From: Verrucomicrobiia bacterium
Lineage (GTDB): Bacteria; Verrucomicrobiota; Verrucomicrobiia; Verrucomicrobiales; DEV007
Assembly (NCBI GenBank): GCA_020439995.1
Contig: JAGROY010000137.1
Span: 1-64,000 of the forward strand
Length of the DNA stretch: 64,000 nucleotides
Direction: 5' to 3'
In this document: positions 1 through 64,000 of the stretch, piece by piece
Layout: each line of letters starts with the position of its first letter
How positions within the stretch are numbered: position 1 is the stretch's first letter
Program-made: the position numbers and the translations under genes
Notes under the pieces: generated by a model
What the model saw: the letters and a program-made list of their open reading frames with translations, nothing else
Database searches by the model: none
Told to the model about the DNA's origin: nothing

Positions 1-1354
1 TCCCTGATTCTATGAGAGGATACGATAGAACCTTATTCCCCACTCGGCCTCCGCCCGTGCCCAGGTCACCATTGTAAACCACTGAGCCAGCAACTTCGAA
101 TCCTGCAACCTGAGTGACCACTTGAGTCTCTGCAATTGCCTGCCCTAGCGAGTTCGTTGCAAGTAGGCGATAGATGCCTGCATCGAAATTCTGGTAGTCT
201 GTAATTTCCAGTCGATTGGTGTTCACTCCAGTGATACGTCCGCCGTCCCCCAGCTCATCTTCATTCAGTTGCCACTCAAGAGTTAATGGCTCTGATCCAG
301 AAACCTCTGCTTCGATGACCAGCGTGTCGCCAAGAGCTACAGAGATGACGGGGGTCGGCTCAGTGATAAAGATTGGCTGCTCAGAAAGGGTGATTTCTAC
401 CCCAGCCAGATCTCCCTCCACATCCACCAGCTCGGCGCTGCCGGAGGGTTCGGTGCGATCGGCGACGCCATTTCCGTTTACATCGATGAAGGCGAACACC
501 CGGTATTCCTCGCCATTGGGGACATCGGAAAAGCTATAAGCCCCCACTGCTCCGGGTTGGATTGTGAGGGTACCGCCACCAAGCCCGGGCACTTCGGCTG
601 GCGGAAAAGTAGCATCTCCTTCTGCAAATCCGTCATAGTTATTGTCCGTGCTGTCATCCGCATTTTCGCCATCGAATGTCCAAAGTCCTACCAGCCCCTC
701 TTCAGAGCCTTGCAGGACTTCGAACCAGCTGGACGTGACTTCCTCGTCCGTGAGAGCGCGGTTCCAAATGGCAACTTCATCGATCATTCCAGAGCTGAAC
801 TCGCCAGATCCATTGATTGATCCAATGTATGTCGCTGCCGCATGATCCGGAATAGGTGCATCTACGCTGTCCCTTGCCTCCACTAATTGACCATCGAGAT
901 AACTGCGGAAGCCACCAACCGTGCCCTGCTTCCAGGTCATGGTCAGTTGGTGCCAGTTGCCATCCGTAACATTATCACCTGCAGAAATTCCCTGTGTGCC
1001 ACCATCCTGGGACAGAATATGCAGCCCGTTCCATCCTGCGACAATCCATCCTCCCGATTGCTGGCGGACGGCTGACTGAAACGAGCTCCCTTTAAACCAG
1101 TACTGCACCGTGATTTCTGATCCTGAGAGATTCGTCAGCGTATCGACTACGACGTAGTCGCCGTCGCCGTCTAATTGGAGTGCTCTATTCCCGGGCTTTG
1201 ATTGCCAGGTTTGCACCGTCAGTGCCCCTTCCTGAGCCCCATCGTAAACGACGCTTCCTGAGATGCTGCCTGCGGCGGCCTGGTCAGGAGCGCCTGCAAT
1301 GAAGGAAAGTGCTGCGGCCAGCGTGAGATATCGAAACGGTTGGGGGCTTTTCAT
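1..1354 (-). CDS. Exported LamG/Ig-like surface protein (partial, C-terminus outside window)
   Basis: This open frame is not closed: it starts at the ATG at 1354 and runs off the left edge without a stop, giving about 451 visible residues. Residues 1-28 look like a signal peptide (basic start, hydrophobic Ala/Leu core, AAAG end). Residues about 57-235 read as a concanavalin-like LamG domain, with the DGDGDYV beginning, WHQLTMTW, YLDGQLV and the IDEVAIWNRAL ending that are typical of it. A short module containing DVNGNGVADR, a calcium-loop-like motif, follows. From about residue 330 there is an immunoglobulin-like segment ending in GIYRLLATNSLG. Such proteins are usually exported, adhesive or carbohydrate-binding in Verrucomicrobiota. 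The role is inferred, and the missing C-terminus may hold a PEP-CTERM or other sorting signal. Confidence 0.8.
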   Translation of the reverse strand, partial: MKSPQPFRYLTLAAALSFIAGAPDQAAAGSISGSVVYDGAQEGALTVQTWQSKPGNRALQLDGDGDYVVVDTLTNLSGSEITVQYWFKGSSFQSAVRQQSGGWIVAGWNGLHILSQDGGTQGISAGDNVTDGNWHQLTMTWKQGTVGGFRSYLDGQLVEARDSVDAPIPDHAAATYIGSINGSGEFSSGMIDEVAIWNRALTDEEVTSSWFEVLQGSEEGLVGLWTFDGENADDSTDNNYDGFAEGDATFPPAEVPGLGGGTLTIQPGAVGAYSFSDVPNGEEYRVFAFIDVNGNGVADRTEPSGSAELVDVEGDLAGVEITLSEQPIFITEPTPVISVALGDTLVIEAEVSGSEPLTLEWQLNEDELGDGGRITGVNTNRLEITDYQNFDAGIYRLLATNSLGQAIAETQVVTQVAGFEVAGSVVYNGDLGTGGGRVGNKVLSYPLIESG

Positions 1355-1496
1355 GTAGAGATCGCAAGTTGAAGGCCGGACAGTCCCAGATTCGCTACCT
1401 TTTGTCTAGCCCTCAATGCGGGACATCGTGGGGTGGGATGATTGAGCCGAGCTGAGGGGCAAAATGATCTGTTGCTTTGTTACCGCCAAAGTGGAT

Positions 1497-2246
1497 TCAG
1501 TCTGTATCATCGTCATCCGTCGGGCTGAGCAGCCTGTCGAGCATCCTCTTGCGGTTATTGAGAAAACGTCGGGTGAGGTCGACGTGTTGGGTCTCTTGGT
1601 ATTCAACCCGTTCGATTCCGTTTTCCGAGAGCTGGTAGATCCATGCATCTGGATATGCCATGATGATTGGCGAGTGTGTGGCGATGATGAATTGGGAGTC
1701 CGATTCAACGAGGTCGTGCAAGCGTACTAGAAAGGTGAGCTGGCGTGCGGGAGAGAGGGCGGCTTCGGGCTCGTCGAGCAAGTAGAGGCCGTGTTCCCCG
1801 AAGCGGTTGAGGAAGAGCGACAGGAAAGATTCGCCATGGGATTGTTCGAGAAGCGATTTGCCGCCGTAGTTGAAGTAGCCGGTGGCGGAGAAGGGATCGT
1901 TCTCCATCTCGTCCATGTGTGCGGCAAAGTTGAAGAAACTTTCCGCCCGAAGGAAGAATCCATCGAGCGGCCGGTGCAATCGTGAGATTCTGACGTAGCG
2001 GGCGAGTTCCGTCTGGTATTCACGAAGATTCGGGCTGCGGGAGCGGTTTCCACTTTGATCGTCAAATCCCCATTTGTCGGCGATCGCTTCCAGAATCGTC
2101 GATTTGCCGGTGCCGTTCTCGCCCACCAGGAACGTGACTTTGGGATGCAGCTTCAGCCCCGAGCGAAGCTGCTGGATGCTGGTTAACTCAAACGGAAACC
2201 CGGAATCCGGGGCATCAACGACTTCGATGGAACTGAGAAAAGGCAC
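1497..2246 (-). CDS. AAA/ABC-type ATPase (AAA_21/RecF-like family)
   Basis: A 249-residue soluble ATPase. It has a Walker A motif GENGTGKST at residues 42-50, an ABC-signature-like stretch QSHGES near residue 136, Walker B LYLLDEPEAALSP and an H-loop-like IIATHSP. There is no membrane segment and no permease gene beside it, so it is not a classical transporter subunit. It resembles the single-domain SMC/RecF/OLD-type ATPases annotated as AAA family ATPase. These bind and hydrolyse ATP, but their partner is often unknown. The neighbours (LamG protein, truncated hemoglobin) give no functional clue, and no nuclease or TOPRIM domain is fused or adjacent. The tail is acidic (TDDDDTD). Confidence 0.85.
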   Translation of the reverse strand: MPFLSSIEVVDAPDSGFPFELTSIQQLRSGLKLHPKVTFLVGENGTGKSTILEAIADKWGFDDQSGNRSRSPNLREYQTELARYVRISRLHRPLDGFFLRAESFFNFAAHMDEMENDPFSATGYFNYGGKSLLEQSHGESFLSLFLNRFGEHGLYLLDEPEAALSPARQLTFLVRLHDLVESDSQFIIATHSPIIMAYPDAWIYQLSENGIERVEYQETQHVDLTRRFLNNRKRMLDRLLSPTDDDDTD

Positions 2247-2316
2247 GCGTCTGGAACGTCAGCGCATTTTTCAGCGATGCCAATCTTTAGTTGCCGCCGT
2301 GTAGGAGCACTCATCC

Positions 2317-2718
2317 TTATCCATCCATCCCGCCGCCAGCACCCACGATTTCGTCCACATAGGTATTAATCCTGCTGATGATCTCGCGGTGATCGTCGTC
2401 GCTCAGATTAAAGCTCACCAGCGTGGCATCGAGCAACTCGACGTACCGCTGGAAATGGCGGGGCTTGATCCCCAATCCGTGGTGAACATAACTCAAAGGC
2501 CGACCGGAGTAGCTGCTCTCACCGCCGAGGGCAACGGTGAAGAATTCCTTCTGCATGCTGCGCAGTTTTTCTATGGATGTGTTCTTAAAGAAGGGCGCAA
2601 GTTCCTCGTCCTCGATCACTCTCGTGTAGAAGCCATCTATCAGACCGTCGATCGCTTGTTTGCCTCCAATCCTCTCGTAAAGAGTTTGTTCGTTGTGATC
2701 ATCACATGATTCGTTCAT
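2317..2718 (-). CDS. Truncated (2/2) hemoglobin
   Basis: A 133-residue protein of the truncated hemoglobin family, close to the usual 115-135 residues. It shows the family start LYERIGGKQAIDGLIDGFYTRV, the B/E-helix segment around FFKNTSIEKLRSMQKEFF, and the haem-binding HHGLGI segment, in which one histidine should be the proximal ligand. A second His follows in KPRHFQRYVELL. Members bind O2 or NO and are often used for NO detoxification. The gene stands alone: the upstream lipoprotein lies 174 bp away and the ATPase follows 70 bp downstream on the same strand. A small hairpin lies immediately upstream of the start codon (listed separately). Confidence 0.9.
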   Translation of the reverse strand: MNESCDDHNEQTLYERIGGKQAIDGLIDGFYTRVIEDEELAPFFKNTSIEKLRSMQKEFFTVALGGESSYSGRPLSYVHHGLGIKPRHFQRYVELLDATLVSFNLSDDDHREIISRINTYVDEIVGAGGGMDG

Positions 2719-2740
2719 CCGCTCACCCTAGCGGTTTTTT
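2719..2740 (-). promoter_or_regulatory. Hairpin abutting the truncated hemoglobin start codon
   Basis: Read on the minus strand, a 5-bp inverted repeat (CCGCT / AGCGG at 2719-2723 and 2730-2734) ends directly before the ATG at 2718. Its loop holds AGGGTG, the only Shine-Dalgarno-like sequence available. A ribosome would have to open the hairpin. On the plus strand the same stem is followed by six T residues and resembles a weak terminator, but no plus-strand gene lies upstream to need one. Either role is inferred from sequence only. Confidence 0.3.
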
Positions 2741-2892
2741 CATTGAATACTTCGCATGGATTGGACGGGATTGTGCGTTTCTTCTGGAGGAGGGAGGAAT
2801 CTACTAAAGATCTCGAGCCCATGTTGCGGCCGTCTTAAAGTTCCACAGCCTCGTGTCAATGGATGTCGGTGGGGCTGAGCGGTAGGAGAGCA

Positions 2893-3726
2893 CTATTCGC
2901 TGATCTGGCCACTCCCGATGATGGCTCCCATGCGAGTGATTACGAACTTGTCACCGGCGGTGACTTCTATTGGGTTTTCGAGTTTCAGGACGGCTGGGCT
3001 GGAGGTGCCCGTGTTGATGGTGGCTTCCACTTCGAACACGGCTTTGGAGTGTCCCCCGGGGAATACAACATCCAGCTTTTTTCCATTCTTGATGGATTGG
3101 AGTGCGTGGGGAGCGGGAGATTCTGTGCCTTTTGGAAGGGTGATGACGGCTTTGAGAGAGTCGTTGGATTTGCGCGCGGGCACAGTGCGGGGAGTGGCTT
3201 TTCCAGCAAGGGTAAGGACGGCCTCCCATCCTTTGGTTGCAAAGTCTCCTTCAGCGTCAGCGGAGTCGGTAGCGACGATCAATCCTTTTACTCCAAACAT
3301 CGCCCCAACCTCCTGAATTTCTTTTTCCTTCTCTTTTAGCCAAGCGCCGCTGTCAAAATTGGAGTCGGCGCTCCCATCGCCAACAGTGTCTGCGTCAGTC
3401 AGCACCACAATGGTGGTGGAAGGCTGGAGCAATCCAGCAATCGATATCTGTTCTTTGTCAAGTGGACGCAATCCTTTTGCACCCACCGTGATGACCAGCG
3501 CATCTGCAGCTGCGGCAGCCGGAAAGCGTTCCGGCAAAGGGTGAGGAGCAATCGTGGCGGTGCCCAGTTTGGCAGAGGAAAGGCCGGAATCCGGGGGCGT
3601 TAGGGTTACAATTTTAACGGGTACTGTAGAGTTGCTGCTGCCTGTGACATTTTCTGAATCGGAATTAGAGCAGGACACCAACAAAACTGAAGCGATCAGA
3701 AAGGGGAGGGATAGGATAAATTTCAT
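2893..3726 (-). CDS. Lipoprotein derived from elongation factor Tu (degenerate GTPase)
   Basis: A 277-residue lipoprotein: residues 1-18 are a signal peptide and LLVSC places the lipidated Cys at 19. Residues about 72-180 follow the second half of the EF-Tu GTPase domain. They include a strand and loop like the one before NKxD (here TDAD at 110-113 instead of N-K-x-D), the SA dipeptide (155-156), EGD (159-161), WEA (167-169) and LAG (173-175), in EF-Tu order and spacing. IKNGKKLDVV (212-221) resembles EF-Tu domain 2. Residues 251-275 resemble the end of domain 3 (NPI, then G, F.I, and G...GSG). The P-loop and switch regions are absent and NKxD is altered, so GTP binding and translation factor activity are not expected. 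It is the last gene of a three-gene exported-protein run. Its function is unknown, and a surface or periplasmic role is inferred. Confidence 0.75.
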   Translation of the reverse strand: MKFILSLPFLIASVLLVSCSNSDSENVTGSSNSTVPVKIVTLTPPDSGLSSAKLGTATIAPHPLPERFPAAAAADALVITVGAKGLRPLDKEQISIAGLLQPSTTIVVLTDADTVGDGSADSNFDSGAWLKEKEKEIQEVGAMFGVKGLIVATDSADAEGDFATKGWEAVLTLAGKATPRTVPARKSNDSLKAVITLPKGTESPAPHALQSIKNGKKLDVVFPGGHSKAVFEVEATINTGTSSPAVLKLENPIEVTAGDKFVITRMGAIIGSGQISE

Positions 3727-3782
3727 GACAGGTTGGTTAACTGGTTCTGGTTTGAAAGGTGTGAATAGGAGAATTTCGATTT

Positions 3783-5216
3783 TCAGGGGAGGAGCGTCAT
3801 TTGTATGTTAGATGCTGATTTTGACTGGGATGAGATTAAGAGCATGTAGTCGCTTGCAAAGGGGATCAGGTTTGCCGAAAATTCCCTGGGTTCACCGGGC
3901 TTCACCTCGGTGCGGACGAATCCTTTTACCTTCAGGGAATCATCGCGGAAGGGTTCTCTTACTGGCCGGTCAACGAACTGACGCGCCTGTTGCCAGAAAT
4001 CCAGTTCGACAGGGCTGAATATGAAGAATCCTCCAGACTCAACGCGAACCATTCCTTGAATCATTACCGTCTGATATTGATGAAGGAGGTCTTTGGAGCT
4101 GGCGATTGGAAGCCGAACCATGCCGCGTAATTCTCCAACTTCAATGCGGCCAGTAATCTCGGCATTGCTATGAGTGCTGAAGGATCTCTTCGTCTGCCTG
4201 CTGACAGAATGAACTTTTCCTCGCGATTGGTCATTCAGAGTTTCGACAAAGGAACTGCTCTCAATGAAGTTGTGGAGCATTGAACGCGCGGTTGATTCCT
4301 GAATTTCTGCATCACTGTACCTGCCGTCAATCTTGCTCAATAGTTCCGCAGGAATCTCCTCATCTGCCTCGGCAGGTCGGTAAATGATTTCTTTGAGGCT
4401 AGTCCATGCAAGCAGAGGTGAAAGGTCGTCCACTTTATTATCACTGATGTTCAAAGAGGTTACCGAGGAACTAACCTCCAGTCGATCGAGGTCTGTCAGT
4501 ACATTGTTACTGAGGTCAACGGACGTCAGTTTCGACAAACGATCGATTCCATCCAGGGCTGTCAGCTGATTGCTCTTCAGAACCAGTGTTTCGAGATTTG
4601 GTAGCTGCTCCAATCCGCTTATCTTTTTGATATGGTTGTGACTGAGAACCAGAGTTTTGAGATTAGACAACATGCCCGGAATTGTCACCGTTTCGAGTTG
4701 ATGCCGCTCGACGGACAAACTTTGCAGCCCGCTCAAACTCATCACTGGGGCGAAGTCGCGAATCTCAGTCGAGATAATCTTTGCAGATTGCAGGCTTTTG
4801 CACGATTCGATTCCGTGCAGTGAATTCAAATCCCCGTAAGCAAGCTGGATAGTCGTCAGGCCTGGCGGACAATGTGCCAAGTTCACGATCTGCATCTTTC
4901 TCAGGTTCAGGTCGACTAGCGCATCCATCTGGGATAGTGCTTCCAGGCTGCGCACTCCCGTGGCTCTGATTGAATGCACACGCTTATCTCTCACCAGCAC
5001 TGATTGGTCACTGCGATGCCCGTTTTCCGCTTCCACGGAGAAGTTTTTTGGATCAAAGGCGTTGGCTTGTAGCCATTGTTTGAGTGCAATGGCATCAGCT
5101 GAGTGTAATTTACCGGACTCCTTCATCCAGTGGTCCAGGTTATTCCGCTTCTGGCAGGAAAACAGCAGCGTTACCCCTGAGATACAAAATAGGATGATAA
5201 TCAGTTCTTTAAGCAT
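3783..5216 (-). CDS. Leucine-rich-repeat lipoprotein
   Basis: A 477-residue lipoprotein with signal peptide 1-20 and lipobox LLFSC (Cys21). Residues about 85-270 contain seven to nine leucine-rich repeats of roughly 20-22 residues, with patterns such as LKTLVLSHNHIKKISGLEQL, LETLVLKSNQLTALDGIDRL and LTSVDLSNNVLTDLDRL. This is the internalin/SDS22-like class with an L-x-x-L-x-L-x-x-N core. The C-terminal 200 residues have no repeats and form an unrecognised domain. LRR domains bind proteins or glycans, but the ligand is unknown. The start is 9 bp after the stop of the upstream propeller-like gene and the stop is 56 bp before the EF-Tu-like lipoprotein, so the three are probably co-transcribed. 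Confidence 0.85.
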   Translation of the reverse strand: MLKELIIILFCISGVTLLFSCQKRNNLDHWMKESGKLHSADAIALKQWLQANAFDPKNFSVEAENGHRSDQSVLVRDKRVHSIRATGVRSLEALSQMDALVDLNLRKMQIVNLAHCPPGLTTIQLAYGDLNSLHGIESCKSLQSAKIISTEIRDFAPVMSLSGLQSLSVERHQLETVTIPGMLSNLKTLVLSHNHIKKISGLEQLPNLETLVLKSNQLTALDGIDRLSKLTSVDLSNNVLTDLDRLEVSSSVTSLNISDNKVDDLSPLLAWTSLKEIIYRPAEADEEIPAELLSKIDGRYSDAEIQESTARSMLHNFIESSSFVETLNDQSRGKVHSVSRQTKRSFSTHSNAEITGRIEVGELRGMVRLPIASSKDLLHQYQTVMIQGMVRVESGGFFIFSPVELDFWQQARQFVDRPVREPFRDDSLKVKGFVRTEVKPGEPREFSANLIPFASDYMLLISSQSKSASNIQMTLLP

Positions 5217-5225
5217 GTTGCCAAG

Positions 5226-7013
5226 TTACTTTGATTCGATCCGGATCCGGAAGTGAGCGTTGCGGGGTGGGGAGGTATCTGGCCAGCGATAGGTGACAAA
5301 TTCCCAACCGGGCCGCAGGAAATTTGGAAAGGTTCTGTCCTCGACGATCTGACCATTGCCACTGCTCCAGGATTGAAGGTCAGTGCTCACTTCAGGGATA
5401 CATCGAAGTCCTTCGAAATTTTCATAACTGCCGTCGGCGTAGCGCTTCGCATTGGTGCGTCGTTGAAAGGTGAATGCGGGAACTTCCTTTCTTACGAGGA
5501 ATGGCAACGTTCCAGCAAATACCGTTCCTTTGTCAGGGAAGGTCCTCCATTTAGAATAATCGCTCGGGTCACTGTCACTTGCTCCCATCGCCTCTTCGAG
5601 AAGAATAGATGCTCCATCTCGATCCAGATCGTCAGAATCAGGCACGCTCACTGCCAAAACCATTTCCACGGTATCTGTTGATTCATTTCTGCGCCCAAAA
5701 AGCATGCCAAATCGCCCTTCCGAAGTTGCTGCGATCTTCACCAGGCGAGAAGGGTTTCCGAGGAAGTAGTCGGCGTCAGCGGAGTCTAGAGGCAGTGGCT
5801 GCGAAGGCGGAAGATAGAATCCTTCATTTCTGGTGATCGTTGCTGCAGCGTTTACTTGTATAAATGACTGTCGAGCGAAAGCGACATGTGATCGTTCACT
5901 GTCACTGCCAGGCGGAGCAACAAAGCTGACGTCGCTCAAGGCACTATCCTCGCCTTCGCAGCCAACGGGCCCTACTCCAAGATCAATTACGAACACCCCA
6001 GTCCCTGCGTATGAACCTTTGGAGATCGATGCGGATTTCTCAATGCAATTCGAAATGGTTTCCTTGAACCAGAAAACCGGGGCCTGCCCGCCCAGTTTTG
6101 TATAGGCGCTACCGCCCTTGCCGTAACCAACTTCGATCAGCCCGGGGGAGCTGCTGAATGTTCGCAAGCTAATGGTCGGGGTAAAGTCACGAAGACTGTC
6201 TGATCGATCGATCATTGAGATCGGCCAATCGCCTGCATCGGACAGGGTGCCTTGTTGTAAGATAATGCGATTTCCGTTCTGGCCATCATCCGCGACATAG
6301 CCAACGGCAGCGCCTTCCCGCGGTCGGTCATTGGTGAAAACAACTGCTGGTGTGCATCTTGCGTGAGGTGTGGTGCCGAGTTTCCGTGTGCCCCAGGTGC
6401 TCGCGGTTGAGTTGGCGTCGCTGCTTTCGGCGTAGATCACCTCAAACGCTCCCGGAGTGTCGATCGCCTTGTCGGTCCTTGAAAGGTAGACCAAGGCAAC
6501 GCGCGGCTCACGCACCGTTCCACCCCCGACTATGGACACTTGAGCGATGCCTTTGCCGTTCTGGAACAGAGTCGTTCCTCGAAAGCTGCCATTTCTGGGC
6601 CGCGCAGTGTAACTTACGTTGCTGCCTTTTGAGACAAACACCACGTGCACCGTGCCCCGGGCGTCAACTGCGATACTGGGAGGCGCCACTAGACTGTCGC
6701 TTGAAGTTGCGATCTGCACTGGCTCGTTCAAACCACTGGCACGAGACCAGCTTCGATAGAAAACTGCGCCGGAATCCAATCGCCAATAGGTCATGTGAAA
6801 ATCGCCATCCGGACCGGCTGCGATATCTCCCTGCTGTCCTGGGATGTTGGGATCCCAGTCATTTTCGGCCTGAACGATGGGAATCATCGTCAACCGAGGA
6901 GACGCCTCGGCGAGAGAGGCGAGTATTAGCAGGCCGCAGATGCCAACACTTGCAAGTATGGAGATTGAGATCTTCGATTCCGTGTTCGTCATTGCATTTG
7001 ATTCGACTTTCAT
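5226..7013 (-). CDS. Exported BNR/sialidase-like propeller protein
   Basis: About 595 residues. The start at 7013 is chosen because GGAAAG precedes it and a clean signal peptide follows (core SISILASVGICGLLILASLAEA). An ATG at 6992 is an equally possible start. The open frame extends to 7247, but that upstream part lies in the divergent promoter region. Residues about 40-440 have repeated blocks like IAAGPDGDFHMTYW and SIAVDARGTVHVVFV, which fit BNR or similar beta-propeller blades. No catalytic RIP motif or sialidase triad is evident. After DRDGASILLEEAMG comes a C-terminal module ending CIPEVSTDLQSW...HFRIRIESK, like the sorting or C-terminal module common in secreted verrucomicrobial proteins. 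It heads the run that continues with the LRR and EF-Tu-like lipoproteins. Confidence 0.75.
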   Translation of the reverse strand: MKVESNAMTNTESKISISILASVGICGLLILASLAEASPRLTMIPIVQAENDWDPNIPGQQGDIAAGPDGDFHMTYWRLDSGAVFYRSWSRASGLNEPVQIATSSDSLVAPPSIAVDARGTVHVVFVSKGSNVSYTARPRNGSFRGTTLFQNGKGIAQVSIVGGGTVREPRVALVYLSRTDKAIDTPGAFEVIYAESSDANSTASTWGTRKLGTTPHARCTPAVVFTNDRPREGAAVGYVADDGQNGNRIILQQGTLSDAGDWPISMIDRSDSLRDFTPTISLRTFSSSPGLIEVGYGKGGSAYTKLGGQAPVFWFKETISNCIEKSASISKGSYAGTGVFVIDLGVGPVGCEGEDSALSDVSFVAPPGSDSERSHVAFARQSFIQVNAAATITRNEGFYLPPSQPLPLDSADADYFLGNPSRLVKIAATSEGRFGMLFGRRNESTDTVEMVLAVSVPDSDDLDRDGASILLEEAMGASDSDPSDYSKWRTFPDKGTVFAGTLPFLVRKEVPAFTFQRRTNAKRYADGSYENFEGLRCIPEVSTDLQSWSSGNGQIVEDRTFPNFLRPGWEFVTYRWPDTSPPRNAHFRIRIESK

Positions 7014-7095
7014 TCTTTCCGAATGGAATCCAGGCCGCTGCGTTACTGACAAAATCGTTTTTTTTTCGGGGCGGCGCTTTTTCTGAACATTCGTC

Positions 7096-7121
7096 TGTAA
7101 CCATCTCACGACGTTTTCGTT
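7096..7121 (+). promoter_or_regulatory. Candidate ECF-type promoter of the sigma/kinase operon
   Basis: TGTAACC at 7096-7102 and CGTT at 7118-7121 are separated by 15 bases. This resembles ECF-sigma promoters (AAC-containing -35, CGT-containing -10), although the spacer is a little short. It lies about 90 bp upstream of the sigma factor start used here, so autoregulation is plausible. GGGAAGG follows at 7123-7129, before in-frame ATGs at 7133 and 7139, which leaves the true start of the sigma factor open. Confidence 0.35.
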
Positions 7122-7213
7122 CGGGAAGGATGATGACGATGCTGCCATTTTCTGTAGTTCTTCTTGCCGGGAGTTGCACAGGTTGTGCTCCCCGTATACT
7201 ATCGGCATCCACG

Positions 7214-7966
7214 ATGATCGATGAATTCTCGCGCTCTCAAAAGGCACCTGATCGCCCGGGGACGGGTGTGGGATTTCCGGCGACTCGCTGGAGTCTGATT
7301 GTGGGCCTGGCCGAAGGCAGCGAAGACGAGCGCCGCGAGGCGATGGAAGAACTGTGCCGATCTTACTGGTTTCCTCTCTATGCTTTCGCCAGGCATCAGG
7401 GGCATTCGCGGCACAATGCTGAGGACTTGACTCAGGGATTCTTTGCCCACCTGCTCTCCAAAAACCGGTTGAGCTACCTACAGGGAGCAGAGGGGCGGCT
7501 GCGCACCTATCTGCTCGGCGCTATGAAGCGGTTCATCACGGATGAATGGCGCGCTGCCAGCGCGCAGAAACGTGGGGGAGGCAGGAACATTATTTCGCTC
7601 GATTCATGTGCCGCCGATGGTCGGTATCTTGAGATTGCCGATGAAGGCGGCACCCCGGAGGATATCTTTCATCAGCAATGGGTTCTCAGTCTGTTGACGA
7701 AAGCCCGCGATCGCGTGAAGCAAGCCTACTCTGCGACCGACAAGGCGCGACTGTTTGCCGCTATCGAGCCAGCGATCACTGATTCCGATAACATTGACTA
7801 TGACGCGCTATCTGTCTCACTGGACATGAGTCCGGGAGCAATCCGCACCGCTATCCATCGATTGCGCCGACGGTTTGGTGACGCCATTCGGCAGGAAATC
7901 GCCGAGACAGTGGCGGATTCGGAGGAGGCAGCGACAGAGTATCAGGAACTGTTGGCTCATGGCTGA
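7214..7966 (+). CDS. ECF-family RNA polymerase sigma factor
   Basis: About 250 residues from the ATG at 7214. The family start FPATRWSLIVGL appears near residue 20. Region 2 contains LCRSYWFPLYAFARHQG and NAEDLTQGFFAHLL, with the conserved DLTQ-F motif. Region 4 has YDALSVSLDMSPGAIRTAIHRLRRRFGDAIR, a helix-turn-helix. The long linker between them and the pairing with a kinase match the ECF subgroups of Planctomycetota and Verrucomicrobiota that lack an anti-sigma factor. In-frame ATGs at 7133 and 7139, preceded by GGGAAGG, would add an odd hydrophobic, Cys-containing N-terminus (LPFSVVLLAGSCTGC). I prefer 7214 because family members begin shortly before PATRW. The gene overlaps the downstream kinase gene by 8 bp, so the two are translationally coupled. 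Confidence 0.9.
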   Translation: MIDEFSRSQKAPDRPGTGVGFPATRWSLIVGLAEGSEDERREAMEELCRSYWFPLYAFARHQGHSRHNAEDLTQGFFAHLLSKNRLSYLQGAEGRLRTYLLGAMKRFITDEWRAASAQKRGGGRNIISLDSCAADGRYLEIADEGGTPEDIFHQQWVLSLLTKARDRVKQAYSATDKARLFAAIEPAITDSDNIDYDALSVSLDMSPGAIRTAIHRLRRRFGDAIRQEIAETVADSEEAATEYQELLAHG

Positions 7967-10900
7967 CTCTGCCGGATCTAAACGCCACTGTCGCACGTGC
8001 GACAGGCTGATACCAAGCTTTGCTCCTGGCGGGCATTGCCCGAGTTGCCTGTTGCGAGGCAGCGAAGAGTTATCACGTCCGGCGCAATGGGATGATCGAT
8101 TCACTATCATTCGCGAACTCGGTGAAGGAGGATTTGGTCGAGTCTATCTTGCCGAGCAGCATGAGCCAGTGCGTCGCAAAGTGGCGCTAAAGATCATCAA
8201 GCCGGGAATGGGAACACGCGAAGTCATTGCCCGGTTCGAGGTCGAGCGGCAGGCTCTGGCGGCACTCGATCATCCTAATATTGCCACGATCTATGATGCC
8301 GGTGAGACGGCAGATGGCCATCCAGCAATCGCGATGGAATACGTTCCAGGCTTGCCGATCACAGACTTTGCCGGTGAACACAATCTCGGCCTCAGGGAGC
8401 GGCTGGAGTTGTTCGTAAAGGTGTGTCAGGGGGTGCATCATGCACACTTGCATGGCATTATTCACCGTGATCTCAAACCGAGCAATCTGCTGACCTATTC
8501 TGGCACTGATGGAGATCGGTTGGTGCGTATTATTGATTTTGGCATCGCCAAAGCCACCCGACAGGGGATGAACGATGCCACGCTCGTCACTCTACAGCAT
8601 CGACCGCTGGGAACACCCGCCTACATGAGCCCCGAACAGGCTGAGGGCTGGCGGGACGTGGACGCCCGCACGGATGTCTATTCGCTAGGCGCGCTACTCT
8701 ACGAAATACTGACGAACACACCACCACTCGAGGGGAAGAAGGGTTCGGAGGAATCGACCTGGGATAGCCTGCTGAAACAGATCCGCGAGGAATCTCCATG
8801 CATGCCATCGAAGCGGCTGGCGCGAACTCCCATGTCTCCTGATTCAAATTGGGGGCCACGTGAGCTTGCTGGGGATCTGGACTGGATCGCGCTGACCGCT
8901 TTAGCCAAAGACAGGCAGCGCCGCTACCAGTCTGTAGATGCGCTCAGAGAAGATATCTGCGCTTATCTTGAAGGGCGTCCTATAGTAGCGAGGTCGCCTG
9001 GCCTGGTGTATCGCTCGGGTAAGTGGATCGGTCGCCATCGAGTTGCCAGTGCTGCGATTTTGGCCGCAGTCGTTGCGTTGCTCGCAGGCACGATTGTCAG
9101 CGCAGTGCTGGCAATTCGGGCGGAGAGGGCCCGCGCGCGAGCTGAAACTTTGGAGCGAAACGCGGAACTGGGGCGTAAGGAATCTCAGCGGGGATTTTCG
9201 CAGGCCGACTACCAACAGGGGTGTCGATTGCTGGCCGATAATGAATTTGAGGCCGGAATTGCCCATCTTTGCCGGGCTCTGCGCACTGATCCTAGGAACA
9301 GCGCTGCTGCGAACCGACTCGCAGCCACGCTCGCTTATACGAACTTCCTCCCGCCACTGGTGCCAGAGGCTCTGCATCCGTCGCGAGTCATCGACGTCTA
9401 CTTTCGCAATGAAGCAGAATTCGTGACCGTTTCGGAAGGTGGAGTCGTTGGCCTGTGGAGCAGGGAGAGCGGCGAGCGTCTCGGCGACTGGCTGGATCAT
9501 GGTGGCGAGCGCATCTTGAGCTCCTCCATTAGCACGAATAAACAACGGCTCGTCACGACAACAGCTGAGCGTGGTGTAAGGGTGTGGGATCTGGACGACC
9601 GCAGATTGCTTCTTCAGGTGACCAGCGAAGCGACGACTGGATTACCAATGGTGGCCGTTTTTTCGGGTAGCGACGCGATCGTTACCGGCTCCAGCAAGGG
9701 GAGCGTTTGTAAATGGGATATCGACGACCGAACTTTACTCTGGCAGCAGAACTACGGTCATCCGGTGGAGTGGCTTGATGCTGCTGGCGACCAGCTCATT
9801 GCAGTGTCAGGGGCTTCAGCTGCCTACGTTCTGAATAGCGTCGATGGTGTGCGCCGTTCTTATCACTTTCAACACGGGCGAGAAGTAATGCGCGCCCGCT
9901 TCAGCCCTGATGGTAAACGATTGCTCACGGCATCGCTTGATGGAATTGCCCGCGTTTGGAACGTTGCGACTGGAGAACCTGTAACACCGCCAATGGTGCA
10001 TGACCTGTCGCTGTATGATGCCACTTGGGCCCCTGGTGGAGTTCGCGTTGCCACAGCTGCCTACGATGCAACTGCCCGTGTATGGTGGGCGGCTACAGGA
10101 AAGCCAGTGACACCTGGATTGCGTCACGGTGATCATGTCTACTCAGCAATCATGCCGATCGGTGGCAGGCTGCTGGCTACAGGAGGGCGCGATCAGAAAT
10201 TGCGTCTGTGGGATGCGGCCACTGGGCAGTTGATCGCTGCGCCGGTGACTCATGAGCGCAGTGTAAGCACCATCGATTTAGACAGCCTGCGGCAGCAGGT
10301 TCTCGTCGGCGGCAGGCATGAGCAGGTAAGGTTGCTTGATATTCGGCAGCGTTCAGCTTTGCCAGTGAGATTTCGATCGCCTGGAAAAGTGAGTTTTTCT
10401 CAAATCCAGGAAGGCGGGCGGGTGATGCGGACGTTATACAGGAAGGATGGCGGCTTTGTCATCGAGAGGCGTGAGACTGATTCCGGTGCCATCCTGGGAG
10501 AACCGCTCCAACTGGGAGCAGTGCCTGCGCTCGATGCGGCCAAGAAAAACGATAGACTTGTCGTCAAGCATGACAATAGACGCGTCAGCATTTATGCAGA
10601 CAGTTCTGGTGCGCTGCTGGTGCCGACGTTCTCGTTCTACACGGACATTAAGCATATCGAGATCGATGCCTCTGGTCGATTTGTGTTCATTTGCGGAACC
10701 GCTGGCAAGGCGGTTTTGCTCACTCTCGATGAACGCGCTGAGAATCAATATGGCCTTGTTAGTGAAGTTCTCGAGCCATTTCCCGGCAGGCCCGTCGACG
10801 ATGTGATCATGCTGGGAGATCCCCCGTATGTTGCAGCTCGGCTTGGCGATCAGGTTAGGATTTACTCGGTCGGCGAAAAGAGCTGGCTTCCAGAGGGAAT

Positions 10901-11612
10901 TATGCACGAGGGCGGGATAGGATCCTGGGATTTTCATCCCGGCCAGGGGATTGTCATCACAGGAGGCTATCACGATACCGCGAAAATCTGGGACATGCAT
11001 ACCGGGATGCTAAAGCATCCAGATTTCGCACATGCTGACGTTGAGAGCGGCCTCGCTGTGAAGGTCTTATTCTCTCCCGACGGACGGCTCGCAGTGACGT
11101 CGAGCTGGCACGAACTCGCTGCGCGTGTTTGGAATACCGAAACCGGAATTCTCGTGGCAAACCCGTTATACCAGAACGCACACATCGATAGCCTCGCTAT
11201 CGATCCGACATCGCGCTATCTTGCGGCGACATCGGATGATAGAACGATGCGGATCTGGAACATCGAGGATGGCTACGAGGCGATCCCAGTGCAACAGATT
11301 GAAGCTGGCCTCGCTCGTGGGCGTTTCCTGCCGGACGGCACTGGTTTCCTCGCAGTCCAGGGCAACGAAACTCTTCTCTGGCCGCTGCCAGCTTTCACTG
11401 AATTGGCTCCCGACTGGGTCATAAACTTTGCCGAATCTCTGGTCGGACGCAGACTGGATTCTAATGGTGTTCTGCTCAGGCTTCCCGACACACCCGTGCA
11501 TCAGTTGCGGAGCCAGCTTCCAGAATCTGAATCCTGGTTCGAAGCGTGGTTCAAATGGATTGCCGCAGATCCTTCGGAACGAGCTCCGAGCGTACATGGC
11601 GTGAGTTACTAG
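7959..11612 (+). CDS. Membrane Ser/Thr protein kinase with zinc ribbon and WD40 repeats
   Basis: 1217 residues from the ATG at 7959, inside the end of the sigma factor gene. Residues 11-30 carry two C-x-x-C pairs (zinc ribbon). The kinase domain spans about 48-330 with P-loop GEGGFG (55-60), VALK lysine 78, HRDLKPSN (169-176), DFG (193-195) and GTPAYMSPEQ, so it should be active. One transmembrane helix lies at about 358-382, followed by a basic, coiled-coil-like stretch. The C-terminal 730 residues are WD40-like repeats (ARVWNVATGEPVTPP, KLRLWDAATGQL, MRIWNIEDG), probably one or two propellers outside the membrane. By analogy with kinase-linked ECF sigma factors, it probably phosphorylates the upstream sigma factor in response to a signal sensed by the propeller. 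Confidence 0.93.
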   Translation: MADSAGSKRHCRTCDRLIPSFAPGGHCPSCLLRGSEELSRPAQWDDRFTIIRELGEGGFGRVYLAEQHEPVRRKVALKIIKPGMGTREVIARFEVERQALAALDHPNIATIYDAGETADGHPAIAMEYVPGLPITDFAGEHNLGLRERLELFVKVCQGVHHAHLHGIIHRDLKPSNLLTYSGTDGDRLVRIIDFGIAKATRQGMNDATLVTLQHRPLGTPAYMSPEQAEGWRDVDARTDVYSLGALLYEILTNTPPLEGKKGSEESTWDSLLKQIREESPCMPSKRLARTPMSPDSNWGPRELAGDLDWIALTALAKDRQRRYQSVDALREDICAYLEGRPIVARSPGLVYRSGKWIGRHRVASAAILAAVVALLAGTIVSAVLAIRAERARARAETLERNAELGRKESQRGFSQADYQQGCRLLADNEFEAGIAHLCRALRTDPRNSAAANRLAATLAYTNFLPPLVPEALHPSRVIDVYFRNEAEFVTVSEGGVVGLWSRESGERLGDWLDHGGERILSSSISTNKQRLVTTTAERGVRVWDLDDRRLLLQVTSEATTGLPMVAVFSGSDAIVTGSSKGSVCKWDIDDRTLLWQQNYGHPVEWLDAAGDQLIAVSGASAAYVLNSVDGVRRSYHFQHGREVMRARFSPDGKRLLTASLDGIARVWNVATGEPVTPPMVHDLSLYDATWAPGGVRVATAAYDATARVWWAATGKPVTPGLRHGDHVYSAIMPIGGRLLATGGRDQKLRLWDAATGQLIAAPVTHERSVSTIDLDSLRQQVLVGGRHEQVRLLDIRQRSALPVRFRSPGKVSFSQIQEGGRVMRTLYRKDGGFVIERRETDSGAILGEPLQLGAVPALDAAKKNDRLVVKHDNRRVSIYADSSGALLVPTFSFYTDIKHIEIDASGRFVFICGTAGKAVLLTLDERAENQYGLVSEVLEPFPGRPVDDVIMLGDPPYVAARLGDQVRIYSVGEKSWLPEGIMHEGGIGSWDFHPGQGIVITGGYHDTAKIWDMHTGMLKHPDFAHADVESGLAVKVLFSPDGRLAVTSSWHELAARVWNTETGILVANPLYQNAHIDSLAIDPTSRYLAATSDDRTMRIWNIEDGYEAIPVQQIEAGLARGRFLPDGTGFLAVQGNETLLWPLPAFTELAPDWVINFAESLVGRRLDSNGVLLRLPDTPVHQLRSQLPESESWFEAWFKWIAADPSERAPSVHGVSY

Positions 11613-11705
11613 ATGGTTAGCAAGTTTCGGATCAATAAACGGAGGTGCCGAAAAGCGGTTGCCTTTGTCGGGGATTCCAGCCAGCTTCCGGTTTTTAATT
11701 CCTGA

Positions 11706-13274
11706 ATGAAAACTACTCCCGGACTCTCTTCGCTCGATGCTGGAGGCCCATTTCCACTGTTCGTCATCGCTTCGGCATGGCGACGGGGTGTCTGCTGCTT
11801 ATTGCTGGGAGGTCTGTGCGGGTGTGGTACGGTGGCCCCGGAGCGGCAGGCTGCCGAGTTCGATGCGAGTGCGGTGCCGGATTCGGCGTGGACGGCTCCG
11901 TTGAACGGCAAGACCGAGGGGCGGGTGACTGGATGGTTGGGCGATTTCGACAGCCTTCAGCTCAAAGCTGTGGTGCTGGAGGCGGCGCAGCGGAATCCTG
12001 ATCTGCAGGCGTTGGCGGCAAGATTGCGGGCGGCGAAAGCCCGGGCGGTGCTGGCAGGCGCGGATCGTTTTCCAGGTGTGAGTGGTACTGTGGATGCTCG
12101 CCGGGCTGAGCGGTTCGATACCAGAGAAGTGCCGCAGCCGCAGGTGACCACTCCGGTAGCGGGAGCGAGCGCAACTCCTCAGACGATCCAGATCAAAGAA
12201 TTCACGGATCAGTTTGAGCTGGGATTGAACCTGAGCTGGGAGATCGATTTGTGGGGACGTCTGCGCAATCGTGCGCGGGCTGGATATGCAGATTACCAGG
12301 CAGTGGAGGCCGATTTTGAATCTGCCCGTCTTTCGCTGGCGGCCAATACGGCAAAGTCGTGGCTGAACGTGACGGAAAGCGAGCGGCTGGTGGAGCTGGC
12401 GGAGAAAACGGTGGCGAGTTTCGAGGAAACGCAAAAGTCCGTTGAATCGACCTATAACCGGGGAATCAACGAAGTGACAGCAGTGGAACTGGCGCTGAGC
12501 CGTTCCAACGTTGCCTCGGCTCGAAGCAATCTGGAAGCCCGCAAGCGGGAGCGGGATGCGGCAAAGCGGTCTTTGGAAACGTTGTTAGGATACTACCCGC
12601 GTGCGACTATCGAATCCTCAACTGAGCTGCCTAAGCTAAAGCGCTCCATTCCTGTGGGATTGCCATCGGAACTGCTGGTCCGCCGTCCAGACATCCGAGC
12701 AGTGGAGCGCCGGTATGCTGCTGCAATTGAACGCGTCGCTGAATCGCGCAAAGCATTGATGCCCGCAGTGCGGCTGACCGGCTCCACCGGAACCAGTAGT
12801 GCGGATTTTGCGAAACTCTTCAACCGCGACCTTTTGCTGTCTACCATTGCGGGCAGCCTCAGTCAGGCGATCTTCGAGGGCGGTCGACTGCGGGAAAATG
12901 TAGCCATCTCCCAGGCCGAGCAGGACGAGCTGGCTCATGACTACACGTCGGCAGCGCTTGGGGCATTCAGGGAAGTGGAGACGGCGCTGGCTGCGGAGCA
13001 GTATCTGGAAACGCAGGCTGAGGCGCTTCGCGATGCGAGCAGAGAGGCGGTATTCGCCGAAGACCGCGCGTTGTCACGTTTTCAGAGCGGGCTGGTGACG
13101 TTCATCACGTTGCTGGAAAGTCAGCGGCGGGCTTTCGATTCTCGCAGTGCTCTCATCCGCGTCGAGAATCAGAGGTTGCAGAACCGCATTGATCTCTATC
13201 TTGCGCTTGGCGGTGATTTTGATACTACTGCCCCGCTTTTATCGACCGCTGCCAACGCGATTCCCCCACAGTGA
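11706..13274 (+). CDS. RND efflux outer-membrane lipoprotein (NodT/OprM family)
   Basis: A 522-residue outer-membrane channel of the TolC/NodT type. The signal peptide ends in a lipobox GLCGC (Cys about 40). Both halves show long coiled-coil helices. Family motifs include LVLEAAQRNPDLQALAARL near residue 90, LNLSWEIDLWGRLRNRA, LLVRRPDIRAVERRYAAAIE and, in the second half, FREVETALAAE. It would trimerise and connect to the inner-membrane pump encoded downstream. Its stop overlaps the GTG start of the adaptor gene by 4 bp, and the pump gene follows with another 4-bp overlap, so these three genes form one operon. The substrate cannot be told from sequence. Confidence 0.92.
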   Translation: MKTTPGLSSLDAGGPFPLFVIASAWRRGVCCLLLGGLCGCGTVAPERQAAEFDASAVPDSAWTAPLNGKTEGRVTGWLGDFDSLQLKAVVLEAAQRNPDLQALAARLRAAKARAVLAGADRFPGVSGTVDARRAERFDTREVPQPQVTTPVAGASATPQTIQIKEFTDQFELGLNLSWEIDLWGRLRNRARAGYADYQAVEADFESARLSLAANTAKSWLNVTESERLVELAEKTVASFEETQKSVESTYNRGINEVTAVELALSRSNVASARSNLEARKRERDAAKRSLETLLGYYPRATIESSTELPKLKRSIPVGLPSELLVRRPDIRAVERRYAAAIERVAESRKALMPAVRLTGSTGTSSADFAKLFNRDLLLSTIAGSLSQAIFEGGRLRENVAISQAEQDELAHDYTSAALGAFREVETALAAEQYLETQAEALRDASREAVFAEDRALSRFQSGLVTFITLLESQRRAFDSRSALIRVENQRLQNRIDLYLALGGDFDTTAPLLSTAANAIPPQ

Positions 13275-14515
13275 ACATTCTCCGCCAGGCCATTATCGTA
13301 ACTCTGATCACCGCTGTCTGCGCGGGTGGCTATCACTTTCTCATCAAGACTAAGCCAGAGCCACCAAAGTTGCCGCAAATCAAAAAGGTCAAGGACATCG
13401 AAGCCATGCGTCTGAGAAAGGTGGACTTTCCGATCCTGGTGGAGACGTTCGGCACTGTAGAGCCGCAAACGAAGAGCACCCTCAGCCCGGAGGTGGCCGG
13501 ACGAGTCACCGAGATTTCCGGCTCGCTCAGGGAAGGTGGATTTTTCGAAGCGGGGGATGTGTTGCTGAAAATTGAATCGATCGACTACGAGGCGGGAGTT
13601 ACGATTGCTGCTGGTGAGTTGGCGCAGGCAGAGGCGACGTTGCGCGAGGAGGAGGCCCGGGCTGAACAGGCGGCGGAAGACTGGAAGCGCCTGGGACGGA
13701 AGGAAGAGCCTTCTGATCTGGTTCTGCGCAAGCCGCAGCTGGCGGAGGCGCGCGCACGGCTGGCCTCTGCGGAAGCCCGGTTGACGCAGGCGCGAAAAGA
13801 CCTGGAACGCACCACCTTACGTGCGCCGTACGCAGGTCAGGTGCTTGAGAAGAATGTGGATGTCGGTCAATATGTGAGTCCCAGCACTGTTATCGCGCGC
13901 ATTTTTGGAGTCGACTACGCGGAGATCAAGCTGCCGCTGAAAAAGGAGCAGCTCGGATTCGTCGAAGTGCCTGAACACTACCGGGGTGATGCCAATGTCG
14001 ACGCACCAGACGGACCCAAAGTGCGGCTGCATACTGAATTTGGCGGAGATGAAGTGTCATGGGATGGTACGATTGTCAGGGCGCAAAGCTCGATCGACAC
14101 GATGAGCTTTCAGCTCTTCGTGGTGGCGCAGGTGAAGGATCCCTACGCCCGCAGGGAGGACGGGAAGCCGCCGCTGAAGGTTGGATTGTTCGTCAATGCG
14201 GAAATCACCGGTAAGACGCTGAAGGACGTCTTTGTGCTTCCGGCTAGTGCACTGCGTGAGGGGAGGGAAGTGCTCATCGTCGGCGATGGCGACGTTCTGG
14301 AGAGTCGCGAAGTGCACATCGTGTGGAAAGAGGAGGGAGCTGATGCCAAGGACAACGTAATCATCGATGAAGGTTTGAAAGACGGGGAAGTCGTTTGCCT
14401 TACGCCGCTGGGATATGGAGCAGTCGGGGCAAAGGTGATCCCCACCATCGACGGTGAAGCGCCGCCCGCCCGGCCTGGTGAAGGCGGGCCTGGTAAGAAG
14501 CCTGCCAAGCCATGA
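13271..14515 (+). CDS. RND periplasmic adaptor (membrane fusion protein)
   Basis: A 414-residue membrane fusion protein. It begins with a GTG (GTGA overlap with the previous gene) and a single N-terminal anchor helix (IIVTLITAVCAGGYHFLI). The usual order of domains is visible: a lipoyl half-motif around VEPQTKSTLSPEVAGRV, an alpha-hairpin rich in Ala/Glu/Arg (about 110-170), a second lipoyl half with LRAPYAGQVLEKNVDVGQYV, then a beta-barrel and a membrane-proximal domain. The C-terminus is Pro/Gly-rich (PPARPGEGGPGKKPAKP). It bridges the outer-membrane channel to the downstream RND permease, whose ATG overlaps its stop codon. Confidence 0.93.
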   Translation: MNILRQAIIVTLITAVCAGGYHFLIKTKPEPPKLPQIKKVKDIEAMRLRKVDFPILVETFGTVEPQTKSTLSPEVAGRVTEISGSLREGGFFEAGDVLLKIESIDYEAGVTIAAGELAQAEATLREEEARAEQAAEDWKRLGRKEEPSDLVLRKPQLAEARARLASAEARLTQARKDLERTTLRAPYAGQVLEKNVDVGQYVSPSTVIARIFGVDYAEIKLPLKKEQLGFVEVPEHYRGDANVDAPDGPKVRLHTEFGGDEVSWDGTIVRAQSSIDTMSFQLFVVAQVKDPYARREDGKPPLKVGLFVNAEITGKTLKDVFVLPASALREGREVLIVGDGDVLESREVHIVWKEEGADAKDNVIIDEGLKDGEVVCLTPLGYGAVGAKVIPTIDGEAPPARPGEGGPGKKPAKP

Positions 14516-17500
14516 ACGCGCTGATCACCTGGTTCGCCCGCAACAGTGTCGCCGCCAATTTGATGATGGTGACGCTCCTCGTAATGGGGGGCTATGCAGT
14601 ACTGTTTCAGCTGCCCGTGGAAGGCTTCCCCTCACTGAAACCGAACACCATCACCGTCAGTGTTCCATTCCGCGGAGCTACTCCTGCGGAGGTGGAGGAA
14701 GGGGTAGTCATTCGCGTTGAAGAGGCGCTTCACAATATCGAAGGAATCGACGAGATACGATCGACTGCCAGTGAGGGAATGGGCACGGTGATGATTATCG
14801 CCGAGGAAGGCTACGATCTCAGGGAGCTGCAGGACGACATCAAGAATCGGGTCGATGCGATTAACACGTTTCCTGTTGAGACGGAAAAGCCGGTGATCAG
14901 CGCGGCGGAGAACCAGCAGCTGGCAATCAGTGTGCTCATCGCTGGTGACGGACTCTCCGAGCTGGAGCTGCGCCGCCTGGGTGAACAACTGCGGGACGAG
15001 ATTGCAAACCTCCCTGAAGTCAGCCAGGTCGAGCTTTCCGGAGTGCGCCCTTACGAGATCTCGATCGAAGTCTCGGAGAACACTCTGCAGAAATACGGCA
15101 TGACCATCGATGATATCGCGCGTGCAGTGCGTGAGACATCGATCGACTTGCCGGCCGGTGGTATCAAAACCGATGCTGGCGAGATCCTGCTTCGAACGAA
15201 GGGACAGGCGTATGTGGCCAGCGATTTTGAGAGTATCGTATTGCGGACTCGTGAAGACGGTTCGCGTCTCATCCTGGGGGATATAGCCAAGGTGGTGGAC
15301 GGCTTTGAGGAAAACGAACTTTACGCCCGCTACAACGGCAAGCGCGCCGTGGTGGTGCGTGTCACGCAGACGGGTTTCGGCAGTACCATCGATATCGCCA
15401 ACGCGGTGAAGGCATACCTTGCCAGTACTCAGAGCCGGATGCCGGAATCCGTGGAGCTGACCTACTGGCAGGATTCATCGAAGATGATCAAGAGCCGCCT
15501 GTCGACACTCACTAACAGTGCCATATTCAGTGCGGTCGTCGTGTTCCTGTTGCTGGCGATGTTCTTGCGCATCGGTCTGGCGTTCTGGGTAATGATGGGG
15601 ATTCCTGTGGCCTTTATGGGAGCCCTGGCGCTGCTGCCCTACATGGGCTACTCGATCAATATCATTACGCTGTTCGCGCTCATCCTCATGCTCGGGATCG
15701 TGGTCGATGATGCCATCGTAACGGGGGAGAATATTTACAAGCACATGCAGAACGGCATGGTCGCATCCCGGGCGGTGATCGTCGGTACACATGAAGTGTC
15801 GCTGCCCGTGACGTTTGGCGTTCTTACCACCGCTGTTGCCTTCCTGCCGCTGATGTTTATCCCGGGGCCGCGCGGGCAGATCTTTGGGCAGATTCCCGCA
15901 GTGGTATTGCCCGTCCTGATTTTTTCCCTCATTGAGTCAAAGCTGATTTTGCCATCGCACCTGCGGCATCTGCGCGTCATCAAGGACGACGAAAAGGGCT
16001 TCGGAAGCTGGATGTACAGGCAGCAGCAACGCATCGCGAATGGACTGGAGAACATGATCTTTCGTTTTTACCGGCCGATACTCAATCTGGCACTCAGGCA
16101 TCGCTATGTAACGCTGGCGGTGTTCGTTGGCGGAGGCATGCTGATGAAAGCGTATGTGGGAAGCGGACGAATTGGCTGGGTATTCTTCCCCCGTGTTGCG
16201 ACCGAGACGGTGACTGGAACGCTCACCATGCCGCTGGGGACACCGTTCGAGAATACTTCCGCATTCATCGACCGAATGGAGCAGGCGGCGTTCGATTTGC
16301 AGAAAAAGTACACTGATCAGGCGAGCGGCCAGTCGCTGATCGAAGCTGTGCTGGCTACGAAGGGCGCAGCGGATCTGGCGGGACGGCGTGGATCAGGCGG
16401 CGCGGGGAAATCGCATCTTGGCTCGGTCGCATTCGAACTGATTCCGCCGGAAACGCGCACGATTTTTACTGACGTGGTGGCCAAAGATCTGGCGCAGGAA
16501 TGGCGAAAGATGATCGGGCCCATCCCAGGAGCCAAGGAGCTGAGCTTTCGGGCGGAAGTGGGTCGTAGCAGTGATCCTGTCGATGTCCAGATCGAGGGGC
16601 AGACGTTTGAAGTGCTGAAAGAGGTTTCCCTCAAGCTGCAGGCGCACCTTGCGCAGTTCGAGGGCGTGTTCGATATCCGGGATAACTTCGAGGACGGCAA
16701 GCAGGAGATTAAGTTGAAGATCAAGCCCGAGGGACAGCAGGTCGGGTTGAGCATGGATGCTCTGGCTCGGCAGACAAGGCAGGCATTCTTTGGTGCGGAA
16801 GCACAGCGCATTCAGCGCAATCGTGAGGATGTAAGGGTGATGGTGCGTTACCCTCGTGAGGAGCGGTCATCGATCGCCAATTTACAGGACATGCGCATCC
16901 GTGCCGGAGCTGGAGGAGCCGCCGTTCCTTTTGGTGATGTGGCGGAGGCGGACATGGGCCGCAGTTTTTCAACGATCCAGCGTGTCGATCGCAATCGTAC
17001 GGTCGCTGTGCTGGCGGACGTCGACAAAGAGAATGTCGACATGGTGGCGATCAATGCTTCGATCACCCAGTTCATGAATGACACCCTGGTGGACTACCCA
17101 GGCGTGCGTTTTCAATTTGCGGGCGAAGCCAAAGAGCAGCGTGACACATTTGAGAGCCTCATGGTCGGCGTGTCGATTCTGTTCTTCGTCCTCTATTGCC
17201 TGCTGGCGATCCCATTCAAATCGTATTTACAGCCGCTGGTGGTGATGGCGATCATGCCGTTCGGAATCATTGGAGCCATGCTTGGCCACATACTGATGGA
17301 CAGTCCCATCAGTGTCATCAGCGTCTGGGGCATCCTCGCCCTGATGGGAGTGGTGGTGAACGACAGCCTGGTGATGGTCGATTACATCAACCGGCAGCGC
17401 CGTGAGGTCGGAATGGATCTCATGGAGGCTGCCCGCACGGCAGGCGTGGCCAGATTCCGTCCCATCATTTTGACTTCACTGACCACGTTCTTCGGCCTGG

Positions 17501-17694
17501 CACCGTTGATCTGGGAGAAGAGCACCCAGGCTCAGTTCCTCATCCCCATGGCGATTTCGCTCGGCTTTGGGATACTGTTTGCAACGGTCATCACCCTGTT
17601 TTTGACGCCCGTGGGCTACGTCATCCTCGAAGATCTTCTGCGCTTTGGCCGCTGGCTGTTCAACCAGCCACCTCCAGAAGCCGATGATGAGTAG
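14512..17694 (+). CDS. RND efflux permease (AcrB/HAE1-like)
   Basis: A 1060-residue inner-membrane proton antiporter, close to the usual 1030-1060 residues. It has the RND layout: TM1 near the N-terminus (AANLMMVTLLVMGGYAVLF), a first periplasmic porter loop, TM2-TM6, a second loop, and TM8-TM12. TM4 contains LMLGIVVDDAIVTGEN with the paired aspartates that carry protons. The repeat-2 counterpart is WGILALMGVVVNDSLVMVDYI. These features place it with hydrophobe/amphiphile or multidrug pumps rather than clearly with metal pumps. The substrate is unknown. The ATGA overlap with the adaptor gene implies coupled translation. No local regulator is encoded beside the operon. Confidence 0.93.
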   Translation: MNALITWFARNSVAANLMMVTLLVMGGYAVLFQLPVEGFPSLKPNTITVSVPFRGATPAEVEEGVVIRVEEALHNIEGIDEIRSTASEGMGTVMIIAEEGYDLRELQDDIKNRVDAINTFPVETEKPVISAAENQQLAISVLIAGDGLSELELRRLGEQLRDEIANLPEVSQVELSGVRPYEISIEVSENTLQKYGMTIDDIARAVRETSIDLPAGGIKTDAGEILLRTKGQAYVASDFESIVLRTREDGSRLILGDIAKVVDGFEENELYARYNGKRAVVVRVTQTGFGSTIDIANAVKAYLASTQSRMPESVELTYWQDSSKMIKSRLSTLTNSAIFSAVVVFLLLAMFLRIGLAFWVMMGIPVAFMGALALLPYMGYSINIITLFALILMLGIVVDDAIVTGENIYKHMQNGMVASRAVIVGTHEVSLPVTFGVLTTAVAFLPLMFIPGPRGQIFGQIPAVVLPVLIFSLIESKLILPSHLRHLRVIKDDEKGFGSWMYRQQQRIANGLENMIFRFYRPILNLALRHRYVTLAVFVGGGMLMKAYVGSGRIGWVFFPRVATETVTGTLTMPLGTPFENTSAFIDRMEQAAFDLQKKYTDQASGQSLIEAVLATKGAADLAGRRGSGGAGKSHLGSVAFELIPPETRTIFTDVVAKDLAQEWRKMIGPIPGAKELSFRAEVGRSSDPVDVQIEGQTFEVLKEVSLKLQAHLAQFEGVFDIRDNFEDGKQEIKLKIKPEGQQVGLSMDALARQTRQAFFGAEAQRIQRNREDVRVMVRYPREERSSIANLQDMRIRAGAGGAAVPFGDVAEADMGRSFSTIQRVDRNRTVAVLADVDKENVDMVAINASITQFMNDTLVDYPGVRFQFAGEAKEQRDTFESLMVGVSILFFVLYCLLAIPFKSYLQPLVVMAIMPFGIIGAMLGHILMDSPISVISVWGILALMGVVVNDSLVMVDYINRQRREVGMDLMEAARTAGVARFRPIILTSLTTFFGLAPLIWEKSTQAQFLIPMAISLGFGILFATVITLFLTPVGYVILEDLLRFGRWLFNQPPPEADDE

Positions 17695-17732
17695 GAAAAA
17701 ATCCCTCATCGGCCTTCAGTGGTTTGTTGAGA

Positions 17733-17996
17733 TCAATCCAGGTCGATCTGACGCCGAACTGCCCTTAGAACTTCGCCTGTGGGCAGGCGAAGCCGCTTGG
17801 CAGCCCGAATGGAAGCGAGAATTTGTGCTCTTGAGAGCGGATCATCCCCTTCCTCGTCCATGAGAGTACCGGCTGACAACTCAGTGCGGCTGAATCTTGT
17901 TGCCGCAATTGCCATCACCGAGCTGCGTGTCGGAACTGCCTGACGTAGAGTCTCTTTTAAGAATCGTTTCATCGTTCTCTTTCCTTGTTTCGCCAT
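17733..17996 (-). CDS. Small basic hypothetical protein
   Basis: 87 residues from the ATG at 17996, preceded at 7 bp by AGGGGG, one of the better Shine-Dalgarno matches in the window; this favours a real gene. The N-terminal third is basic (MAKQGKRTMKRFLKETLRQAVP), the middle has DEEGDDPLSR and the end is basic again (RAAKRLRLPTGEVLRAVRRQ). It lacks a signal peptide, membrane segment and recognised domain. It converges on the end of the RND operon (stop 38 bp away) and diverges from rplS. An internal ATG with its own GGAAAG offers a shorter start. I do not recognise it. Confidence 0.45.
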   Translation of the reverse strand: MAKQGKRTMKRFLKETLRQAVPTRSSVMAIAATRFSRTELSAGTLMDEEGDDPLSRAQILASIRAAKRLRLPTGEVLRAVRRQIDLD

Positions 17997-18211
17997 CAAC
18001 TTACCCCCTGATCACTTCCTTGCGGGTTGATTAAGGTGACGAATCCGCCATATTTCCCGGAAAGCAGGTGGGAACAGTGGCGTCGGCAGGATTCCGGAGA
18101 GAAAACCCACTCGACCACAGTGAAATTTCCTTTGATTTCCATTTCCACCTGTCTTATGCATACCGCCCCTCAACAGGGAAGCCTTACCCTTTAGACAGCA
18201 ACTAGCGCGCC

Positions 18212-18721
18212 ATGAACATCATCCAGAAGATCGAGAAAGAGCAAATGAAGGAATCCTTCGCCCCCTTTAACGTGGGCGATCAGGTGAAAGTGCACACACG
18301 GGTTGTTGAGGGTGGCAAAGAGCGTATCCAGATTTTTGCTGGAATCGTCCTTGCAAAGAAAGGTAGCGGGCTGGGCCAAAGCTTTACGGTTCGGAAAATT
18401 TCTTATGGTGAAGGTGTTGAGCGCGTATTTCCCGTGCATTCACCGAAAGTTGCCAAGATTGAAGTCACCCAGCGTGGCAAAGTCCGGCGCGCTCGTCTGC
18501 ATTACCTGCGCGATCGCGTAGGCAAGCGTGCTACCACAGTAAAAGCTGCGAGCGACCAGAGCGGATTGGTGATGAGCACAGGCGGACGCCGTAAGAAGCG
18601 CGCCGATGCCACTGCCGCACTTGTGCCTGAAGAGGGCACAGCACCTCAGATGGATGAAGTGGCAGTAGCTCCAGAGGTTGCGGAAGCAGCGCCTGAGGCA
18701 CCAGCAACAGCTAGCGAATAA
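18212..18721 (+). CDS. rplS: 50S ribosomal protein L19
   Basis: 169 residues. The first 112 are a standard L19: [63 protein letters not shown] and [15 protein letters not shown] are family signatures. The protein is part of the 50S subunit at the interface with 30S. It carries about 55 extra C-terminal residues, first basic (GGRRKKRAD) and then rich in Ala, Glu, Val and Pro, which most L19 proteins (about 115 residues) lack. Unlike the frequent rpsP-rimM-trmD-rplS order, it stands alone here, with about 215 bp of upstream non-coding DNA and its own terminator. Confidence 0.97.
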
Positions 18722-18749
18722 AAACTTCGGCATCCTGCCGAAGTTTTTA
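18721..18749 (+). terminator. Rho-independent terminator, likely bidirectional
   Basis: A perfect 12-bp inverted repeat (AAAACTTCGGCA at 18721-18732 and TGCCGAAGTTTT at 18736-18747) with a 3-base loop, followed by T residues on the plus strand and, read on the other strand, by T residues from its A-rich start. It begins at the last base of the rplS stop codon and touches the stop of the convergent fusion gene, so it can serve both. Confidence 0.9.
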
Positions 18750-20813
18750 TTCTGTAATCGCCGCGCACGCCAGTCGGAGATATTCTTCGAACTGCCAGTC
18801 GCCGCTGCTACCCGTCTGCCGGGTGATCACCAGGTTGAGACTTGGCACGAAGGCGATCATTTGACCGCCGCCGCCAGGTTTTGAGCGTGCATCAGCTGGA
18901 ATGCCTTGTCCATTGCGACCACTTTTGGGATCATGCTTTGCTGGCAGTTCCCAACCGTGCGAGAAGACTTCCGGATTCAGTTTCCATCGCATTTCGGGAG
19001 TCTTCACGTCGTGAGTCGGCGCGGTCGTCTGCTCAACGAACCACTTGGGAATCACTTGCTGCCCACCCCAGCGGCCATCGTTCAACATGCACCACGCGAT
19101 GCGCGCCAGATCCCGGGATGGCATGCCTAGACCGTGCGATGGATGCTTGCCGTATTTCTCCCCTCCTTCGTAATACTGGAACCACCAGTGTTCGATTCCG
19201 ATGGGCTTGAAAAGTGCGTCTATCGCGAACTCATCGTAAGCTTTCCCTGTGACTGTTTCGCAAACCAGTGCTGCATGGGCGAGTGCCTGGGTAGAGTAGC
19301 CGCAGCCAGTGCCGGGATCGAATGCCAGTGTGGCCGTCCGTTTGTCGCCGCTGTGGCCCAGAATGTAGTCCCAGCTTCCGTCATTCGGGGCTCCCGTCGC
19401 TTCCGGGCAAATGCCTGAAGTGTGATTCAGCAGCTGCTTCACAGTGATGTTCGCTTTGCGCGGATCGCTGAGCGGTTGCGCCCATGGGATAAAATCAAAG
19501 GCCTTGTCATCGAAGCTCATCTTGTGCGGCATCGTGCCCCGCTGGCTTTGTTCCGATGCGATCGCCAGCACGGTGGCGCACACGGCTTTTGATACGGAAG
19601 CGACACGACGCGCGTCCTCTTTTGCGCTGTTGCCGCGCTCGACTTCCAGAACGATCCAACCATTGCGAATGACCGTGGCGGCAAAATTACGATTGTCCGA
19701 CTGCAACAACCACTCTCTCAAGGCGTCGAGTTTTTGCGGTTCCATGCCGCCGAGGCGTCGAATGTCTCCCGCGTTGTCCAGCTTGCGCCAGCCGCCTTGT
19801 GACTCTGGCTGCGGGAAGTAGCCGTCGGTCGACGGTGAGGAGATCGCCTTGAGCGCCGCGTAAAAAACCGGATCGTCATCCTTTCCGTCGAACTGAAATG
19901 GCATGGTCTGGTTGTGCTTCACCAGCATCAGTCCGTAGCCGCAGCCATTTTCGACCGATGCCCGCATGGCAGCCACCGCACTTTCGCCAGTCTTATCGTC
20001 TTCATTGCAGACGATTGGTTTGCCGAACGTTTTGAGTTCCGCGATACGCGCGGGGATGTCCTCCACCTTGGTGCCGTTCCAGTGTGGTGCGAGGAAGTCA
20101 CACGCCGCTGCCACTTCCGCATCTACTTTGCCGTCTCCCAGTCCACTCGCGGTGAAGAGCAACTCTGGCGCGGTTTCTTTCCCAAGCCGGATCAGGCTTG
20201 CCTGGCCCTTCGCCTCCCGGATGACCGGATGCACAAATCCCGGGTGGCGGTATTCGTTTGCCACCTCGATCAGAACATTGGTGAAGCCGCTCGACTGAAC
20301 CCAGCGCACCGCATTTAGCAGGGCCGCGCGCACGGCGGATTCATCGCGCAAAATTTTTGACTGACGCTGGTAGAACAGGCCCAGAATCACAGCAACACCG
20401 TGCTTGTCGCAGGCGCGAATCACCCGCTCCACTCGGCGCAGATAGTCTGAACGCAGCGAGCCATCTGCCTCGAATGCAGAATTCACCGCGCCTTCATAGC
20501 CGGGCATTCCGCCTTGGAGGCATATTGTAAATGCGTTTACGCCCTGGGAGACATAGCCGGGTATCATCGCGATGAACCGGTCAGCATTTGTTTCGGCATC
20601 AAATTCGGGCTTGGCCCTGTCTTCGAAAACCGCATTGACCATGCGCACGTTCATCAACAAGCCCTCTGCAGCGGTTCCCGCATTCGTCGGCTTGTCGTCA
20701 ATGAACCAGCGCGTGCCCGCAATGGAAAATCTTGTGTCGGCCTGGGCCGGACTGACCGAACTGGCAATTGCCACCAGGGCGATCACGATCGTTTTGAAGG
20801 GTTTTTTGTTCAT
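18747..20813 (-). CDS. Fusion of a clan GH-A-like hydrolase domain and a beta-lactamase-like domain
   Basis: 688 residues with signal peptide 1-25 (ends PAQA). Residues about 27-330 look like a clan GH-A (GH5-like) barrel: LIEVANEYRHP gives the N-E acid/base pair (Glu187), KPIVCNEDD gives a candidate nucleophile Glu271, and GVNAFTICLQGG resembles the substrate-facing start. Residues about 355-688 are a serine beta-lactamase/class C-like hydrolase: SVSK at 406-409 is the S-x-x-K motif and GYST near 505-508 sits where Y-x-N is expected. An HTSG motif and a glycine-rich end (KPGGGGQMIAF) also fit. The second domain is more likely an esterase or amidohydrolase than a true lactamase. The gene stands alone and converges on rplS. 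The substrate is unknown. Confidence 0.8.
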   Translation of the reverse strand: MNKKPFKTIVIALVAIASSVSPAQADTRFSIAGTRWFIDDKPTNAGTAAEGLLMNVRMVNAVFEDRAKPEFDAETNADRFIAMIPGYVSQGVNAFTICLQGGMPGYEGAVNSAFEADGSLRSDYLRRVERVIRACDKHGVAVILGLFYQRQSKILRDESAVRAALLNAVRWVQSSGFTNVLIEVANEYRHPGFVHPVIREAKGQASLIRLGKETAPELLFTASGLGDGKVDAEVAAACDFLAPHWNGTKVEDIPARIAELKTFGKPIVCNEDDKTGESAVAAMRASVENGCGYGLMLVKHNQTMPFQFDGKDDDPVFYAALKAISSPSTDGYFPQPESQGGWRKLDNAGDIRRLGGMEPQKLDALREWLLQSDNRNFAATVIRNGWIVLEVERGNSAKEDARRVASVSKAVCATVLAIASEQSQRGTMPHKMSFDDKAFDFIPWAQPLSDPRKANITVKQLLNHTSGICPEATGAPNDGSWDYILGHSGDKRTATLAFDPGTGCGYSTQALAHAALVCETVTGKAYDEFAIDALFKPIGIEHWWFQYYEGGEKYGKHPSHGLGMPSRDLARIAWCMLNDGRWGGQQVIPKWFVEQTTAPTHDVKTPEMRWKLNPEVFSHGWELPAKHDPKSGRNGQGIPADARSKPGGGGQMIAFVPSLNLVITRQTGSSGDWQFEEYLRLACAAITE

Positions 20814-21047
20814 AGGCTTCTATGGCGGCTCTGCCCTTAAGGGGCGACGGCGCATTCAGGATGAACGCCCTCGTGTTCAGAAGCAATATTTGTCCACGCA
20901 GCATACCTGAAAGTTGATCCTCATCGCGGAACAACGGGGAAGTCCTTGTTTCAATTTTAGGATTTTAGAATGGGGCGGTCAGGCTGCGGTCACATATGAG
21001 GAGCATATTTCCTAAGTAAACCTCAAACCCGACTGACTTCCACGCGC

Positions 21048-22445
21048 ATGCGCCTGATAGGCACTCTCTCGCCAATATCTTCTGCCGTCCTTGCGATTTG
21101 TCTTCTGCAAGGGTGTGCCAGCTATCAGGCGAAGCCGCTGGCTCCCTCAGAATCAGCGGCTGCGATCAGTGCTCGTAGCCTGGACGTTGCTGGATTGCGC
21201 GATTTCATCGCCAGACACCCACCCGAAAGGAAGGCAAGGTCAGGTGGCTGGGGACTGGGTGAATTGACACTCGCTGCACTCTATTTTCACCCAGATCTGG
21301 CCACGGCGCGGGCAGAATCCAAGCTGGCGCTTGCAGGTGAGAAGGAGGCTGGTGAATTGCCGAATCCGGTAGCAAATCTCGGCCTGGGATACAATGCGAC
21401 TTCCATGGGAATCTCACCGTGGATCTTAACCACGGCGCTCGATATTCCTGTTGAGCTGGCAGGCAAGCGCTCGCTGCGGCGGAAGGAAGCCGGGCACCGG
21501 TCGGAGGCTTCGCGCTGGCGGCTTGCCGCAACTGGTTGGGCGGCGCGGAGTCGCGTGCGGGAGTCGATGCTTTCACTCTACTCGGCGCAGCGGACGAAGG
21601 CGGTGCTGGAACAACAGGAAAAGCTTAATGCGGAAGTCGCCAGTCTGGTGGAGGAGAAGCGGAAGGCGGGGGAGGCGTCGGCCTTTGAGGCGAGTCAGGC
21701 AAGGCTTGGATTGAGCCAGACTCGACTGGCACTGCATCAGGCGGAGAGGCTGGCAGAAGTGGCGCGGGTCCAGCTCGCAGCGGCCGTGGGGATTTCCGCA
21801 GCGGCTATGGAGTCGATTCCGTTGGACTTCGCAGCATTCCAGAAGCAGGGGACGGGGCTGAGTCAGGGGGAATCCCGGCGCTGGGCAGTAACGAATCGCG
21901 CGGATATTCTGGCAGCGTTAGAGGACTACGACGCTGCACAGTCGGCATTGCATCTGGAAATCGCGAACCAGTATCCAGATCTGAATCTCGGCCCTGGCTA
22001 CGAACTCGATCAGACGGATAACAAATGGAATATCGGCGTGTCGATGGAGTTGCCCGTCATGAATCAACATCAAGGAAAGATTGCGAAAGCGAATGCCGAG
22101 CGCGAGCTGGCGGCGGCCAAGTTTCTCCAGGTTCAGGCGGCGGCGCTGGCGGAAATCGACAAGGCGGAGATCGATCTAAAGGGAGCGCGGGAGACTGCGA
22201 AAGCCGCGAGCGGAATCCTGGATGAGGTCATGAAAGCTGAGGCAACGACGCGAAAGATGAAGGACGCCGGCGCGATCGAGAAGCATGAACTGCTGCAGCG
22301 GAAGCTGGAAGTCAGCAGCAGCGAGCTAGCCTTGATCGACGCCGAGACCAGCCAACAGCAGGCAGTGGGAGTCCTTGAAGACGCTTTGCAACTGCCGTCG
22401 ACTTTGAAAACCGAGATCATTTTCCAACCGGCCCACCAACCATGA
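21048..22445 (+). CDS. TolC-family outer-membrane lipoprotein (CusC-like)
   Basis: 465 residues with a signal peptide and lipobox LLQGC (Cys23). It shows the TolC-type repeat of long Ala/Glu-rich helices and the family segment LGELTLAALYFHPDLATARAE. RADILAALEDYDAAQSALHLEIA and YPDLNLGPGYELD mark the second repeat, as in CzcC/CusC-type channels. It opens the second RND operon of the window. Its stop overlaps the adaptor ATG by 4 bp. It differs strongly in sequence from the first channel (11706-13274), so the two operons are not a recent duplication. The 234-bp region upstream, shared divergently with the fusion gene, should hold its promoter. Confidence 0.9.
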   Translation: MRLIGTLSPISSAVLAICLLQGCASYQAKPLAPSESAAAISARSLDVAGLRDFIARHPPERKARSGGWGLGELTLAALYFHPDLATARAESKLALAGEKEAGELPNPVANLGLGYNATSMGISPWILTTALDIPVELAGKRSLRRKEAGHRSEASRWRLAATGWAARSRVRESMLSLYSAQRTKAVLEQQEKLNAEVASLVEEKRKAGEASAFEASQARLGLSQTRLALHQAERLAEVARVQLAAAVGISAAAMESIPLDFAAFQKQGTGLSQGESRRWAVTNRADILAALEDYDAAQSALHLEIANQYPDLNLGPGYELDQTDNKWNIGVSMELPVMNQHQGKIAKANAERELAAAKFLQVQAAALAEIDKAEIDLKGARETAKAASGILDEVMKAEATTRKMKDAGAIEKHELLQRKLEVSSSELALIDAETSQQQAVGVLEDALQLPSTLKTEIIFQPAHQP

Positions 22446-23524
22446 AATCCCTGAAATCAATTACCGCAGCGGCGATCGTGATCCTGCTTGGAATCGGCGC
22501 GTGGGTCATGATTCACAATCGTCAGGCATCTCCCGAAGAAGAACAGGGCGAGGTCGTCACCGAAGTGGCGGTAAAGGCAACCAAGTTGATAAAAACGACG
22601 CTGCACCGTCGTGTGATCGCATTCGGACTTGTGGAACCTGAGCCCGCGACTGGTGGCCAGTTGGCCGGGATCGCGAAGCTGGCAGTGCCGTCGAGCGGCC
22701 TCATCGCGGAAGTGAATTGCAGCGAAGGTCAACGCGTGGACAAAGGGGCGGTGCTGGTATCGCTCGACACACGGGTCGATCAATCACGAGTTGATCAGGC
22801 AAAGGCTGCGGTAGCATTTGCCGATCAGGAACTCGGACGGCAGAAGAAGCTGCTGGAGATCGACGGCGCTTCCATCAAGACTTTTCAGGCGGCTCAAAGT
22901 GAAGCCCACAAGGCACGCCTCGAACTTGCTGCTGCGGAAACCGCGCTGTCGATGCTACGCATTGAGGCACCTATTCCGGGCATCGTCACCATGGTGAATG
23001 CAAGGCGCGGTGAGGCTGCAGATCCCACAGTGACGGCGATTGAGTTGCTCGATCCCACCCGTCTCATACTCACAGTTCGCATTCCAGCCGCAAGTGCTGC
23101 CGAAGTGAGAACGGGTCAGTCCGCAGCGCTCTATCGCGAAGGCAAAACTCTGCCATTCGAGTCGGCAGTTACTTACGTGAGCCCGCTGGTCGATCCCCTC
23201 ACTGGTGCGGTCGAAGTTCGTCTCAGCATTGCTGGCGATGCCGCTGTTCGTCCTGGCGAATGGCTGGAGGCGCGCATCGTAACCGCTGAAAAACCGGACG
23301 TCTTCGCGGTGCCAGTCGAGAGCCTGACAACCACTGAAGAGGAGGGGCCAGTGATCGCTCTGATCAACGGCGATACAGCTACCCAAGTCCCTGTCACCAC
23401 CGGAGTCCGGGAACGCGGCCTGGTAGAAGTCGCAGGCGATGGCTTGAAAGAGGGCGGACTCGTCGTCACCGAAGGTGCTTACGGTTTGCCGCATGAAACC
23501 AAAGTGCGCCTCCTCGACCAGTGA
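22442..23524 (+). CDS. RND periplasmic adaptor (HlyD/MFP family)
   Basis: 360 residues. An N-terminal anchor (ITAAAIVILLGIGAWVMI) is followed by a lipoyl half (AVPSSGLIAEVNCSEGQRVDKGAVLVSLD), a short alpha-hairpin, a second lipoyl half (IEAPIPGIVTMVNARRGEAADP), a beta-barrel and a membrane-proximal domain. No metal-binding Met or His cluster is visible at the N-terminus, so a metal-specific role, as in CusB, is not supported. The ATGA overlap links it to the channel gene before it, and the permease ATG lies 10 bp after its stop. Confidence 0.92.
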   Translation: MKSLKSITAAAIVILLGIGAWVMIHNRQASPEEEQGEVVTEVAVKATKLIKTTLHRRVIAFGLVEPEPATGGQLAGIAKLAVPSSGLIAEVNCSEGQRVDKGAVLVSLDTRVDQSRVDQAKAAVAFADQELGRQKKLLEIDGASIKTFQAAQSEAHKARLELAAAETALSMLRIEAPIPGIVTMVNARRGEAADPTVTAIELLDPTRLILTVRIPAASAAEVRTGQSAALYREGKTLPFESAVTYVSPLVDPLTGAVEVRLSIAGDAAVRPGEWLEARIVTAEKPDVFAVPVESLTTTEEEGPVIALINGDTATQVPVTTGVRERGLVEVAGDGLKEGGLVVTEGAYGLPHETKVRLLDQ

Positions 23525-23534
23525 ACCGCCGTCC

Positions 23535-26500
23535 ATGAGCGCCTCTTTAGAAAATACCTCATCCATCGGCCGGTTCGCCACGCGACACTCGCTGGCGATC
23601 GTCTTCATCAGCCTGGCTCTGTGCCTGGCGGGAATTTATTCGGCCCGCAAGATGCCGTCTTCGGTCTTTCCGCAGACGAATTTTCCCCGTGTCGTCATCC
23701 TGGTCGACAATGGCGTGATGCCGGCCGACGAAATGATGGCCGCGATCACGCGTCCGATCGAAGAAGCGATGAAAGACATCCCCGGCTCGGTGACCATTCG
23801 ATCCGGCACCGGACGGGGCAGCGCGGAGATCAATGTGTTCTTCAACTGGGATGTCGACATGGTCAAGAGTGAGCTGTTCGTGCTCGGTCGCCTTGGTCAG
23901 ATTCGCTCCAGTCTGCCGCCCACTGCGGAGGCAACGGTCTGGCGGCTGACCTTCGCAGCGTTTCCCATCATCGGCGTCAGTCTTACCAGCCCGACCCGTG
24001 ACATCACCCATCTCTGGGAGACCGCGCGTTACGATATCAAGCCGCGCTTCCTTCGCATCCCTGGCGTCGCACGGGTCGACATCGTTGGCGGTCGTGCGCC
24101 AGAGTGGCGGGTTGTTGCGGATCCCGAACGATTGCTCGCTGCAGGCGTGACGCTGACGGAAGTCGCGGCTGCCTTTGAGCAAAACAACCTCATTTCTCCA
24201 GCAGGGATGCATGAGGAAAACTACCAGCTCTATCTCAGCACTGTCGACGGGCGGGTGCGAACGGAAGAGGACATTCGCCAGCTTCCAGTGAGTGAGCGCG
24301 ATGGCCGCGTGGTGCGGGTGGAGGATCTCGCAACCGTCGAACGCGGGCCAGCGCCGGTCTTCAATGTGGTCACCGCAGAGGGTGTCAACGCTGTCCTGCT
24401 GAACATTCGCAGTCAGCCCGATGGCAGCACCCTGGACATTGCCGACCAACTGCGCCGCGAGATCGAGGCATTGCGAGGTGAGCTACCTCCGGACATGAAG
24501 ATGGCGTTTTACTACGACCAGAGCGAAATGGTACGCGCATCAGTCGGCAGCGTCTGGGAGGCGATCCTGTTCGGCCTGCTACTTTCGGTAATCATCATTT
24601 TCTTCTTTCTGAAAAACTGGGGCGCCACGCTGACGGCTATCGTTGTCATTCCTGTTTCCGTGCTGGTCACCGTGCTGGCAATGAAACTCCTGCACATGAG
24701 TTTCAACCTGATGACGCTCGGCGGCATCGCAGCGGCGATCGGATTGATCATCGATGACGCTATCGTCGTAGTCGAGGCGATCTCGGCAAAGATCAACAGT
24801 GGCCTGCCACGGCTCGATGCCATCCGAAGTGCCATCGGTGAAATTTTCCGGCCACTGATCGGTTCCACGTTGACACCCGTGGTCGTGTTTCTACCGCTGG
24901 CGTTTCTGGACGGCATCACCGGAGTCTTCTTCCGCGCGCTGGCCTTCACGATGGTCGTCGCGCTGCTGACCTCGCTGGTACTCGCGATCACTCTCACACC
25001 GTCACTAGCGACCTGGTTTGTCCGGGGAGGGAAATCAAAAGGCGATGACAGTGGGGGAGGAGAGGGGACTGACGTCGAAGCCGGTTTGATCTTGCGCCCG
25101 ATCATGAAGCTTTACGAAATGGCGGTACGTGGCGCATTAGCTCACCGGATGCTGGCACTGCTGGCCTGTGCGGGCGTGATCGTTCTCGGCTGGGAAATCT
25201 ACGGTAAGCTCGAAAGCGATTTCCTGCCAGCGATGGACGAGGGTGGGTTTGTCATCGACTACGTTGCCCCGCCCGGCACCAGTCTCAGCGAGACCTCCCG
25301 TCAACTGCTTCAGGCCGAGGCCATCCTTAACGAAATTCCTGAGGTTGAAAGCTTCTCACGTCGTACGGGTGCCCGCCTTGCTCTTGCTATTGCTGAGCCA
25401 AATTCAGGCGACTTCCTCGTTAAACTTCGTGCCGACCGCGAGCGCAGCACGGATGACGTCATCTCCGAGCTACGCGAAAAGTTCCTCGTCGCAGTACCAG
25501 GCATCGAGTGGGAATTTCCCGGCATTCTTGGCGACCTCATCGGTGACCTGACGTGGTCGCCCAAGCCGATCGAGATCAAACTGTTCTCAACCGACTTGGA
25601 ATGGCTCAAGAAGAAAGCTCCCGAGATTGAATCAGCGATACAGGAAATTCCCGGTGTTGTCGACACCTTCAATGGCCTTACTCTGACCGGCAACTCGATC
25701 AATATGCACGTGCGCCATGCTGAGGCCCGCCGCTTTGGACTTACCACGGAAGATATTGCCGCTGCGGTCAATGCGGCACTGCTCGGGCAGGAGGCGTCGA
25801 CCGTGCTGGAAGGCGACCGCCAGATCACCGTGCGCGTGCTAGCCGACAAGTCACGCTTTCCCACTATCGAAGCGATCAAAACGCTGCCGTTGCGAAGTGC
25901 CAACGGCGACCTCATCCAGCTCAGTCAGGTGACCGATCTGGTCGAGGAACCCGGGCAGCTTGAGCTGCACCGCGAAGACCTCCGCCAGCTCGTTGCCGTG
26001 ACCGGAGACCTCGAAGGGCGCGACCTCGGCGGTGCTATTGCCGAAATCAAAGACCGCCTCGCCAACGATCCGACGGTTCCCCCAGGAGCCCTTGAGTTCG
26101 GTGGTCTATACGAGCAGCAGCAGGAAAGTTTCCGCAATCTCGTGTTAGTACTCGTGGCTGCAATGTTCCTCGTTTTCACTGTGTTGCTCATCGAGTTTCG
26201 CTCCTTTGCAGAGCCGCTGGCCATCGTCTTCGGTGCTGTCCTCTCCCTGTTCGGCACCGTCGCCGCGCTGTGGATCACCGGCACTTCATTGAATATTGTC
26301 AGTTTCCTTGGAGCCATCATCGGTATTGGAATCGTTGCCAAGAACGGTATCCTTATGCTCGATTTCGTCGAACACCTGCGCGAGTCCGGGCACAGCCTGG
26401 AAGAATCCCTCGTCCTCAGCGGTCGACGCCGACTGCGCCCCGTCCTCATGACCTCCCTCGCCGCAGCCCTCGGTATGCTCCCGCTCGCCTACGGCCTCGG

Positions 26501-26627
26501 CACTGGTGCCGATATGCTCAAGCCTCTCGCCATCGCCGTCATCGGAGCTCTGTGTATCAGCGTTCTGTTGTCCCTGATCGCGACGCCTGTGCTATTGTTA
26601 GTGCTGCGGGGCAATAATGTAGCGTGA
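23535..26627 (+). CDS. RND efflux permease (AcrB/CusA superfamily)
   Basis: 1030 residues from the ATG at 23535. The frame extends 60 bases upstream into the adaptor gene, but the N-terminus from 23535 fits the family (RHSLAIVFISLALCLAGIYSA as TM1, then PSSVFPQTNFPRV). TM4 has IAAAIGLIIDDAIVVVEAI with the paired Asp residues needed for proton coupling. The C-terminal half has the matching repeat with LGAIIGIGIVAKNGILMLDF. The two large periplasmic loops are present, so the pump looks complete. With the CusC-like channel and adaptor it forms a full tripartite efflux system. Whether it exports metals, drugs or envelope lipids cannot be decided from sequence. Confidence 0.9.
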   Translation: MSASLENTSSIGRFATRHSLAIVFISLALCLAGIYSARKMPSSVFPQTNFPRVVILVDNGVMPADEMMAAITRPIEEAMKDIPGSVTIRSGTGRGSAEINVFFNWDVDMVKSELFVLGRLGQIRSSLPPTAEATVWRLTFAAFPIIGVSLTSPTRDITHLWETARYDIKPRFLRIPGVARVDIVGGRAPEWRVVADPERLLAAGVTLTEVAAAFEQNNLISPAGMHEENYQLYLSTVDGRVRTEEDIRQLPVSERDGRVVRVEDLATVERGPAPVFNVVTAEGVNAVLLNIRSQPDGSTLDIADQLRREIEALRGELPPDMKMAFYYDQSEMVRASVGSVWEAILFGLLLSVIIIFFFLKNWGATLTAIVVIPVSVLVTVLAMKLLHMSFNLMTLGGIAAAIGLIIDDAIVVVEAISAKINSGLPRLDAIRSAIGEIFRPLIGSTLTPVVVFLPLAFLDGITGVFFRALAFTMVVALLTSLVLAITLTPSLATWFVRGGKSKGDDSGGGEGTDVEAGLILRPIMKLYEMAVRGALAHRMLALLACAGVIVLGWEIYGKLESDFLPAMDEGGFVIDYVAPPGTSLSETSRQLLQAEAILNEIPEVESFSRRTGARLALAIAEPNSGDFLVKLRADRERSTDDVISELREKFLVAVPGIEWEFPGILGDLIGDLTWSPKPIEIKLFSTDLEWLKKKAPEIESAIQEIPGVVDTFNGLTLTGNSINMHVRHAEARRFGLTTEDIAAAVNAALLGQEASTVLEGDRQITVRVLADKSRFPTIEAIKTLPLRSANGDLIQLSQVTDLVEEPGQLELHREDLRQLVAVTGDLEGRDLGGAIAEIKDRLANDPTVPPGALEFGGLYEQQQESFRNLVLVLVAAMFLVFTVLLIEFRSFAEPLAIVFGAVLSLFGTVAALWITGTSLNIVSFLGAIIGIGIVAKNGILMLDFVEHLRESGHSLEESLVLSGRRRLRPVLMTSLAAALGMLPLAYGLGTGADMLKPLAIAVIGALCISVLLSLIATPVLLLVLRGNNVA

Positions 26628-26649
26628 GCTACTTTCGGTTCCTCTGCGC

Positions 26650-27981
26650 TCAACGAAATGATTCAGTAGCGGTATTACGAGCAAGGCCCTTGGGCAGGGT
26701 CGTCAACCATGCGGTTGCAGCTTCGGGATCAGCTTTAACGTAATCCGTGGCGAAACGCCTGACGGTCGAAGTCGAAACTCGTTTGAGCCGCGAGCCCAGT
26801 TCAGCCACTGCAGTTACCCTGTCCCGTTCGAATAGATCTGCAAATGCACGAGCCTCAATGGAGGGCCGCACACTCGCTGGTAGCTGGTCGACCCAGTCCA
26901 ATCCCGCCGCTGGGTCGGCGGCGACGTATGCTAATCCTATTTTTTCGAGAGGGACACGGTCTGCCCTCACCGGTAGATTCGAAGACATCACGAATTCTGC
27001 AACCGTTGAGACATCTACACTTAGCCAATGTGGAAGGATCGCACGAAATCCCACTTCCTGTCGCACGGAATCTTGCTGATCAAGCGTCCATCCGAGCGCA
27101 GCCGTGAAATCCCGGCGTGCCCAAGCTTCGATGATTGGGCGAATTCCAGAAGCTTCCGATCGAGAGGAACCCGGCGATAAATACCAATCGATTGCTCCTA
27201 CTGGATCTGTCTCGCCTAACTCGATCGCAATCTGCTCCTTGAACATCGATCGCGTTTTCCAATCCACGATTTGTCCCGTTTCGTAAGCCTTGATTGCCCC
27301 GTCGAGATCGTCTTTTGCCCAAGTTTTGATCACGTCTTCTATCGCAGTTGTTCTTGCCCAGCCTGCAAGCGAATTCGCCCAGGTGAGAGCTGCCGAAGGA
27401 TCTGTCTCAGCCCAGGCAGCCGAAAAAGAAAAGTGATCCGCCCCGTCCTGATTCGCGGCAATTTCGGGGACAAGCCTGCATGCCTCAATGGGATGCTCCC
27501 TCAGCCACATGGGCAGTATATCGAGATGCTGCCACTCTTTCAGCACCTCCGCCGCCCTTGTCGGATCCTGCTCAAAAGCGACGTCCAGCACCGCGCCGAC
27601 GGCACGATGCAATGCTCCATTCTTGATGCTGTGCAGTGCCTCGATTGCGCCCTCTGGGTCCCGCTGCGCCCAGGCTGTAAACATCGCAGCGTAGTGGTCG
27701 CTGTAGAGAAACCGTTTCGATTCTGCCACCGCTTTCTCCAGATCAGCAAGAGCACCCCACGGATTCCGGTCAGCCTTCATTAGCAGGTTCGTAACGGACG
27801 TCACCGGTTCTCTGCGAGGGAGTGGACCCAAGTCGTACGAGCCCACTTTTCGCTCTGGCGTGTGAACCTTCTCTCTCGATTCCACGACCGGACCTGATGT
27901 TCCATTCAAGAAACTTCCGGCGAGATATCCGAAAGATCCTCCGCCAAACAACGCGGCAACTGCTATCGCGACCTTTTTCAC
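26650..27981 (-). CDS. Membrane-anchored DPxxAxxWA helical-repeat protein (second gene of pair 1)
   Basis: 443 residues from a GTG at 27981, chosen because GTGA overlaps the upstream stop by 4 bp and because the protein then begins with a neat anchor (VKKVAIAVAALFGGGSFGYLAG). An upstream ATG at 28035 would read through the end of the previous gene. The rest consists of degenerate units of roughly 30-40 residues built on W-A-x-x-D-P-x-x-A-x-x-W-A, for example AAWAETDPSAALTWANSLAG, VAADPAAGLDWVDQLPASV and VKADPEAATAWLTTLPKGL. This predicts a helical solenoid in the periplasm or outside the cell. Three paralogues occur in the window. No enzyme motif is seen, so a scaffold or binding role is only inferred. 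Confidence 0.8.
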   Translation of the reverse strand: MKKVAIAVAALFGGGSFGYLAGSFLNGTSGPVVESREKVHTPERKVGSYDLGPLPRREPVTSVTNLLMKADRNPWGALADLEKAVAESKRFLYSDHYAAMFTAWAQRDPEGAIEALHSIKNGALHRAVGAVLDVAFEQDPTRAAEVLKEWQHLDILPMWLREHPIEACRLVPEIAANQDGADHFSFSAAWAETDPSAALTWANSLAGWARTTAIEDVIKTWAKDDLDGAIKAYETGQIVDWKTRSMFKEQIAIELGETDPVGAIDWYLSPGSSRSEASGIRPIIEAWARRDFTAALGWTLDQQDSVRQEVGFRAILPHWLSVDVSTVAEFVMSSNLPVRADRVPLEKIGLAYVAADPAAGLDWVDQLPASVRPSIEARAFADLFERDRVTAVAELGSRLKRVSTSTVRRFATDYVKADPEAATAWLTTLPKGLARNTATESFR

Positions 27982-29834
27982 TGATCGCCGATCCTCTCTG
28001 TAGCTGCGCGCGCCGACTCCACTCGAAGTCGCCATTTTTCACGCCGCTCCACATCATCGATTTCCTCAACCCATTCCAGTGCCGCAATTGGATCCTGCAT
28101 CAAACTTCCACTAATGAGAGCAGTGATCGCCTCTTGGCGAACAGGCCCTGGCTCAAGTTCGAGAACCAGCGCCGAGGCAGCAATGCCGTTATCTCTTGCC
28201 CAGGTCGGGAGCATCCAGGCTGTCGCCTGTTTCATGGCGGCTTCAGTGAGATCAATCGATTGAAGCCATTCGAATGTCTCAGCCGCCGACTCCGTCGGAA
28301 CCTTGCTTGCAACTAAACTGGCAGCTTGCCCTCGCACATTTTTGTCAGTCAGAGACTCGATAAAATCTTTTGCGCCGTTCAGATCGATGTCCGCGATTGC
28401 GGTGGCAACAGAACTTGCCATAGCCTGGTAGCCAGGGTGCTCGCGATAACTATCCAGCTTTCCAAGTGTTTCCGGGCTCCCCGAATGAACCATGTCCGAT
28501 AACCTTTTCGCGATGTGTTGGCCTTGGCTCTCAATCGGTGCACGATCAATCGTCTTCCAAAACAAATCGGAATGGCTTTCGAATCCGTATTTGGCTCTGG
28601 CTTCGAAAACAGCCTCCCACATTTCTTGAATCGCCTCACCCTCCGGAAGGGACTCAATGTACGCAACTGCGGAATCGAGTTCGACACCTGTCCGCCTTCC
28701 CAGTAGTGCCAGGCGCATCTGGGTTTTGATCGTGAGTGAACTGAGGCTATCGACCGATTTCAGTATCTCCCCGATCTGATAAGGCAGGGTGGGTTCGGAG
28801 AGTGCGCTGATCAAGTTCGCTTGTACAATCTCATTTGAGGTGCTGGCAATAGCGTGAATCGTCTCTGCTTCCCCTGCATTCAGGAACGATTTTTGCAGGA
28901 AATCTCTCGACCAACCCGTGACCTGTACTTCCTCGTTGAAGTGGCGAACTGCCCAGTCGATCGCCGCACTGGGATCAGTCTTGGTCATTTGCTCTAGAAT
29001 CAACGCGGCAGACTTTTCCGAGTGGGAGGGATCGTCCATTTCCAACAGTAACGGAATGGCAGCGTCAGGATTCAATCGCCCAATTTCCACCGCAACTGCA
29101 GCAATCGCTGCATCTCGCTGCTTGGGATTAGCGAGTGCCGTTGCCCACTCTATAGCGGAGGCACCGTTGGTGCGCGCCATTGCCACCGCAATTCCCGCCA
29201 TCGCTTCAACTTTCGCTTCCGGAGACAACACTGTCGCCATTTTCAAGGCCTTCTCCCGATCGTCGGCGAACCAATTCGCGAAGGCAATGGTCACGATACC
29301 ATTCGCCCAATTGTAGGTTTGCCCTGTACTTTCCCAGATTGCCACCAACTCAAGGCACCGTTCTGGCGAGCGCAATACGATTGCTTGTGCAATGCTCGCA
29401 ATCGTTCCCGCCCTCTTCTCAGAAATCAGTCGTTTTGTAGCCGCCTGCGGATCGATCAGCGCCCACTCTCCAAGAAAAGAGATCCACGTGTTCCAATCCT
29501 CCATGAAGTATTCATAGCCACCCTCTGGATCAATCGCTGCCCACCGCGCGAGCACCCTTTGTCGACCGATAAAGCCACGCGCGTCATCACCGAACGATTC
29601 CCACTGTTCGCGAAGGGAATCGCCATCGACGAGCTGCGCAATCTTTGAAAAATCGTCGGCGACCCCAGCTTCTAAATCTGAAGGCGATACTCTCGAGGCC
29701 ATTATTTGCTCGGACGGCAATCTTTCGTCGGTTGATATTCGCATCGAGCCACTCTTCGCCAGTGCAAATCCTCCGATACAGCCCGCAACGGTCAATCCCA
29801 TTGGAAGCCAGTGCTGTATCATCCCATTTTGCAT
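27978..29834 (-). CDS. Membrane-anchored DPxxAxxWA helical-repeat protein (first gene of pair 1)
   Basis: 618 residues from the ATG at 29834, which has GAGG 4 bp upstream. The open frame reaches 29912 but the extra residues precede the anchor (WLPMGLTVAGCIGGFALAKSG). After a linker, the first unit LARWAAIDPEGGYEYFMEDW resembles the first units of the three paralogues. Further units include MTKTDPSAAIDWAVRHF and LMQDPIAALEWVEEI. The C-terminal third has SLTDKNVRGQAASLVASKVP-type helices. Expected fold: an all-alpha solenoid, anchored by its N-terminus. Its stop overlaps the GTG of the next paralogue, so the pair is co-translated. Confidence 0.8.
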   Translation of the reverse strand: MQNGMIQHWLPMGLTVAGCIGGFALAKSGSMRISTDERLPSEQIMASRVSPSDLEAGVADDFSKIAQLVDGDSLREQWESFGDDARGFIGRQRVLARWAAIDPEGGYEYFMEDWNTWISFLGEWALIDPQAATKRLISEKRAGTIASIAQAIVLRSPERCLELVAIWESTGQTYNWANGIVTIAFANWFADDREKALKMATVLSPEAKVEAMAGIAVAMARTNGASAIEWATALANPKQRDAAIAAVAVEIGRLNPDAAIPLLLEMDDPSHSEKSAALILEQMTKTDPSAAIDWAVRHFNEEVQVTGWSRDFLQKSFLNAGEAETIHAIASTSNEIVQANLISALSEPTLPYQIGEILKSVDSLSSLTIKTQMRLALLGRRTGVELDSAVAYIESLPEGEAIQEMWEAVFEARAKYGFESHSDLFWKTIDRAPIESQGQHIAKRLSDMVHSGSPETLGKLDSYREHPGYQAMASSVATAIADIDLNGAKDFIESLTDKNVRGQAASLVASKVPTESAAETFEWLQSIDLTEAAMKQATAWMLPTWARDNGIAASALVLELEPGPVRQEAITALISGSLMQDPIAALEWVEEIDDVERREKWRLRVESARAATERIGDQ

Positions 29835-29883
29835 CGTGCCTCTATGTGTATCACATTTTCTCTTTGGTGGTAAAGGCACGATT

Positions 29884-31644
29884 CTACATTCCTTCCGGAG
29901 GGTAAGGGTCATTGGAAATGCTTATTTTGTCGAGCATCGCCCCATCTTCGCGGTAGGCGATGGTCAGGGTGTGGTCGCCTGGTTTCAGCGAAAAGTTGTT
30001 GAGCTTGACCCAGCTCCAGCCGCTCGTTCCTAAACCGTTTTGCGATTCGAATGGGCCACCGTCCATTTTCATCCAGAATGAGTCGTCATTAGCAGAGGGG
30101 CAATTCAGGCGCGCGAATACTGCATAGTTTCCGTCCCGTTCGACTGAGAATTTTATCGAAATGGCATTTTCACTGCCGACAGGTGCTGACGCGATACTTT
30201 CGTTGCCTGCCTTTACTACCGCATACCGACCGTTCGAGGCCTGGTCATCGGTGACGATCTCCCAGCTTGCACCGACCGTTGCGCTTTCGATTTCGAGAGT
30301 CACCGTCTCAATTTCCTCCATGTTTCGTGGCGGGAATATCGGTTCGGATTTTCCCCACCAGGCGATCCAGCGGGAGTAATCAATTTCAAACGGGCTTTCC
30401 GCAACATTCGTGTCCGCATCCGTTTTTCCGAGAAGGAATTTGTCGACGAATGCCTCGACCTCTGGCCTCTGACTGTCTGGGAGCTGGCAGTGGCCGTGAC
30501 CCGGAACGATGGAAAATCCAAATCGGTCTGCGATACCAAACGTTTTCCAGACTTCGTGCGCGGCCCGGCAGGAGACGTAGCCAGATTCATCAGCCAGCCA
30601 CTCGTAGTCTGGATTTCCTAATACGAGCAGCGCACGGGGAGCGACCATCGCCATGAGTTCATGGTGATCCATGGGGAGCTTTGCGACGTTGCCACCGGAA
30701 AACTGGAACATGTCCTCAATGAACCAGGCGCGGCTGGTGGCACCCAGTTTTTCCACTTTCCCCAGCGTCTCCGAGACCCGCCAGGCGGCTGCTCCGCCGC
30801 CACCTGGTTCCTGGGCGATTGTCAGGGCAATGCGTTCATCCAATGCACCCGCGAAGAGCGCCATTTTACCCGCAAAGGAACATCCAGTGATAGCCAGATG
30901 TGCCAGGTCTATTGGAAGATCTTTCTGTGTCAGTTCCAGACCATCGATCAAGCGGCTTACTCCCCAGGGCCAGGCGCTGTAGGCACCCATCTCGGACAAT
31001 TCGGGGTAGAGTTTGTTGATCGGTTCACTGCCACGTTTCTGAGTGTGGGACATGACCTGGCCAAAGTTGAATGCCACCATCGCGATGCCGCGGCTGCGAA
31101 AGATATCGACGGGAAGGCTGCCGGAACCTCGGCCAATTCCGATCACCGCCGGGAACGGGCCATCGCCATCGGGAAGTGAAACAGCTGCGGTCAGAGTCAG
31201 CGTTTGCCCGTTCACGGTGACATTCACTGTGAGTTTTCTATCACCGTAGCTGGCGGTGATATTCTCGGGACGGGCGGGTTTACTGCCGATCTCGTAGTGT
31301 TCGATTTCCGCTTTGATCTCGGCTCGACGGTGGCTCCATTTACTGAAGTCAGTGGCGCGTCCGCTGCCGTCCGACCAGAGGAACGGGTCGGTCAGCGGTG
31401 CCACTGCTGGAAGATCGCCAATATCTGGAAGAGGCGGTGCCGGAAACTCGGCCCCCGTGTTCTCGACCGTGTAAACCAATGGTGGATGCACGGCTCGATC
31501 CTTCTCCGCATTACCAGCAACTTCCTCCGCTCTGCCGCAGAGCGCTGCTCCCAGCACCATCGCAATCAGTAGCGCATTGTGGACTCCGCAGCCTGCAAGT
31601 ATAGAATTTTCTTGTCTGATTTGCTGGTGGGGCGGGCGTTTCAT
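29884..31644 (-). CDS. CE15-like glucuronoyl esterase with C-terminal carbohydrate-binding domain
   Basis: 586 residues from the ATG at 31644, followed by an N-terminal export signal (ALLIAMVLGAALCGRAEE). An in-frame start at 31791 would lie inside the neighbouring gene. The alpha/beta-hydrolase core matches carbohydrate esterase family 15: ITGCSFAGK holds nucleophile Ser256 (the family has GCSRxGK, so Arg is replaced by Phe-Ala here), Glu279 in QEPGGGG and His385 in GHGHC complete the triad. Family members cut ester bonds between lignin and 4-O-methylglucuronic acid in xylan. Residues about 440-586 resemble a CBM6/35-like jelly roll (IKFSVERDGNYAVFARLNCP, LKPGDHTLTIAYRED). The other polysaccharide genes follow at 33.6-42.6 kb. 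Confidence 0.8.
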   Translation of the reverse strand: MKRPPHQQIRQENSILAGCGVHNALLIAMVLGAALCGRAEEVAGNAEKDRAVHPPLVYTVENTGAEFPAPPLPDIGDLPAVAPLTDPFLWSDGSGRATDFSKWSHRRAEIKAEIEHYEIGSKPARPENITASYGDRKLTVNVTVNGQTLTLTAAVSLPDGDGPFPAVIGIGRGSGSLPVDIFRSRGIAMVAFNFGQVMSHTQKRGSEPINKLYPELSEMGAYSAWPWGVSRLIDGLELTQKDLPIDLAHLAITGCSFAGKMALFAGALDERIALTIAQEPGGGGAAAWRVSETLGKVEKLGATSRAWFIEDMFQFSGGNVAKLPMDHHELMAMVAPRALLVLGNPDYEWLADESGYVSCRAAHEVWKTFGIADRFGFSIVPGHGHCQLPDSQRPEVEAFVDKFLLGKTDADTNVAESPFEIDYSRWIAWWGKSEPIFPPRNMEEIETVTLEIESATVGASWEIVTDDQASNGRYAVVKAGNESIASAPVGSENAISIKFSVERDGNYAVFARLNCPSANDDSFWMKMDGGPFESQNGLGTSGWSWVKLNNFSLKPGDHTLTIAYREDGAMLDKISISNDPYPPEGM

Positions 31645-31726
31645 GGAAACGATAATACTGACGCGGGGATAATTAGACAAGCTCGGGCGACTGGTAGCTT
31701 GAGCTGCCAGAATTCGAGCGACTTTA

Positions 31727-32908
31727 TTACTCCTGTGGATCGGAGATTCGGACGTATCGCAATACTGCCCACGACCAGATTGCCACAGCAATGATCCAAC
31801 TGAGCGCGGCGTAGATGTGATGTGATACTCGAATCGCGGGTACCATGTCTGCGACGACGCGGGTGGTCATTCCGAGTAGGACGATGCCTGTGATGATCTG
31901 GAGCGATCGCCTTTTGCCCGCTGCCAGTGCGATGTTTCCGCTGTGGCCCCAGGTGACTCGCGTAGCCACCGCCAGGATGAGTAGACCGTAGCCGCTGATG
32001 AACATCAGGTGTTTCACGCCGACGCGATAGGCTGGATTGGTTCCTGAGACCAAGATTCCGAGTAGCAGGCAGGCAATGGCAACGCGCAGCATGAATGACA
32101 GTGAGCCGGTGGAGCCACCACGGCGGAACGGTGAAAATTGTCTATGCAGGTAAACTGTCGCGACAACAGCACGCAGTACTGGCGCGCTAGTGTCCCATCC
32201 GGATGCCTGAGCAAGGTAGGTAGCGAGCAGGGCGATGCCTGTCAGAAAGGCGAAGAGGGCTCGATGGTTCCATGTCGATGTCTGTTCGATGGAGGATGCG
32301 TCTGCAAAGAATCGCGGGAAGAGAAATCCGCCGATGCCAGCGATTGGCCCGAGAATGAAGGCTTCGTAAAGAAGCAGGTGAGCGAGTGTTCGTTGAAAGT
32401 CCGACAGCACGAGGATTCGCCCTGTCAGAAGCAGGATCGTTCCAGTGATTCCGGCGGCCAGTCCCATTCCTGCGAGCACAAATCCTGGCGGTGGAAGATC
32501 TTTACGGAAGAATGCGAGGCGAACCGAGAGGCAACCGGTCATGAACATCCAGGTGAAAAGGAACAGGCCGTCACCCGCTGCCACATTGCCGAATGCGAGC
32601 GTAACCATACCACCAGCGTGGCTTGTGAGCAGAATCCCCAGCTCCGGCCAGGTGAGCGACGGGCTTTCGATCATCTTTGGAAATGCAGTGCCGAGGAATC
32701 CCATCGCAAATGCACCGACGAATCCCTGAACCATGAGCCGCGCATGTGCCTCGCCTGGATAGAATTCCAGCCATCCGGCGTAGAGAAGCAACCACAGCGA
32801 GACTCCTGCGAGACTTGCTACGATACCTGCCGGAAAGAACAGGCGGAACGGTTCCTTGCGCCAGGTGACTGTAGACCTGCGGCTAGTGGCGAATCGGCAA
32901 CGGGGCAT
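31727..32908 (-). CDS. nnrS: NnrS family membrane protein
   Basis: 393 residues with about 12 transmembrane helices and the family start RKEPFRLFFPAGIVASLAGVS. Further family traits are HARLMVQGFVGAFAMGFLGTAFPKM, GPIAGIGGFLFPRFF, and the late HLMFISGYGLLILAVATRVTWGHSG, which supply the conserved histidines. NnrS proteins contain haem and copper and are linked to nitric-oxide stress and denitrification. No NO reductase or nitrite reductase is nearby. The truncated hemoglobin at 2.3 kb is the only other NO-related gene visible here. No clear Shine-Dalgarno sequence precedes the ATG, and the start is the only good one upstream of the conserved EPFR motif. Confidence 0.88.
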   Translation of the reverse strand: MPRCRFATSRRSTVTWRKEPFRLFFPAGIVASLAGVSLWLLLYAGWLEFYPGEAHARLMVQGFVGAFAMGFLGTAFPKMIESPSLTWPELGILLTSHAGGMVTLAFGNVAAGDGLFLFTWMFMTGCLSVRLAFFRKDLPPPGFVLAGMGLAAGITGTILLLTGRILVLSDFQRTLAHLLLYEAFILGPIAGIGGFLFPRFFADASSIEQTSTWNHRALFAFLTGIALLATYLAQASGWDTSAPVLRAVVATVYLHRQFSPFRRGGSTGSLSFMLRVAIACLLLGILVSGTNPAYRVGVKHLMFISGYGLLILAVATRVTWGHSGNIALAAGKRRSLQIITGIVLLGMTTRVVADMVPAIRVSHHIYAALSWIIAVAIWSWAVLRYVRISDPQE

Positions 32909-32998
32909 TCTAGGGAAGGTGACGGGTCGTGGGCTCGTTCCTAACAGAACTACAGGATTGCTCTAATGAATCTTCGCCCGGTCTCATTTTGCATCTGG

Positions 32999-33544
32999 TC
33001 ATTCGGTGTCGGCAACACGTATTGCCTCGATCCTGGATCTCACAAGTTCCATCAGTTCGGCGGATGCTCCCAGCATGCTCAATGCAGTGTAGCCTTTCCA
33101 CAGGGCCAAGAGTGAGACTCTCTTTCCTCTGGCCGATTTGGAATCGTAGATCATTCCTTTTGAAACGAATGTGGCAATGGTAGACCAAACGACGATCCGG
33201 GCAGCCAACTGCCGCAAGCTCTCGTCGACCACAGTTCGCCGTCGAAACACCATGTAACCATTGTAGGTGGAGCCTAGCCCAGTGAGGTCCATCACAACGA
33301 TGATGTGGAGGTGCTTCCTCGCCCTGCTGTAGTAGATTGGGCAGGTTTGTTCGAGGAGCTGAACGGCTTCTCTAATTCTGGAAGTATCGTCAGCATTCTT
33401 GCCGAAGATGTGAATCCCATCGTAGTGCGTGTTGCCCTGCCAACCGTCCGGCCCGCCCTTGCCTCGCTGGATATCTTTCCGGTATCGCCCGTAGATGAAT
33501 TTGGATCCCAAATGAAGCCCAATGCATTGAAGTCTCACTCTCAC
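32999..33544 (-). CDS. Hypothetical protein, possibly an inactive zinc-peptidase relative
   Basis: 181 residues from a GTG at 33544, 25 bp after the stop of the DUF1593-GH127 gene. It has no signal peptide. The layout (RIREAVQLLEQTCPIYYSRARKHLHIIVV, then a Gly-Ser-Tyr loop, then DESLRQLAARIVVWSTIATF) recalls a family of small hypothetical proteins in which VHEATH-type HExxH occupies the place of VVWSTIAT. No histidine pair is present here, so an active zinc site is not expected. That comparison is from memory and weak. The last 70 residues are helical and basic. It could also be a plain unknown protein co-transcribed with the polysaccharide genes. Confidence 0.55.
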   Translation of the reverse strand: MRVRLQCIGLHLGSKFIYGRYRKDIQRGKGGPDGWQGNTHYDGIHIFGKNADDTSRIREAVQLLEQTCPIYYSRARKHLHIIVVMDLTGLGSTYNGYMVFRRRTVVDESLRQLAARIVVWSTIATFVSKGMIYDSKSARGKRVSLLALWKGYTALSMLGASAELMELVRSRIEAIRVADTE

Positions 33545-33569
33545 AAGGTGACAAATGCCGACCGAACTG

Positions 33570-36500
33570 TCAATGGTTCCCGGCTGGCAACCAGACGCTC
33601 ATTTCAGAGCGACCGCGATTTGCCCAGCTGTAGTAAGGGATGAATCTGGCAGCTACGGGATGCGCTTCGCGCTGCTTGAATGTGCGATAGAGTTTGCCGT
33701 CCCAGGTGTCATCGGTTTCTGTACGGACGATCACATTGCCCTCCAGCACGGTCACGCCATCGAGAAGATCGGTAGTGTAGCGGGGCTCAAGTTGAATGTC
33801 GGTGGGGATGCTGATGTTCGAAAGCCGGACGCCTTCGGGCAGGTCATTGGACTCAAGGCAGTAAACGATGGGGCCGCGTTTGATCGCCAGTTCGTTGCGA
33901 GTCTCTTCGACGAGCGGGTGCGACTCGATGAGTTGCGGTTCCATGGAGAGATTGAGTTCAACGGTGTCGCCTGGTTTCCACTCCCGGCGTATCGCGGTGT
34001 AGCTGCCTGGTGCGCAGGGTGTCTGCAGTGCGCTTCCATTCAGCAGGATCGAGGCCTCGGTTGTCCAGCCGGGGATGCGTAGCTGAAGGGTGAATGGTTT
34101 GCTGCCGCACTGGGGGACGGTGATGCGGATTTTCCCTTCCCACGGGTAGTTGGATTCTTGAGTTAGAGTGACTTTGTTGTCATCGGCGAGTGTGGTTGTC
34201 AGGGTGTTGCCGCCGTAGAGGTTGACCCAGAGGGTGTCGTCGGATTTTGCGTAGGCGTAGCCGTTTACCTGGGCGACCGTGCGGACGACATTCGGCGGGC
34301 AGCAAAACGAGGTTACGAAAGGCACACGCAATCGCTTCCATCGGAGTTCAGCTGGAAGCGGATCGGTCTGCCGTAGTGCGTTCACATAGAAGTAGTCCTT
34401 CCCGTTTAATCCCACTCCAGACAGCACACTGTTGTAGAGAGCGAGCTCTGCAACATCCATGTATTTCGCTTCGCCAGTGACGAGAAACATGCGCCAGTTC
34501 CAGAGAACGTTGCCGATATTGGCGCAGGTTTCGTTGTGAGCGGTAATGTTAGGGAGCTGGTAGTTTCGCCCGTAGGCCTGGTGGATACGCGTGATTGACG
34601 CTTGATCATTGGAGCCATCGGGCGATGCACCATCATAAAGCGCGCCGCAGCCGCCGGTGATGTGCATCTTTTTTTGCACCATGTTGTCCCAGATTCTTGT
34701 CAGTGGCGACAGGAGTGCAGGATCACCGGTTTCAGCGAAAACATCGGCCGCTCCCGCGTAAAGATAGTTCGCGCGAACTGCGTGGCCTACTGCCTCGGTT
34801 TGTTCGACGAAAGGGATTCTATCCTGGTTGTCATCACCGCCGTCGGTGACGAGCGCGCGCATTTCGAGAAAGCGCTTCGCCAGTTCGAGATGCTTCGGAT
34901 CTCCAGTGATGCGGTAAAGGTCGACCAGGCCCATGTAGTGGGACGGGCAGACAGCATGGCGCGCCTGCTCGGCGGTGGGATGGCTGAATGCGGTGTCTAG
35001 GAATGCCGCAGTCTTCTTCGCGAGAGCGAGAAAATTGTCCTTGCCGGTGACGCGGTGGTGCACGCACGCGGCAGTGATCAGGTGGCCCATGTTGTAGACT
35101 TCGAAGGCGAAGCGATCAGAGAACGGCCTGGCGTTTGGATCGCCATTGCGTGCACCGATGAGAACGGGAGTGTGAATGTAGCCGTCCTCGCGCTGCGCTT
35201 TGCCGATGACCTCGATGATTTCGTCCAGGCGTTGCTCCCACTCTTCGGACGGCTCGACGGCCAGCGTTGACGTAACGCCTTCCATCCATTTGTAAAAATC
35301 GCCGTCGTTCCATTTTGCGCCACGATATCTACCCTCGGAGAGACCGGCTGCGATTCGGAAGTGTTCATAAAATGGCTTGTACTCCGTTCCCTTCATGAGT
35401 TCCCACATGGTCGGAATCATTTTCGTGCGGCAGTTTTCGAAACGCTGTTTCCAGAAGCCGTCCGTCCATCGAACTTCACTCAACGGGAGTGCTCCGACTC
35501 TGGCATGGGGGCGAGTGCTGGCTTCGGCTTTCGCTGGAGCTTTGCAGCGATTCATTCGCCCGGCGAAATCACGGAGATAGTCTTCGCGCCACTGGTTCAC
35601 GCTTTTGGCTCCGGGGTGGACTCCTTCCGCAGCAGCTGGATCTGGATCATCGATCCACCAGTTTGGATGCGTGGCGGAGGGTTTACTGGTGCGTTCGATT
35701 GAAGGCGGCACGGCATTGACGGCTCCTGACTTGCCGTCCAGCTCCGGTAGGTCGCTCTTGATAACGTACGACCAGACCTTTGCGTCACGGGGCGAAAACC
35801 TGAAGCGCAGGACGTTGCCCTCGTTCACTCCAGGCGAGGGGGGACGTCCGCCGTTGAATATCATGGTTGCGGTGTGGTTCGAAGTGTAGCCATCAGGCAT
35901 TGGCAGTGCGAATTCGGTCACACCAAATACCTCTACTTCGTCGTCCCTTGTCGTCAGGCGGTCGAAGATGGCTTTACGCCCGTCCCAGATGCGCACATAC
36001 TTGCCGCCCCAGCCTGGTTGCGTAGGATCCTCAGATGTGCCGCGCATCAGGCGTGCCAGTGACGGTGTGTCACCCATCTTGATCGTGTCTTTTGCGTCAA
36101 CGAACAGCTTCCCGAGTGCTCCGTGCTCGGCGATGTGAGTCGACACGAACTCCCGGTTGTTCCATTTTCCTTCCTGATTTCCGCCAACGAACCAGCCACG
36201 ATAGGTGGCGTTTGACTCAATCATCCAGAGTTTCGGATGGTTCTTCTCGATGTAGTTGTAGGCGTTCACGCCCCACTTTTTGTTCGGGCCACCGATCCAG
36301 TAGACCCGCAACTTTGGCAAAATGTCAGGGGCGTCGTGCAATGCCTGGCCGATGTCGTCGATGCCGCCCCATACCAGTACATGAAGTGGTCGCGGATCTT
36401 CACGGCGAGCGCACTCAATAATCCAGTTGGATCCGTCCGTCGCCTCGCCAATCCCGGAATGATCCGGCAAGTCCGGCGCACCCTGTTTACAGATGGCGCG

Positions 36501-36839
36501 CAGGGCATCCGGTGTGGGATACTTGTCAGAGTGCGATTTGAGATTTGGATAATCGATCGCGTAGGCATCAATGACTTTGAGAATTTGCTCCCTGCGCCCC
36601 AGTCCGTAAGGCGAGGCGACCAGCCCTTCGATGTCAAAGCTGTCAGCGTAGGTGAGGAGGTGCACCATTGACTGAAAATCGTCAGGATCGGTGCCGCCGA
36701 TATCGCTTGAAACAAGAACGCGATGCCGATGTCCGGTGAGTGCGCCATCGTCCGCGATTGCGGTAGTGTCCGTGGCGAGTAACGAGAATGCGGCCGCTCC
36801 GAGGAGAAGAATGTGCTTTAGTGTGGATGTTTGGTGCAT
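33570..36839 (-). CDS. DUF1593-GH127 fusion (beta-L-arabinofuranosidase type)
   Basis: 1089 residues with a signal peptide (LLLGAAAFSLLATDTTAIA). Residues about 38-440 match DUF1593, a nucleoside-hydrolase-like fold (RVLVSSDIGGTDPDDFQSMVHLL, LHVLVWGGIDDIGQAL, YWIGGPNKKWGVNAYNYI). Residues about 455-1089 match glycoside hydrolase family 127 (old DUF1680): LSEVRWTDGFWKQRF, AAGLSEGRYRGAKWNDGDFYKW, then ETC (Glu770, Cys772) and FCCPPN (Cys846-Cys847). In the characterised enzyme HypBA1 the same Glu-x-Cys and Cys-Cys set binds zinc and supplies the cysteine nucleophile. It would release beta-L-arabinofuranose from pectin side chains or glycoproteins. The two domains are usually separate genes. The TRAP operon lies directly upstream on the same strand (gap 31 bp). 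Confidence 0.9.
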   Translation of the reverse strand: MHQTSTLKHILLLGAAAFSLLATDTTAIADDGALTGHRHRVLVSSDIGGTDPDDFQSMVHLLTYADSFDIEGLVASPYGLGRREQILKVIDAYAIDYPNLKSHSDKYPTPDALRAICKQGAPDLPDHSGIGEATDGSNWIIECARREDPRPLHVLVWGGIDDIGQALHDAPDILPKLRVYWIGGPNKKWGVNAYNYIEKNHPKLWMIESNATYRGWFVGGNQEGKWNNREFVSTHIAEHGALGKLFVDAKDTIKMGDTPSLARLMRGTSEDPTQPGWGGKYVRIWDGRKAIFDRLTTRDDEVEVFGVTEFALPMPDGYTSNHTATMIFNGGRPPSPGVNEGNVLRFRFSPRDAKVWSYVIKSDLPELDGKSGAVNAVPPSIERTSKPSATHPNWWIDDPDPAAAEGVHPGAKSVNQWREDYLRDFAGRMNRCKAPAKAEASTRPHARVGALPLSEVRWTDGFWKQRFENCRTKMIPTMWELMKGTEYKPFYEHFRIAAGLSEGRYRGAKWNDGDFYKWMEGVTSTLAVEPSEEWEQRLDEIIEVIGKAQREDGYIHTPVLIGARNGDPNARPFSDRFAFEVYNMGHLITAACVHHRVTGKDNFLALAKKTAAFLDTAFSHPTAEQARHAVCPSHYMGLVDLYRITGDPKHLELAKRFLEMRALVTDGGDDNQDRIPFVEQTEAVGHAVRANYLYAGAADVFAETGDPALLSPLTRIWDNMVQKKMHITGGCGALYDGASPDGSNDQASITRIHQAYGRNYQLPNITAHNETCANIGNVLWNWRMFLVTGEAKYMDVAELALYNSVLSGVGLNGKDYFYVNALRQTDPLPAELRWKRLRVPFVTSFCCPPNVVRTVAQVNGYAYAKSDDTLWVNLYGGNTLTTTLADDNKVTLTQESNYPWEGKIRITVPQCGSKPFTLQLRIPGWTTEASILLNGSALQTPCAPGSYTAIRREWKPGDTVELNLSMEPQLIESHPLVEETRNELAIKRGPIVYCLESNDLPEGVRLSNISIPTDIQLEPRYTTDLLDGVTVLEGNVIVRTETDDTWDGKLYRTFKQREAHPVAARFIPYYSWANRGRSEMSVWLPAGNH

Positions 36840-36870
36840 CGATTCAGTGATTGTTAGGAAGCAGGCGGTG

Positions 36871-38193
36871 CTATTTGGTCAGCCCAAACATTTCGGGAAG
36901 CCACAGGGACAACACGGGGATAAAAGTAATCGCCAGCAGTGCGATGATCATGGCGATAAAGAATGGAATCAGCGTGGGAGTAACCCGGGCAACGCTGATT
37001 TTGCCGACGCTGCATCCGATGAACAGGCATGAGCCGACCGGGGGCGTGCACAGGCCGATGCAAAGATTAGTGATCAGGATGATGCCAAAATGCAGGCCGG
37101 CCTCTGTTTCGTTGAGTCCGATCAGGGGCGCGAGCTTTTGCATGACTGGCAGAAAGATCGGAGTGAAAATGAGCACTGCAGGTGTCATGTCCATGAAGGT
37201 GCCGACGATCAGCAGGAGCAGGTTAATGGCCAGCATCAGCACGATGGGATTGTCGGCCAGGGGCAGCAGTGCGGCAGAGACTTCCTGAGGGACATTGTGG
37301 GTGATCAGCAGCCATGCCATTCCCTGGCTGGAGCCGATCAAAAGCATAATAACGCCGGTGGTGATACCTGCATTCAGCAGAATTCGCGGAAGGTCCGGCA
37401 GGGTTACTTCCCGGTAAACGACTACCGCCAGCGCGAACGCATATGCGACTGCAACGGCAGCCGCCTCTGTGGCAGAGAACAAGCCGCTTAGGATGCCGCC
37501 CATGACGATCACTACCAGCATCAGGCTCGGCACTGCGGTGACAAATGACTGACGCAGCACAGTGCCCGAAATGCGCTCGCCTGCGGCAAGGCCGCTACTG
37601 CGGGCGCGTAGAAAGCAGACGCTCATGATTGCCAGTCCCATAAGAATACCGGGAACGACGCCAGCGAGGAACAGTCCCGCGATCGACACTGATCCGGCAG
37701 CGACCGAGTAGACGATCATGATATTGCTCGGTGGAATGATGAGGCCGGTGGTCGCGGCAGTGACGGTAACCGAAACGTTGAGCGCGTTCGGGTAGCCTGC
37801 GCGTTTCATTTCAGGGAGCATGAACCCGCCGATCGACGAAACTGCTGCCGAAGCGGAGCCTGAAATGGATCCAAACAGCATGCATGTCAGGGTGTTCACG
37901 TAGGCGAGGCCGCCGGGGTAACGTCCGACCAGTGCAGCAGCGAAATCCATCAGCCGCCGAGCGATGCCCCCTTGTCCCATGAGTAGTCCGGAGACAATAA
38001 AAAAGGGAATCGCCAGCAGTGGAAAGCTGTCGATACCGTTCGCGAGTTTCATTGCCACCAGATATCCGGGATCGTAACCCGCCGCGAGCACGCCCAGAAA
38101 GGTGGCCATGGCGATGCTCACGGCGATGGGAACATCCAGTGCGAGCAGCAGTACGAAACCGAGCATCAGGATGGCGACGACGGGTTCTATCAT
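36871..38193 (-). CDS. dctM: TRAP transporter large permease (DctM)
   Basis: 440 residues from the ATG at 38193, inside an ATGA overlap with dctQ. The longer frame to 38577 is only a read through dctQ in another frame. The protein has 12-13 transmembrane helices and family blocks PVAVSIAMATFLGVL-like near the N-terminus, FFIVSGLLMGQGGIARRLMDFA, LFGSISGSASAAVSSIGGFM, ATTGLIIPPSNIMIVYS and LCIGLCTPPVGSCLFIG. It is the Na+-coupled large permease of a tripartite TRAP uptake system, probably for an organic acid such as a uronate released by the neighbouring enzymes (inferred from context). Confidence 0.94.
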   Translation of the reverse strand: MIEPVVAILMLGFVLLLALDVPIAVSIAMATFLGVLAAGYDPGYLVAMKLANGIDSFPLLAIPFFIVSGLLMGQGGIARRLMDFAAALVGRYPGGLAYVNTLTCMLFGSISGSASAAVSSIGGFMLPEMKRAGYPNALNVSVTVTAATTGLIIPPSNIMIVYSVAAGSVSIAGLFLAGVVPGILMGLAIMSVCFLRARSSGLAAGERISGTVLRQSFVTAVPSLMLVVIVMGGILSGLFSATEAAAVAVAYAFALAVVVYREVTLPDLPRILLNAGITTGVIMLLIGSSQGMAWLLITHNVPQEVSAALLPLADNPIVLMLAINLLLLIVGTFMDMTPAVLIFTPIFLPVMQKLAPLIGLNETEAGLHFGIILITNLCIGLCTPPVGSCLFIGCSVGKISVARVTPTLIPFFIAMIIALLAITFIPVLSLWLPEMFGLTK

Positions 38194-38726
38194 GGTGTGT
38201 CCGAAGGGGTGCGGGGCGATAGCAGATCGCGCACACTTTGAATCAAAATAAAGCATCCGGACAGGGGCACGGCCAGATAAACGAATCCCCGGGGGATGCC
38301 CAGAGCCGGGGTCATTTGGCCGGAGGCAAAGGTACGGCTGGTGAGCTGCCATCCGCCGTAGAGCAGGACGACTGCCGTGAACGTGATGACGATGAGCCGG
38401 GCTAGAATAGTGAAAATGGGGCGGGTGCCCGGATGGAATTTGTCGATCAGCCAGTCGATGCCGATGTGGGCCCGCTTTGAAAAACCGAGTGCCGAGCCGA
38501 ACATAGCCACCCAGACCAGCAGGAAGCGCGCGAGTTCCTCCGTCCACTGTGCCTGGCCATTGGGCAGGATGCCCCATTGCAGCTTAGTATTCAGATTCCC
38601 GAGCCAGCGCGAGCCCACGCCCCAGAGCACGTCCAGCACCAGCGCCGCCATGAGCACGATGATCAGGCCGCTCAGTGCCCTGACAAGTAGCCCTTCTTTC
38701 GGGGAGTTGGCATTGCTTTCGCTCAT
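38190..38726 (-). CDS. dctQ: TRAP transporter small permease (DctQ)
   Basis: 178 residues with four hydrophobic segments, the normal size and topology of DctQ. Family traits: WTEELARFLLVWVAMFGSALGFSKRAHIGIDWL in the middle, with the conserved E-R-F-x-x-W and H-I-x-x-D. Its ATG shares one base with the stop of dctP (TAATG) and its stop overlaps the ATG of dctM by 4 bp, so all three are one translationally coupled unit in the order P-Q-M. It helps hold the solute-binding protein against DctM. Confidence 0.92.
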   Translation of the reverse strand: MSESNANSPKEGLLVRALSGLIIVLMAALVLDVLWGVGSRWLGNLNTKLQWGILPNGQAQWTEELARFLLVWVAMFGSALGFSKRAHIGIDWLIDKFHPGTRPIFTILARLIVITFTAVVLLYGGWQLTSRTFASGQMTPALGIPRGFVYLAVPLSGCFILIQSVRDLLSPRTPSDTP

Positions 38727-39796
38727 TATTTCACGCTTCGGATTCTTTCCACCAATTCGCCAACGACTCCGCGCGCGAATTCATCGTAAACCGGTTCAAC
38801 TTTTTTCATGAATAGTGCAATGTCAGGCTCGAATACCTCCACTCCCTCTTTCGACTTCGCCTGCTCAAGACTCTCATGGCTCTTCTCTGCCCAGAGTTCG
38901 CGCTGATAAGTGCTTGAGTCCATTGATGCCTGCTTCAACCACTGGCGTTGCTCGGAGGTCAGGCTTTTCCACACCGTCGTGCTTATCAACAAGAGATCCG
39001 GCACGCGAGTGTGGGCGTCGAGGGTGAAAAACTTGCACACCTCTGAGTGCTTGTTTGAGACAAAGCTCGGCGGGTTGTTTTCCGCGCCATCGACCACTCC
39101 CTGCGCCAGGGCGGAATACAACTCACCCCATGCGATAGGAGTCGGCGACCCACCTAACGCTTCCACCATTTTCATCGCCACAGGGCTGCTCTGCACGCGG
39201 ATTTTCATCCCGCGTAGATCGTCTGGAGTGCGGATCATGCGGGTTTTGCTATAAAAATTTCGGCTGCCCGCATCGTAGTAGCACAGGCCATGCAGCCCGC
39301 TGCCTTCCGCACATGTCAGCAGTTCCTCGCCGATCTCTCCGTTGAGCGTTTTCCAGAGGTGATCTTCGCTCTCGAAGAGGTAGGGCAGCCCGAACACCTT
39401 CATCTCTTCCACAAATCCCTCCAGTGGCGCGGAGGATGTCTTTGTCATCGCCAGTTGACCGTTTTGCAGCTGCTCGATGCACTCGGTCTCACTTCCGAGT
39501 TGTCCGCTCGGATAAATATCAATCCGCATCGTATCGTCTGACAGTTCAACCACCCGTTCAGCCATGCGCAGCATCGCCAGATGAACCGGGTGTGCCGGAT
39601 CAAGGCTGTGCGCCAGTTTCAAAGTAACACGTCCGCTGGAGGCGGAACCCTTGCCGTTTTCCGAACGCGTCAGAACCGCAAAGCAAACCGTGGCAAGCAG
39701 TAGGCCCACGAGAATGCCTCCCACAAAGAGCGACAGTCGTGCGCCCAGAATTCTGGTCGGAGCAGTGGGGGGGGGCTTCGATGGGGGGGAGGGCAT
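38726..39796 (-). CDS. dctP: TRAP transporter solute-binding protein (DctP)
   Basis: 356 residues from the ATG at 39796. The frame is open to 39922, but the extra sequence antisense-reads a pectate-lyase remnant and is not used. An N-terminal helix (LSLFVGGILVGLLLATVCFAVL) can act as an uncleaved anchor or a signal. The mature part fits DctP: LKLAHSLDPAHPVHLAMLRMAERV, LQNGQLAMTKTSSAPL, VFGLPYLFES, RGMKIRVQSSPVAMKMVEALGGSPTPI with the conserved ligand Arg, and ALAQGVVDGAENNPPSFVSNKHSEV. The E-N-N-P segment resembles members that bind uronates or sugar acids. No Shine-Dalgarno sequence is evident. First gene of the TRAP operon. Confidence 0.92.
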   Translation of the reverse strand: MPSPPSKPPPTAPTRILGARLSLFVGGILVGLLLATVCFAVLTRSENGKGSASSGRVTLKLAHSLDPAHPVHLAMLRMAERVVELSDDTMRIDIYPSGQLGSETECIEQLQNGQLAMTKTSSAPLEGFVEEMKVFGLPYLFESEDHLWKTLNGEIGEELLTCAEGSGLHGLCYYDAGSRNFYSKTRMIRTPDDLRGMKIRVQSSPVAMKMVEALGGSPTPIAWGELYSALAQGVVDGAENNPPSFVSNKHSEVCKFFTLDAHTRVPDLLLISTTVWKSLTSEQRQWLKQASMDSSTYQRELWAEKSHESLEQAKSKEGVEVFEPDIALFMKKVEPVYDEFARGVVGELVERIRSVK

Positions 39797-40452
39797 GATA
39801 AGAGGGAGCAGCTTTGAAAAACTGTGCGAAAACTTCAAGCGCCAAGCGGAGAATGACCGGTTATGTTTCACTTGCCACCTGTATTGCCGGAAATGGTTCC
39901 TGCATTTCCGGGTGAAAATCACCGATGATCGCTATTTCCTCACAGCGGTCATTGCGTGACTGATTCCTCTGGATGCGATGTTCTTGCAAGCATCGTTCCG
40001 GTGCCTGTTACCGCATCATCGAATGCGATGTCCCTCTTGCCCCGGGAGACAGCGGTGTTCCGCTATTCAACGGTGACGCTAATCTTCTCGGATTGCAGGG
40101 CGTGGTTAGGGGGCGTTCGCTCCGCTTGGGTCGCAAGCTCAAAGCGGTCTCCAACCGTGCCAGCGCCGTCGCGCCGGACTGGTAGTGGATTCAGGAATTG
40201 CTCGACGCTGATCGGGCTGCGCAAAAGCGGTGGGTAAAGTGAGAGGATATTTCGGATGATGGTGCGCACGACCGCCCAGGCCCACGGATTGGAATTTGCG
40301 ACTTTGGTCGAAGGTATTTCCAGAGGCCTCTCGTTCCGTGAAAGTGTGCCAGGGCCTGGATATCCTGCTTTGATTTCTGCCGGAGAACTTCGAAAGGAGC
40401 GGGGGCGTAAATGAACTTGTTCTAAATGTGTGCATGTCGGATGGTGGATGAA
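39797..40452. other. Intergenic region between the TRAP operon and the pectate-lyase gene
   Basis: This 656-bp divergent gap contains the 43-bp lyase relic and no intact gene. Around 40045-40120 a plus-strand frame reads GDSGVPLFNGDANLLGLQGVV, which resembles the active-site region of trypsin-like proteases, but nothing else of such a protease is present. Promoters of both flanking transcripts must lie here, but I see no clear consensus. Confidence 0.5.
39872..39914 (+). pseudogene. Remnant of a second pectate-lyase gene (N-terminal piece)
   Basis: These 43 bases match 40582-40624 inside the intact pectate-lyase gene at 39 of 43 positions, with no gaps. In frame they read LPPVLPEMVPAFPG, against LPPVLLEMIPAFPG in the intact protein. 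No further lyase sequence follows on either side, so this is a relic of a duplicated copy or of a partial rearrangement. The offset between the two copies is exactly 710 bp. Confidence 0.75.
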
Positions 40453-42579
40453 ATGACAAGCTATCAACCATTTCGCGCCTGTTTCCTCGGGGCATTGGCA
40501 CTCGCTGGTGCAAGTTTGCTTTCGAATGCTGCGGCCCAGGAAGCAAAATCGCAGGCATCGACGCCGGGGCAAGTGCCTCCGTTGCCTCCTGTATTGCTGG
40601 AAATGATTCCTGCATTCCCGGGTGCATGGGGCGGGGGAATGTTTACCACTGGTGGTCGCGGTGGCCGGGTGATCGCGGTTACGAATTTGAACGACAGTGG
40701 CGAGGGCAGTTTTCGCGCAGCGATTGAGGCAGAGGGTCCGCGCATTGTTGTGTTTCGCGTCGCGGGGATCATTTACTTGGACAGCGCCATAGATATCGAC
40801 AATCCTGACATTACCATCGCCGGGCAGTCGGCTCCGGGTGACGGCGTTTGTCTGGCTCACGATTCGGTCAATATTAACACTAACAATGTGATTATGCGCC
40901 ATCTGCGCGTGCGGCGTGGTCGTCCGGAAGGCGGGCAGGGATCGGACAATATCGGTGGGAATCCCGAGAGCCAGATCATCGTTGACCATTGTTCCGCCAG
41001 TTGGGGAATGGATGAAAATCTGTCGCTCTATCGGCACATGAAATACCGGGAAGGGAAAACGGATCTCAAGTTTCCGGTTAAGAATCTGACTGTGCAGTAC
41101 TGCATTTCCAGTGAGGCATTGAACGCAAAGAACCACGCCTTCGGAGGTACATGGGGTGGGCTGGACGCAACGTTTCACCACAATCTTCTGGCCTGTAACA
41201 CCGGTCGGAATCCGTCGATCGGAATGGGTGGCGAGTTCGACTACCGCAACAACGTGGTATTCAATTGGCGTCACCGGACGATGGACGGTGGCGATGAAAC
41301 ATCGATGATCAATGTCATCAACAACTACTACAAGCCTGGCCCTGCAACCAATGCCAACATGCGCAATGTGATGGTGCGCATTGAGCAGCGCGACCAGTAC
41401 TCGCCCGGTCGATTGTTCGAAGCGGGCAACTGGTATCCGCTCGGAATTAAGCGTCCGGGAAAATGGTATGTGGCGGGAAACGTGTTCGAGGAATATCCCG
41501 AAATCACTACTGAAAACTGGAAGGGAATGCAGGGGCCGGAAGAATTGGCCAGGGTGAATACCGCCTTTGAGGGCTGGCCGGTAAACCAGCAGTCGGCCGA
41601 GGATGCGTATGAGGCAGTGCTTGCCAGTGCGGGTGCCACTCTGCCCCGGCGCGATGCTGTAGATGCCCGTGTCATCGAGGCCGTTCGCACCGGCAAAGTG
41701 CACAACGAAGACGGCATTGTCAGGGATCCGAAAGAAGTCGGTGGCTATCCCGACTACACTTTCGATGCCACTGCTGTACCGGTTGATGGTGACGGCGACG
41801 GTATGCCGGACAAGTGGGAAATGGCGAATGGCCTCAAGTTTGACGATCCCTCTGATGGTTCCACGGACAGCGATGCCGATGGATACACGAATGTGGAGGA
41901 ATTTCTCAATGGCACCGATCCACAGGAAGCGATCGATTACCGCAATCTGGGCAACAACGTCGATTCCAATAGTGGTGGGAAGATCACCGTTCAGACGTCC
42001 AGTTTGAATATGGATCCCGCATATACCAAAGTCTTGATCGCTCGTGCGGAAAAGATTATCGATGGAATGGAGGTCGAGGATTCTGCCAGGCGGTTGAACG
42101 TCCGTGATCTTATCGTCGCCCAGTATCGTACGCTGAGTTCCATTCACGATCAGCGGAATGCGGATCTCGCTTCTGCGGAAACTGCGAATATTAAAGAGGA
42201 GATCCGGTCAGAAGCCAAGGGCAAGGTAGACCTGCTGCACGCGTCTTACATCGCAGCTTTGGGTAAGGAGCTAAGAACTGAGCAAGTGAAGCAGGTAAAA
42301 GATGGAATGACTTACGGCGTGGTCGATCTCACATACGCAGTCTATCTGAAGATGCTTCCGGAGCTCACCGATGAGCAGAAGGCCACGATCATGAAGAATC
42401 TCGTCGAAGCACGGGAACTGGCGATGGACGGAGGATCCGCGAAAGAGAAGCACGAGATTTTCGGTAAGTACAAGGGCCGCATTAACAATTACCTTTCCAG
42501 AGAAGGATACGATCTTAGAACCGCATCCAAGGCGATGGAGGCAAAGTCATCGAAGGTTGGGAGTTTCCACAGTTTCTAG
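40453..42579 (+). CDS. Secreted pectate-lyase-like protein with calcium repeat and DUF3826-like tail
   Basis: 708 residues from the ATG at 40453; upstream in-frame codons exist, but this start puts the signal peptide (FLGALALAGASLLSNAAAQ) at the usual distance. Residues about 55-420 form a PL1-like right-handed beta-helix (AFPGAWGGGMFTTGGRGG, VTNLNDSGEGSFRAAIE, IIVDHCSASWGMDENLS, GGEFDYRNNVVFNW). Residues about 440-490 contain DGDGDGMPDKWEMANGL and STDSDADGYTNVEEFLNGTDP, a thrombospondin type 3-like calcium repeat. The end (about 520-700) looks like DUF3826 (RARLxVRDLIVAQYRTLSSIHD-type segment), often fused to such lyases. It should cleave polygalacturonate by beta-elimination, feeding uronates to the divergent TRAP system. 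Confidence 0.87.
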   Translation: MTSYQPFRACFLGALALAGASLLSNAAAQEAKSQASTPGQVPPLPPVLLEMIPAFPGAWGGGMFTTGGRGGRVIAVTNLNDSGEGSFRAAIEAEGPRIVVFRVAGIIYLDSAIDIDNPDITIAGQSAPGDGVCLAHDSVNINTNNVIMRHLRVRRGRPEGGQGSDNIGGNPESQIIVDHCSASWGMDENLSLYRHMKYREGKTDLKFPVKNLTVQYCISSEALNAKNHAFGGTWGGLDATFHHNLLACNTGRNPSIGMGGEFDYRNNVVFNWRHRTMDGGDETSMINVINNYYKPGPATNANMRNVMVRIEQRDQYSPGRLFEAGNWYPLGIKRPGKWYVAGNVFEEYPEITTENWKGMQGPEELARVNTAFEGWPVNQQSAEDAYEAVLASAGATLPRRDAVDARVIEAVRTGKVHNEDGIVRDPKEVGGYPDYTFDATAVPVDGDGDGMPDKWEMANGLKFDDPSDGSTDSDADGYTNVEEFLNGTDPQEAIDYRNLGNNVDSNSGGKITVQTSSLNMDPAYTKVLIARAEKIIDGMEVEDSARRLNVRDLIVAQYRTLSSIHDQRNADLASAETANIKEEIRSEAKGKVDLLHASYIAALGKELRTEQVKQVKDGMTYGVVDLTYAVYLKMLPELTDEQKATIMKNLVEARELAMDGGSAKEKHEIFGKYKGRINNYLSREGYDLRTASKAMEAKSSKVGSFHSF

Positions 42580-42801
42580 ATTTTCGATGTTAGCGGGCAG
42601 CGCTCTGGCCAGTTTTCAGAGGTAGTGCCGGAGGGGAATTGCCTCGTAACGGTGTCGGTGGGGAAATGCTGATGCAGCCGCGCCGATACTGTTAGTAGGA
42701 TTGTCGGAAGAATAAATGTCGCGACAACTTGATCCTCTCTGAGCCCAAAGAGAGATAGGGCAAAAGCGATTGTGCCGTCGAGCAGATTATCACGGAGATC
42801 C

Positions 42802-43854
42802 TTAGCAGGAAACCGCCTCACTGCTCTGATTTCTCTGGATTTTTTTCAGAGTGCGGAAGCTGATCAGTTTCTTGTTCTGCTCATCCCAAAGCCTGTAGGT
42901 GATCGACTTCAAGCTGACAAGGAAGCCCAGCGGTTCGACCTCCTGAAACAACGGATCGGACCGGTGGCATCGCTCAAGATTGTAGTTGGGGATTCTGGAG
43001 CTGAGGTGATGGATGTGATGGAATCCAATATTGCCGGAAAACCACTGCAGAATTTTTGGCAGTTTGTAGAACGAGCTGCCTTGCAGCGCAGCAGCAGTGT
43101 AGTCCCACTCATCGCTATGCTCCCAGTAGGCATCTTCGAACTGGTGTTGAACGTAGAACAACCACACTCCACCTGAGCCAGCGACGGCCATGGTGGTCAG
43201 CTGAATGATCAGCCATGGACCGAATCCGAACAAGGCAATCAGTCCTGAAACCATTGCGAGTACCGCAAGGTTCATGATCCACACAGAACGCTTTTCCCGT
43301 GGCTTCGCCGATGATGTGGGGATGCGCTGCACGATCAGAAAGAGAACCAGAGGAGCAATGACGAACAGGATCACAGGATTGCGGGCAAGGCGATAGGCGA
43401 ACTTCTTCCATCTGGATGCTTCAAGGTATTCCTGCACTGTCAGAGTCCAGATGTCACCCATGCCGCGACGGTCCAGGTCCCCCACAGTTGCGTGATGAAC
43501 AGAGTGCTCCCAACGCCAGTGGTGGAACGGGGTGAACGTCAGCAGTCCGCTGACAAATCCCCAGAAATGATTCGCACGGCGAGACTCAAAGAAAGAGCCG
43601 TGTCCACAGTCGTGAAAGATGATGAAAACGCGAATGAGCAGCCCACCTGCGAGAATTGCCAGAGGTACTGTCAACCACCACGAAACCGACAAGCTCAAAT
43701 ACATGAGAGCCCACATCACCAGGTAGCTTCCGACGGAATTCACTATCTGCCAGCTGGCGCGCCAGAAGCTGGGTTTCTCGTACTTTGCCACGAGTGACTT
43801 CCATTTGGCTGTCGACTCGCGGTGAATTTGCTTTTTGTCAGGCTTCGTATTCAT
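42802..43854 (-). CDS. Fatty acid desaturase
   Basis: 350 residues with four membrane segments and the three histidine boxes of the membrane di-iron desaturases: HDCGH at 81-85, HSVHH at 117-121 and HHIHH at 279-283. The second and third boxes are of the acyl-lipid type. It introduces a double bond into membrane fatty acyl chains, using O2 and an electron donor. The gene stands alone, converging on the pectate-lyase gene 222 bp away. There is no acyl carrier protein, ferredoxin or regulator beside it. The ATG at 43854 fits the expected N-terminus. Confidence 0.92.
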   Translation of the reverse strand: MNTKPDKKQIHRESTAKWKSLVAKYEKPSFWRASWQIVNSVGSYLVMWALMYLSLSVSWWLTVPLAILAGGLLIRVFIIFHDCGHGSFFESRRANHFWGFVSGLLTFTPFHHWRWEHSVHHATVGDLDRRGMGDIWTLTVQEYLEASRWKKFAYRLARNPVILFVIAPLVLFLIVQRIPTSSAKPREKRSVWIMNLAVLAMVSGLIALFGFGPWLIIQLTTMAVAGSGGVWLFYVQHQFEDAYWEHSDEWDYTAAALQGSSFYKLPKILQWFSGNIGFHHIHHLSSRIPNYNLERCHRSDPLFQEVEPLGFLVSLKSITYRLWDEQNKKLISFRTLKKIQRNQSSEAVSC

Positions 43855-44137
43855 TCAAAAATCTTTGCAAGGGCAATTTATAAATCGGGCGTATCCTAAG
43901 CACGCAATCGCTTCTGAGCAAGTGCGGGTGCGGCCTTTGAAATTTTGCACTCAACTCAAGGAATCCGCTGCTATTGTAGACCAGAACCAGAACGCATGCA
44001 GCCAGAGTTCCGAGGGAATTCGGCGGATCAACAATTTTTGGGATTTGATGTGCAATCGCTGCGTAGAGGGGCTTCGGAGAGCATATCTCAATTATGAGAA
44101 TGGATTCGCCGCGAAGGCAACGCCTGGCGCTGCACGG
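43855..44137. other. Intergenic region, nothing recognised
   Basis: 283 bp between the desaturase start and the end of the frameshifted repeat gene. No convincing frame, hairpin or promoter was found by eye. Confidence 0.5.
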
Positions 44138-45816
44138 TCAGAATTGTGCGTTCTCCAGGAATGCCCTGTCGGCGTCGGACAAGATCGGATTCTCGATCAG
44201 ATGCCGGGAGAGTTCTCCGGGTGATCGATCCATGATGTGGAGCAAGGCTTCACGTCGTTTTGCGTCGTCGATGATTGTCGCTGCGAGCGGGACCAGATCG
44301 TTTGAGTCGTTGCCTTTGGATGAGGTGATGTAGACCTGTGCGGCAGTGTCGCCGAACGGGCCGGGTTCAAGGTGCTCGATCCATTCTTGTGTGGCCGTAC
44401 GGTCAAGATTCGCGCGTTGGGTGACGATGGTCGTAGCGGCTGCGGCTTGAAAGGCGCTGTCAGGCAACTGCGCTGCGTACGTCATGGCGGCGGCGGAATC
44501 GAGTGTGACCCAACGTTCAAGTGCGGCGCGAGCGGCGGGCAGTGCCAGGGAATCATCGAGGCCTGCCGCCCAATTGATCGCCGCCTCAGGATCTTCGTTG
44601 GCAACTGGAATGCGATGGCTTCGGCAATTGCTGACGAGATCGTTGCGGGATCGGATTCGGAAATGATTTCCGCAGCGCGGGATGCGGGGACTGGCAATTC
44701 GTATCTGCTCAGTCGATCAGCTTCGGCAGCAGGATCGTCCATTGTAAGCAGATCCCGAAGTGCGTCCTCCGATCGGAGAGGCCATTGCGTTGCCTCCTCT
44801 GGTGTAGTGTAGAGTCCTCGTCTCTCCAGTTCTGCCGTGATGGCAGGGCGCTCCTCTTCGGTGGTGCCGTAGATCACACTTCGAGCGAGATGGTCTCGCT
44901 CCGCCTGGTTGGCACTGATCCCGATTTTTTCAATCAATTCGATCGCCTGCTGTGGATCCTTATCTGCGGCGTTCAGAGCTAAATTTCCGAGGAGTGTGTC
45001 ATCGTAAGGGTAATCTTCGAAATACTTCAGAACCTGTTCCATGCCAAACTCAAAGTCTTTGGCGAATGCACCAGTGATCAGGGATTTTACCATTCCTTTG
45101 TTGTTCCAGCCCGTGTTTTCATCAGCCCAGCGTTTCGCCGCCTCATGATCCTTTTTCGCCAGCGCGGCAAAGGCGAAATCCACGCACGGATGCTGGTAGT
45201 TTTCCTCGATCAAAAGGTTGAGAAACGCATTCAACGAATTCGCTGATGCGGTCTGGAAAATCCCATCGCCAATTGTTGTGGTGCGATCCAGCACTTCCAA
45301 TGTCAGCGCTGCACTCCCTCGCTTCATCGCTTCCGCGAGTGCACGGTCGGAGACGTAATTGTGGGAGAAGGTGTTTCCAGATGCACCAAAATCAGGCATT
45401 GCATCGAGATGCCGGAAAGCTGCAACGGGATCTTTCAGCGACCAGTGTTGCATCATGCGCGACAATCTTCTTTGATCGCCAGTCGCCCGGAGACGGTCCG
45501 CAGCGCTCACGGGATCCAGCTCGATGAGGCGAGCGAGAATGCGGTCTTGGCAGATGCGGTTTGCGGGATCATGCCACAGAGCCCAGAGCTCTTCAAAGCT
45601 GGCCGAGTCGATCGTCTGAAAAATTGCAAGCTGAGCGGCGAAGCGTGGCGAATCCTCCGCATTCGGCGATTCGATCTTTGATGGTAACGCAGCGGAAGCC
45701 AATATAGGTGCGGCTTCAGGACTCGTGAGCGGTGACTGACGTTGGCCTTTTCCAAAGAACCATCCCAGACCTCCTGACACTGCGAGGCAGATTGCGACGA
45801 TGGTGGCGTGCTTCAT
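44138..45816 (-). pseudogene. Frameshifted DPxxAxxWA repeat-family gene (second gene of pair 2)
   Basis: From the ATG at 45816 the protein has an anchor (IVAICLAVSGGLGWFFGKG) and family units (LARLIELDPVSAADRLRA, HWSLKDPVAAFRHLDAMP). The frame stays family-like to SESDPATIS near 44650, then degenerates into a run ending at 44482. The family sequence resumes in the frame one base back, PVANEDPEAAINWAAGLDDS, and continues to a stop at 44138. The joined product would be about 559 residues, with no stop between. There is no slippery heptamer or long homopolymer at the junction (44608-44650), so this is a one-base loss or a sequencing error rather than obvious programmed frameshifting. Its ATG overlaps the upstream stop by 4 bp. 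Confidence 0.75.
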
Positions 45817-47630
45817 GGTGATGCGTTGAGTTGGTTCTGCAGCCTGAGCGCGAGCGCCTGTTTTTCGCGATCGCTGATGGCCGCGTTGCAGATTGCTGTG
45901 GCTGCGGCAACGGGGTCGTTCGGAGCCCATCGTTTGACCACATTGATCAACTGTCCGCCGCGTTGGGCATCATCGTTGATCGACTGCGCCCAGGCGAAGG
46001 CATTCGGTGGGTCGGTTTCGAGTGTCCGCCTTACCAGACGTTGCGCGATGTTGTCCCGTCCGGTCGACGGCGGCAGCGCGTTGAACCATTCAGCCGTGGC
46101 GGCATTGGCGGGGATCACATTTTGCAGGCCGCTCAGTGCGCGTTCGCGGCCATCACCTTCCGGCAGCGCGGCAGCCCAGGCCATCGCCTGATCAGGATCC
46201 TGCCTCGCCCAGACCTCTGCCATCAAGTAGTCTGGATGTTGATTGCGGTAGTCCGACGGCAGAGCATCCAGAAAGACCGATGCTGCCTCGGCATTCAGGC
46301 CAGCGATCTCAGGAAAAGAACTGGCGATGATTTCGTGGGCGCGGGCCTCATCGTAGCGTTCCTGAATCATGGCCATTGCGGCTTCGCCCGTTTCACGACC
46401 TCCGCGCTTCGCCTGCCCGACCATGACTTGCATCTCATAGCTGTCCCTTTCCGGGCCTGGAGGAATGGTGTTCAGAGCACGGAGCGCTGCTCCGAAGTTT
46501 CTCGCTACAAAGCCAGCGCCGATCGTGCCGTAGGTATCGACTTTGTCACCGTCTGGGATGTTCTCATTGATCCATTCAATGGTCGATGCGTTCATTGGTC
46601 CAGACCAGTTGATCCATACATGGCGCGTCAGCTTGTCCTTTACTTCCCCTTCTGGAATGGCTTGCAGCAGTTGCAGTCGAGCGCTTCCCTCGGAGTCTGA
46701 TGAAAGAGAATATAGAGCGTCATATTGCACTTCCGGTGGGCAATGCTTCAGCACCCAGTCGACTCCGGTCTTGGCATCTGTCGCGTCGCAGATTCTTTTC
46801 GCGATCTCGGCCACAAAATACCTGCGGCGATCTCTGTTTTCGAAGTCGAGGTCTTCAATCGCTTTGCCTGTGGCTTCGGGATTCAGCATGGCTGTGTTTT
46901 TGATGATGCTTTGCAGTGCGAGACTCCGTGTCTCTGGCGATTCGATTCGCGCCGCCCAAGTCGAGGCTGTTTTGGAATCAGCCTTGGCCCACTCACCAAG
47001 GAGTCTGACCGCTTCACTCTGATCTTTGACTGCGTCCAGCACCCGTGGAGCCAGGGTGGGATCGCTCTGGATGATTGCGTCGGCAAAAGTGTCCAGGAAA
47101 CTCGGGTGCGATCTCAAAACCTCATCCAGCACGAACGCAGGCTCTGTACTTGTAAGATACCCTAACATTGATTGCAATGCGATCTCGCGATTGGGAGATG
47201 GAAGTCCGGTGGCGTAGTCCAGAGCGGCATCTCGATTGGCCTGTGCGAATGCAACCATGAACTCCCCGCCGAGTCCGTAGACCTTGTCATGCTTCATTCC
47301 CGAAAAGAATGTTTTCGCACCTTCCAGATCGAGATCGATCCAGCGTGCTACCAGCAAATGGCGCGCACCCAGTGTTCCTGCGCACGTTTCCCAGAGGGAT
47401 GGAAAATCGCTGACTTTGGCCCGCAGAATTTCTGCAGCAGTGCGGGACAAAGACGATCCGATTGTGTCAGCAGAATCGTTGTCTTGAATGTTGTTCCTTA
47501 CCAGTTCGCTCGTCGCCACCTGTGCCGTGCGCTCCTTGCCGCTGCCAAGGCAATAACCACAGGCAAACGTCGCTGCCATCGCGACTCCGAGCATTCCCAA
47601 TTCGGCGATCGCGGCCCAATTGTTCTTCAT
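45813..47630 (-). CDS. Membrane-anchored DPxxAxxWA helical-repeat protein (first gene of pair 2)
   Basis: 605 residues from the ATG at 47630; the frame is open to 47666 but the anchor (LGMLGVAMAATFACGYCLGSG) sits correctly only with this start. Units include VARWIDLDLEGAKTFFSGM near the N-terminus, EVWARQDPDQAMAWAAALPE and RTLETDPPNAFAWAQSI near the C-terminus, spaced by about 30-40 residues. It shares with the other three proteins an N-terminal anchor, a short linker with L-W in the first helix, and the same first unit. This marks one paralogous family in two loci 15 kb apart. No catalytic motif is visible. Co-translated with the frameshifted gene that follows. Confidence 0.8.
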   Translation of the reverse strand: MKNNWAAIAELGMLGVAMAATFACGYCLGSGKERTAQVATSELVRNNIQDNDSADTIGSSLSRTAAEILRAKVSDFPSLWETCAGTLGARHLLVARWIDLDLEGAKTFFSGMKHDKVYGLGGEFMVAFAQANRDAALDYATGLPSPNREIALQSMLGYLTSTEPAFVLDEVLRSHPSFLDTFADAIIQSDPTLAPRVLDAVKDQSEAVRLLGEWAKADSKTASTWAARIESPETRSLALQSIIKNTAMLNPEATGKAIEDLDFENRDRRRYFVAEIAKRICDATDAKTGVDWVLKHCPPEVQYDALYSLSSDSEGSARLQLLQAIPEGEVKDKLTRHVWINWSGPMNASTIEWINENIPDGDKVDTYGTIGAGFVARNFGAALRALNTIPPGPERDSYEMQVMVGQAKRGGRETGEAAMAMIQERYDEARAHEIIASSFPEIAGLNAEAASVFLDALPSDYRNQHPDYLMAEVWARQDPDQAMAWAAALPEGDGRERALSGLQNVIPANAATAEWFNALPPSTGRDNIAQRLVRRTLETDPPNAFAWAQSINDDAQRGGQLINVVKRWAPNDPVAAATAICNAAISDREKQALALRLQNQLNASP

Positions 47631-47798
47631 CGTCGAAACCCTAGAGATTCCGGGAACGAATGTCAATCGAGCGTCGCCAACGGGCCAAGGGCTGATTGGT
47701 CAATAACGATTTGAGCTAAAACAGACGGAAGAGGGGATATCCACAGATGGGTATAGATCAGTTGCGGCGAGGCTGACTGCTTCGCCGCGAATCCTCCG

Positions 47799-49991
47799 CT
47801 ACTGATTCTCGTCGATCAGTTGCTTCAAGGCTGCTTCTTTCTCGCTGTCGGTTTGTTTCTTCAGGTCGTTCTGAAGGCGTTGGATCTCGTAGAGGCGGAT
47901 GATGGCCAGCTGAAACTTCTCGTTCTTCACCATGTGGATGAGAATTTCGTTCATCGAGGCGAGGACGGCGCGTTGTCCTGCGATGGCGTTTTCCAGCGAG
48001 CCGTTGCGGGCGGCGGGCGAGTCCAGATGATTGCGGGCACCGTCGAGAGGGACTGTGGCACCGGGAATGAGTGATTCGCGCAGGGTTTGCATGGGGGTGA
48101 TAATGCGTTCCTGCAGTCGAGTTTTGAGTACGTCCTGTTCGTCTGGGAGACGGTTGTTGACGGCTTCTTCAACAATGGAGACGAGGCTTTCGACTACGGG
48201 TTTCACATTGCCGCCGACGAGTTTCTGACGGCGCTGCAGTTTGAAAAGAGCGGAGCGCTGCTCGTCGGTGAGTGATTCCACTGCCCGAGTTTCCGCACGG
48301 AATGCCTCGCAATCGGTCATGAGCGTGTCCTGCCGTTTGGCGATGTCTTCAAACACTTGCCGTTGCTGGCGTTCCCGCAGGAGGAACTGATTGCGCAGCT
48401 CGGATTCCGTGACGACGCGCAGCAGGAGGTCGGTGGATTCGCCAATGTTAGGGCCGGATACGGTGTCGTTGTCCTCGGCGCGCAGGCGAATGCGCAGCCG
48501 GGATGCGGTGGGGATGGAGAGCGGCTGGAGATCGAGAGCGTCGGTAAATGCGACGTTCGCTTCGCCGATGAATTCAGTTGCGGCAGCTGGGGAACTTGTT
48601 TCGATTTTCTCGACCTGATCTTCACTTTGATCCTGCCGCCAGGCGTATTCCAGTTCCACTTTGGTGATCTTGTAGTCGTCCTCGATCACGGCGTTGTACG
48701 GCAGGCGGGCAGACGGAAGTACCAGGCTGCCGATGCCCTGCAGTTCCGCTTTAACAGTGGGTGCTTTGTCGGCGAGTTGCCGCACATTGAAGATGACGGG
48801 GGCGCGGGTTCCGAGGCCGGTAATGCCAATCTCAGGCTGGTACATTTTTTCCAGGTCGACCAGCCGCAGCTGCCACGCGCCGGGTTTGACAGCTTCTGGT
48901 GCCATGGTGGCTGAGAAGCCATTGCCAGAAATTTGAAGCGGAAGCTGCTCTTCGCCGATGGTCAATGTCGCTGCTTGCAATGGCTTGCTTGCGGTGCCCT
49001 TGATCTCAAGGCTGGTTCCGCGCAGGAGGAAATAGGTGTCGCTGCCGGGTGGAAGTGTGGTGGTGCTCTGGCCAGTGTATTCTGGTGGTGTCACTGTCAG
49101 GGATAGATCATCGATAGCCGGGCGGTCGATCAATTTGGCATTGATCCAGTCGGTCGTGACCCGCCCGCTGCTGAGCCGGAAGCTGAAGGGTTCGACGACA
49201 TTTGAAATCCGGTAGACAAAGGCGCGCTGTCCTTTGCCGTCGCTCATCGATTCCCGCCGGGACCCGTTGTTCGTGCGGAATTCGATCTGCACCTCATCCG
49301 GCAGTGAGCGGAAGCCATCCGCCACGCGTGCGGTGAGCGGCCACGTATCGCCACGGGGAATCATAATGTCACCGTCTGTGAGCCCGTCAATCTTGAGCTC
49401 AAAGTCCGCAGGCCAGGCCTTGTCCCCGAGCATGAGATTCCGGTTGGCCCAGATGCTCATCAGATTGTTGGAGAAAATTCCGATGGTGCCGAGTGCGACT
49501 ACTGCCGTGAGCATTGTCAGCAGCAGGAGGTTGAGTGAAAATTTTCCGCTTCGCAGGATTCTGGAAAAGGACACCTGACCGAGTGCGCGTCCGCCTTCAG
49601 TCATTGCGGATTCGATCATCACTTGCGACACGTTGGTGTGGCTGCTCCAGTCGGCCCGGGCGAATTCCAGCGAGGTCAGAATGCTGTCGCCGATTTCGGG
49701 GTGGCGTTGGCTGACCTCAAACAGGATTGCTTCGTCAGAAATGGATGCCTTCAGCGGGCGGAACAACCATTTCCACGCTACCCAGAGGACGGCAGTGATC
49801 ATCAGTACCAGCATGATGCCACGCTGAGCGCGATCCATTTGGAAGAAATAATCGATGGCAAAGTCGAGCGCACACACAGCCAGAACGGCGGCGGCAATCC
49901 GCACCAGTCCATCGATCAAAAACCAGCGGGTGATTGAACGGCGAACGCCGCGAATCTGCGATTCGATACTGGCCAGTGGATTGGTAGACAT
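47799..49991 (-). CDS. Large membrane protein of the MoxR/Bat cluster (DUF4175-like)
   Basis: 730 residues from the ATG at 49991, which shares one base with the upstream TGA. Two N-terminal membrane helices (IAAAVLAVCALDFAIDYFF, RGIMLVLMITAVLWVAWKW) and a third near residue 160 are followed by about 350 residues of beta-rich, Ig-like segments and then a long charged coiled-coil (about 510-730, with RERQQRQVFEDIAKRQDTL). This matches in outline the DUF4175-type proteins that accompany MoxR/BatA clusters in Planctomycetota and Verrucomicrobiota. Its function is unknown. The coiled coil may interact with the VWA protein encoded just upstream. Assignment to DUF4175 is from general layout, not from a search. 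Confidence 0.75.
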   Translation of the reverse strand: MSTNPLASIESQIRGVRRSITRWFLIDGLVRIAAAVLAVCALDFAIDYFFQMDRAQRGIMLVLMITAVLWVAWKWLFRPLKASISDEAILFEVSQRHPEIGDSILTSLEFARADWSSHTNVSQVMIESAMTEGGRALGQVSFSRILRSGKFSLNLLLLTMLTAVVALGTIGIFSNNLMSIWANRNLMLGDKAWPADFELKIDGLTDGDIMIPRGDTWPLTARVADGFRSLPDEVQIEFRTNNGSRRESMSDGKGQRAFVYRISNVVEPFSFRLSSGRVTTDWINAKLIDRPAIDDLSLTVTPPEYTGQSTTTLPPGSDTYFLLRGTSLEIKGTASKPLQAATLTIGEEQLPLQISGNGFSATMAPEAVKPGAWQLRLVDLEKMYQPEIGITGLGTRAPVIFNVRQLADKAPTVKAELQGIGSLVLPSARLPYNAVIEDDYKITKVELEYAWRQDQSEDQVEKIETSSPAAATEFIGEANVAFTDALDLQPLSIPTASRLRIRLRAEDNDTVSGPNIGESTDLLLRVVTESELRNQFLLRERQQRQVFEDIAKRQDTLMTDCEAFRAETRAVESLTDEQRSALFKLQRRQKLVGGNVKPVVESLVSIVEEAVNNRLPDEQDVLKTRLQERIITPMQTLRESLIPGATVPLDGARNHLDSPAARNGSLENAIAGQRAVLASMNEILIHMVKNEKFQLAIIRLYEIQRLQNDLKKQTDSEKEAALKQLIDENQ

Positions 49992-52513
49992 CAGATCAGC
50001 TTGAAGCGTTTGCGGAGAATCCATTCGATGGCGAGAAGGGTGACGAAAAGAATGAGCATGCGACGTGTGTCCCACAGTGGCTTTGGGGTGCTTTGGATCT
50101 CCAGTTTTCGCGTTCGATCGGGCACCGCTTCAAGCAGGGCGGCAGTGTCATTCACTTCGAAATAGCCACCGCCGGTTGAGTTTGCCAGATTGACCAGTGC
50201 CGGGCGGTTAAGGAAGGTCTGAAGCGTTTCGCGCAATGGCAGGGTGACAGTGTAGTCGGCAGTGATTTCAGCTGGGCCGGTATCATCACCGGGCAGCGTT
50301 ATCTTTACCGAGTAACTGCCGGGCAGGTTGGCGGGGACGGTTGCTTGATAGGTGCCGGCATCTTCGCCGTCGTTCGGCTTGAACTGGATGTCCTGTTCTT
50401 CAGCTCCAGGAACGGTCAGCTTTGCAGGGATCTCGTCTTCGGTCACCGGCTGGTAGTCGGCGGTTTGCAGCTTGGCGGTGAGCAATACACTGTCGCCGAT
50501 CTGGTACTTCGGTTTGTCGGCCTCGATGGTGCCGCGCCGCTTTCCGCCGAGTGAGCGGCCTTCGACCAGATAACGAACGGTCTGGATCCAATAGCGTTTG
50601 AAGAATTCGCCCTCTCGCCCGGTTTGCCGCCACAGCCAGGTTCCTTCGAATCCCATATAGACGGTGCGGCCCGCGCCGTATTTTCCGGTGACTACCAGCG
50701 GGCGCTCGATATTTGCGACTTGCAATGTGGGATCCGAGTGCTCGATCAATGTGCGGGCGGCTGGCTTGGCTGCCGTTGCGGGAAAGCTCCAGAAGATCCC
50801 GGGCAATTCTTTCCATTGTTCCAGTGTCTTTTGTGAATCCGGATAGAAGCGCATGATTGGCTGGTCGACGTTCGCGGCGACCACTTGCAGCGGCCATGCG
50901 CGTTCGTAGCTTTGGGTATCGACCGCAGCTGCGGTGGCAGCCATTTCATCGATGCGCACCGGGATCAGCTCCTGCATCGCCTTGGCATGAATGCTTGTGA
51001 TAAAGTTAGGGCCGAACACCGGGCCGGGCATGTAGAGCACCCCGCCTGCGCGTTCACGGACGAACTTCTTCAGCAGATCCATCCACGCCGGGTCGAATTC
51101 GCGGGGATCAGGGTCGAACAGGAGCACGACATCATATGCGAACAATTCTTCCTGGGTGGCTGGAAGTGACAGGATGCGGGTGTTGCCCTGTTGCTCCCGG
51201 CCCTGATCGAGGCTCTGTAGCCAGCAGGAAAGGTCGATCGTCTTTTCCCGCGAAAGCATCACGGTGATCGCGCGGTATTCCCAACTGGCAGATCCCGCGA
51301 CCAGTAGCACTTTCGCCTGATTGTCGAGCACCGTGACCTTTGCTGGTGCCTGGGGTGTGTTGTCTTTGCGGTCGGTCTCGTTTTCCATCGGCTTCACGCG
51401 GACGGTGTAGGTTCGGGTGCCGGTTTCCTCCGGTGTGTGCTTAAAGGCCATGCGCACCTGCTGCTCGTCCTGATCGGGATTGAGAGTGACTGATCGCGAC
51501 TCAAGAAGTTTCTCCTGCGATTCACCTCCATCCGGTGCCGTAATCAATTCGATGAACTCCACGTCGGCTGAGGCCGTCTGTGCACCACGGGCGACGAGAA
51601 GAGCCTCCAATTCGAACGGATCACCTTTCCACACTTGAGGATCCACATAGAGGTCGGTCACGCGAAGGTTGCGCGGTTTCTGCGCGTCACCCACACCGAT
51701 GATAAAAAACGAAATGCCGCGTTCCGTGGCCTCGGCTGCGACAGCGTCGAGACTGGTGTCCGCATTGTGCTGGCCATCAGTGGTCATTACCACTGCGGCG
51801 GTCAGCTTCTCCTTGATGGCTTCGGTCAGGGCTCCGGCAATGTCCGTGCCTGAACCACCGGTTTCGAGCGATGGGATTTCCAGTGGTGGAGCCGGTGAGG
51901 TGTCCTCGTCTGGTTCTGCATCGGACGCTGCGCTGATTGCCGCCTCGCCTGCCAGGCGCCTGGCCTGCCCTGGCTTGTCGCTGAAGTCGATCAGTTGCAG
52001 GCGTCCACGTTGTTCGAGTCCTTTAAGAAGCGCTTTGTCGTTGGTGTTGAAAATAGCATTCACGACAGCAGTGCGAGGCGGCTGTTTGGCCTTCAGTTCC
52101 TCGACTTCCATGCCGAGCAGGGCAGCTGTGGCGGCGGCACTTTTCGGATCAAGATACGGATCCTCGGTTGCCATCGACAATGAGGCATCACGGACTACGG
52201 AAATCATCGGGCGCAGGATCCGCGTCTTGGTGAAAATGACAGCAGGCCCTAACAATGTCATCAAAGCAACGGCGAACGCGCCGATGCGAAGCACTGCCAT
52301 CAGGCGCTTCATCCAAGGAGAAGCACTGCCTGCCTCGCGGCGGTAGATCGCAAAGGAAAACCAGATGATACCGATGATCACAGCCCCGAGCACGAAGACG
52401 CCCCAGGACTGAGGCATGTGCTCGAAAGTGAGGCTGGCCTCAGAGCCTTCGGGGATTTCTGATTGATCGAAGCCGAACAGTGTCAGCCAGCCAGAGGTCG
52501 CGAGAATCATCAA
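49991..52513 (-). CDS. VWA-like membrane protein of the MoxR/Bat cluster
   Basis: 840 residues (an adjacent second ATG at 52510 is an equal start). Two membrane helices lie at about 35-55 and 70-95, followed by a von Willebrand factor A-like domain with DASLS as the metal-site motif and TTDGQHN later. Residues about 300-400 look Ig-like. From about 400 a segment of glutamine-amidotransferase-like fold follows (VLLVAGSASWEYRAI, YDVVLLFDPDPREFDPAW), with no visible catalytic Cys. A last membrane helix (MLILFVTLLAIEWILRKRF) closes the protein. The family acts with MoxR AAA ATPases, probably in envelope protein assembly. It begins after a 305-bp divergent gap from the Uma2 gene. Confidence 0.8.
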   Translation of the reverse strand: MMILATSGWLTLFGFDQSEIPEGSEASLTFEHMPQSWGVFVLGAVIIGIIWFSFAIYRREAGSASPWMKRLMAVLRIGAFAVALMTLLGPAVIFTKTRILRPMISVVRDASLSMATEDPYLDPKSAAATAALLGMEVEELKAKQPPRTAVVNAIFNTNDKALLKGLEQRGRLQLIDFSDKPGQARRLAGEAAISAASDAEPDEDTSPAPPLEIPSLETGGSGTDIAGALTEAIKEKLTAAVVMTTDGQHNADTSLDAVAAEATERGISFFIIGVGDAQKPRNLRVTDLYVDPQVWKGDPFELEALLVARGAQTASADVEFIELITAPDGGESQEKLLESRSVTLNPDQDEQQVRMAFKHTPEETGTRTYTVRVKPMENETDRKDNTPQAPAKVTVLDNQAKVLLVAGSASWEYRAITVMLSREKTIDLSCWLQSLDQGREQQGNTRILSLPATQEELFAYDVVLLFDPDPREFDPAWMDLLKKFVRERAGGVLYMPGPVFGPNFITSIHAKAMQELIPVRIDEMAATAAAVDTQSYERAWPLQVVAANVDQPIMRFYPDSQKTLEQWKELPGIFWSFPATAAKPAARTLIEHSDPTLQVANIERPLVVTGKYGAGRTVYMGFEGTWLWRQTGREGEFFKRYWIQTVRYLVEGRSLGGKRRGTIEADKPKYQIGDSVLLTAKLQTADYQPVTEDEIPAKLTVPGAEEQDIQFKPNDGEDAGTYQATVPANLPGSYSVKITLPGDDTGPAEITADYTVTLPLRETLQTFLNRPALVNLANSTGGGYFEVNDTAALLEAVPDRTRKLEIQSTPKPLWDTRRMLILFVTLLAIEWILRKRFKLI

Positions 52514-52783
52514 GTGCGCTGAGTTTGATCACCAGAGAACTGGTGGTTGAATCGATTGGGAGAAAATTTCAAAATAGCTGGCAATTAGTTAATGAGCGTA
52601 AACTGAAACCGGGTGACGATGGGATCATTCGGATGCTCCATTCCGCGCCAACACCTACCTGAAACCGGGATTGGTTGCAACCCGCTTCGACAGACGGGAG
52701 TGTTCGGAAACTCTTTCGCGGTATTCCGTGATCTGGCTGGAGAGATCCAGCGATTTCGCGGCTTGGAAGGTCTAATTTGCGGG
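52514..52783. other. Divergent intergenic region upstream of the VWA and Uma2 genes
   Basis: 270 bp before the Uma2 promoter. A perfect 6-bp hairpin with an AGAA loop lies at 52530-52545, close to the VWA start. No other clear element is visible. Confidence 0.4.
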
Positions 52784-52812
52784 TTGTCAACATCCGTTCT
52801 GGAGCGTAAAAT
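52784..52812 (+). promoter_or_regulatory. Near-consensus sigma70-type promoter of the Uma2 gene (probably leaderless)
   Basis: TTGTCA at 52784-52789 and TAAAAT at 52807-52812 are separated by 17 bases. Each box matches the consensus at five of six positions. A transcription start 6-8 bases after the -10 box would fall at about 52818-52820, where the ATG begins (52819), so the mRNA would have no leader and no Shine-Dalgarno site. Confidence 0.6.
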
Positions 52813-52818
52813 TTACTG

Positions 52819-53601
52819 ATGTCCCTGACGATAGCAGACGTAGAACGCGTGAATGCCCCGTATCCGGCGGATGCATTGAAGCCAGTGCATTATCCCGACT
52901 CTGATGGAAATCGCATGGCTGACAACACGCGCCAGTTTCGCTATATCGCAACGCTGAAGGGAGGATTCGACAACTACTACCGGCAAAGGGATGATGTGTT
53001 TGTTGCCGGAGATTTGCTGTGGTATCCGATCGAAGGTGATAACAAGACACGCTATGCCCCGGACGTCATGATTGCATTTGGGCGGCCACCGGGAGACCGT
53101 GGATCTTACAAGCAGTGGGAGGAGAACAATCAGCCGCCGAATGTTGTGTTCGAAGTGATGTCGCCCGGTAACACTGCCAGCGAGATGGCGAATAAGCTAC
53201 ACGTTTATGATCGGCTCGGCGTTGACGAGTATTACGTGTACGATCCAGATCGGGGTGAACTTTCGGGCTGGATTCGAAATGAAGCGGGTGGTGGATTGGA
53301 GGAGATCGCGGACATGCAGGGTTGGCAGAGCCCGCTCACACAGGTAACGTTTCGACTGGACGGCGACCACCTTGAGGTGATGCGGCCTGACGGCGAAGTA
53401 TTTTTGACGCCAGTCGAGATGGGCTTCGCTCTTGACGCTGAAAGGCAGCGCGCAGATGAGGAAAGGCAGCGTGCAGATGAGGAAAGGCAGCGTGCGGATG
53501 TCGAGAGGCAGCGTGCTGAGGCCTCGGAACTTCGGGCTGCGAGTCTGGCTGAGCGACTGCGAAAGTTGGGGATTGATCCTGACGCAGGAGATCAGGTTTA
53601 A
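52819..53601 (+). CDS. Uma2 family (DUF820) restriction-endonuclease-fold protein
   Basis: 260 residues. The N-terminal motif HYPDSDGNRMADN, then DVFVAGDLLWYPIEGDN, RYAPDVMIAFG, PPNVVFEVMSPGNTASEMANKL and GVDEYYVYDPDRGEL are all typical of Uma2. The acidic residue in RYAPDV and the E-x-M/K motifs match a PD-(D/E)xK core, so the fold is probably nuclease-like, but the biological role of the family is unknown. The C-terminus has a heptad-like tail of A-E-R-Q-R-A-D-E units (see repeat). It lies opposite to the surrounding cluster, 7 bp from the convergent stop of the cyclase-like gene. Confidence 0.88.
   Translation: MSLTIADVERVNAPYPADALKPVHYPDSDGNRMADNTRQFRYIATLKGGFDNYYRQRDDVFVAGDLLWYPIEGDNKTRYAPDVMIAFGRPPGDRGSYKQWEENNQPPNVVFEVMSPGNTASEMANKLHVYDRLGVDEYYVYDPDRGELSGWIRNEAGGGLEEIADMQGWQSPLTQVTFRLDGDHLEVMRPDGEVFLTPVEMGFALDAERQRADEERQRADEERQRADVERQRAEASELRAASLAERLRKLGIDPDAGDQV
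53440..53520 (+). repeat. 21-bp tandem repeat in the Uma2 gene
   Basis: Almost four copies of a 21-bp unit (GAAAGGCAGCG...GATGAG), at 53440, 53461, 53482 and 53503, encode a seven-residue heptad E-R-Q-R-A-D-E. The first two copies differ at one base, and the later ones diverge. It is probably a coiled-coil tail that grows or shrinks by slippage. Confidence 0.9.
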
Positions 53602-53608
53602 TGCCGCA

Positions 53609-54718
53609 TCAGCGGGCGTAGACTGGCACCAGGTCCTTCGGCATCTGGAGAATAATCAGGGCCATCGCGGTGGCGTAGGCATTTCCCTGGCTGGCGCTCC
53701 AGCCGCCACCAGCTTGCCGCATGGCGAGGAGCGATTGCCGGATCTCAGGGTACCATTGATTCCACTCTTCGCCTCCCGCGTGCCACATCGCCTGCACCGC
53801 GTAGTAGTGCCCGTAGAAAAAGTGCCCACCTGCAGAGGCCTTATTCTTTTTGATGTAATCGAGCCCGGTCTTGATCTCCTTTCCGTCGTAGATGCCGGCG
53901 CTGTACAGCGAGACAACCCCTGCGGCAGTAAGGGCAAAAGTCGAGTGACCACCTGAAAGAGTATAGCGGAATCCGCCCGTCGGATCGTGGCTTTTCTTCA
54001 CGTAGTCGATGGCATTGTCGCGAACTTTGTCAGGGACATTGATGCCTGCGTCACGCGCACCCCGCAGTGCCATGATCTGGCATACCGTGATCGAAAGATC
54101 GGCGTCGGTAGGGGAGGGCGAATAGCGCCAGCCTCCGTCTTTGTTTTGCGCGTAAAGGATCAGTTTCACTGCTGCCCGCAGTTTTTCCTCAAGCGATTTC
54201 TTGCGCGTCATGCCGTATGCCTGGGAAAGGAACAGCGTTGCGAACCCGTGGCCGTACATGTTGCCGTAGCCGTTCGATGTACGGGCAATGTAGCCACTGG
54301 TGTGCGTGTTGCGGACGATGAAGTCGATACAGTTTTCAACTTCCTTCCCGTATTTTCCGCGCCCGGGAACGTTGCCTCCGCAAAGAAAAGCCAGCCCAGC
54401 CAGACCGGAAATAGCGACGCTGCCGTCCGCTCCGCTGTTGCCGAATGAGCCCCGGTTCGGTCCGGTCTTGATCTGTGCCTTGGCCAGGTAAGCGAGTCCT
54501 TTTTCAATCGCGCTTTCGGTTTCCGGTGTGATCAGTTCAGCTGCGGTTTTTGTTGTGCTGGCGAAAGCAGGGCCGCCTCCACTGTCCTCTCCCTCCTGGG
54601 CGAGAAGCTGCGGGAGACCAGTTAATCCTAACATTCCCATACCCGCACCAGCGAGGAATCCCCGCCTGCTGGCAAGCGTTCGATACGGAAAATCGCGGTG
54701 TTGGTCGGTTCGGTTCAT
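53609..54718 (-). CDS. Tat-exported cyclase-like (prenyltransferase/squalene oxidase) repeat protein
   Basis: 369 residues from the ATG at 54718, one base after the stop of the fusion gene. The long frame to 55042 is a read through the end of that gene. SRRGFLAGAG (Arg18-Arg19) is a twin-arginine signal. The rest is an alpha/alpha barrel of repeats like those of prenyltransferase beta subunits and squalene cyclases: GLAYLAKAQIKTG, GSVAISGLAGLAFL, LILYAQNKDGGWRYSP and MRQAGGGWS. Catalytic DxDD or zinc ligands of those enzymes are not evident. Similar proteins recur in MoxR/Bat clusters of this phylum, with an unknown role. It is the last gene of the run begun at 63915. Confidence 0.85.
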   Translation of the reverse strand: MNRTDQHRDFPYRTLASRRGFLAGAGMGMLGLTGLPQLLAQEGEDSGGGPAFASTTKTAAELITPETESAIEKGLAYLAKAQIKTGPNRGSFGNSGADGSVAISGLAGLAFLCGGNVPGRGKYGKEVENCIDFIVRNTHTSGYIARTSNGYGNMYGHGFATLFLSQAYGMTRKKSLEEKLRAAVKLILYAQNKDGGWRYSPSPTDADLSITVCQIMALRGARDAGINVPDKVRDNAIDYVKKSHDPTGGFRYTLSGGHSTFALTAAGVVSLYSAGIYDGKEIKTGLDYIKKNKASAGGHFFYGHYYAVQAMWHAGGEEWNQWYPEIRQSLLAMRQAGGGWSASQGNAYATAMALIILQMPKDLVPVYAR

Positions 54719-54719
54719 C

Positions 54720-57700
54720 TTACTTGATTTCGAATGCGCGCATCTCCCCCGGCGACATTGAGTAGAGCCGTGTTCCATCTGAGAACAGGCTGCCTGGAGG
54801 TTCTTCGCTGCCATCGATAGAAATGGTGGCCAATTCCTTGCCGGTTTCGGCATCCAGGCGGACGATGGCATTTTCAAGCGGTGCGTAGATGGCTCCCGCC
54901 GTGACCAGGCCATTGCCAAACTGCGGGGACGTCTTCGTTTCCCACGCGATGCGCCCACCTCTGGCTTCATAACAGCGGACGAGGTCCATGCCGCGCACGA
55001 AAATTCGCCCGCTGGAGAATCCCATGATGCTGGCGGCGGCACCTAGTCCATCTGGATTCTTGGGGGCCTCCCACAGGAACTCGCCGGACACGCGTGAAAA
55101 GGCCAGCATTCGATCGCAATCTGATGGCAGAAGGATCACCGTGCCACCGTGGACGAGAACGGTATCGGTGTTCCAGCCATCCGGTCGCGCCTGTCCGGTG
55201 TTCATCATGTTAACAATCTGGCGTGCCTGCACCTGAATGTTCATGTTGGCAACGCTTGTTCGTAATGCCGCAGAAATCGGGCGTGTGTACGTGGTGCACC
55301 AGCGGATCTCGCCGGAATGGGTGTCCATGCAGGCCACTGCTCCCGCACCTGTGGCGATGAGAGCGTCTGAGCCTGTGACGGTGACATCGATGGCGGCGGT
55401 GGACAGGCACTCTGCGGGTTCCTGGCAGATTTGTGTGCGACGCTTGGTCAGGCCGGTTGCGGCATCGATGATGACGAGCCACACCTGCCTACCTTCGTGC
55501 ACTGCGACCGCCAGCGTGCCGCCGGGAGCGGGTTCCGGTTTGCTGGAAAAGCTGATAGTGCCATTGGCGCTAATGTTAGGCTCATTGGCGCGGCGGGTCC
55601 ACAACAGCTTGCCGGTGCGAATATCATAAGCTGCCAGGCGATTGTCCCGCGCGCGTGTCATCTCCCGGGCACCGTAGGCCATGCGTTGCTGTTCGTCAGG
55701 ATCGAGCGCTACCGGAACGACGCCAGTCAGCTCTTCTTCTGCAAAGTCCAGCGTCTGGCCTTCTACAGTAAAGAGAGTTCCGTTCCAGGCCAACGACAAC
55801 TGGGCGGCATAGTCGCGGAAGAAATAGGCATCGCGCTGCAGTCCGAACGGAGCGGTTGAGCCGCTGCGCATTCCCAGCCAGCGTGCTTCACCGGTCGATG
55901 CGTTGATGGCTGCCAGTCGCTCTTCATTGCGGAAGATGACGTTGTTGCGATCGATCGAGATCTGGCCAACTGGTTCGTGATGCTGTTGCTTCCACGAGTT
56001 GCGCAGTCCGATGTCGGTCAAGTTGGCGTTTGCGGCGGCGGGGTAGTTGTAAGGGCGTGCATTTTCGCCCGGCTTGCGCTTGGGAGGATCGGGAATGACA
56101 GGCCAGTCGGCTGGCAGGTTGAGAGTGAAAGGTTGTTCCCAGGCCAGCGAGAATCGCGACGGTGCGGTGGCAAAGTCCGCTGGCACTGATGATTCCGCAG
56201 TGGAGTTGCTGCCCGCCAGTTGCAGCTGGTCACTGCGGGCGCTTGCGATATCGGTTTCGACTGCGGCGATGAAGCTGCGGGGCAGCGCGCCCGCGGAGTT
56301 TTTCAAATCAGTGAGTACTTCTGCGGCCCGGTCCGGCCCGCCGCTGCGGGCCTCGGCTACAGCGAGTCGCTTGAGTATCTCAGTGCGGCTCACCGTTAAA
56401 GCAGGGTGATGATCGAGCAGTTTGCGAAGCACTCGGGCTGCGCCGAAATACTCCATGTCATCGAGCATGTAGCAGGCCAGTTCGAAAGCGCTGTCGTCAC
56501 CGATCGAGCTCAGGAAAAAGCGCGACACGACTTCTCCAAGCACTTGGCGCCGCTCGGAAGGAGTTGCCGCAGCCAGCAGTGCTTCCGCATCCCCATCCGC
56601 CTTCAATTGATAAGCTTTCAGTGCCTCGGGTGGTAGCTGGGCGAGCGTGGCTTCGATCTCTGACACTACCGGCTTGTACACTTGATAGCTATAGTCTCCC
56701 CGTTCGACTTTCCAGTCATCGCGTGTGAAGAGCGTGTCAGCACTGGTATCGAGCGCCTTTTGCCAAAGCACAGTAGCCAGTTCATAGCGCTTTTGATTTA
56801 CCAGATCGTCGGCTTGAGCAAGGATATCGCCGATTTCTTCGTTGGTTTTCAATTGAGGCCCGCTAAGCTCCTGAAGCGCGCCCGGAGCATCGGGATCCTG
56901 AACCCGCACCCCTCCAATGATGATGGCTTGCGCGTGCACCTGCGAGTCCGGGGCAGTGGCGATCGTGGTTGCGATCATGATAGCCGCTGCACGTGCCATC
57001 GATCTTCCGCCCTGATTGAAAGAGCGAGGTTTCACCGCTCTCCGCTGAGCGGCAATCCGCCAGCCGTAAAAAAGTTCCACTGCCATCAGCGCCAGCACCG
57101 CGTAGAGGACGTAGCGCCAGATGCCGCTTTTCTCGGATTCTTCATCCAGCGCTTCAAAGCTTTCGGGCGACTGAACATAGCCGATGCCAGCCTGGGCGAG
57201 ATCGCGTGACACGGCTTCGCGTGACGCGATGGCAAGGTCGCTTTCGGCGAGTTCCAGATTCGCTGCGTAGAGAATGTCCTGTTGGGCCGAGCCGTCGGTG
57301 GGACGGACCGATACCGTGTAGAACCCCGGCGTCGCCGTGTCTGTGAACTCGGCAACCCAGTTTGTCGCTCCTGTGCCAGAGCCTTCGGCAGGGCGTGCCT
57401 GAACGGTACGGCTTTCGGCGGATGGTTCAGTCACAATCACGTCAGGCCGGAACCGGGACAGGTCGACATTCTGAGAAATGGCTGAGCCGACTCCGATCTC
57501 GCCCTCTCTGACATTGCTCTGTGCCACGTGGCGGGTGATTTCCTGCATGACGACCAGGTAGCTGATGTCGAGCGGCCAGTTGCTCCAGTCGACGTCCATC
57601 GAAGTCGTGATCGCGAGAACATTGCCTTTTCCGAACGGGCGCTCGACGATGGCTGGTGACTTGTCATCGGTGCTGAAGTTCGCGAGCACCGCAGTCACGG

Positions 57701-59342
57701 CCGGTGCTTCTTCATCTGTGGTGGCGGTTGGCTCTGGAGGAAGTGAAGTCTTCCACCACTGGAAAACCTTCACATTGCTGCGCAGTGGATTTTGTCCACC
57801 TTCGAACACCTTAAAGATGGCGTGCTGAGCATTCTGTGGATCAAAGTAAGTCCACGTCTGCTCTGTTTCGTCACCTTCCACTGACTCCAGTCGTACGGGG
57901 AGAAGTCCCTGGCCGTTGCGGAACAGTTTGTCATTCCAGTCGTTCTGATCGATCTGATCTCCTAACGAAACCACCAATCCGCCGCCACCGCGCACCCAGT
58001 TTTCCAGGGCGATGCGCCGGTCGTCTGGAATGGCATACACGTTGCAAAGATAGATCACTTGGAATGGATCAAGTTCGAGCGTGGAAAATTCGCTCTCATC
58101 GACCACTGTCGTCGACACTCCTGAGCGTGTGTTGCCCCGTGGGGCCAGTGCTCTGGTCAGGAAGTAGGTTTCACTTTGGCCAAACGTTCCCGAAGGGTCG
58201 CCATCAACTACCAGCACCCGAATGCCTGAGGAAAGGCGAACTGGAAAGTACCGCTCGTCATCGTCTGGAAGTGCATCGGTCGTGTCGTCGCTCGTTCCGG
58301 AAATCCTAGCGTGGAGTGGCACCGGCGGCAGCACGACGGTCTCTGCTCCTTCTGGCCCTGCCGGTGCGTCGGGGAGGGCAACATTGAATGTCGCTGTGCC
58401 GGTTCCTTTTGCAGGAATGGGCTCCAAGTCCGCTGTCTGAGGCGCTCCAGTGCCTGCCGCAAGGCTCACTTTTGCACCGCTTACCTCGCGCTCGCTGTAG
58501 TTGCGAACGACCACCGAGAAGCGCGACATGGTGCCGGCGACGAGGGCGACATCTGCCGGGGCAATGGCTTCAATCGCAAGGTTGCCGCGCTGCTCACCTG
58601 CAAGGTCGATGACCCAGGCGCCGTTCGCTTTTTCACTGATGCGCTGAATGGATTCGAGCAGGGTCGAATCGATCCCCGGTTCTTTCGCCGATGCCCAGTC
58701 CTTTGCCCGCATATCCGTGATGACGTAGACGGACTGGTTGACAGCCCGCTCGGTGCCATCGCCTAGAATTTTTTCCACTTCGAGCATTGCACTGGCGAGG
58801 TTGCCCGCACTGGGAGCTGGGAGGAGATCTTTCAATTCTTCGAGGATCTGGCTGGTGACGTCTTCCGTAAGCGGAACACCATTGAAGAGAGGTTCCGCCG
58901 GATTTGAGGTGCGCAGGATCGTGATGGAGTCCGCCGAGTCGCTTGTGGCCAGATCGCTGATCCAGTTGCGCAGGAGCTTGCTGGCTTCTTCGGCCGGAGA
59001 CGAAATGCCGGAGCGCGCCTTCATGCTGAGCGAATCATCCAGGACGATGATCCGATCCGTCCGGGCATCACCAAGGGAACCGCCAGCAGCACCTTGATTG
59101 AAAAAAGGTTGAGCAAGCGCGGCACCAAACAGGGCCACGATCAGGCAGCGCATCGCCAGCAGCAGCAGCTCTTCCAGCTTCACCCGTCGCCTCCGCACTT
59201 TATACGCGCGGCGCAGGAATTCCATGGCCGCCCAGTCGACACGCTTGAACCTGCGCTTATTCAGAATGTGAATAAGGATCGGTGCCGCTGTGGCGATCAG
59301 GCCGGCGATAGCGAGTGCTGGTATGGAAAAGCTTGGGAACAA
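54720..59342 (-). CDS. BatA/VWA membrane protein fused to a PQQ-type propeller protein
   Basis: 1540 residues. Residues 1-80 are the BatA N-terminal segment (IATAAPILIHILNKRRFKRV with helix pair). A VWA domain has D102-x-S104-x-S106 as metal site. Residues about 370-640 contain a glutamine-amidotransferase-like segment, and a helix at about 750-770 ends the first module. From residue 782 (Met, base 56999) a signal-peptide-like stretch ARAAAIMIATTIATA...VHAQ follows, then a TPR-like helical segment and, from about 1150 on, PQQ-binding-like propeller repeats (RLAAINASTGEARWLG, GAVACMDTHSGEIRW, AFSRVSGEFLWE). GGAAG precedes the internal ATG by 6 bp. Two separate proteins would be expected. The fusion could still yield the propeller protein from the internal start. 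Confidence 0.85.
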   Translation of the reverse strand: MFPSFSIPALAIAGLIATAAPILIHILNKRRFKRVDWAAMEFLRRAYKVRRRRVKLEELLLLAMRCLIVALFGAALAQPFFNQGAAGGSLGDARTDRIIVLDDSLSMKARSGISSPAEEASKLLRNWISDLATSDSADSITILRTSNPAEPLFNGVPLTEDVTSQILEELKDLLPAPSAGNLASAMLEVEKILGDGTERAVNQSVYVITDMRAKDWASAKEPGIDSTLLESIQRISEKANGAWVIDLAGEQRGNLAIEAIAPADVALVAGTMSRFSVVVRNYSEREVSGAKVSLAAGTGAPQTADLEPIPAKGTGTATFNVALPDAPAGPEGAETVVLPPVPLHARISGTSDDTTDALPDDDERYFPVRLSSGIRVLVVDGDPSGTFGQSETYFLTRALAPRGNTRSGVSTTVVDESEFSTLELDPFQVIYLCNVYAIPDDRRIALENWVRGGGGLVVSLGDQIDQNDWNDKLFRNGQGLLPVRLESVEGDETEQTWTYFDPQNAQHAIFKVFEGGQNPLRSNVKVFQWWKTSLPPEPTATTDEEAPAVTAVLANFSTDDKSPAIVERPFGKGNVLAITTSMDVDWSNWPLDISYLVVMQEITRHVAQSNVREGEIGVGSAISQNVDLSRFRPDVIVTEPSAESRTVQARPAEGSGTGATNWVAEFTDTATPGFYTVSVRPTDGSAQQDILYAANLELAESDLAIASREAVSRDLAQAGIGYVQSPESFEALDEESEKSGIWRYVLYAVLALMAVELFYGWRIAAQRRAVKPRSFNQGGRSMARAAAIMIATTIATAPDSQVHAQAIIIGGVRVQDPDAPGALQELSGPQLKTNEEIGDILAQADDLVNQKRYELATVLWQKALDTSADTLFTRDDWKVERGDYSYQVYKPVVSEIEATLAQLPPEALKAYQLKADGDAEALLAAATPSERRQVLGEVVSRFFLSSIGDDSAFELACYMLDDMEYFGAARVLRKLLDHHPALTVSRTEILKRLAVAEARSGGPDRAAEVLTDLKNSAGALPRSFIAAVETDIASARSDQLQLAGSNSTAESSVPADFATAPSRFSLAWEQPFTLNLPADWPVIPDPPKRKPGENARPYNYPAAANANLTDIGLRNSWKQQHHEPVGQISIDRNNVIFRNEERLAAINASTGEARWLGMRSGSTAPFGLQRDAYFFRDYAAQLSLAWNGTLFTVEGQTLDFAEEELTGVVPVALDPDEQQRMAYGAREMTRARDNRLAAYDIRTGKLLWTRRANEPNISANGTISFSSKPEPAPGGTLAVAVHEGRQVWLVIIDAATGLTKRRTQICQEPAECLSTAAIDVTVTGSDALIATGAGAVACMDTHSGEIRWCTTYTRPISAALRTSVANMNIQVQARQIVNMMNTGQARPDGWNTDTVLVHGGTVILLPSDCDRMLAFSRVSGEFLWEAPKNPDGLGAAASIMGFSSGRIFVRGMDLVRCYEARGGRIAWETKTSPQFGNGLVTAGAIYAPLENAIVRLDAETGKELATISIDGSEEPPGSLFSDGTRLYSMSPGEMRAFEIK

Positions 59343-59363
59343 ATCGTAAAATGGGTGGTAGTG

Positions 59364-60278
59364 TCAGGATTTGCGCGAAGTGCTCTTACGGAAGTTCAGG
59401 TACTCGGACAAGACGGCATCCAGCGGCTGCTTTGTATTCACGAGCCGGTAGTCGACACCGATGGAGGCGCAGGTTTTCTGTGTGGATTTGAGGAACTTCT
59501 CGACTTCGTCCAGATACGCCTGCTGCAGTGCGCGCGGATCGGCTTCGATTTCGTCCTCGATGTCCTCCAGTCCTATGAAGCGTGTGTTCTCATCGAAGGG
59601 AAACGTCAGTTCGTGGTCGTGCATGATGTGAAACAGAATCACATCATGCTTGCGCAGCCGGAACTGCTGGAGCGCATCCTTCAGCGTTTTCTCGTCGACC
59701 ATGAGATCGGAGAAAATGGCGACGATGCCGCGCTGACGAATCTGCCCGGCAAGCTTGACGAAGACATCGCTGACGTCTGTTGCTTCGTCCGGTTCCAGCT
59801 GCTCTAGCATGTGTACCATCTGCCGCAGGTGGTTGGCCCGGGAGCTGGCGGGAAGGACGTCCTTGATTTTGTTATTGAATGTCACCAAGCCGACTGCGTC
59901 CTGTTGTTGCTGGAGCAAATGTGCCAGCGACGCAGCAGCTGTCGCCGCGTAGTCGAACTTTGACCAACCCGGGCTGCCGTAGGCCATCGACTTGCTGGCA
60001 TCGATGATCACGGTGCACTTGAGGTTCGTCTCTTCCTCGTATTCCTTGATGTAGAGCCGGTCTGTCTTCGACCAGACTTTCCAGTCGATGTGCTTCAGTT
60101 CATCGCCCGGCGCATACTCGCGGTGGCCAGCGAACTCGATCGCGAATCCATGGTAGGGGCTGCGATGCATTCCGGTGATGAATCCTTCGACCACCATGCG
60201 CGCACGGATTTCGAGCCGCTTGATGCGGTCGAGCACTTCAGGGTCGAGGTAGCCCTCTGGCTTGGTGGTAGACATCAC
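59364..60278 (-). CDS. DUF58 domain-containing protein
   Basis: 304 residues without a membrane helix. Family core: ARMVVEGFITGMHRSPYHGFAIEFAGHREY, then GDELKHIDWKVWSKTDRLYIKEYEEE with the conserved D-x-x-x-I-D-W, then a VWA-like part with IDASKSM (metal site D-x-S-x-S) and later ATDVSDVF. DUF58 proteins pair with MoxR ATPases and are thought to help fold or assemble metal-containing envelope proteins. It follows the MoxR gene by 23 bp and precedes the BatA fusion by 21 bp, the usual order of these clusters. Confidence 0.93.
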   Translation of the reverse strand: MMSTTKPEGYLDPEVLDRIKRLEIRARMVVEGFITGMHRSPYHGFAIEFAGHREYAPGDELKHIDWKVWSKTDRLYIKEYEEETNLKCTVIIDASKSMAYGSPGWSKFDYAATAAASLAHLLQQQQDAVGLVTFNNKIKDVLPASSRANHLRQMVHMLEQLEPDEATDVSDVFVKLAGQIRQRGIVAIFSDLMVDEKTLKDALQQFRLRKHDVILFHIMHDHELTFPFDENTRFIGLEDIEDEIEADPRALQQAYLDEVEKFLKSTQKTCASIGVDYRLVNTKQPLDAVLSEYLNFRKSTSRKS

Positions 60279-60301
60279 TCAGTGGCGCGCGGCGGGCGAG
60301 A

Positions 60302-61360
60302 TTAAGCGGCGGTCAGGGCTGCTTTCAACTCTGGAACGACTTCGTCTTTGTCCGCCCGCTCGGAAACGTGCTCGAGCAGCTTGTCAACGACATGGTCGCT
60401 GGTGATGCCGCTCGATTCCGCACCAAACGTGGTGATCAAGCGATGGCGCAGCACCGCGTGGGCAACAGATTTGAGATCGGCAGTGGATGCGGCAGATTTG
60501 CCATTCATCACAGCGCGGGCTTTTGCTCCCAGTAGCAGGAATTGCACAGCTCGCGGTCCAGCACCCCAGCTAAGCAGGTCGCTGATGAAATCCGGCACGT
60601 CGCCTTCCAGCACGCGAGTGGAGCGCACAAGGCGCAGCGCGTAGTGAATCACATGCGCAGGAACAGGCACCCGGCGTACGAGTTTCTGGATGTTGCTGAT
60701 CTCTTCGCCGGAAAGGACAGCCGCCACCTTGGTGTTCACCTGCGATGTTGTCGTCGATGCCACTTGATACTCCTCGTCATAGGAGGGGTACTTCACGAAC
60801 ACTTTGAACATGAAACGGTCCTGCTGGGCTTCGGGTAGAGTGTAAGTGCCCTCCTGCTCGATGGGGTTCTGGGTGGCGAGAACGAAGAAGGGATCCGGCA
60901 GGCTGTGGCGCTGGCCGCCGACCGTGACCTGGCGCTCCTGCATCGCTTCCAGCAGTGCGGCCTGAGTCTTTGGCGGTGTTCTGTTGATCTCGTCGGCGAG
61001 AATGATGTTGGCAAAGATCGGGCCATTGATGAATCTGAACTCGCGCGCACCGGAGAGTTTGTCTTCCTGTAAGACTTCGGTGCCGGTAATGTCTGACGGC
61101 ATCAGGTCCGGCGTGAACTGCACACGATTGAACGACATCTTTAACGAATCCGCCAGCGTGCTCACCATCAGCGTTTTTGCCAGGCCTGGTACCCCTTCCA
61201 GCAGGCAGTGGCCGCGGGCGAAGATTGCCATGAGCAACTGGTCGATCACCTCGTGTTGCCCGATAATCACTTTTGCCAGCTCCGTGCGGACTTTGCCCGT
61301 GGCATCCTTCACGGATTCCAGTTGCTGGAGGTCTTCGTCGTTCATGTGTTCGTCTGCCAT
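60302..61360 (-). CDS. MoxR family AAA+ ATPase
   Basis: 352 residues. The AAA+ core is complete: Walker A GVPGLAKT, Walker [11 protein letters not shown] with [21 protein letters not shown] (the MoxR insert), sensor 1 [22 protein letters not shown] and a C-terminal helical lid with [18 protein letters not shown]. MoxR proteins hydrolyse ATP to act as chaperones on VWA partner proteins, here the DUF58, BatA and VWA proteins encoded downstream. It lies 24 bp after the HEAT-repeat gene in the same run. No odd residue is seen, so it should be active. Confidence 0.95.
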
Positions 61361-61384
61361 AAGAATCTTGTAGGTGTAAAATAT

Positions 61385-62347
61385 TCAGGCTCCGTCAAAG
61401 TGGAGCTTTGCGGTGGGCGCATCCTTCTTGAGCCAGTCCTTCCATTGTTCGATGAACGGGCGGCGCACCTCCGGGGCGTGTCCGGCTCGGTAGCCGAAAC
61501 GCTGTCCTGTTAGTTTTTTTAAGATGTTCACGCTGTTGAATCGAATGTGAGTGTCGTGCTTCTGGTAGTCGTCCGGAAGTGTGGTGTCGAGCAGCGAGAT
61601 GAATGCGGACAAACATTCGTCCGATTTCAGCTCATAAAACGCCAGTGCGGCGTGGAATCGGACGCGTGGATCCGGGTCGGTAAGCAGTGGCCGGAGGTCT
61701 GGGATGGCTTCCGCGCCTTTGATGTCGGCCAGGCCCTGGCAGGCGATGGCGCGGGCAGTGGCCTCGGGCATTGAAATTCCCCGACGCAAAACATCGGCGT
61801 CGTTCCCGGTGACGGTGCGATCGATGGCGGTGCGCACAGCGTCCCAGACGGAGCGTTGTTTGACGGGGACGGAATTTGCAGCCTGCAACAGAGCCGCTGC
61901 CAGTCCCTCGTAGCGTTCGGTGCTGATGGCGGTTGCTGCCAGGTAGAGCAGGAATTCTCTTCGTGTTGGCGTATTGTGGTGCAGCACTTGACAGATGCGG
62001 CGGCGCTTTTCCAGAGAAAGTCCAGGCTTGTCGAATTCCTGAATCAAGCGCTGGTGGGGAAGGGATGCCATGCGCATAAGGGTCGCCGTGGCTTCATCTC
62101 TTGTGGCGAATTCTTCGGCGTCCAGATGCTCAAGCGCCTGTTCGAATTCAGCCAATCGCTCGGGCGTCCAGACCAGATCGGAGAGGCAACGCTCGACGCC
62201 AGCTCGCGTATGGTCATAGCCGACGGCTTCAAGAGTCGTGTCCCCGGCGTCGTCCCCACTGGCGGTGGCCTGCGGCAGCAGCGCGAAGACGAACATCGCC
62301 AGCAGCAGCTTTTCAAGCAAGAGACGGCTGTGAGACGTATTGATCAC
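61385..62347 (-). CDS. Exported HEAT-repeat protein
   Basis: 320 residues with a signal peptide (LLLAMFVFALLPQATASG) and a row of two-helix repeats of the HEAT/PBS-lyase type (ATARAIACQGLADIKGAEAI, DLRPLLTDPDPRVRFHAALAFYEL, FISLLDTTLPDDYQKHDTHIRFNSV). The D-P-x-V-R/A pattern is typical. It overlaps the gene upstream by 4 bp (ATGA) and is followed by MoxR. It is probably a periplasmic scaffold or adaptor for the cluster; this is inferred from context only. No enzyme motif is present. Confidence 0.82.
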   Translation of the reverse strand: MINTSHSRLLLEKLLLAMFVFALLPQATASGDDAGDTTLEAVGYDHTRAGVERCLSDLVWTPERLAEFEQALEHLDAEEFATRDEATATLMRMASLPHQRLIQEFDKPGLSLEKRRRICQVLHHNTPTRREFLLYLAATAISTERYEGLAAALLQAANSVPVKQRSVWDAVRTAIDRTVTGNDADVLRRGISMPEATARAIACQGLADIKGAEAIPDLRPLLTDPDPRVRFHAALAFYELKSDECLSAFISLLDTTLPDDYQKHDTHIRFNSVNILKKLTGQRFGYRAGHAPEVRRPFIEQWKDWLKKDAPTAKLHFDGA

Positions 62348-63915
62348 TGTTCTTCTGGTGCGAGCACACGATCGACGTTGATGAATTGCCCTCCATAGAT
62401 GGAGCCTGAGGTGATGCCTTCATTCAGGGCGACCAATTGCTTTGGAGTCAGCATGTCGTTGAGGCGCGGGTCGTTGCTTCTCACAATATTGCTAAAACCG
62501 TTTACGATCCGGTAGTATGCGGAAATTGGGTTGTTGGTGGATGCGTAGTTCTTTGCTGTCGCCGGATCCGTGGCAATTTCGCGCAGCAGGCCCAGCATCT
62601 TTGGCCGTTGTTCTTCGGTAAGAAAGATGCCGCAGTTCAGGTTTGCGTAGAACATTTCGATGGTGGATGAAAGGCGTTCTTCTTCCCGCTCTGCCACGAA
62701 CTTGGAATACTTCGCAAGTTGGCTGGGTGTCAGGATCGCCGCGAAGGTTTCGACCAGTTCCTCATCGTTGGTAAGCGATATCTTGTTCTGATAGATTTCG
62801 TTGCGCAGCAGGTTTTGGGCTGCCTGATCCGCTTCGGCACTGCGTTCTTCGATCGATCTACGCAGCCTGGCCATGGCATCCTCAGAGGCCAGGGCGAGTT
62901 CTTCAACCTGGTCATCGGTAATTCCGATTACTCTGGGAAGAGACTCCAGCATGTGTCTAAGCCGTGACTGCTCTGGCTTGATCCGTGCATCGAAGATCGA
63001 CAACAAGGACGCTGGTTGGGCCACGCCAATTGCTGCGACTGGTGCCACCGGCGGCTCTGCAAGTTTAGCGAGTTCTACCAGTTGCTCCTGCTGCTCTTCC
63101 TTCTCATCCAGTGCGGCGAATTCCTCAGCCCGTAGTCCCAGCAGCTCAACATCCAGGAACAGATCGCTGCTGTCTGCGTCTGCCTGGTGGACACTCACGC
63201 AAAGCACGTTCTTGCCGTCTTTCAACGCATTGGAATCTACATCGAAGGTGACAAACTTCTGCTCCAGCCCTGATGACGCCCCGGCTTTCACGACTGGCCT
63301 GGTAGTGTCCTTGATTTTCCCCTCCGGCATCCGGATGCGGTGAATCTCTTCGCCATTTAAATAGAATACGGCTCCGTCGTCTACGCTTGCACGGATAGCC
63401 CACGTGGAATGGGTTTCCTTTTTAATCGAAAAATCGAGCCTGAAGAACGCCGCCGGATACTTGTTTGCCTCATTTCCGAACTCGATCTTCGTGACCACGG
63501 TGCTCTCACCGTATCCCAGAGGCGCTTTTCCTTTTTTCCACTGCGATGCATCGAAGCCGGGATCTATCCATTCGTCCGGAGGCCCGGTTTCTGTGTCCAG
63601 ATACCGCCATTCCGATTCGCCTGCGGCAATAACCCTGCGCATCCCCAGCCACACATCCGCTTCGACCGGCGGCAGGGATACTATTTCGCGATTTTTTTCG
63701 ACCTCAGCCCCAAAGAGAGAGCCGAGTTGAGGAATGATGGCGATGGAGCGGGGAACGATTCGGCTTGCTGGAAAGGTGTGCGTGCCAGTGGCGATCGAAA
63801 CTTGTCCGAAAGACGATGCAGGAACCCACGCCAGCGCGAATACTGCCGGGAGGATCGCGCGAAAGACGGAATCGATTGTGACTGGAACCACCAAGTTGAA
63901 CGTTACCCTATTCAT
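62344..63915 (-). CDS. Exported protein with jelly-roll-like and helical domains (first gene of the cluster)
   Basis: 523 residues from the ATG at 63915, with GGAG 8 bp upstream. The frame stays open to the window edge, but the signal peptide (IDSVFRAILPAVFALAWVPASSFGQ) begins after this ATG. Residues about 85-230 look like a galactose-binding-like jelly roll (EWIDPGFDASQWKKGKAPLGYGE, RASVDDGAVFYLNGEEIHRI, NVLCVSVHQADADSSDLFLDVELLG), as in many verrucomicrobial exported proteins. A charged Glu/Lys-rich linker follows, then about 230 residues that look all-helical (DDQVEELALASEDAMARLRRS). No catalytic motif is recognised. It overlaps the HEAT-repeat gene by 4 bp and probably opens the MoxR/Bat operon, whose promoter lies just upstream or off the window. 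Confidence 0.78.
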   Translation of the reverse strand: MNRVTFNLVVPVTIDSVFRAILPAVFALAWVPASSFGQVSIATGTHTFPASRIVPRSIAIIPQLGSLFGAEVEKNREIVSLPPVEADVWLGMRRVIAAGESEWRYLDTETGPPDEWIDPGFDASQWKKGKAPLGYGESTVVTKIEFGNEANKYPAAFFRLDFSIKKETHSTWAIRASVDDGAVFYLNGEEIHRIRMPEGKIKDTTRPVVKAGASSGLEQKFVTFDVDSNALKDGKNVLCVSVHQADADSSDLFLDVELLGLRAEEFAALDEKEEQQEQLVELAKLAEPPVAPVAAIGVAQPASLLSIFDARIKPEQSRLRHMLESLPRVIGITDDQVEELALASEDAMARLRRSIEERSAEADQAAQNLLRNEIYQNKISLTNDEELVETFAAILTPSQLAKYSKFVAEREEERLSSTIEMFYANLNCGIFLTEEQRPKMLGLLREIATDPATAKNYASTNNPISAYYRIVNGFSNIVRSNDPRLNDMLTPKQLVALNEGITSGSIYGGQFINVDRVLAPEEQ

Positions 63916-64000
63916 TCCAAAAGCTCCAGAACCGAAACTGCTGGTGTCCCGAATTTCATTGTCATCTGATGGCTCGACGGAACGACCCGAACTCTCTGCT

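Follow-up and report, generated by a model that had tools for sequence, protein, structure and literature searches.

The window analysed here is a 64,000-nt stretch of contig JAGROY010000137.1 from a Verrucomicrobiia bacterium. An open reading frame on its minus strand (2893..3726) runs intact from an ATG start and encodes a protein of 277 aa, P0001, which begins with MKFILSLPFLIASVLLVSC. Homologues in two other genomes and a match of the family profile to EF-Tu (E 7.8e-19) mark P0001 as a predicted lipoprotein derived from EF-Tu. The G+C content of the gene at the three codon positions (0.58, 0.48 and 0.56) resembles that of the adjoining leucine-rich-repeat (LRR) and propeller genes. The LRR gene (3783..5216, minus strand; PF12799, E 7.1e-19) also encodes a lipoprotein; it lies 56 bases upstream of the P0001 gene, and the two are probably co-transcribed. 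A further 9 bases upstream of the LRR gene, at 5226-6992 on the minus strand, is the gene for a secreted propeller-like protein of about 588 aa, for which no Pfam match was obtained.

The initial annotation had placed a lipobox at Cys19 of P0001, and this was borne out. Residues 1-19 (3670..3726, minus strand) have the features of a type II signal peptide, with a maximum 8-residue hydropathy of 3.16, the lipobox LVSC and Ser at position +2 from the Cys. The two homologues have the lipobox LAAC (LLAAC) at Cys16, and Ser at +2 is common to all three proteins, which are all lipoproteins by sequence. The charged n-region, the hydrophobic core and the lipobox Cys were recognized from the sequence in each of the three. 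The prediction that P0001 is exported and lipid-anchored is well supported on these grounds. The Ser at +2 predicts sorting to the outer membrane only, not exposure at the surface.

To analyze the distribution of the protein, we searched 384 genomes of the class and found one full-length match to P0001, in G317, a genome from a different family within the order (per-genome E 4.7e-5). This protein, P0004, matches P0001 end to end in BLASTP (1e-6). A two-sequence profile of P0001 and P0004 then recovered a third member at 3.5e-57, in a Prosthecobacter MAG (G495/L122, JAIPJY010000102.1), so that the two other carriers represent two further families of Verrucomicrobiales, the order of the window organism. 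The two homologues are 47% identical to each other, and P0001 is 27% identical to P0004 and 21% identical to the Prosthecobacter protein. Both homologues contain an unmistakable stretch of the EF-Tu G domain. Residues 97-201 of P0004 match EF-Tu crystal structures at E 6e-17, with ELLELEELEMRELL in P0004 corresponding to ELLELVEMEVRELL in EF-Tu. No fourth member was found in 388 genomes from the phylum, in 68 from the family of the Prosthecobacter MAG or in 260 from that of the P0004 genome. Likewise, a pattern scan of genome contigs with P0001, a search of viral contigs with the two-homologue alignment and a tblastn search of plasmids and phages with the Prosthecobacter protein added nothing new, and these searches together indicate a rare and scattered distribution. 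The weak matches L003, L008, L012, L086 and L088 turned out on reading to be unrelated or antisense frames and were discarded. As judged from their sequences, the window protein and its two divergent relatives are a small, real family.

P0001 taken alone resembles EF-Tu and SelB only weakly. The initial annotation had proposed a search with EF-Tu profiles; for the single protein, domain 3 (PF03143) reached E 0.098 over residues 233-277, which is below the Pfam cut-off, and domain 2 (PF03144) gave no match. The selB profile TIGR00475 matched residues 74-121 at E 0.2, and a single-sequence search of PDB sequences with P0001 returned nothing relevant. In pairwise BLASTP with proteins of its own genome, P0001 matched SelB at E 3e-5 over domain 3 and EF-Tu at 0.63. 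By hmmsearch it scored 16.2 bits against SelB and 4.4 bits against EF-Tu, the latter inside the range of shuffled sequences, so the EF-Tu ancestry of P0001 rests on its link to the family. That link is clear: against a profile of the other two members P0001 scored 33.6 bits, and the best of 2000 shuffles, all of which left the signal peptide unchanged, scored 7.0. Comparing the single sequence with profiles by hhalign, we obtained 24.6 for EF-Tu (best of 200 shuffles, 22.6) and 34.0 for SelB (best of 200 shuffles, 27.9). The profile of all three proteins matched EF-Tu at the E value given above over both the G domain and domain 3, and genuine EF-Tus matched the family profile at 1e-15 to 1e-23, all in one register. 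The descent from EF-Tu that had been proposed from the DNA letters is thus supported by the two homologues and by the family profile.

The three-protein profile covers EF-Tu residues 96-203 and then 300-392, and the approximately 97 residues skipped between them are the whole of domain 2. In P0001, residues 71-185 (3172..3516, minus strand) correspond to the later half of the G domain in EF-Tu, about residues 96-203 of the E. coli protein (E 1.4e-17 when the family G-part was aligned to EF-Tu with hhalign), with a 9-residue insertion before helix D. Residues 186-277 (2896..3171, minus strand) correspond to the domain 3 barrel of EF-Tu and SelB (hhalign E 3.6e-6 and 6e-7, respectively), in agreement with the domain 3-like end noted earlier. 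Domain 3 is joined straight to the G domain; domain 2 is absent, and the profile alignment skips EF-Tu residues from about 204 to 299. The decapeptide IKNGKKLDVV, formerly read as domain 2-like, instead falls within domain 3, where SelB has IKNGQKV. The order of EF-Tu-like motifs described for the G domain is real, with TDAD at the NKxD site, except that the motif LAG has no verifiable counterpart in EF-Tu.

The first 70 residues of P0001 could not be aligned to EF-Tu by profile comparison, and the local profile alignment starts only at residue 71. Residues 36-70 (3517..3621, minus strand), at the position of the P-loop half, are predicted in AlphaFold2 models to form two strands and a helix, and the motif scan found no P-loop, switch I or DxPGH there. 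Excision of switch I and strand 2 would leave such an arrangement. The loss extends to the whole family: the G1 P-loop GxxxxGK[ST], switch I and the G3 motif DxPGH are absent from all three members, so the missing P-loop reported for P0001 holds for its relatives too. The position aligned with the catalytic His84 is Ala, Ser and Ser in the three proteins, in a stretch where the alignment is uncertain, and the G4 motif NKxD is replaced by TDAD, ARSA and SKSA. Loss of the GTPase in this family is therefore a well-supported prediction. The initial annotation had pictured a cut-down copy that lost GTPase function and gained a lipidation signal, and homologues from two other families support this picture.

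We modeled P0001 with AlphaFold2. The single-sequence model had a mean pLDDT of 47, and in a Foldseek search EF-Tu appeared throughout the top matches listed (best 2.8e-8). When the Prosthecobacter homologue was added, pLDDT rose to 80-90 in much of the last 90 residues, and the G-domain half remained of low confidence (mostly below 50). With this two-sequence model, EF-Tu again came first in Foldseek (3.3e-10), and GTP-form EF-Tus reached a TM score of 0.5 by query length. A predicted fold like that of EF-Tu, as suggested from the sequence, is consistent with these top matches, within the low confidence of the G-domain half.

When a tree was built with 44 EF-Tus, the three members fell into one clade, with support of 100/100 on saturated branches. 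This clade and the shared loss of domain 2 favour a single origin; long-branch attraction is possible, and because the branches are saturated, the shared deletions carry as much weight in this conclusion as the tree does. We considered whether the ancestor may have been SelB or another EF-Tu-like factor instead of EF-Tu itself. The higher SelB score of P0001 alone and the SelB-like IKNG motif in its domain 3 point that way, but helix D in the two members that have diverged less is specific to EF-Tu (ELLELEELEMRELL, compared with ELLELVEMEVRELL in EF-Tu), and P0004 matches EF-Tu at 6e-17 vs 0.81 for a SelB-type factor. At the level of the family, the G-part matches EF-Tu at 1.4e-17 vs 6.1e-7 for SelB, a comparison that largely refutes a SelB origin, and we regard such a descent as very unlikely. 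It would be more improbable still that P0001 is a decaying gene without function or a chance resemblance. The rare, sporadic distribution and the strong divergence of P0001 would fit decay; however, the reading frames are intact in all three members, and all three have lipoboxes. Codons of the two homologues differ by 37% at position 1, 32% at position 2 and 61% at position 3, and this excess at third positions is the pattern of a protein under selection. Chance similarity is excluded by the shuffle controls.

The initial annotation had also suggested that related genomes would carry the same lipoprotein beside the LRR and propeller genes, which did not hold: neither relative has any neighbour in common with the window. 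Full-length orthologues of the LRR lipoprotein (41% and 36%) occur in two genomes of the family, G098 and G058, and in neither genome does an EF-Tu-like lipoprotein adjoin the orthologue. With no shared neighbours and LRR orthologues that occur without the lipoprotein, the idea that the LRR and propeller genes form a conserved operon with it was rejected. One of the two homologues adjoins SMI1-like/ankyrin and pseudouridine synthase genes, and the other lies near mobile-element-like primase genes (names assigned by eye in both cases). Since only three members were found, none with shared neighbours, the genome context gives no pointer to a partner. Additionally, we noticed by eye that the gene directly downstream of the lipoprotein gene in G317 (L090:7467-8282) encodes an SMI1/KNR4-like protein with C-terminal ankyrin-like repeats. 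SMI1/KNR4-like ankyrin-type proteins are often immunity proteins.

Taking the losses and the signal peptide into account, we think it rather probable that P0001 is an exported, lipid-anchored pseudo-GTPase, with a single origin in an EF-Tu gene within or near Verrucomicrobiales, that serves as a static protein-binding scaffold or adaptor. The sequence shows that the P-loop, switch I, the catalytic His, NKxD and domain 2 have been lost and that a type II signal peptide stands ahead of what was retained, namely domain 3 and the rear half of the G domain, with helices C and D of EF-Tu. P0001 would cross the inner membrane by Sec, be lipidated at Cys19 and, if the E. coli rule for Ser at +2 applies, be sorted to the outer membrane. 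There the two-domain unit may act as a scaffold or adaptor, whether within the periplasm or on the cell surface. As it has neither a phosphate-binding loop nor domain 2, a GTP cycle and aminoacyl-tRNA binding are impossible in any form known for EF-Tu. With slightly more confidence than doubt, we further see in P0001 a dedicated, inherited extracytoplasmic EF-Tu, that is, a lipoprotein of the envelope whose selected binding function does not depend on translation or GTP.

A scaffold or adaptor in the envelope appears to be the most economical reading, and a surface adhesin and a decoy would be narrower forms of the same idea, neither of them favoured by the data. As an adhesin, the lipoprotein would hard-wire the moonlighting known from many bacterial surfaces for full-length EF-Tu and for its proteolytic fragments, by binding extracellular polymers or other cells, and a lipidated copy would directly solve the export problem. 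Surface EF-Tu and its fragments do bind many macromolecules despite having no signal sequence (PMC5593925, PMC6822514), but the published binding is tied to positively charged short motifs (PMC5593925), and one of the relatives belongs to an environmental MAG for which no host is known. We consider this version unlikely. We give less credence to a decoy that captures, in the envelope, EF-Tu-dependent toxins of competitors or EF-Tu-targeting (elfamycin) antibiotics. The pieces kept include the neighbourhood of domains 1 and 3, where kirromycin binds EF-Tu, and Q124 and Y160 are retained in both homologues. However, a decoy would need to keep the bound surface, and P0001 shares only 22% identity with EF-Tu in the G part, with L120, Q124 and L148 changed. 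A number of delivered toxins depend on EF-Tu or bind it (PMC9086364), but the CdiA-CT of NC101 contacts domain 2 (PMC9086364); this domain is missing from P0001, which weakens the case for a decoy of CdiA-type toxins.

Compared with EF-Tu (PF00009, PF03144 and PF03143), the lipoprotein family has a homologous second half of the G domain and a homologous domain 3 in the same order. It differs in lacking the P-loop, switch I, catalytic His, NKxD and domain 2, in its added lipoprotein signal peptide and in its identity to EF-Tu of 22-31% over the G part. The presence of EF-Tu on cell surfaces has long been disputed, since it has no export signal and lysed cells could release it. Bacteria have repeatedly been found to display EF-Tu, which carries no signal sequence, on their surfaces (PMC6822514, PMC5593925). 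P0001 shares with such moonlighting EF-Tu and its fragments (PMC5593925, PMC6822514) a predicted place outside the cytoplasm; unlike them, it is not the normal tuf product but is encoded by a gene of its own, which supplies a signal dedicated to export and lipidation. Archaeal aSelBL (EF-Pyl) is likewise a translation-factor paralogue of patchy distribution whose GTPase domain is ruined and whose motifs are lost (PMC3037878). In contrast to the lipoproteins, aSelBL keeps domain 2 in addition to domain 3, still has its ribosome contacts and aminoacyl pocket, and has not been described as an exported protein (PMC3037878). We found no description of a family of EF-Tu-derived lipoproteins in the open-access literature. 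The gene would offer a clean case of an exported EF-Tu scaffold; as it could be deleted without affecting translation, the binding of EF-Tu surfaces to targets outside the cell could be put to the test. It would also be an unusual example of a translation factor that lost its enzyme core and a whole domain and stayed under selection.

A stand-alone protein of 115 aa from a genome of the same bacterial family (L051:1793-2140, G111:C192) consists almost only of EF-Tu domain 3; it scores 31.4 bits against PF03143, over the cut-off, has no signal peptide and lies in a context unrelated to that of the lipoprotein. The window organism's own EF-Tu (L004:1-930, G000:C120) has a lower PF03143 score than other EF-Tus of the family, and one EF-Tu of the same genus (L072, G001:C135) is long-branched. 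On C302, the end of a second tuf gene adjoins secE/nusG/rplK, and the genus may hold one normal and one fast-evolving EF-Tu.

Follow-up and report, generated by a model that had tools for sequence, protein, structure and literature searches.

The window, a stretch of 64,000 nucleotides, contains a pair of overlapping genes on the minus strand, which are called A and B here. Gene A (27978–29834, minus strand) starts with ATG and encodes 618 aa, and gene B (26650–27981, minus strand) starts with GTG and encodes 443 aa; both products are predicted to be anchored alpha-solenoid proteins. The stop codon of A and the start codon of B share the 4 bp GTGA (27978–27981, minus strand), which confirmed the positions and overlap given in an earlier note on this DNA. 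That note had also assigned one N-terminal anchor to each protein. For B this was clear, and the predicted anchor comprises residues 4–22 (27916–27972, minus strand; hydropathy 1.63). For A, however, it was weak by hydropathy, as every 19-residue window had a mean below 1.4, and the predicted anchor helix (residues 4–26; 29757–29825, minus strand) is weakly hydrophobic, glycine-rich and of low pLDDT in the structural model. The helical repeat region of A spans residues 51–616 in the model (27987–29684, minus strand; 9 units) and that of B residues 88–441 (26659–27720, minus strand; 8 units), with the units counted by a profile from which the window had been left out. By-eye comparison with the C-terminal consensus of relatives indicated that B lacks the final unit. 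A and B, which the note had described as paralogues, are very distant in BLASTP (E 0.002), and their kinship is proposed because both match one and the same unit profile.

This unit profile was trained exclusively on loci outside the window. It detected A (E 4.5e-25) and B (E 6.7e-29) as well as the genes A' (E 2.5e-35) and B' (E 4.3e-9) of a second pair in the window, whereas the best values of the controls were 0.014 among 500 shuffled window proteins and 2.3 among 66 other window ORFs. The repeat period was 32 residues, the value of 41 of the spacings between consecutive cores, and the units are helical hairpins. The strict core DPxxAxx[WFY] occurs three times in B and twice in A (as many copies were reached by 0 and 1 of 2000 shuffles, respectively), and therefore most of the units that follow the anchor are degenerate, as had been claimed. 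In the AlphaFold model of A, helices extend across residues 51–616 with a mean pLDDT of 72, which is lower between residues 300 and 460. According to this prediction, A is a generic alpha-solenoid of tandem helical hairpins. Structural comparisons with Foldseek and VIA yielded only generic HEAT/ARM/PPR solenoids among the matches listed, and the best Z values (10.6 for A and 9.7 for a sigma factor-fused A protein) are of a size that the arrangement of helical repeats is by itself enough to produce. The family proteins share with HEAT/ARM/PPR solenoids the stacked hairpins that form a superhelix, but the window genes differ from them in that no curated HEAT, TPR or PPR profile scored above its cut-off.

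Assignment to a known family was not achieved with the profile libraries. In Pfam, no family reached its cut-off for the window genes; the best score in A was that of HEAT_2 (12.9 bits versus a cut-off of 27.7), and B matched no family. NCBIfam, PHROGs and PDB-sequence searches did not provide a family that could be used for the window genes, and no sequence in the PDB matched A. None of the PADLOC defence profiles matched the three window proteins tested; among the relatives, one weak OloA match (5.2e-05) was found in a single-gene relative. The ELYS family (PF13934) was above the cut-off in one relative, L092 (E 1.1e-8), but was not used because the match covered a single stretch, three other relatives scored well short of the cut-off and none of the window genes matched. 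The literature search, which covered few subscription papers, found nothing on the family. The view that the family is uncharacterised was thus upheld: none of the profile libraries assigned the repeats to a known family such as SLR, TPR or HEAT, which the earlier note had named as a refutation.

The second pair consists of A' (45813–47630, minus strand; 605 aa) and B' (44138–45816, minus strand), which overlap in the sequence ATGA. The recurrence of the coupled arrangement at 44.1–47.6 kb, which had been noted earlier, is thus real, but B' is not intact: it carries a frameshift between about 44640 and 44485, after which reading continues to 44138 in another frame. In the whole genome, at least 120 family ORFs were found, after 2 of 122 had been removed as overlapping, and 85 of them form 43 adjacent pairs on the same strand. 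These counts are lower bounds, as the list comprises matches to A or to the alignment A1 plus the sigma factor loci. An exact 4-bp overlap was present in 22 of the 43 pairs, compared to 25 of 185 non-family neighbours on the same strand. The copies are very numerous, very diverged and dispersed, and their neighbours are unrelated: among 66 adjoining proteins of at least 150 aa from the first set of own-genome loci (L021–L058 and the window), no Pfam family was present in more than three. A promoter motif was not found upstream of 47 family heads in comparison to 142 controls; no k-mer or dyad stood out, and the top dyad counts equalled those of control subsets. Conservation of the pairs extends to other genomes, so that the second refutation named in the earlier note, a lack of conserved pairs, did not come about either. 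The regions from the genomes G034, G004 and G037 were picked from search matches, often for adjacency, and therefore their pair counts are no fair sample. The out-group members fetched (L077–L096, outside two families of the order) are single genes, with the exception of one ambiguous split case, and thus pairing appears to be a lineage-specific variant within a broader family.

The divergence of A and B was compared for 66 of the 74 surveyed pairs; eight were dropped because they were short or belonged to the out-group. The A–A and B–B similarity matrices correlated with a Pearson coefficient of 0.91, which was not reached in any of 5000 permutations. In 39 of the 66 pairs the nearest A and the nearest B were at the same locus, while about one would be expected by chance. 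In 56 of 66 cases the closest match of A was another A and not a B, and in 51 of 66 the closest match of B was likewise another B; therefore, local tandem duplication was not the source of the pairs. In a tree from which family ORFs of less than 400 aa had been left out, the A/B labels required 32 changes versus 52 for shuffled labels, showing clustering without two clean clades, and the sigma factor labels were also clustered but not monophyletic. The order of gain and loss was not read from this tree because the end branches are long.

GxxxG is a helix-packing motif. It was found in 83 of 139 anchors, compared to 33.6 in shuffled sequences and 9 of 143 other N-terminal hydrophobic segments; in the membrane segments of sigma factor fusions it was present in only 5 of 30. 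These tallies, like those of the membrane segments below, pool loci from the own genome, the relatives and the out-group. The earlier note had suggested that paired solenoids form a heteromer. The recurrent pairs, the co-divergence and the GxxxG-rich anchors, all of which are indirect evidence, support a heteromer of A and B without proving it.

A feature that the earlier interpretation, which was partly supported, had missed is the fusion of many first genes to sigma factors. In 26 of the 74 surveyed pairs an ECF sigma factor forms the N-terminal part of the A protein and is joined through a linker and a membrane helix to the solenoid. Only two pairs have the sigma factor on B, and both lie directly behind another pair. 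The fusions on A recur in four genomes; in the own genome they are confined to 8 of the 43 pairs. Pfam detected region 2 and region 4 in the first-gene fusions analyzed, among them all five of one set, in which one region 2 was just below the cut-off. At least one membrane segment over the threshold was present in 27 of 32 fusions, and 25 of these segments begin at residues 179–310. One sigma factor-fused A is 77% identical between the own genome and another genus, and it is followed by a B gene there too. Window A is related to the fused A at locus L023:12769 (E 3e-17) and window B to the B partner of this fusion (E 1e-13), which is better than the match between A and B themselves. Neither window A nor window B contains sigma70 region 2 or region 4 according to Pfam, and the sole sigma factor match in the window is about 20 kb away from the first pair. 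The only other sigma factor ORFs at the own-genome loci of the first set were a truncated fusion and an ORF of 552 aa, neither of which adjoins a sigma-less pair. The out-group members are nearly all single, and nearly all that were fetched are sigma-less; therefore, the sigma factor may be a late recruit and not the core function. The fusions in the relatives hint that the pairs could be cell-surface sensors.

Membrane-tethered ECF sigma factors have been described, i.e., ECF52 SCO4117 and IutY of ECF243 (PMC8999054). As far as the consulted part of this source describes them, they combine a cytoplasmic sigma factor, a membrane helix and an extracytoplasmic sensor in one polypeptide, like the sigma-fused relatives. 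The relatives differ in that their extracytoplasmic part is an alpha-solenoid of 32-residue repeats, without a Pfam family in the fusions tested, that an overlapping gene codes for another anchored solenoid, and that dozens of pairs exist per genome. In addition, a zinc anti-sigma domain was not detected, and the window pairs have no sigma factor. ECF42 (TPR) and ECF57 (WD40) carry C-terminal repeat extensions (PMC8999054) and are similar in joining a sigma factor to a repeat domain for protein contact. Their repeats are unlike those of the family in sequence, and the part of the description consulted mentions neither a membrane helix between sigma factor and repeats nor a coupled paralogous partner.

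The explanation that we prefer, tentatively and at somewhat less than an even chance, is that the window pair belongs to a type of paired envelope receptor which at other loci tethers an ECF sigma factor, and has no sigma factor of its own. A and B would together make up one receptor-like complex, in which either subunit has one N-terminal helix in the inner membrane and a solenoid outside the cytoplasm. The observed junction suggests that they are co-produced by translational coupling, and co-divergence and GxxxG motifs point to an association via anchors and solenoids. In fused A proteins, which occur in many pairs, the sequence order would put the ECF sigma factor ahead of the membrane helix, on its cytoplasmic side, and the complex would thus tether the sigma factor to the membrane. 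The A–B solenoids would probably sense something in the envelope and control sigma factor release, which, by analogy to IutY, would presumably occur when A is cleaved within the membrane or close to it. The window pairs would be receptors without an on-board output that act via a partner encoded elsewhere, or as sensor or scaffold. Several of the observations count against this explanation: the window pairs lack a sigma factor and no extra sigma factor ORF adjoins a sigma-less pair, fusions are confined to 8 of the 43 own-genome pairs, a common promoter motif was not found, a separate sigma factor gene with a long A tail was observed at only two loci, GxxxG is infrequent in the membrane segments of the fusions, the out-group members are nearly all single and sigma-less, and the A/B labels do not separate into two clades. 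A broader version, which we consider rather unlikely, is a previously undescribed signalling family of Verrucomicrobiota, in which a heteromer of two co-translated, anchored solenoids, with an ECF sigma factor directly tethered by A in many copies and B as dedicated co-receptor, has multiplied to more than 40 pairs in one genome and the sigma-less pairs are co-receptors or decoys that modulate those with a sigma factor.

The fusions suggest that membrane-tethered ECF sigma factors have a new kind of extracytoplasmic module, the partner of which is encoded alongside, and they provide a testable signalling hypothesis for an unannotated repeat family that no searched profile library names and that has at least 120 ORFs in a single genome. 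The A/B co-divergence offers a natural system for the upkeep of specificity in paralogous receptor pairs.

A possible alternative, to which we give a substantial minority share, is that the pairs are heteromeric periplasmic solenoids that serve as envelope scaffold or bind cargo, e.g., in a polysaccharide-processing or secretion complex, without any signalling, and that the sigma factor fusions are a late link between expression and assembly. The sigma-less state of most pairs and of nearly all out-group members fetched is in agreement with this, as are the generic protein-binding fold and one weak structural match (rank 8) to a periplasmic flagellar scaffold. However, the 66 neighbours did not reveal a recurring partner gene, about 120 diverged copies are unusual for a structural role, and sigma factors are repeatedly fused to A in four genomes. 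The many highly diverged, dispersed copies with unrelated neighbours would also fit a diversifying recognition system, in which the A/B pairs present varied binding surfaces for sensing of kin, phages or competitors. This is very improbable, as the defence profiles gave nothing for the three window proteins tested and only the weak OloA match in a relative, an effector domain was not found, and the one sigma-A/B pair conserved between genera does not behave like an arms-race gene.

Two further explanations concern the pair itself. That A and B are ordinary HEAT, TPR, SLR or PPR repeat proteins and their pairing is unremarkable is disfavoured and improbable: the HEAT/ARM/PPR-like fold and the sub-threshold HEAT_2 score would fit, but the window genes stayed below every family cut-off, the PADLOC, PHROGs and PDB-sequence searches were negative, and pair conservation and co-divergence would be left unexplained. 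An artefact, with adjacency from a recent tandem duplication and overlaps from chance, could account for the repeat unit common to A and B. It is refuted by the closer similarity of both genes to their counterparts at other loci than to each other and by the excess of exact 4-bp overlaps over other neighbours, and we regard it as extremely improbable.

A different arrangement was observed at only two loci, both in genome G034, where a separate sigma factor gene lies immediately before an A gene whose product has a long cytoplasmic tail. This resembles the classical pair of an ECF sigma factor and a FecR-type anti-sigma factor, but the arrangement is absent from the window, and the A tail is only weakly alike: the comparison with the N-terminus of a FecR protein gave an hhalign probability of 13% (E 0.0021), and the likeness by eye is suggestive.

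The first pair in the window consists of two minus-strand genes, A (29834-27978, 618 aa) and, directly after it, B (27981-26650, 443 aa, GTG start), which overlap by the four nucleotides GTGA, as the earlier note had read the region 26650-29834. That note had also placed a further coupled arrangement at 44.1-47.6 kb. A second minus-strand pair does lie there, A' (47630-45813) and B' (45816-44138), with an ATGA overlap, but B' is frameshifted: one open reading frame ends at 44482, and the family match resumes in another frame up to 44138, with the frameshift within 44485-44640 (minus strand). This reflects either an assembly error or the decay of one subunit. Pair 1 is directly preceded on its strand by genes for a protein with a glucuronyl-esterase domain (PF22244) and an NnrS protein (29884-32908, minus strand), which possibly form an operon with the pair.

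The spacing of successive DPxxAxxW-like cores in the family ORFs had a sharp peak at 32 residues (41 cases). A profile of 294 units, from which all window sequences were left out, recovered A (E 4.5e-25), B (6.7e-29), A' (2.5e-35), and B' (4.3e-9); the best score was 0.014 among 500 shuffled window proteins and 2.3 among 66 other window ORFs. The repeats in the window genes are more than chance. The unit consensus is a hairpin of helix, DP turn, helix, and LPDG. In the AlphaFold model of A (mean pLDDT 72, mostly 50-70 at residues 300-460), residues 51-616 are all-helical; ahead of them come helix 4-26, which stands apart at the N-terminus, and a linker modelled with low confidence. The Foldseek and VIA matches were generic solenoids of the HEAT, ARM, and PPR types, and the arrangement of helical repeats alone can produce scores of this level. 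For the window genes, nothing exceeded the cut-offs of Pfam and NCBIfam, PADLOC and PHROGs claimed no families (three or four of the proteins for NCBIfam, PADLOC, and PHROGs), and a PDB sequence search with A yielded no matches. No known family for the repeats and no characterised member emerged from the libraries and literature searched; the fold class is already known, and the sequence family has no name in these libraries. One single-gene relative (L092:7401-9665, plus strand, genome G188) scored above the Pfam cut-off for the nuclear-pore protein ELYS (E 1.1e-8), probably through convergent helical-repeat composition.

The frequency of overlapping pairs, which the earlier note had proposed to survey, was determined in the window's own genome (8.83 Mb, 490 contigs). 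Loci matching A or a 21-row alignment, together with some sigma loci, were fetched, and a scan of their ORFs with the unit profile identified at least 120 members of the family. Among the matches listed, 85 of these formed 43 same-strand adjacent pairs, whereas random placement of about 120 genes among about 7000 would, by a rough estimate, yield about one. Again among the matches listed, the overlap was exactly 4 bp in 22 of the 43 pairs (19 ATGA, 3 GTGA), and the other junctions were within 15 bp; in the first set of loci, same-strand neighbours outside the family overlapped by 4 bp in 25 of 185 cases. Family matches occurred in at least 73 of 288 genomes phylum-wide and in at least 40 of 57 relatives, both lower bounds because few candidates were scored per genome. 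In two genomes (L088:5302-13433 in G068, L089:5260-13440 in G215), a single-gene relative lies between a helicase-like gene and ImuB-like and DnaE2-like genes, the latter two named by eye from their N-termini.

To quantify the co-divergence of A and B, 66 of the 74 pairs were compared; they come from four genomes (the window's own, G034, G004, and G037). The A-A and B-B similarity matrices were correlated (Pearson 0.91, Spearman 0.51), and none of 5000 permutations reached this Pearson value. The locus with the closest A was also that with the closest B in 39 of the 66 cases (chance about 1). Furthermore, in 56 pairs A had a closer match among the other A proteins than among the B proteins, and in 51 pairs B had a closer match among the other B proteins than among the A proteins, which rules out fresh tandem duplication as the source. 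Together, these results indicate that the pairs are old and that A and B spread together as a unit. On a fast tree built from 211 rows, 32 changes were needed to explain the A/B label, compared to 52 with shuffled labels, and thus the two classes are clustered, yet they are not two clean clades.

Several first genes start with an ECF sigma70 factor, giving the order sigma (about 180 aa), linker, membrane segment, and solenoid. Pfam regions 2 and 4 were present in all five fusions of the first test (one region 2 just below the cut-off) and in further ones, and 25 of the 27 membrane segments found in sigma fusions start at residues 179-310. Among the 74 surveyed pairs, 26 have the sigma factor on A and 46 lack it; in the remaining 2, both directly following another pair, it is on B. 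In the window's own genome, the matches listed include 8 of 43 pairs with sigma on A, one with sigma on B, and 13 sigma-bearing family ORFs altogether. Near-full-length fusions on A occur in four genomes, one of which (G037) belongs to another family of the order; pairs of a sigma-bearing A and a B are found in Verrucomicrobiia bacterium 5_bin.36 (JAUIAH01) and Verrucomicrobiales PL25a_bin.108 (JANQJH01). Pair 1 contains no Pfam sigma domain and has almost no cytoplasmic tail before its anchor. Nevertheless, it corresponds gene by gene to a sigma-bearing pair: A aligned within the solenoid to the fusion L023:12769-15384 (72 bits, E 3e-17) and B to the partner of that fusion (59 bits, E 1e-13), compared to E 0.002 between A and B of the window. 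These matches are not reciprocal best ones: equal or higher scores against the window genes were also reached by other members of the A, B, and single-gene kinds.

The survey of membrane anchors covered 154 ORFs that lack sigma and are 380 aa or longer, with a hydrophobicity threshold set in this analysis; one segment was present in 114, none in 39, and two in 1. Where the segment is N-terminal (110 ORFs), the more positive flank was that on the N side in 64 and that on the C side in 27, and therefore the predicted orientation leans to N-in, C-out. GxxxG motifs pack membrane helices. They were present in 83 of 139 anchors, compared to 33.6 (sd 4.2) in shuffles; among hydrophobic segments at the N-terminus of other ORFs, 9 of 143 had the motif. 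This richness would fit an association of A and B through their anchors.

Tethered sigma factors are already known. According to PMC8999054, SCO4117 and IutY are set free by proteolysis or are expected to be, and their layout of sigma inside, a helix, and an extracytoplasmic part outside is also the one predicted for the fusions. In contrast to both as described there, the putatively extracytoplasmic solenoid of the fusions comes with a co-evolving second solenoid that is probably made together with it. The architecture, pairing, and co-divergence of A and B are evident, and because of this second solenoid, we propose that the A-B pair may be a receptor that keeps sigma tethered or lets it go. 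In the pairs that lack sigma, this receptor would have a different output, or these pairs would be scaffolds. Close behind is the alternative that the pairs serve as a scaffold rather than a signalling receptor. Several results speak against the receptor: in the first set of loci, none of the pairs lacking sigma had a stand-alone sigma gene next to it, neither a promoter motif common to the family nor a recurrent neighbour gene was found, the resemblance to anti-sigma factors is weak, and the members outside two families of the order (20 regions fetched) are single genes, save one that is split by a gap of 41 bp. Nothing in the literature searched described a solenoid module of this sort together with a coupled partner.

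The sigma-plus-linker part was matched in 20 of 57 relatives, often within long open frames. In the window's own genome, a similar sigma-linker platform (L103:1735-3597, minus strand, contig C407) bears TPRs in place of the solenoid, and thus the platform may accept several modules, the family solenoid being one. In the window itself, an ECF sigma70-like ORF (PF07638) precedes the gene for a WD40-repeat protein kinase of 1245 aa (6350-11612, plus strand), an arrangement that looks like a kinase-linked ECF system.
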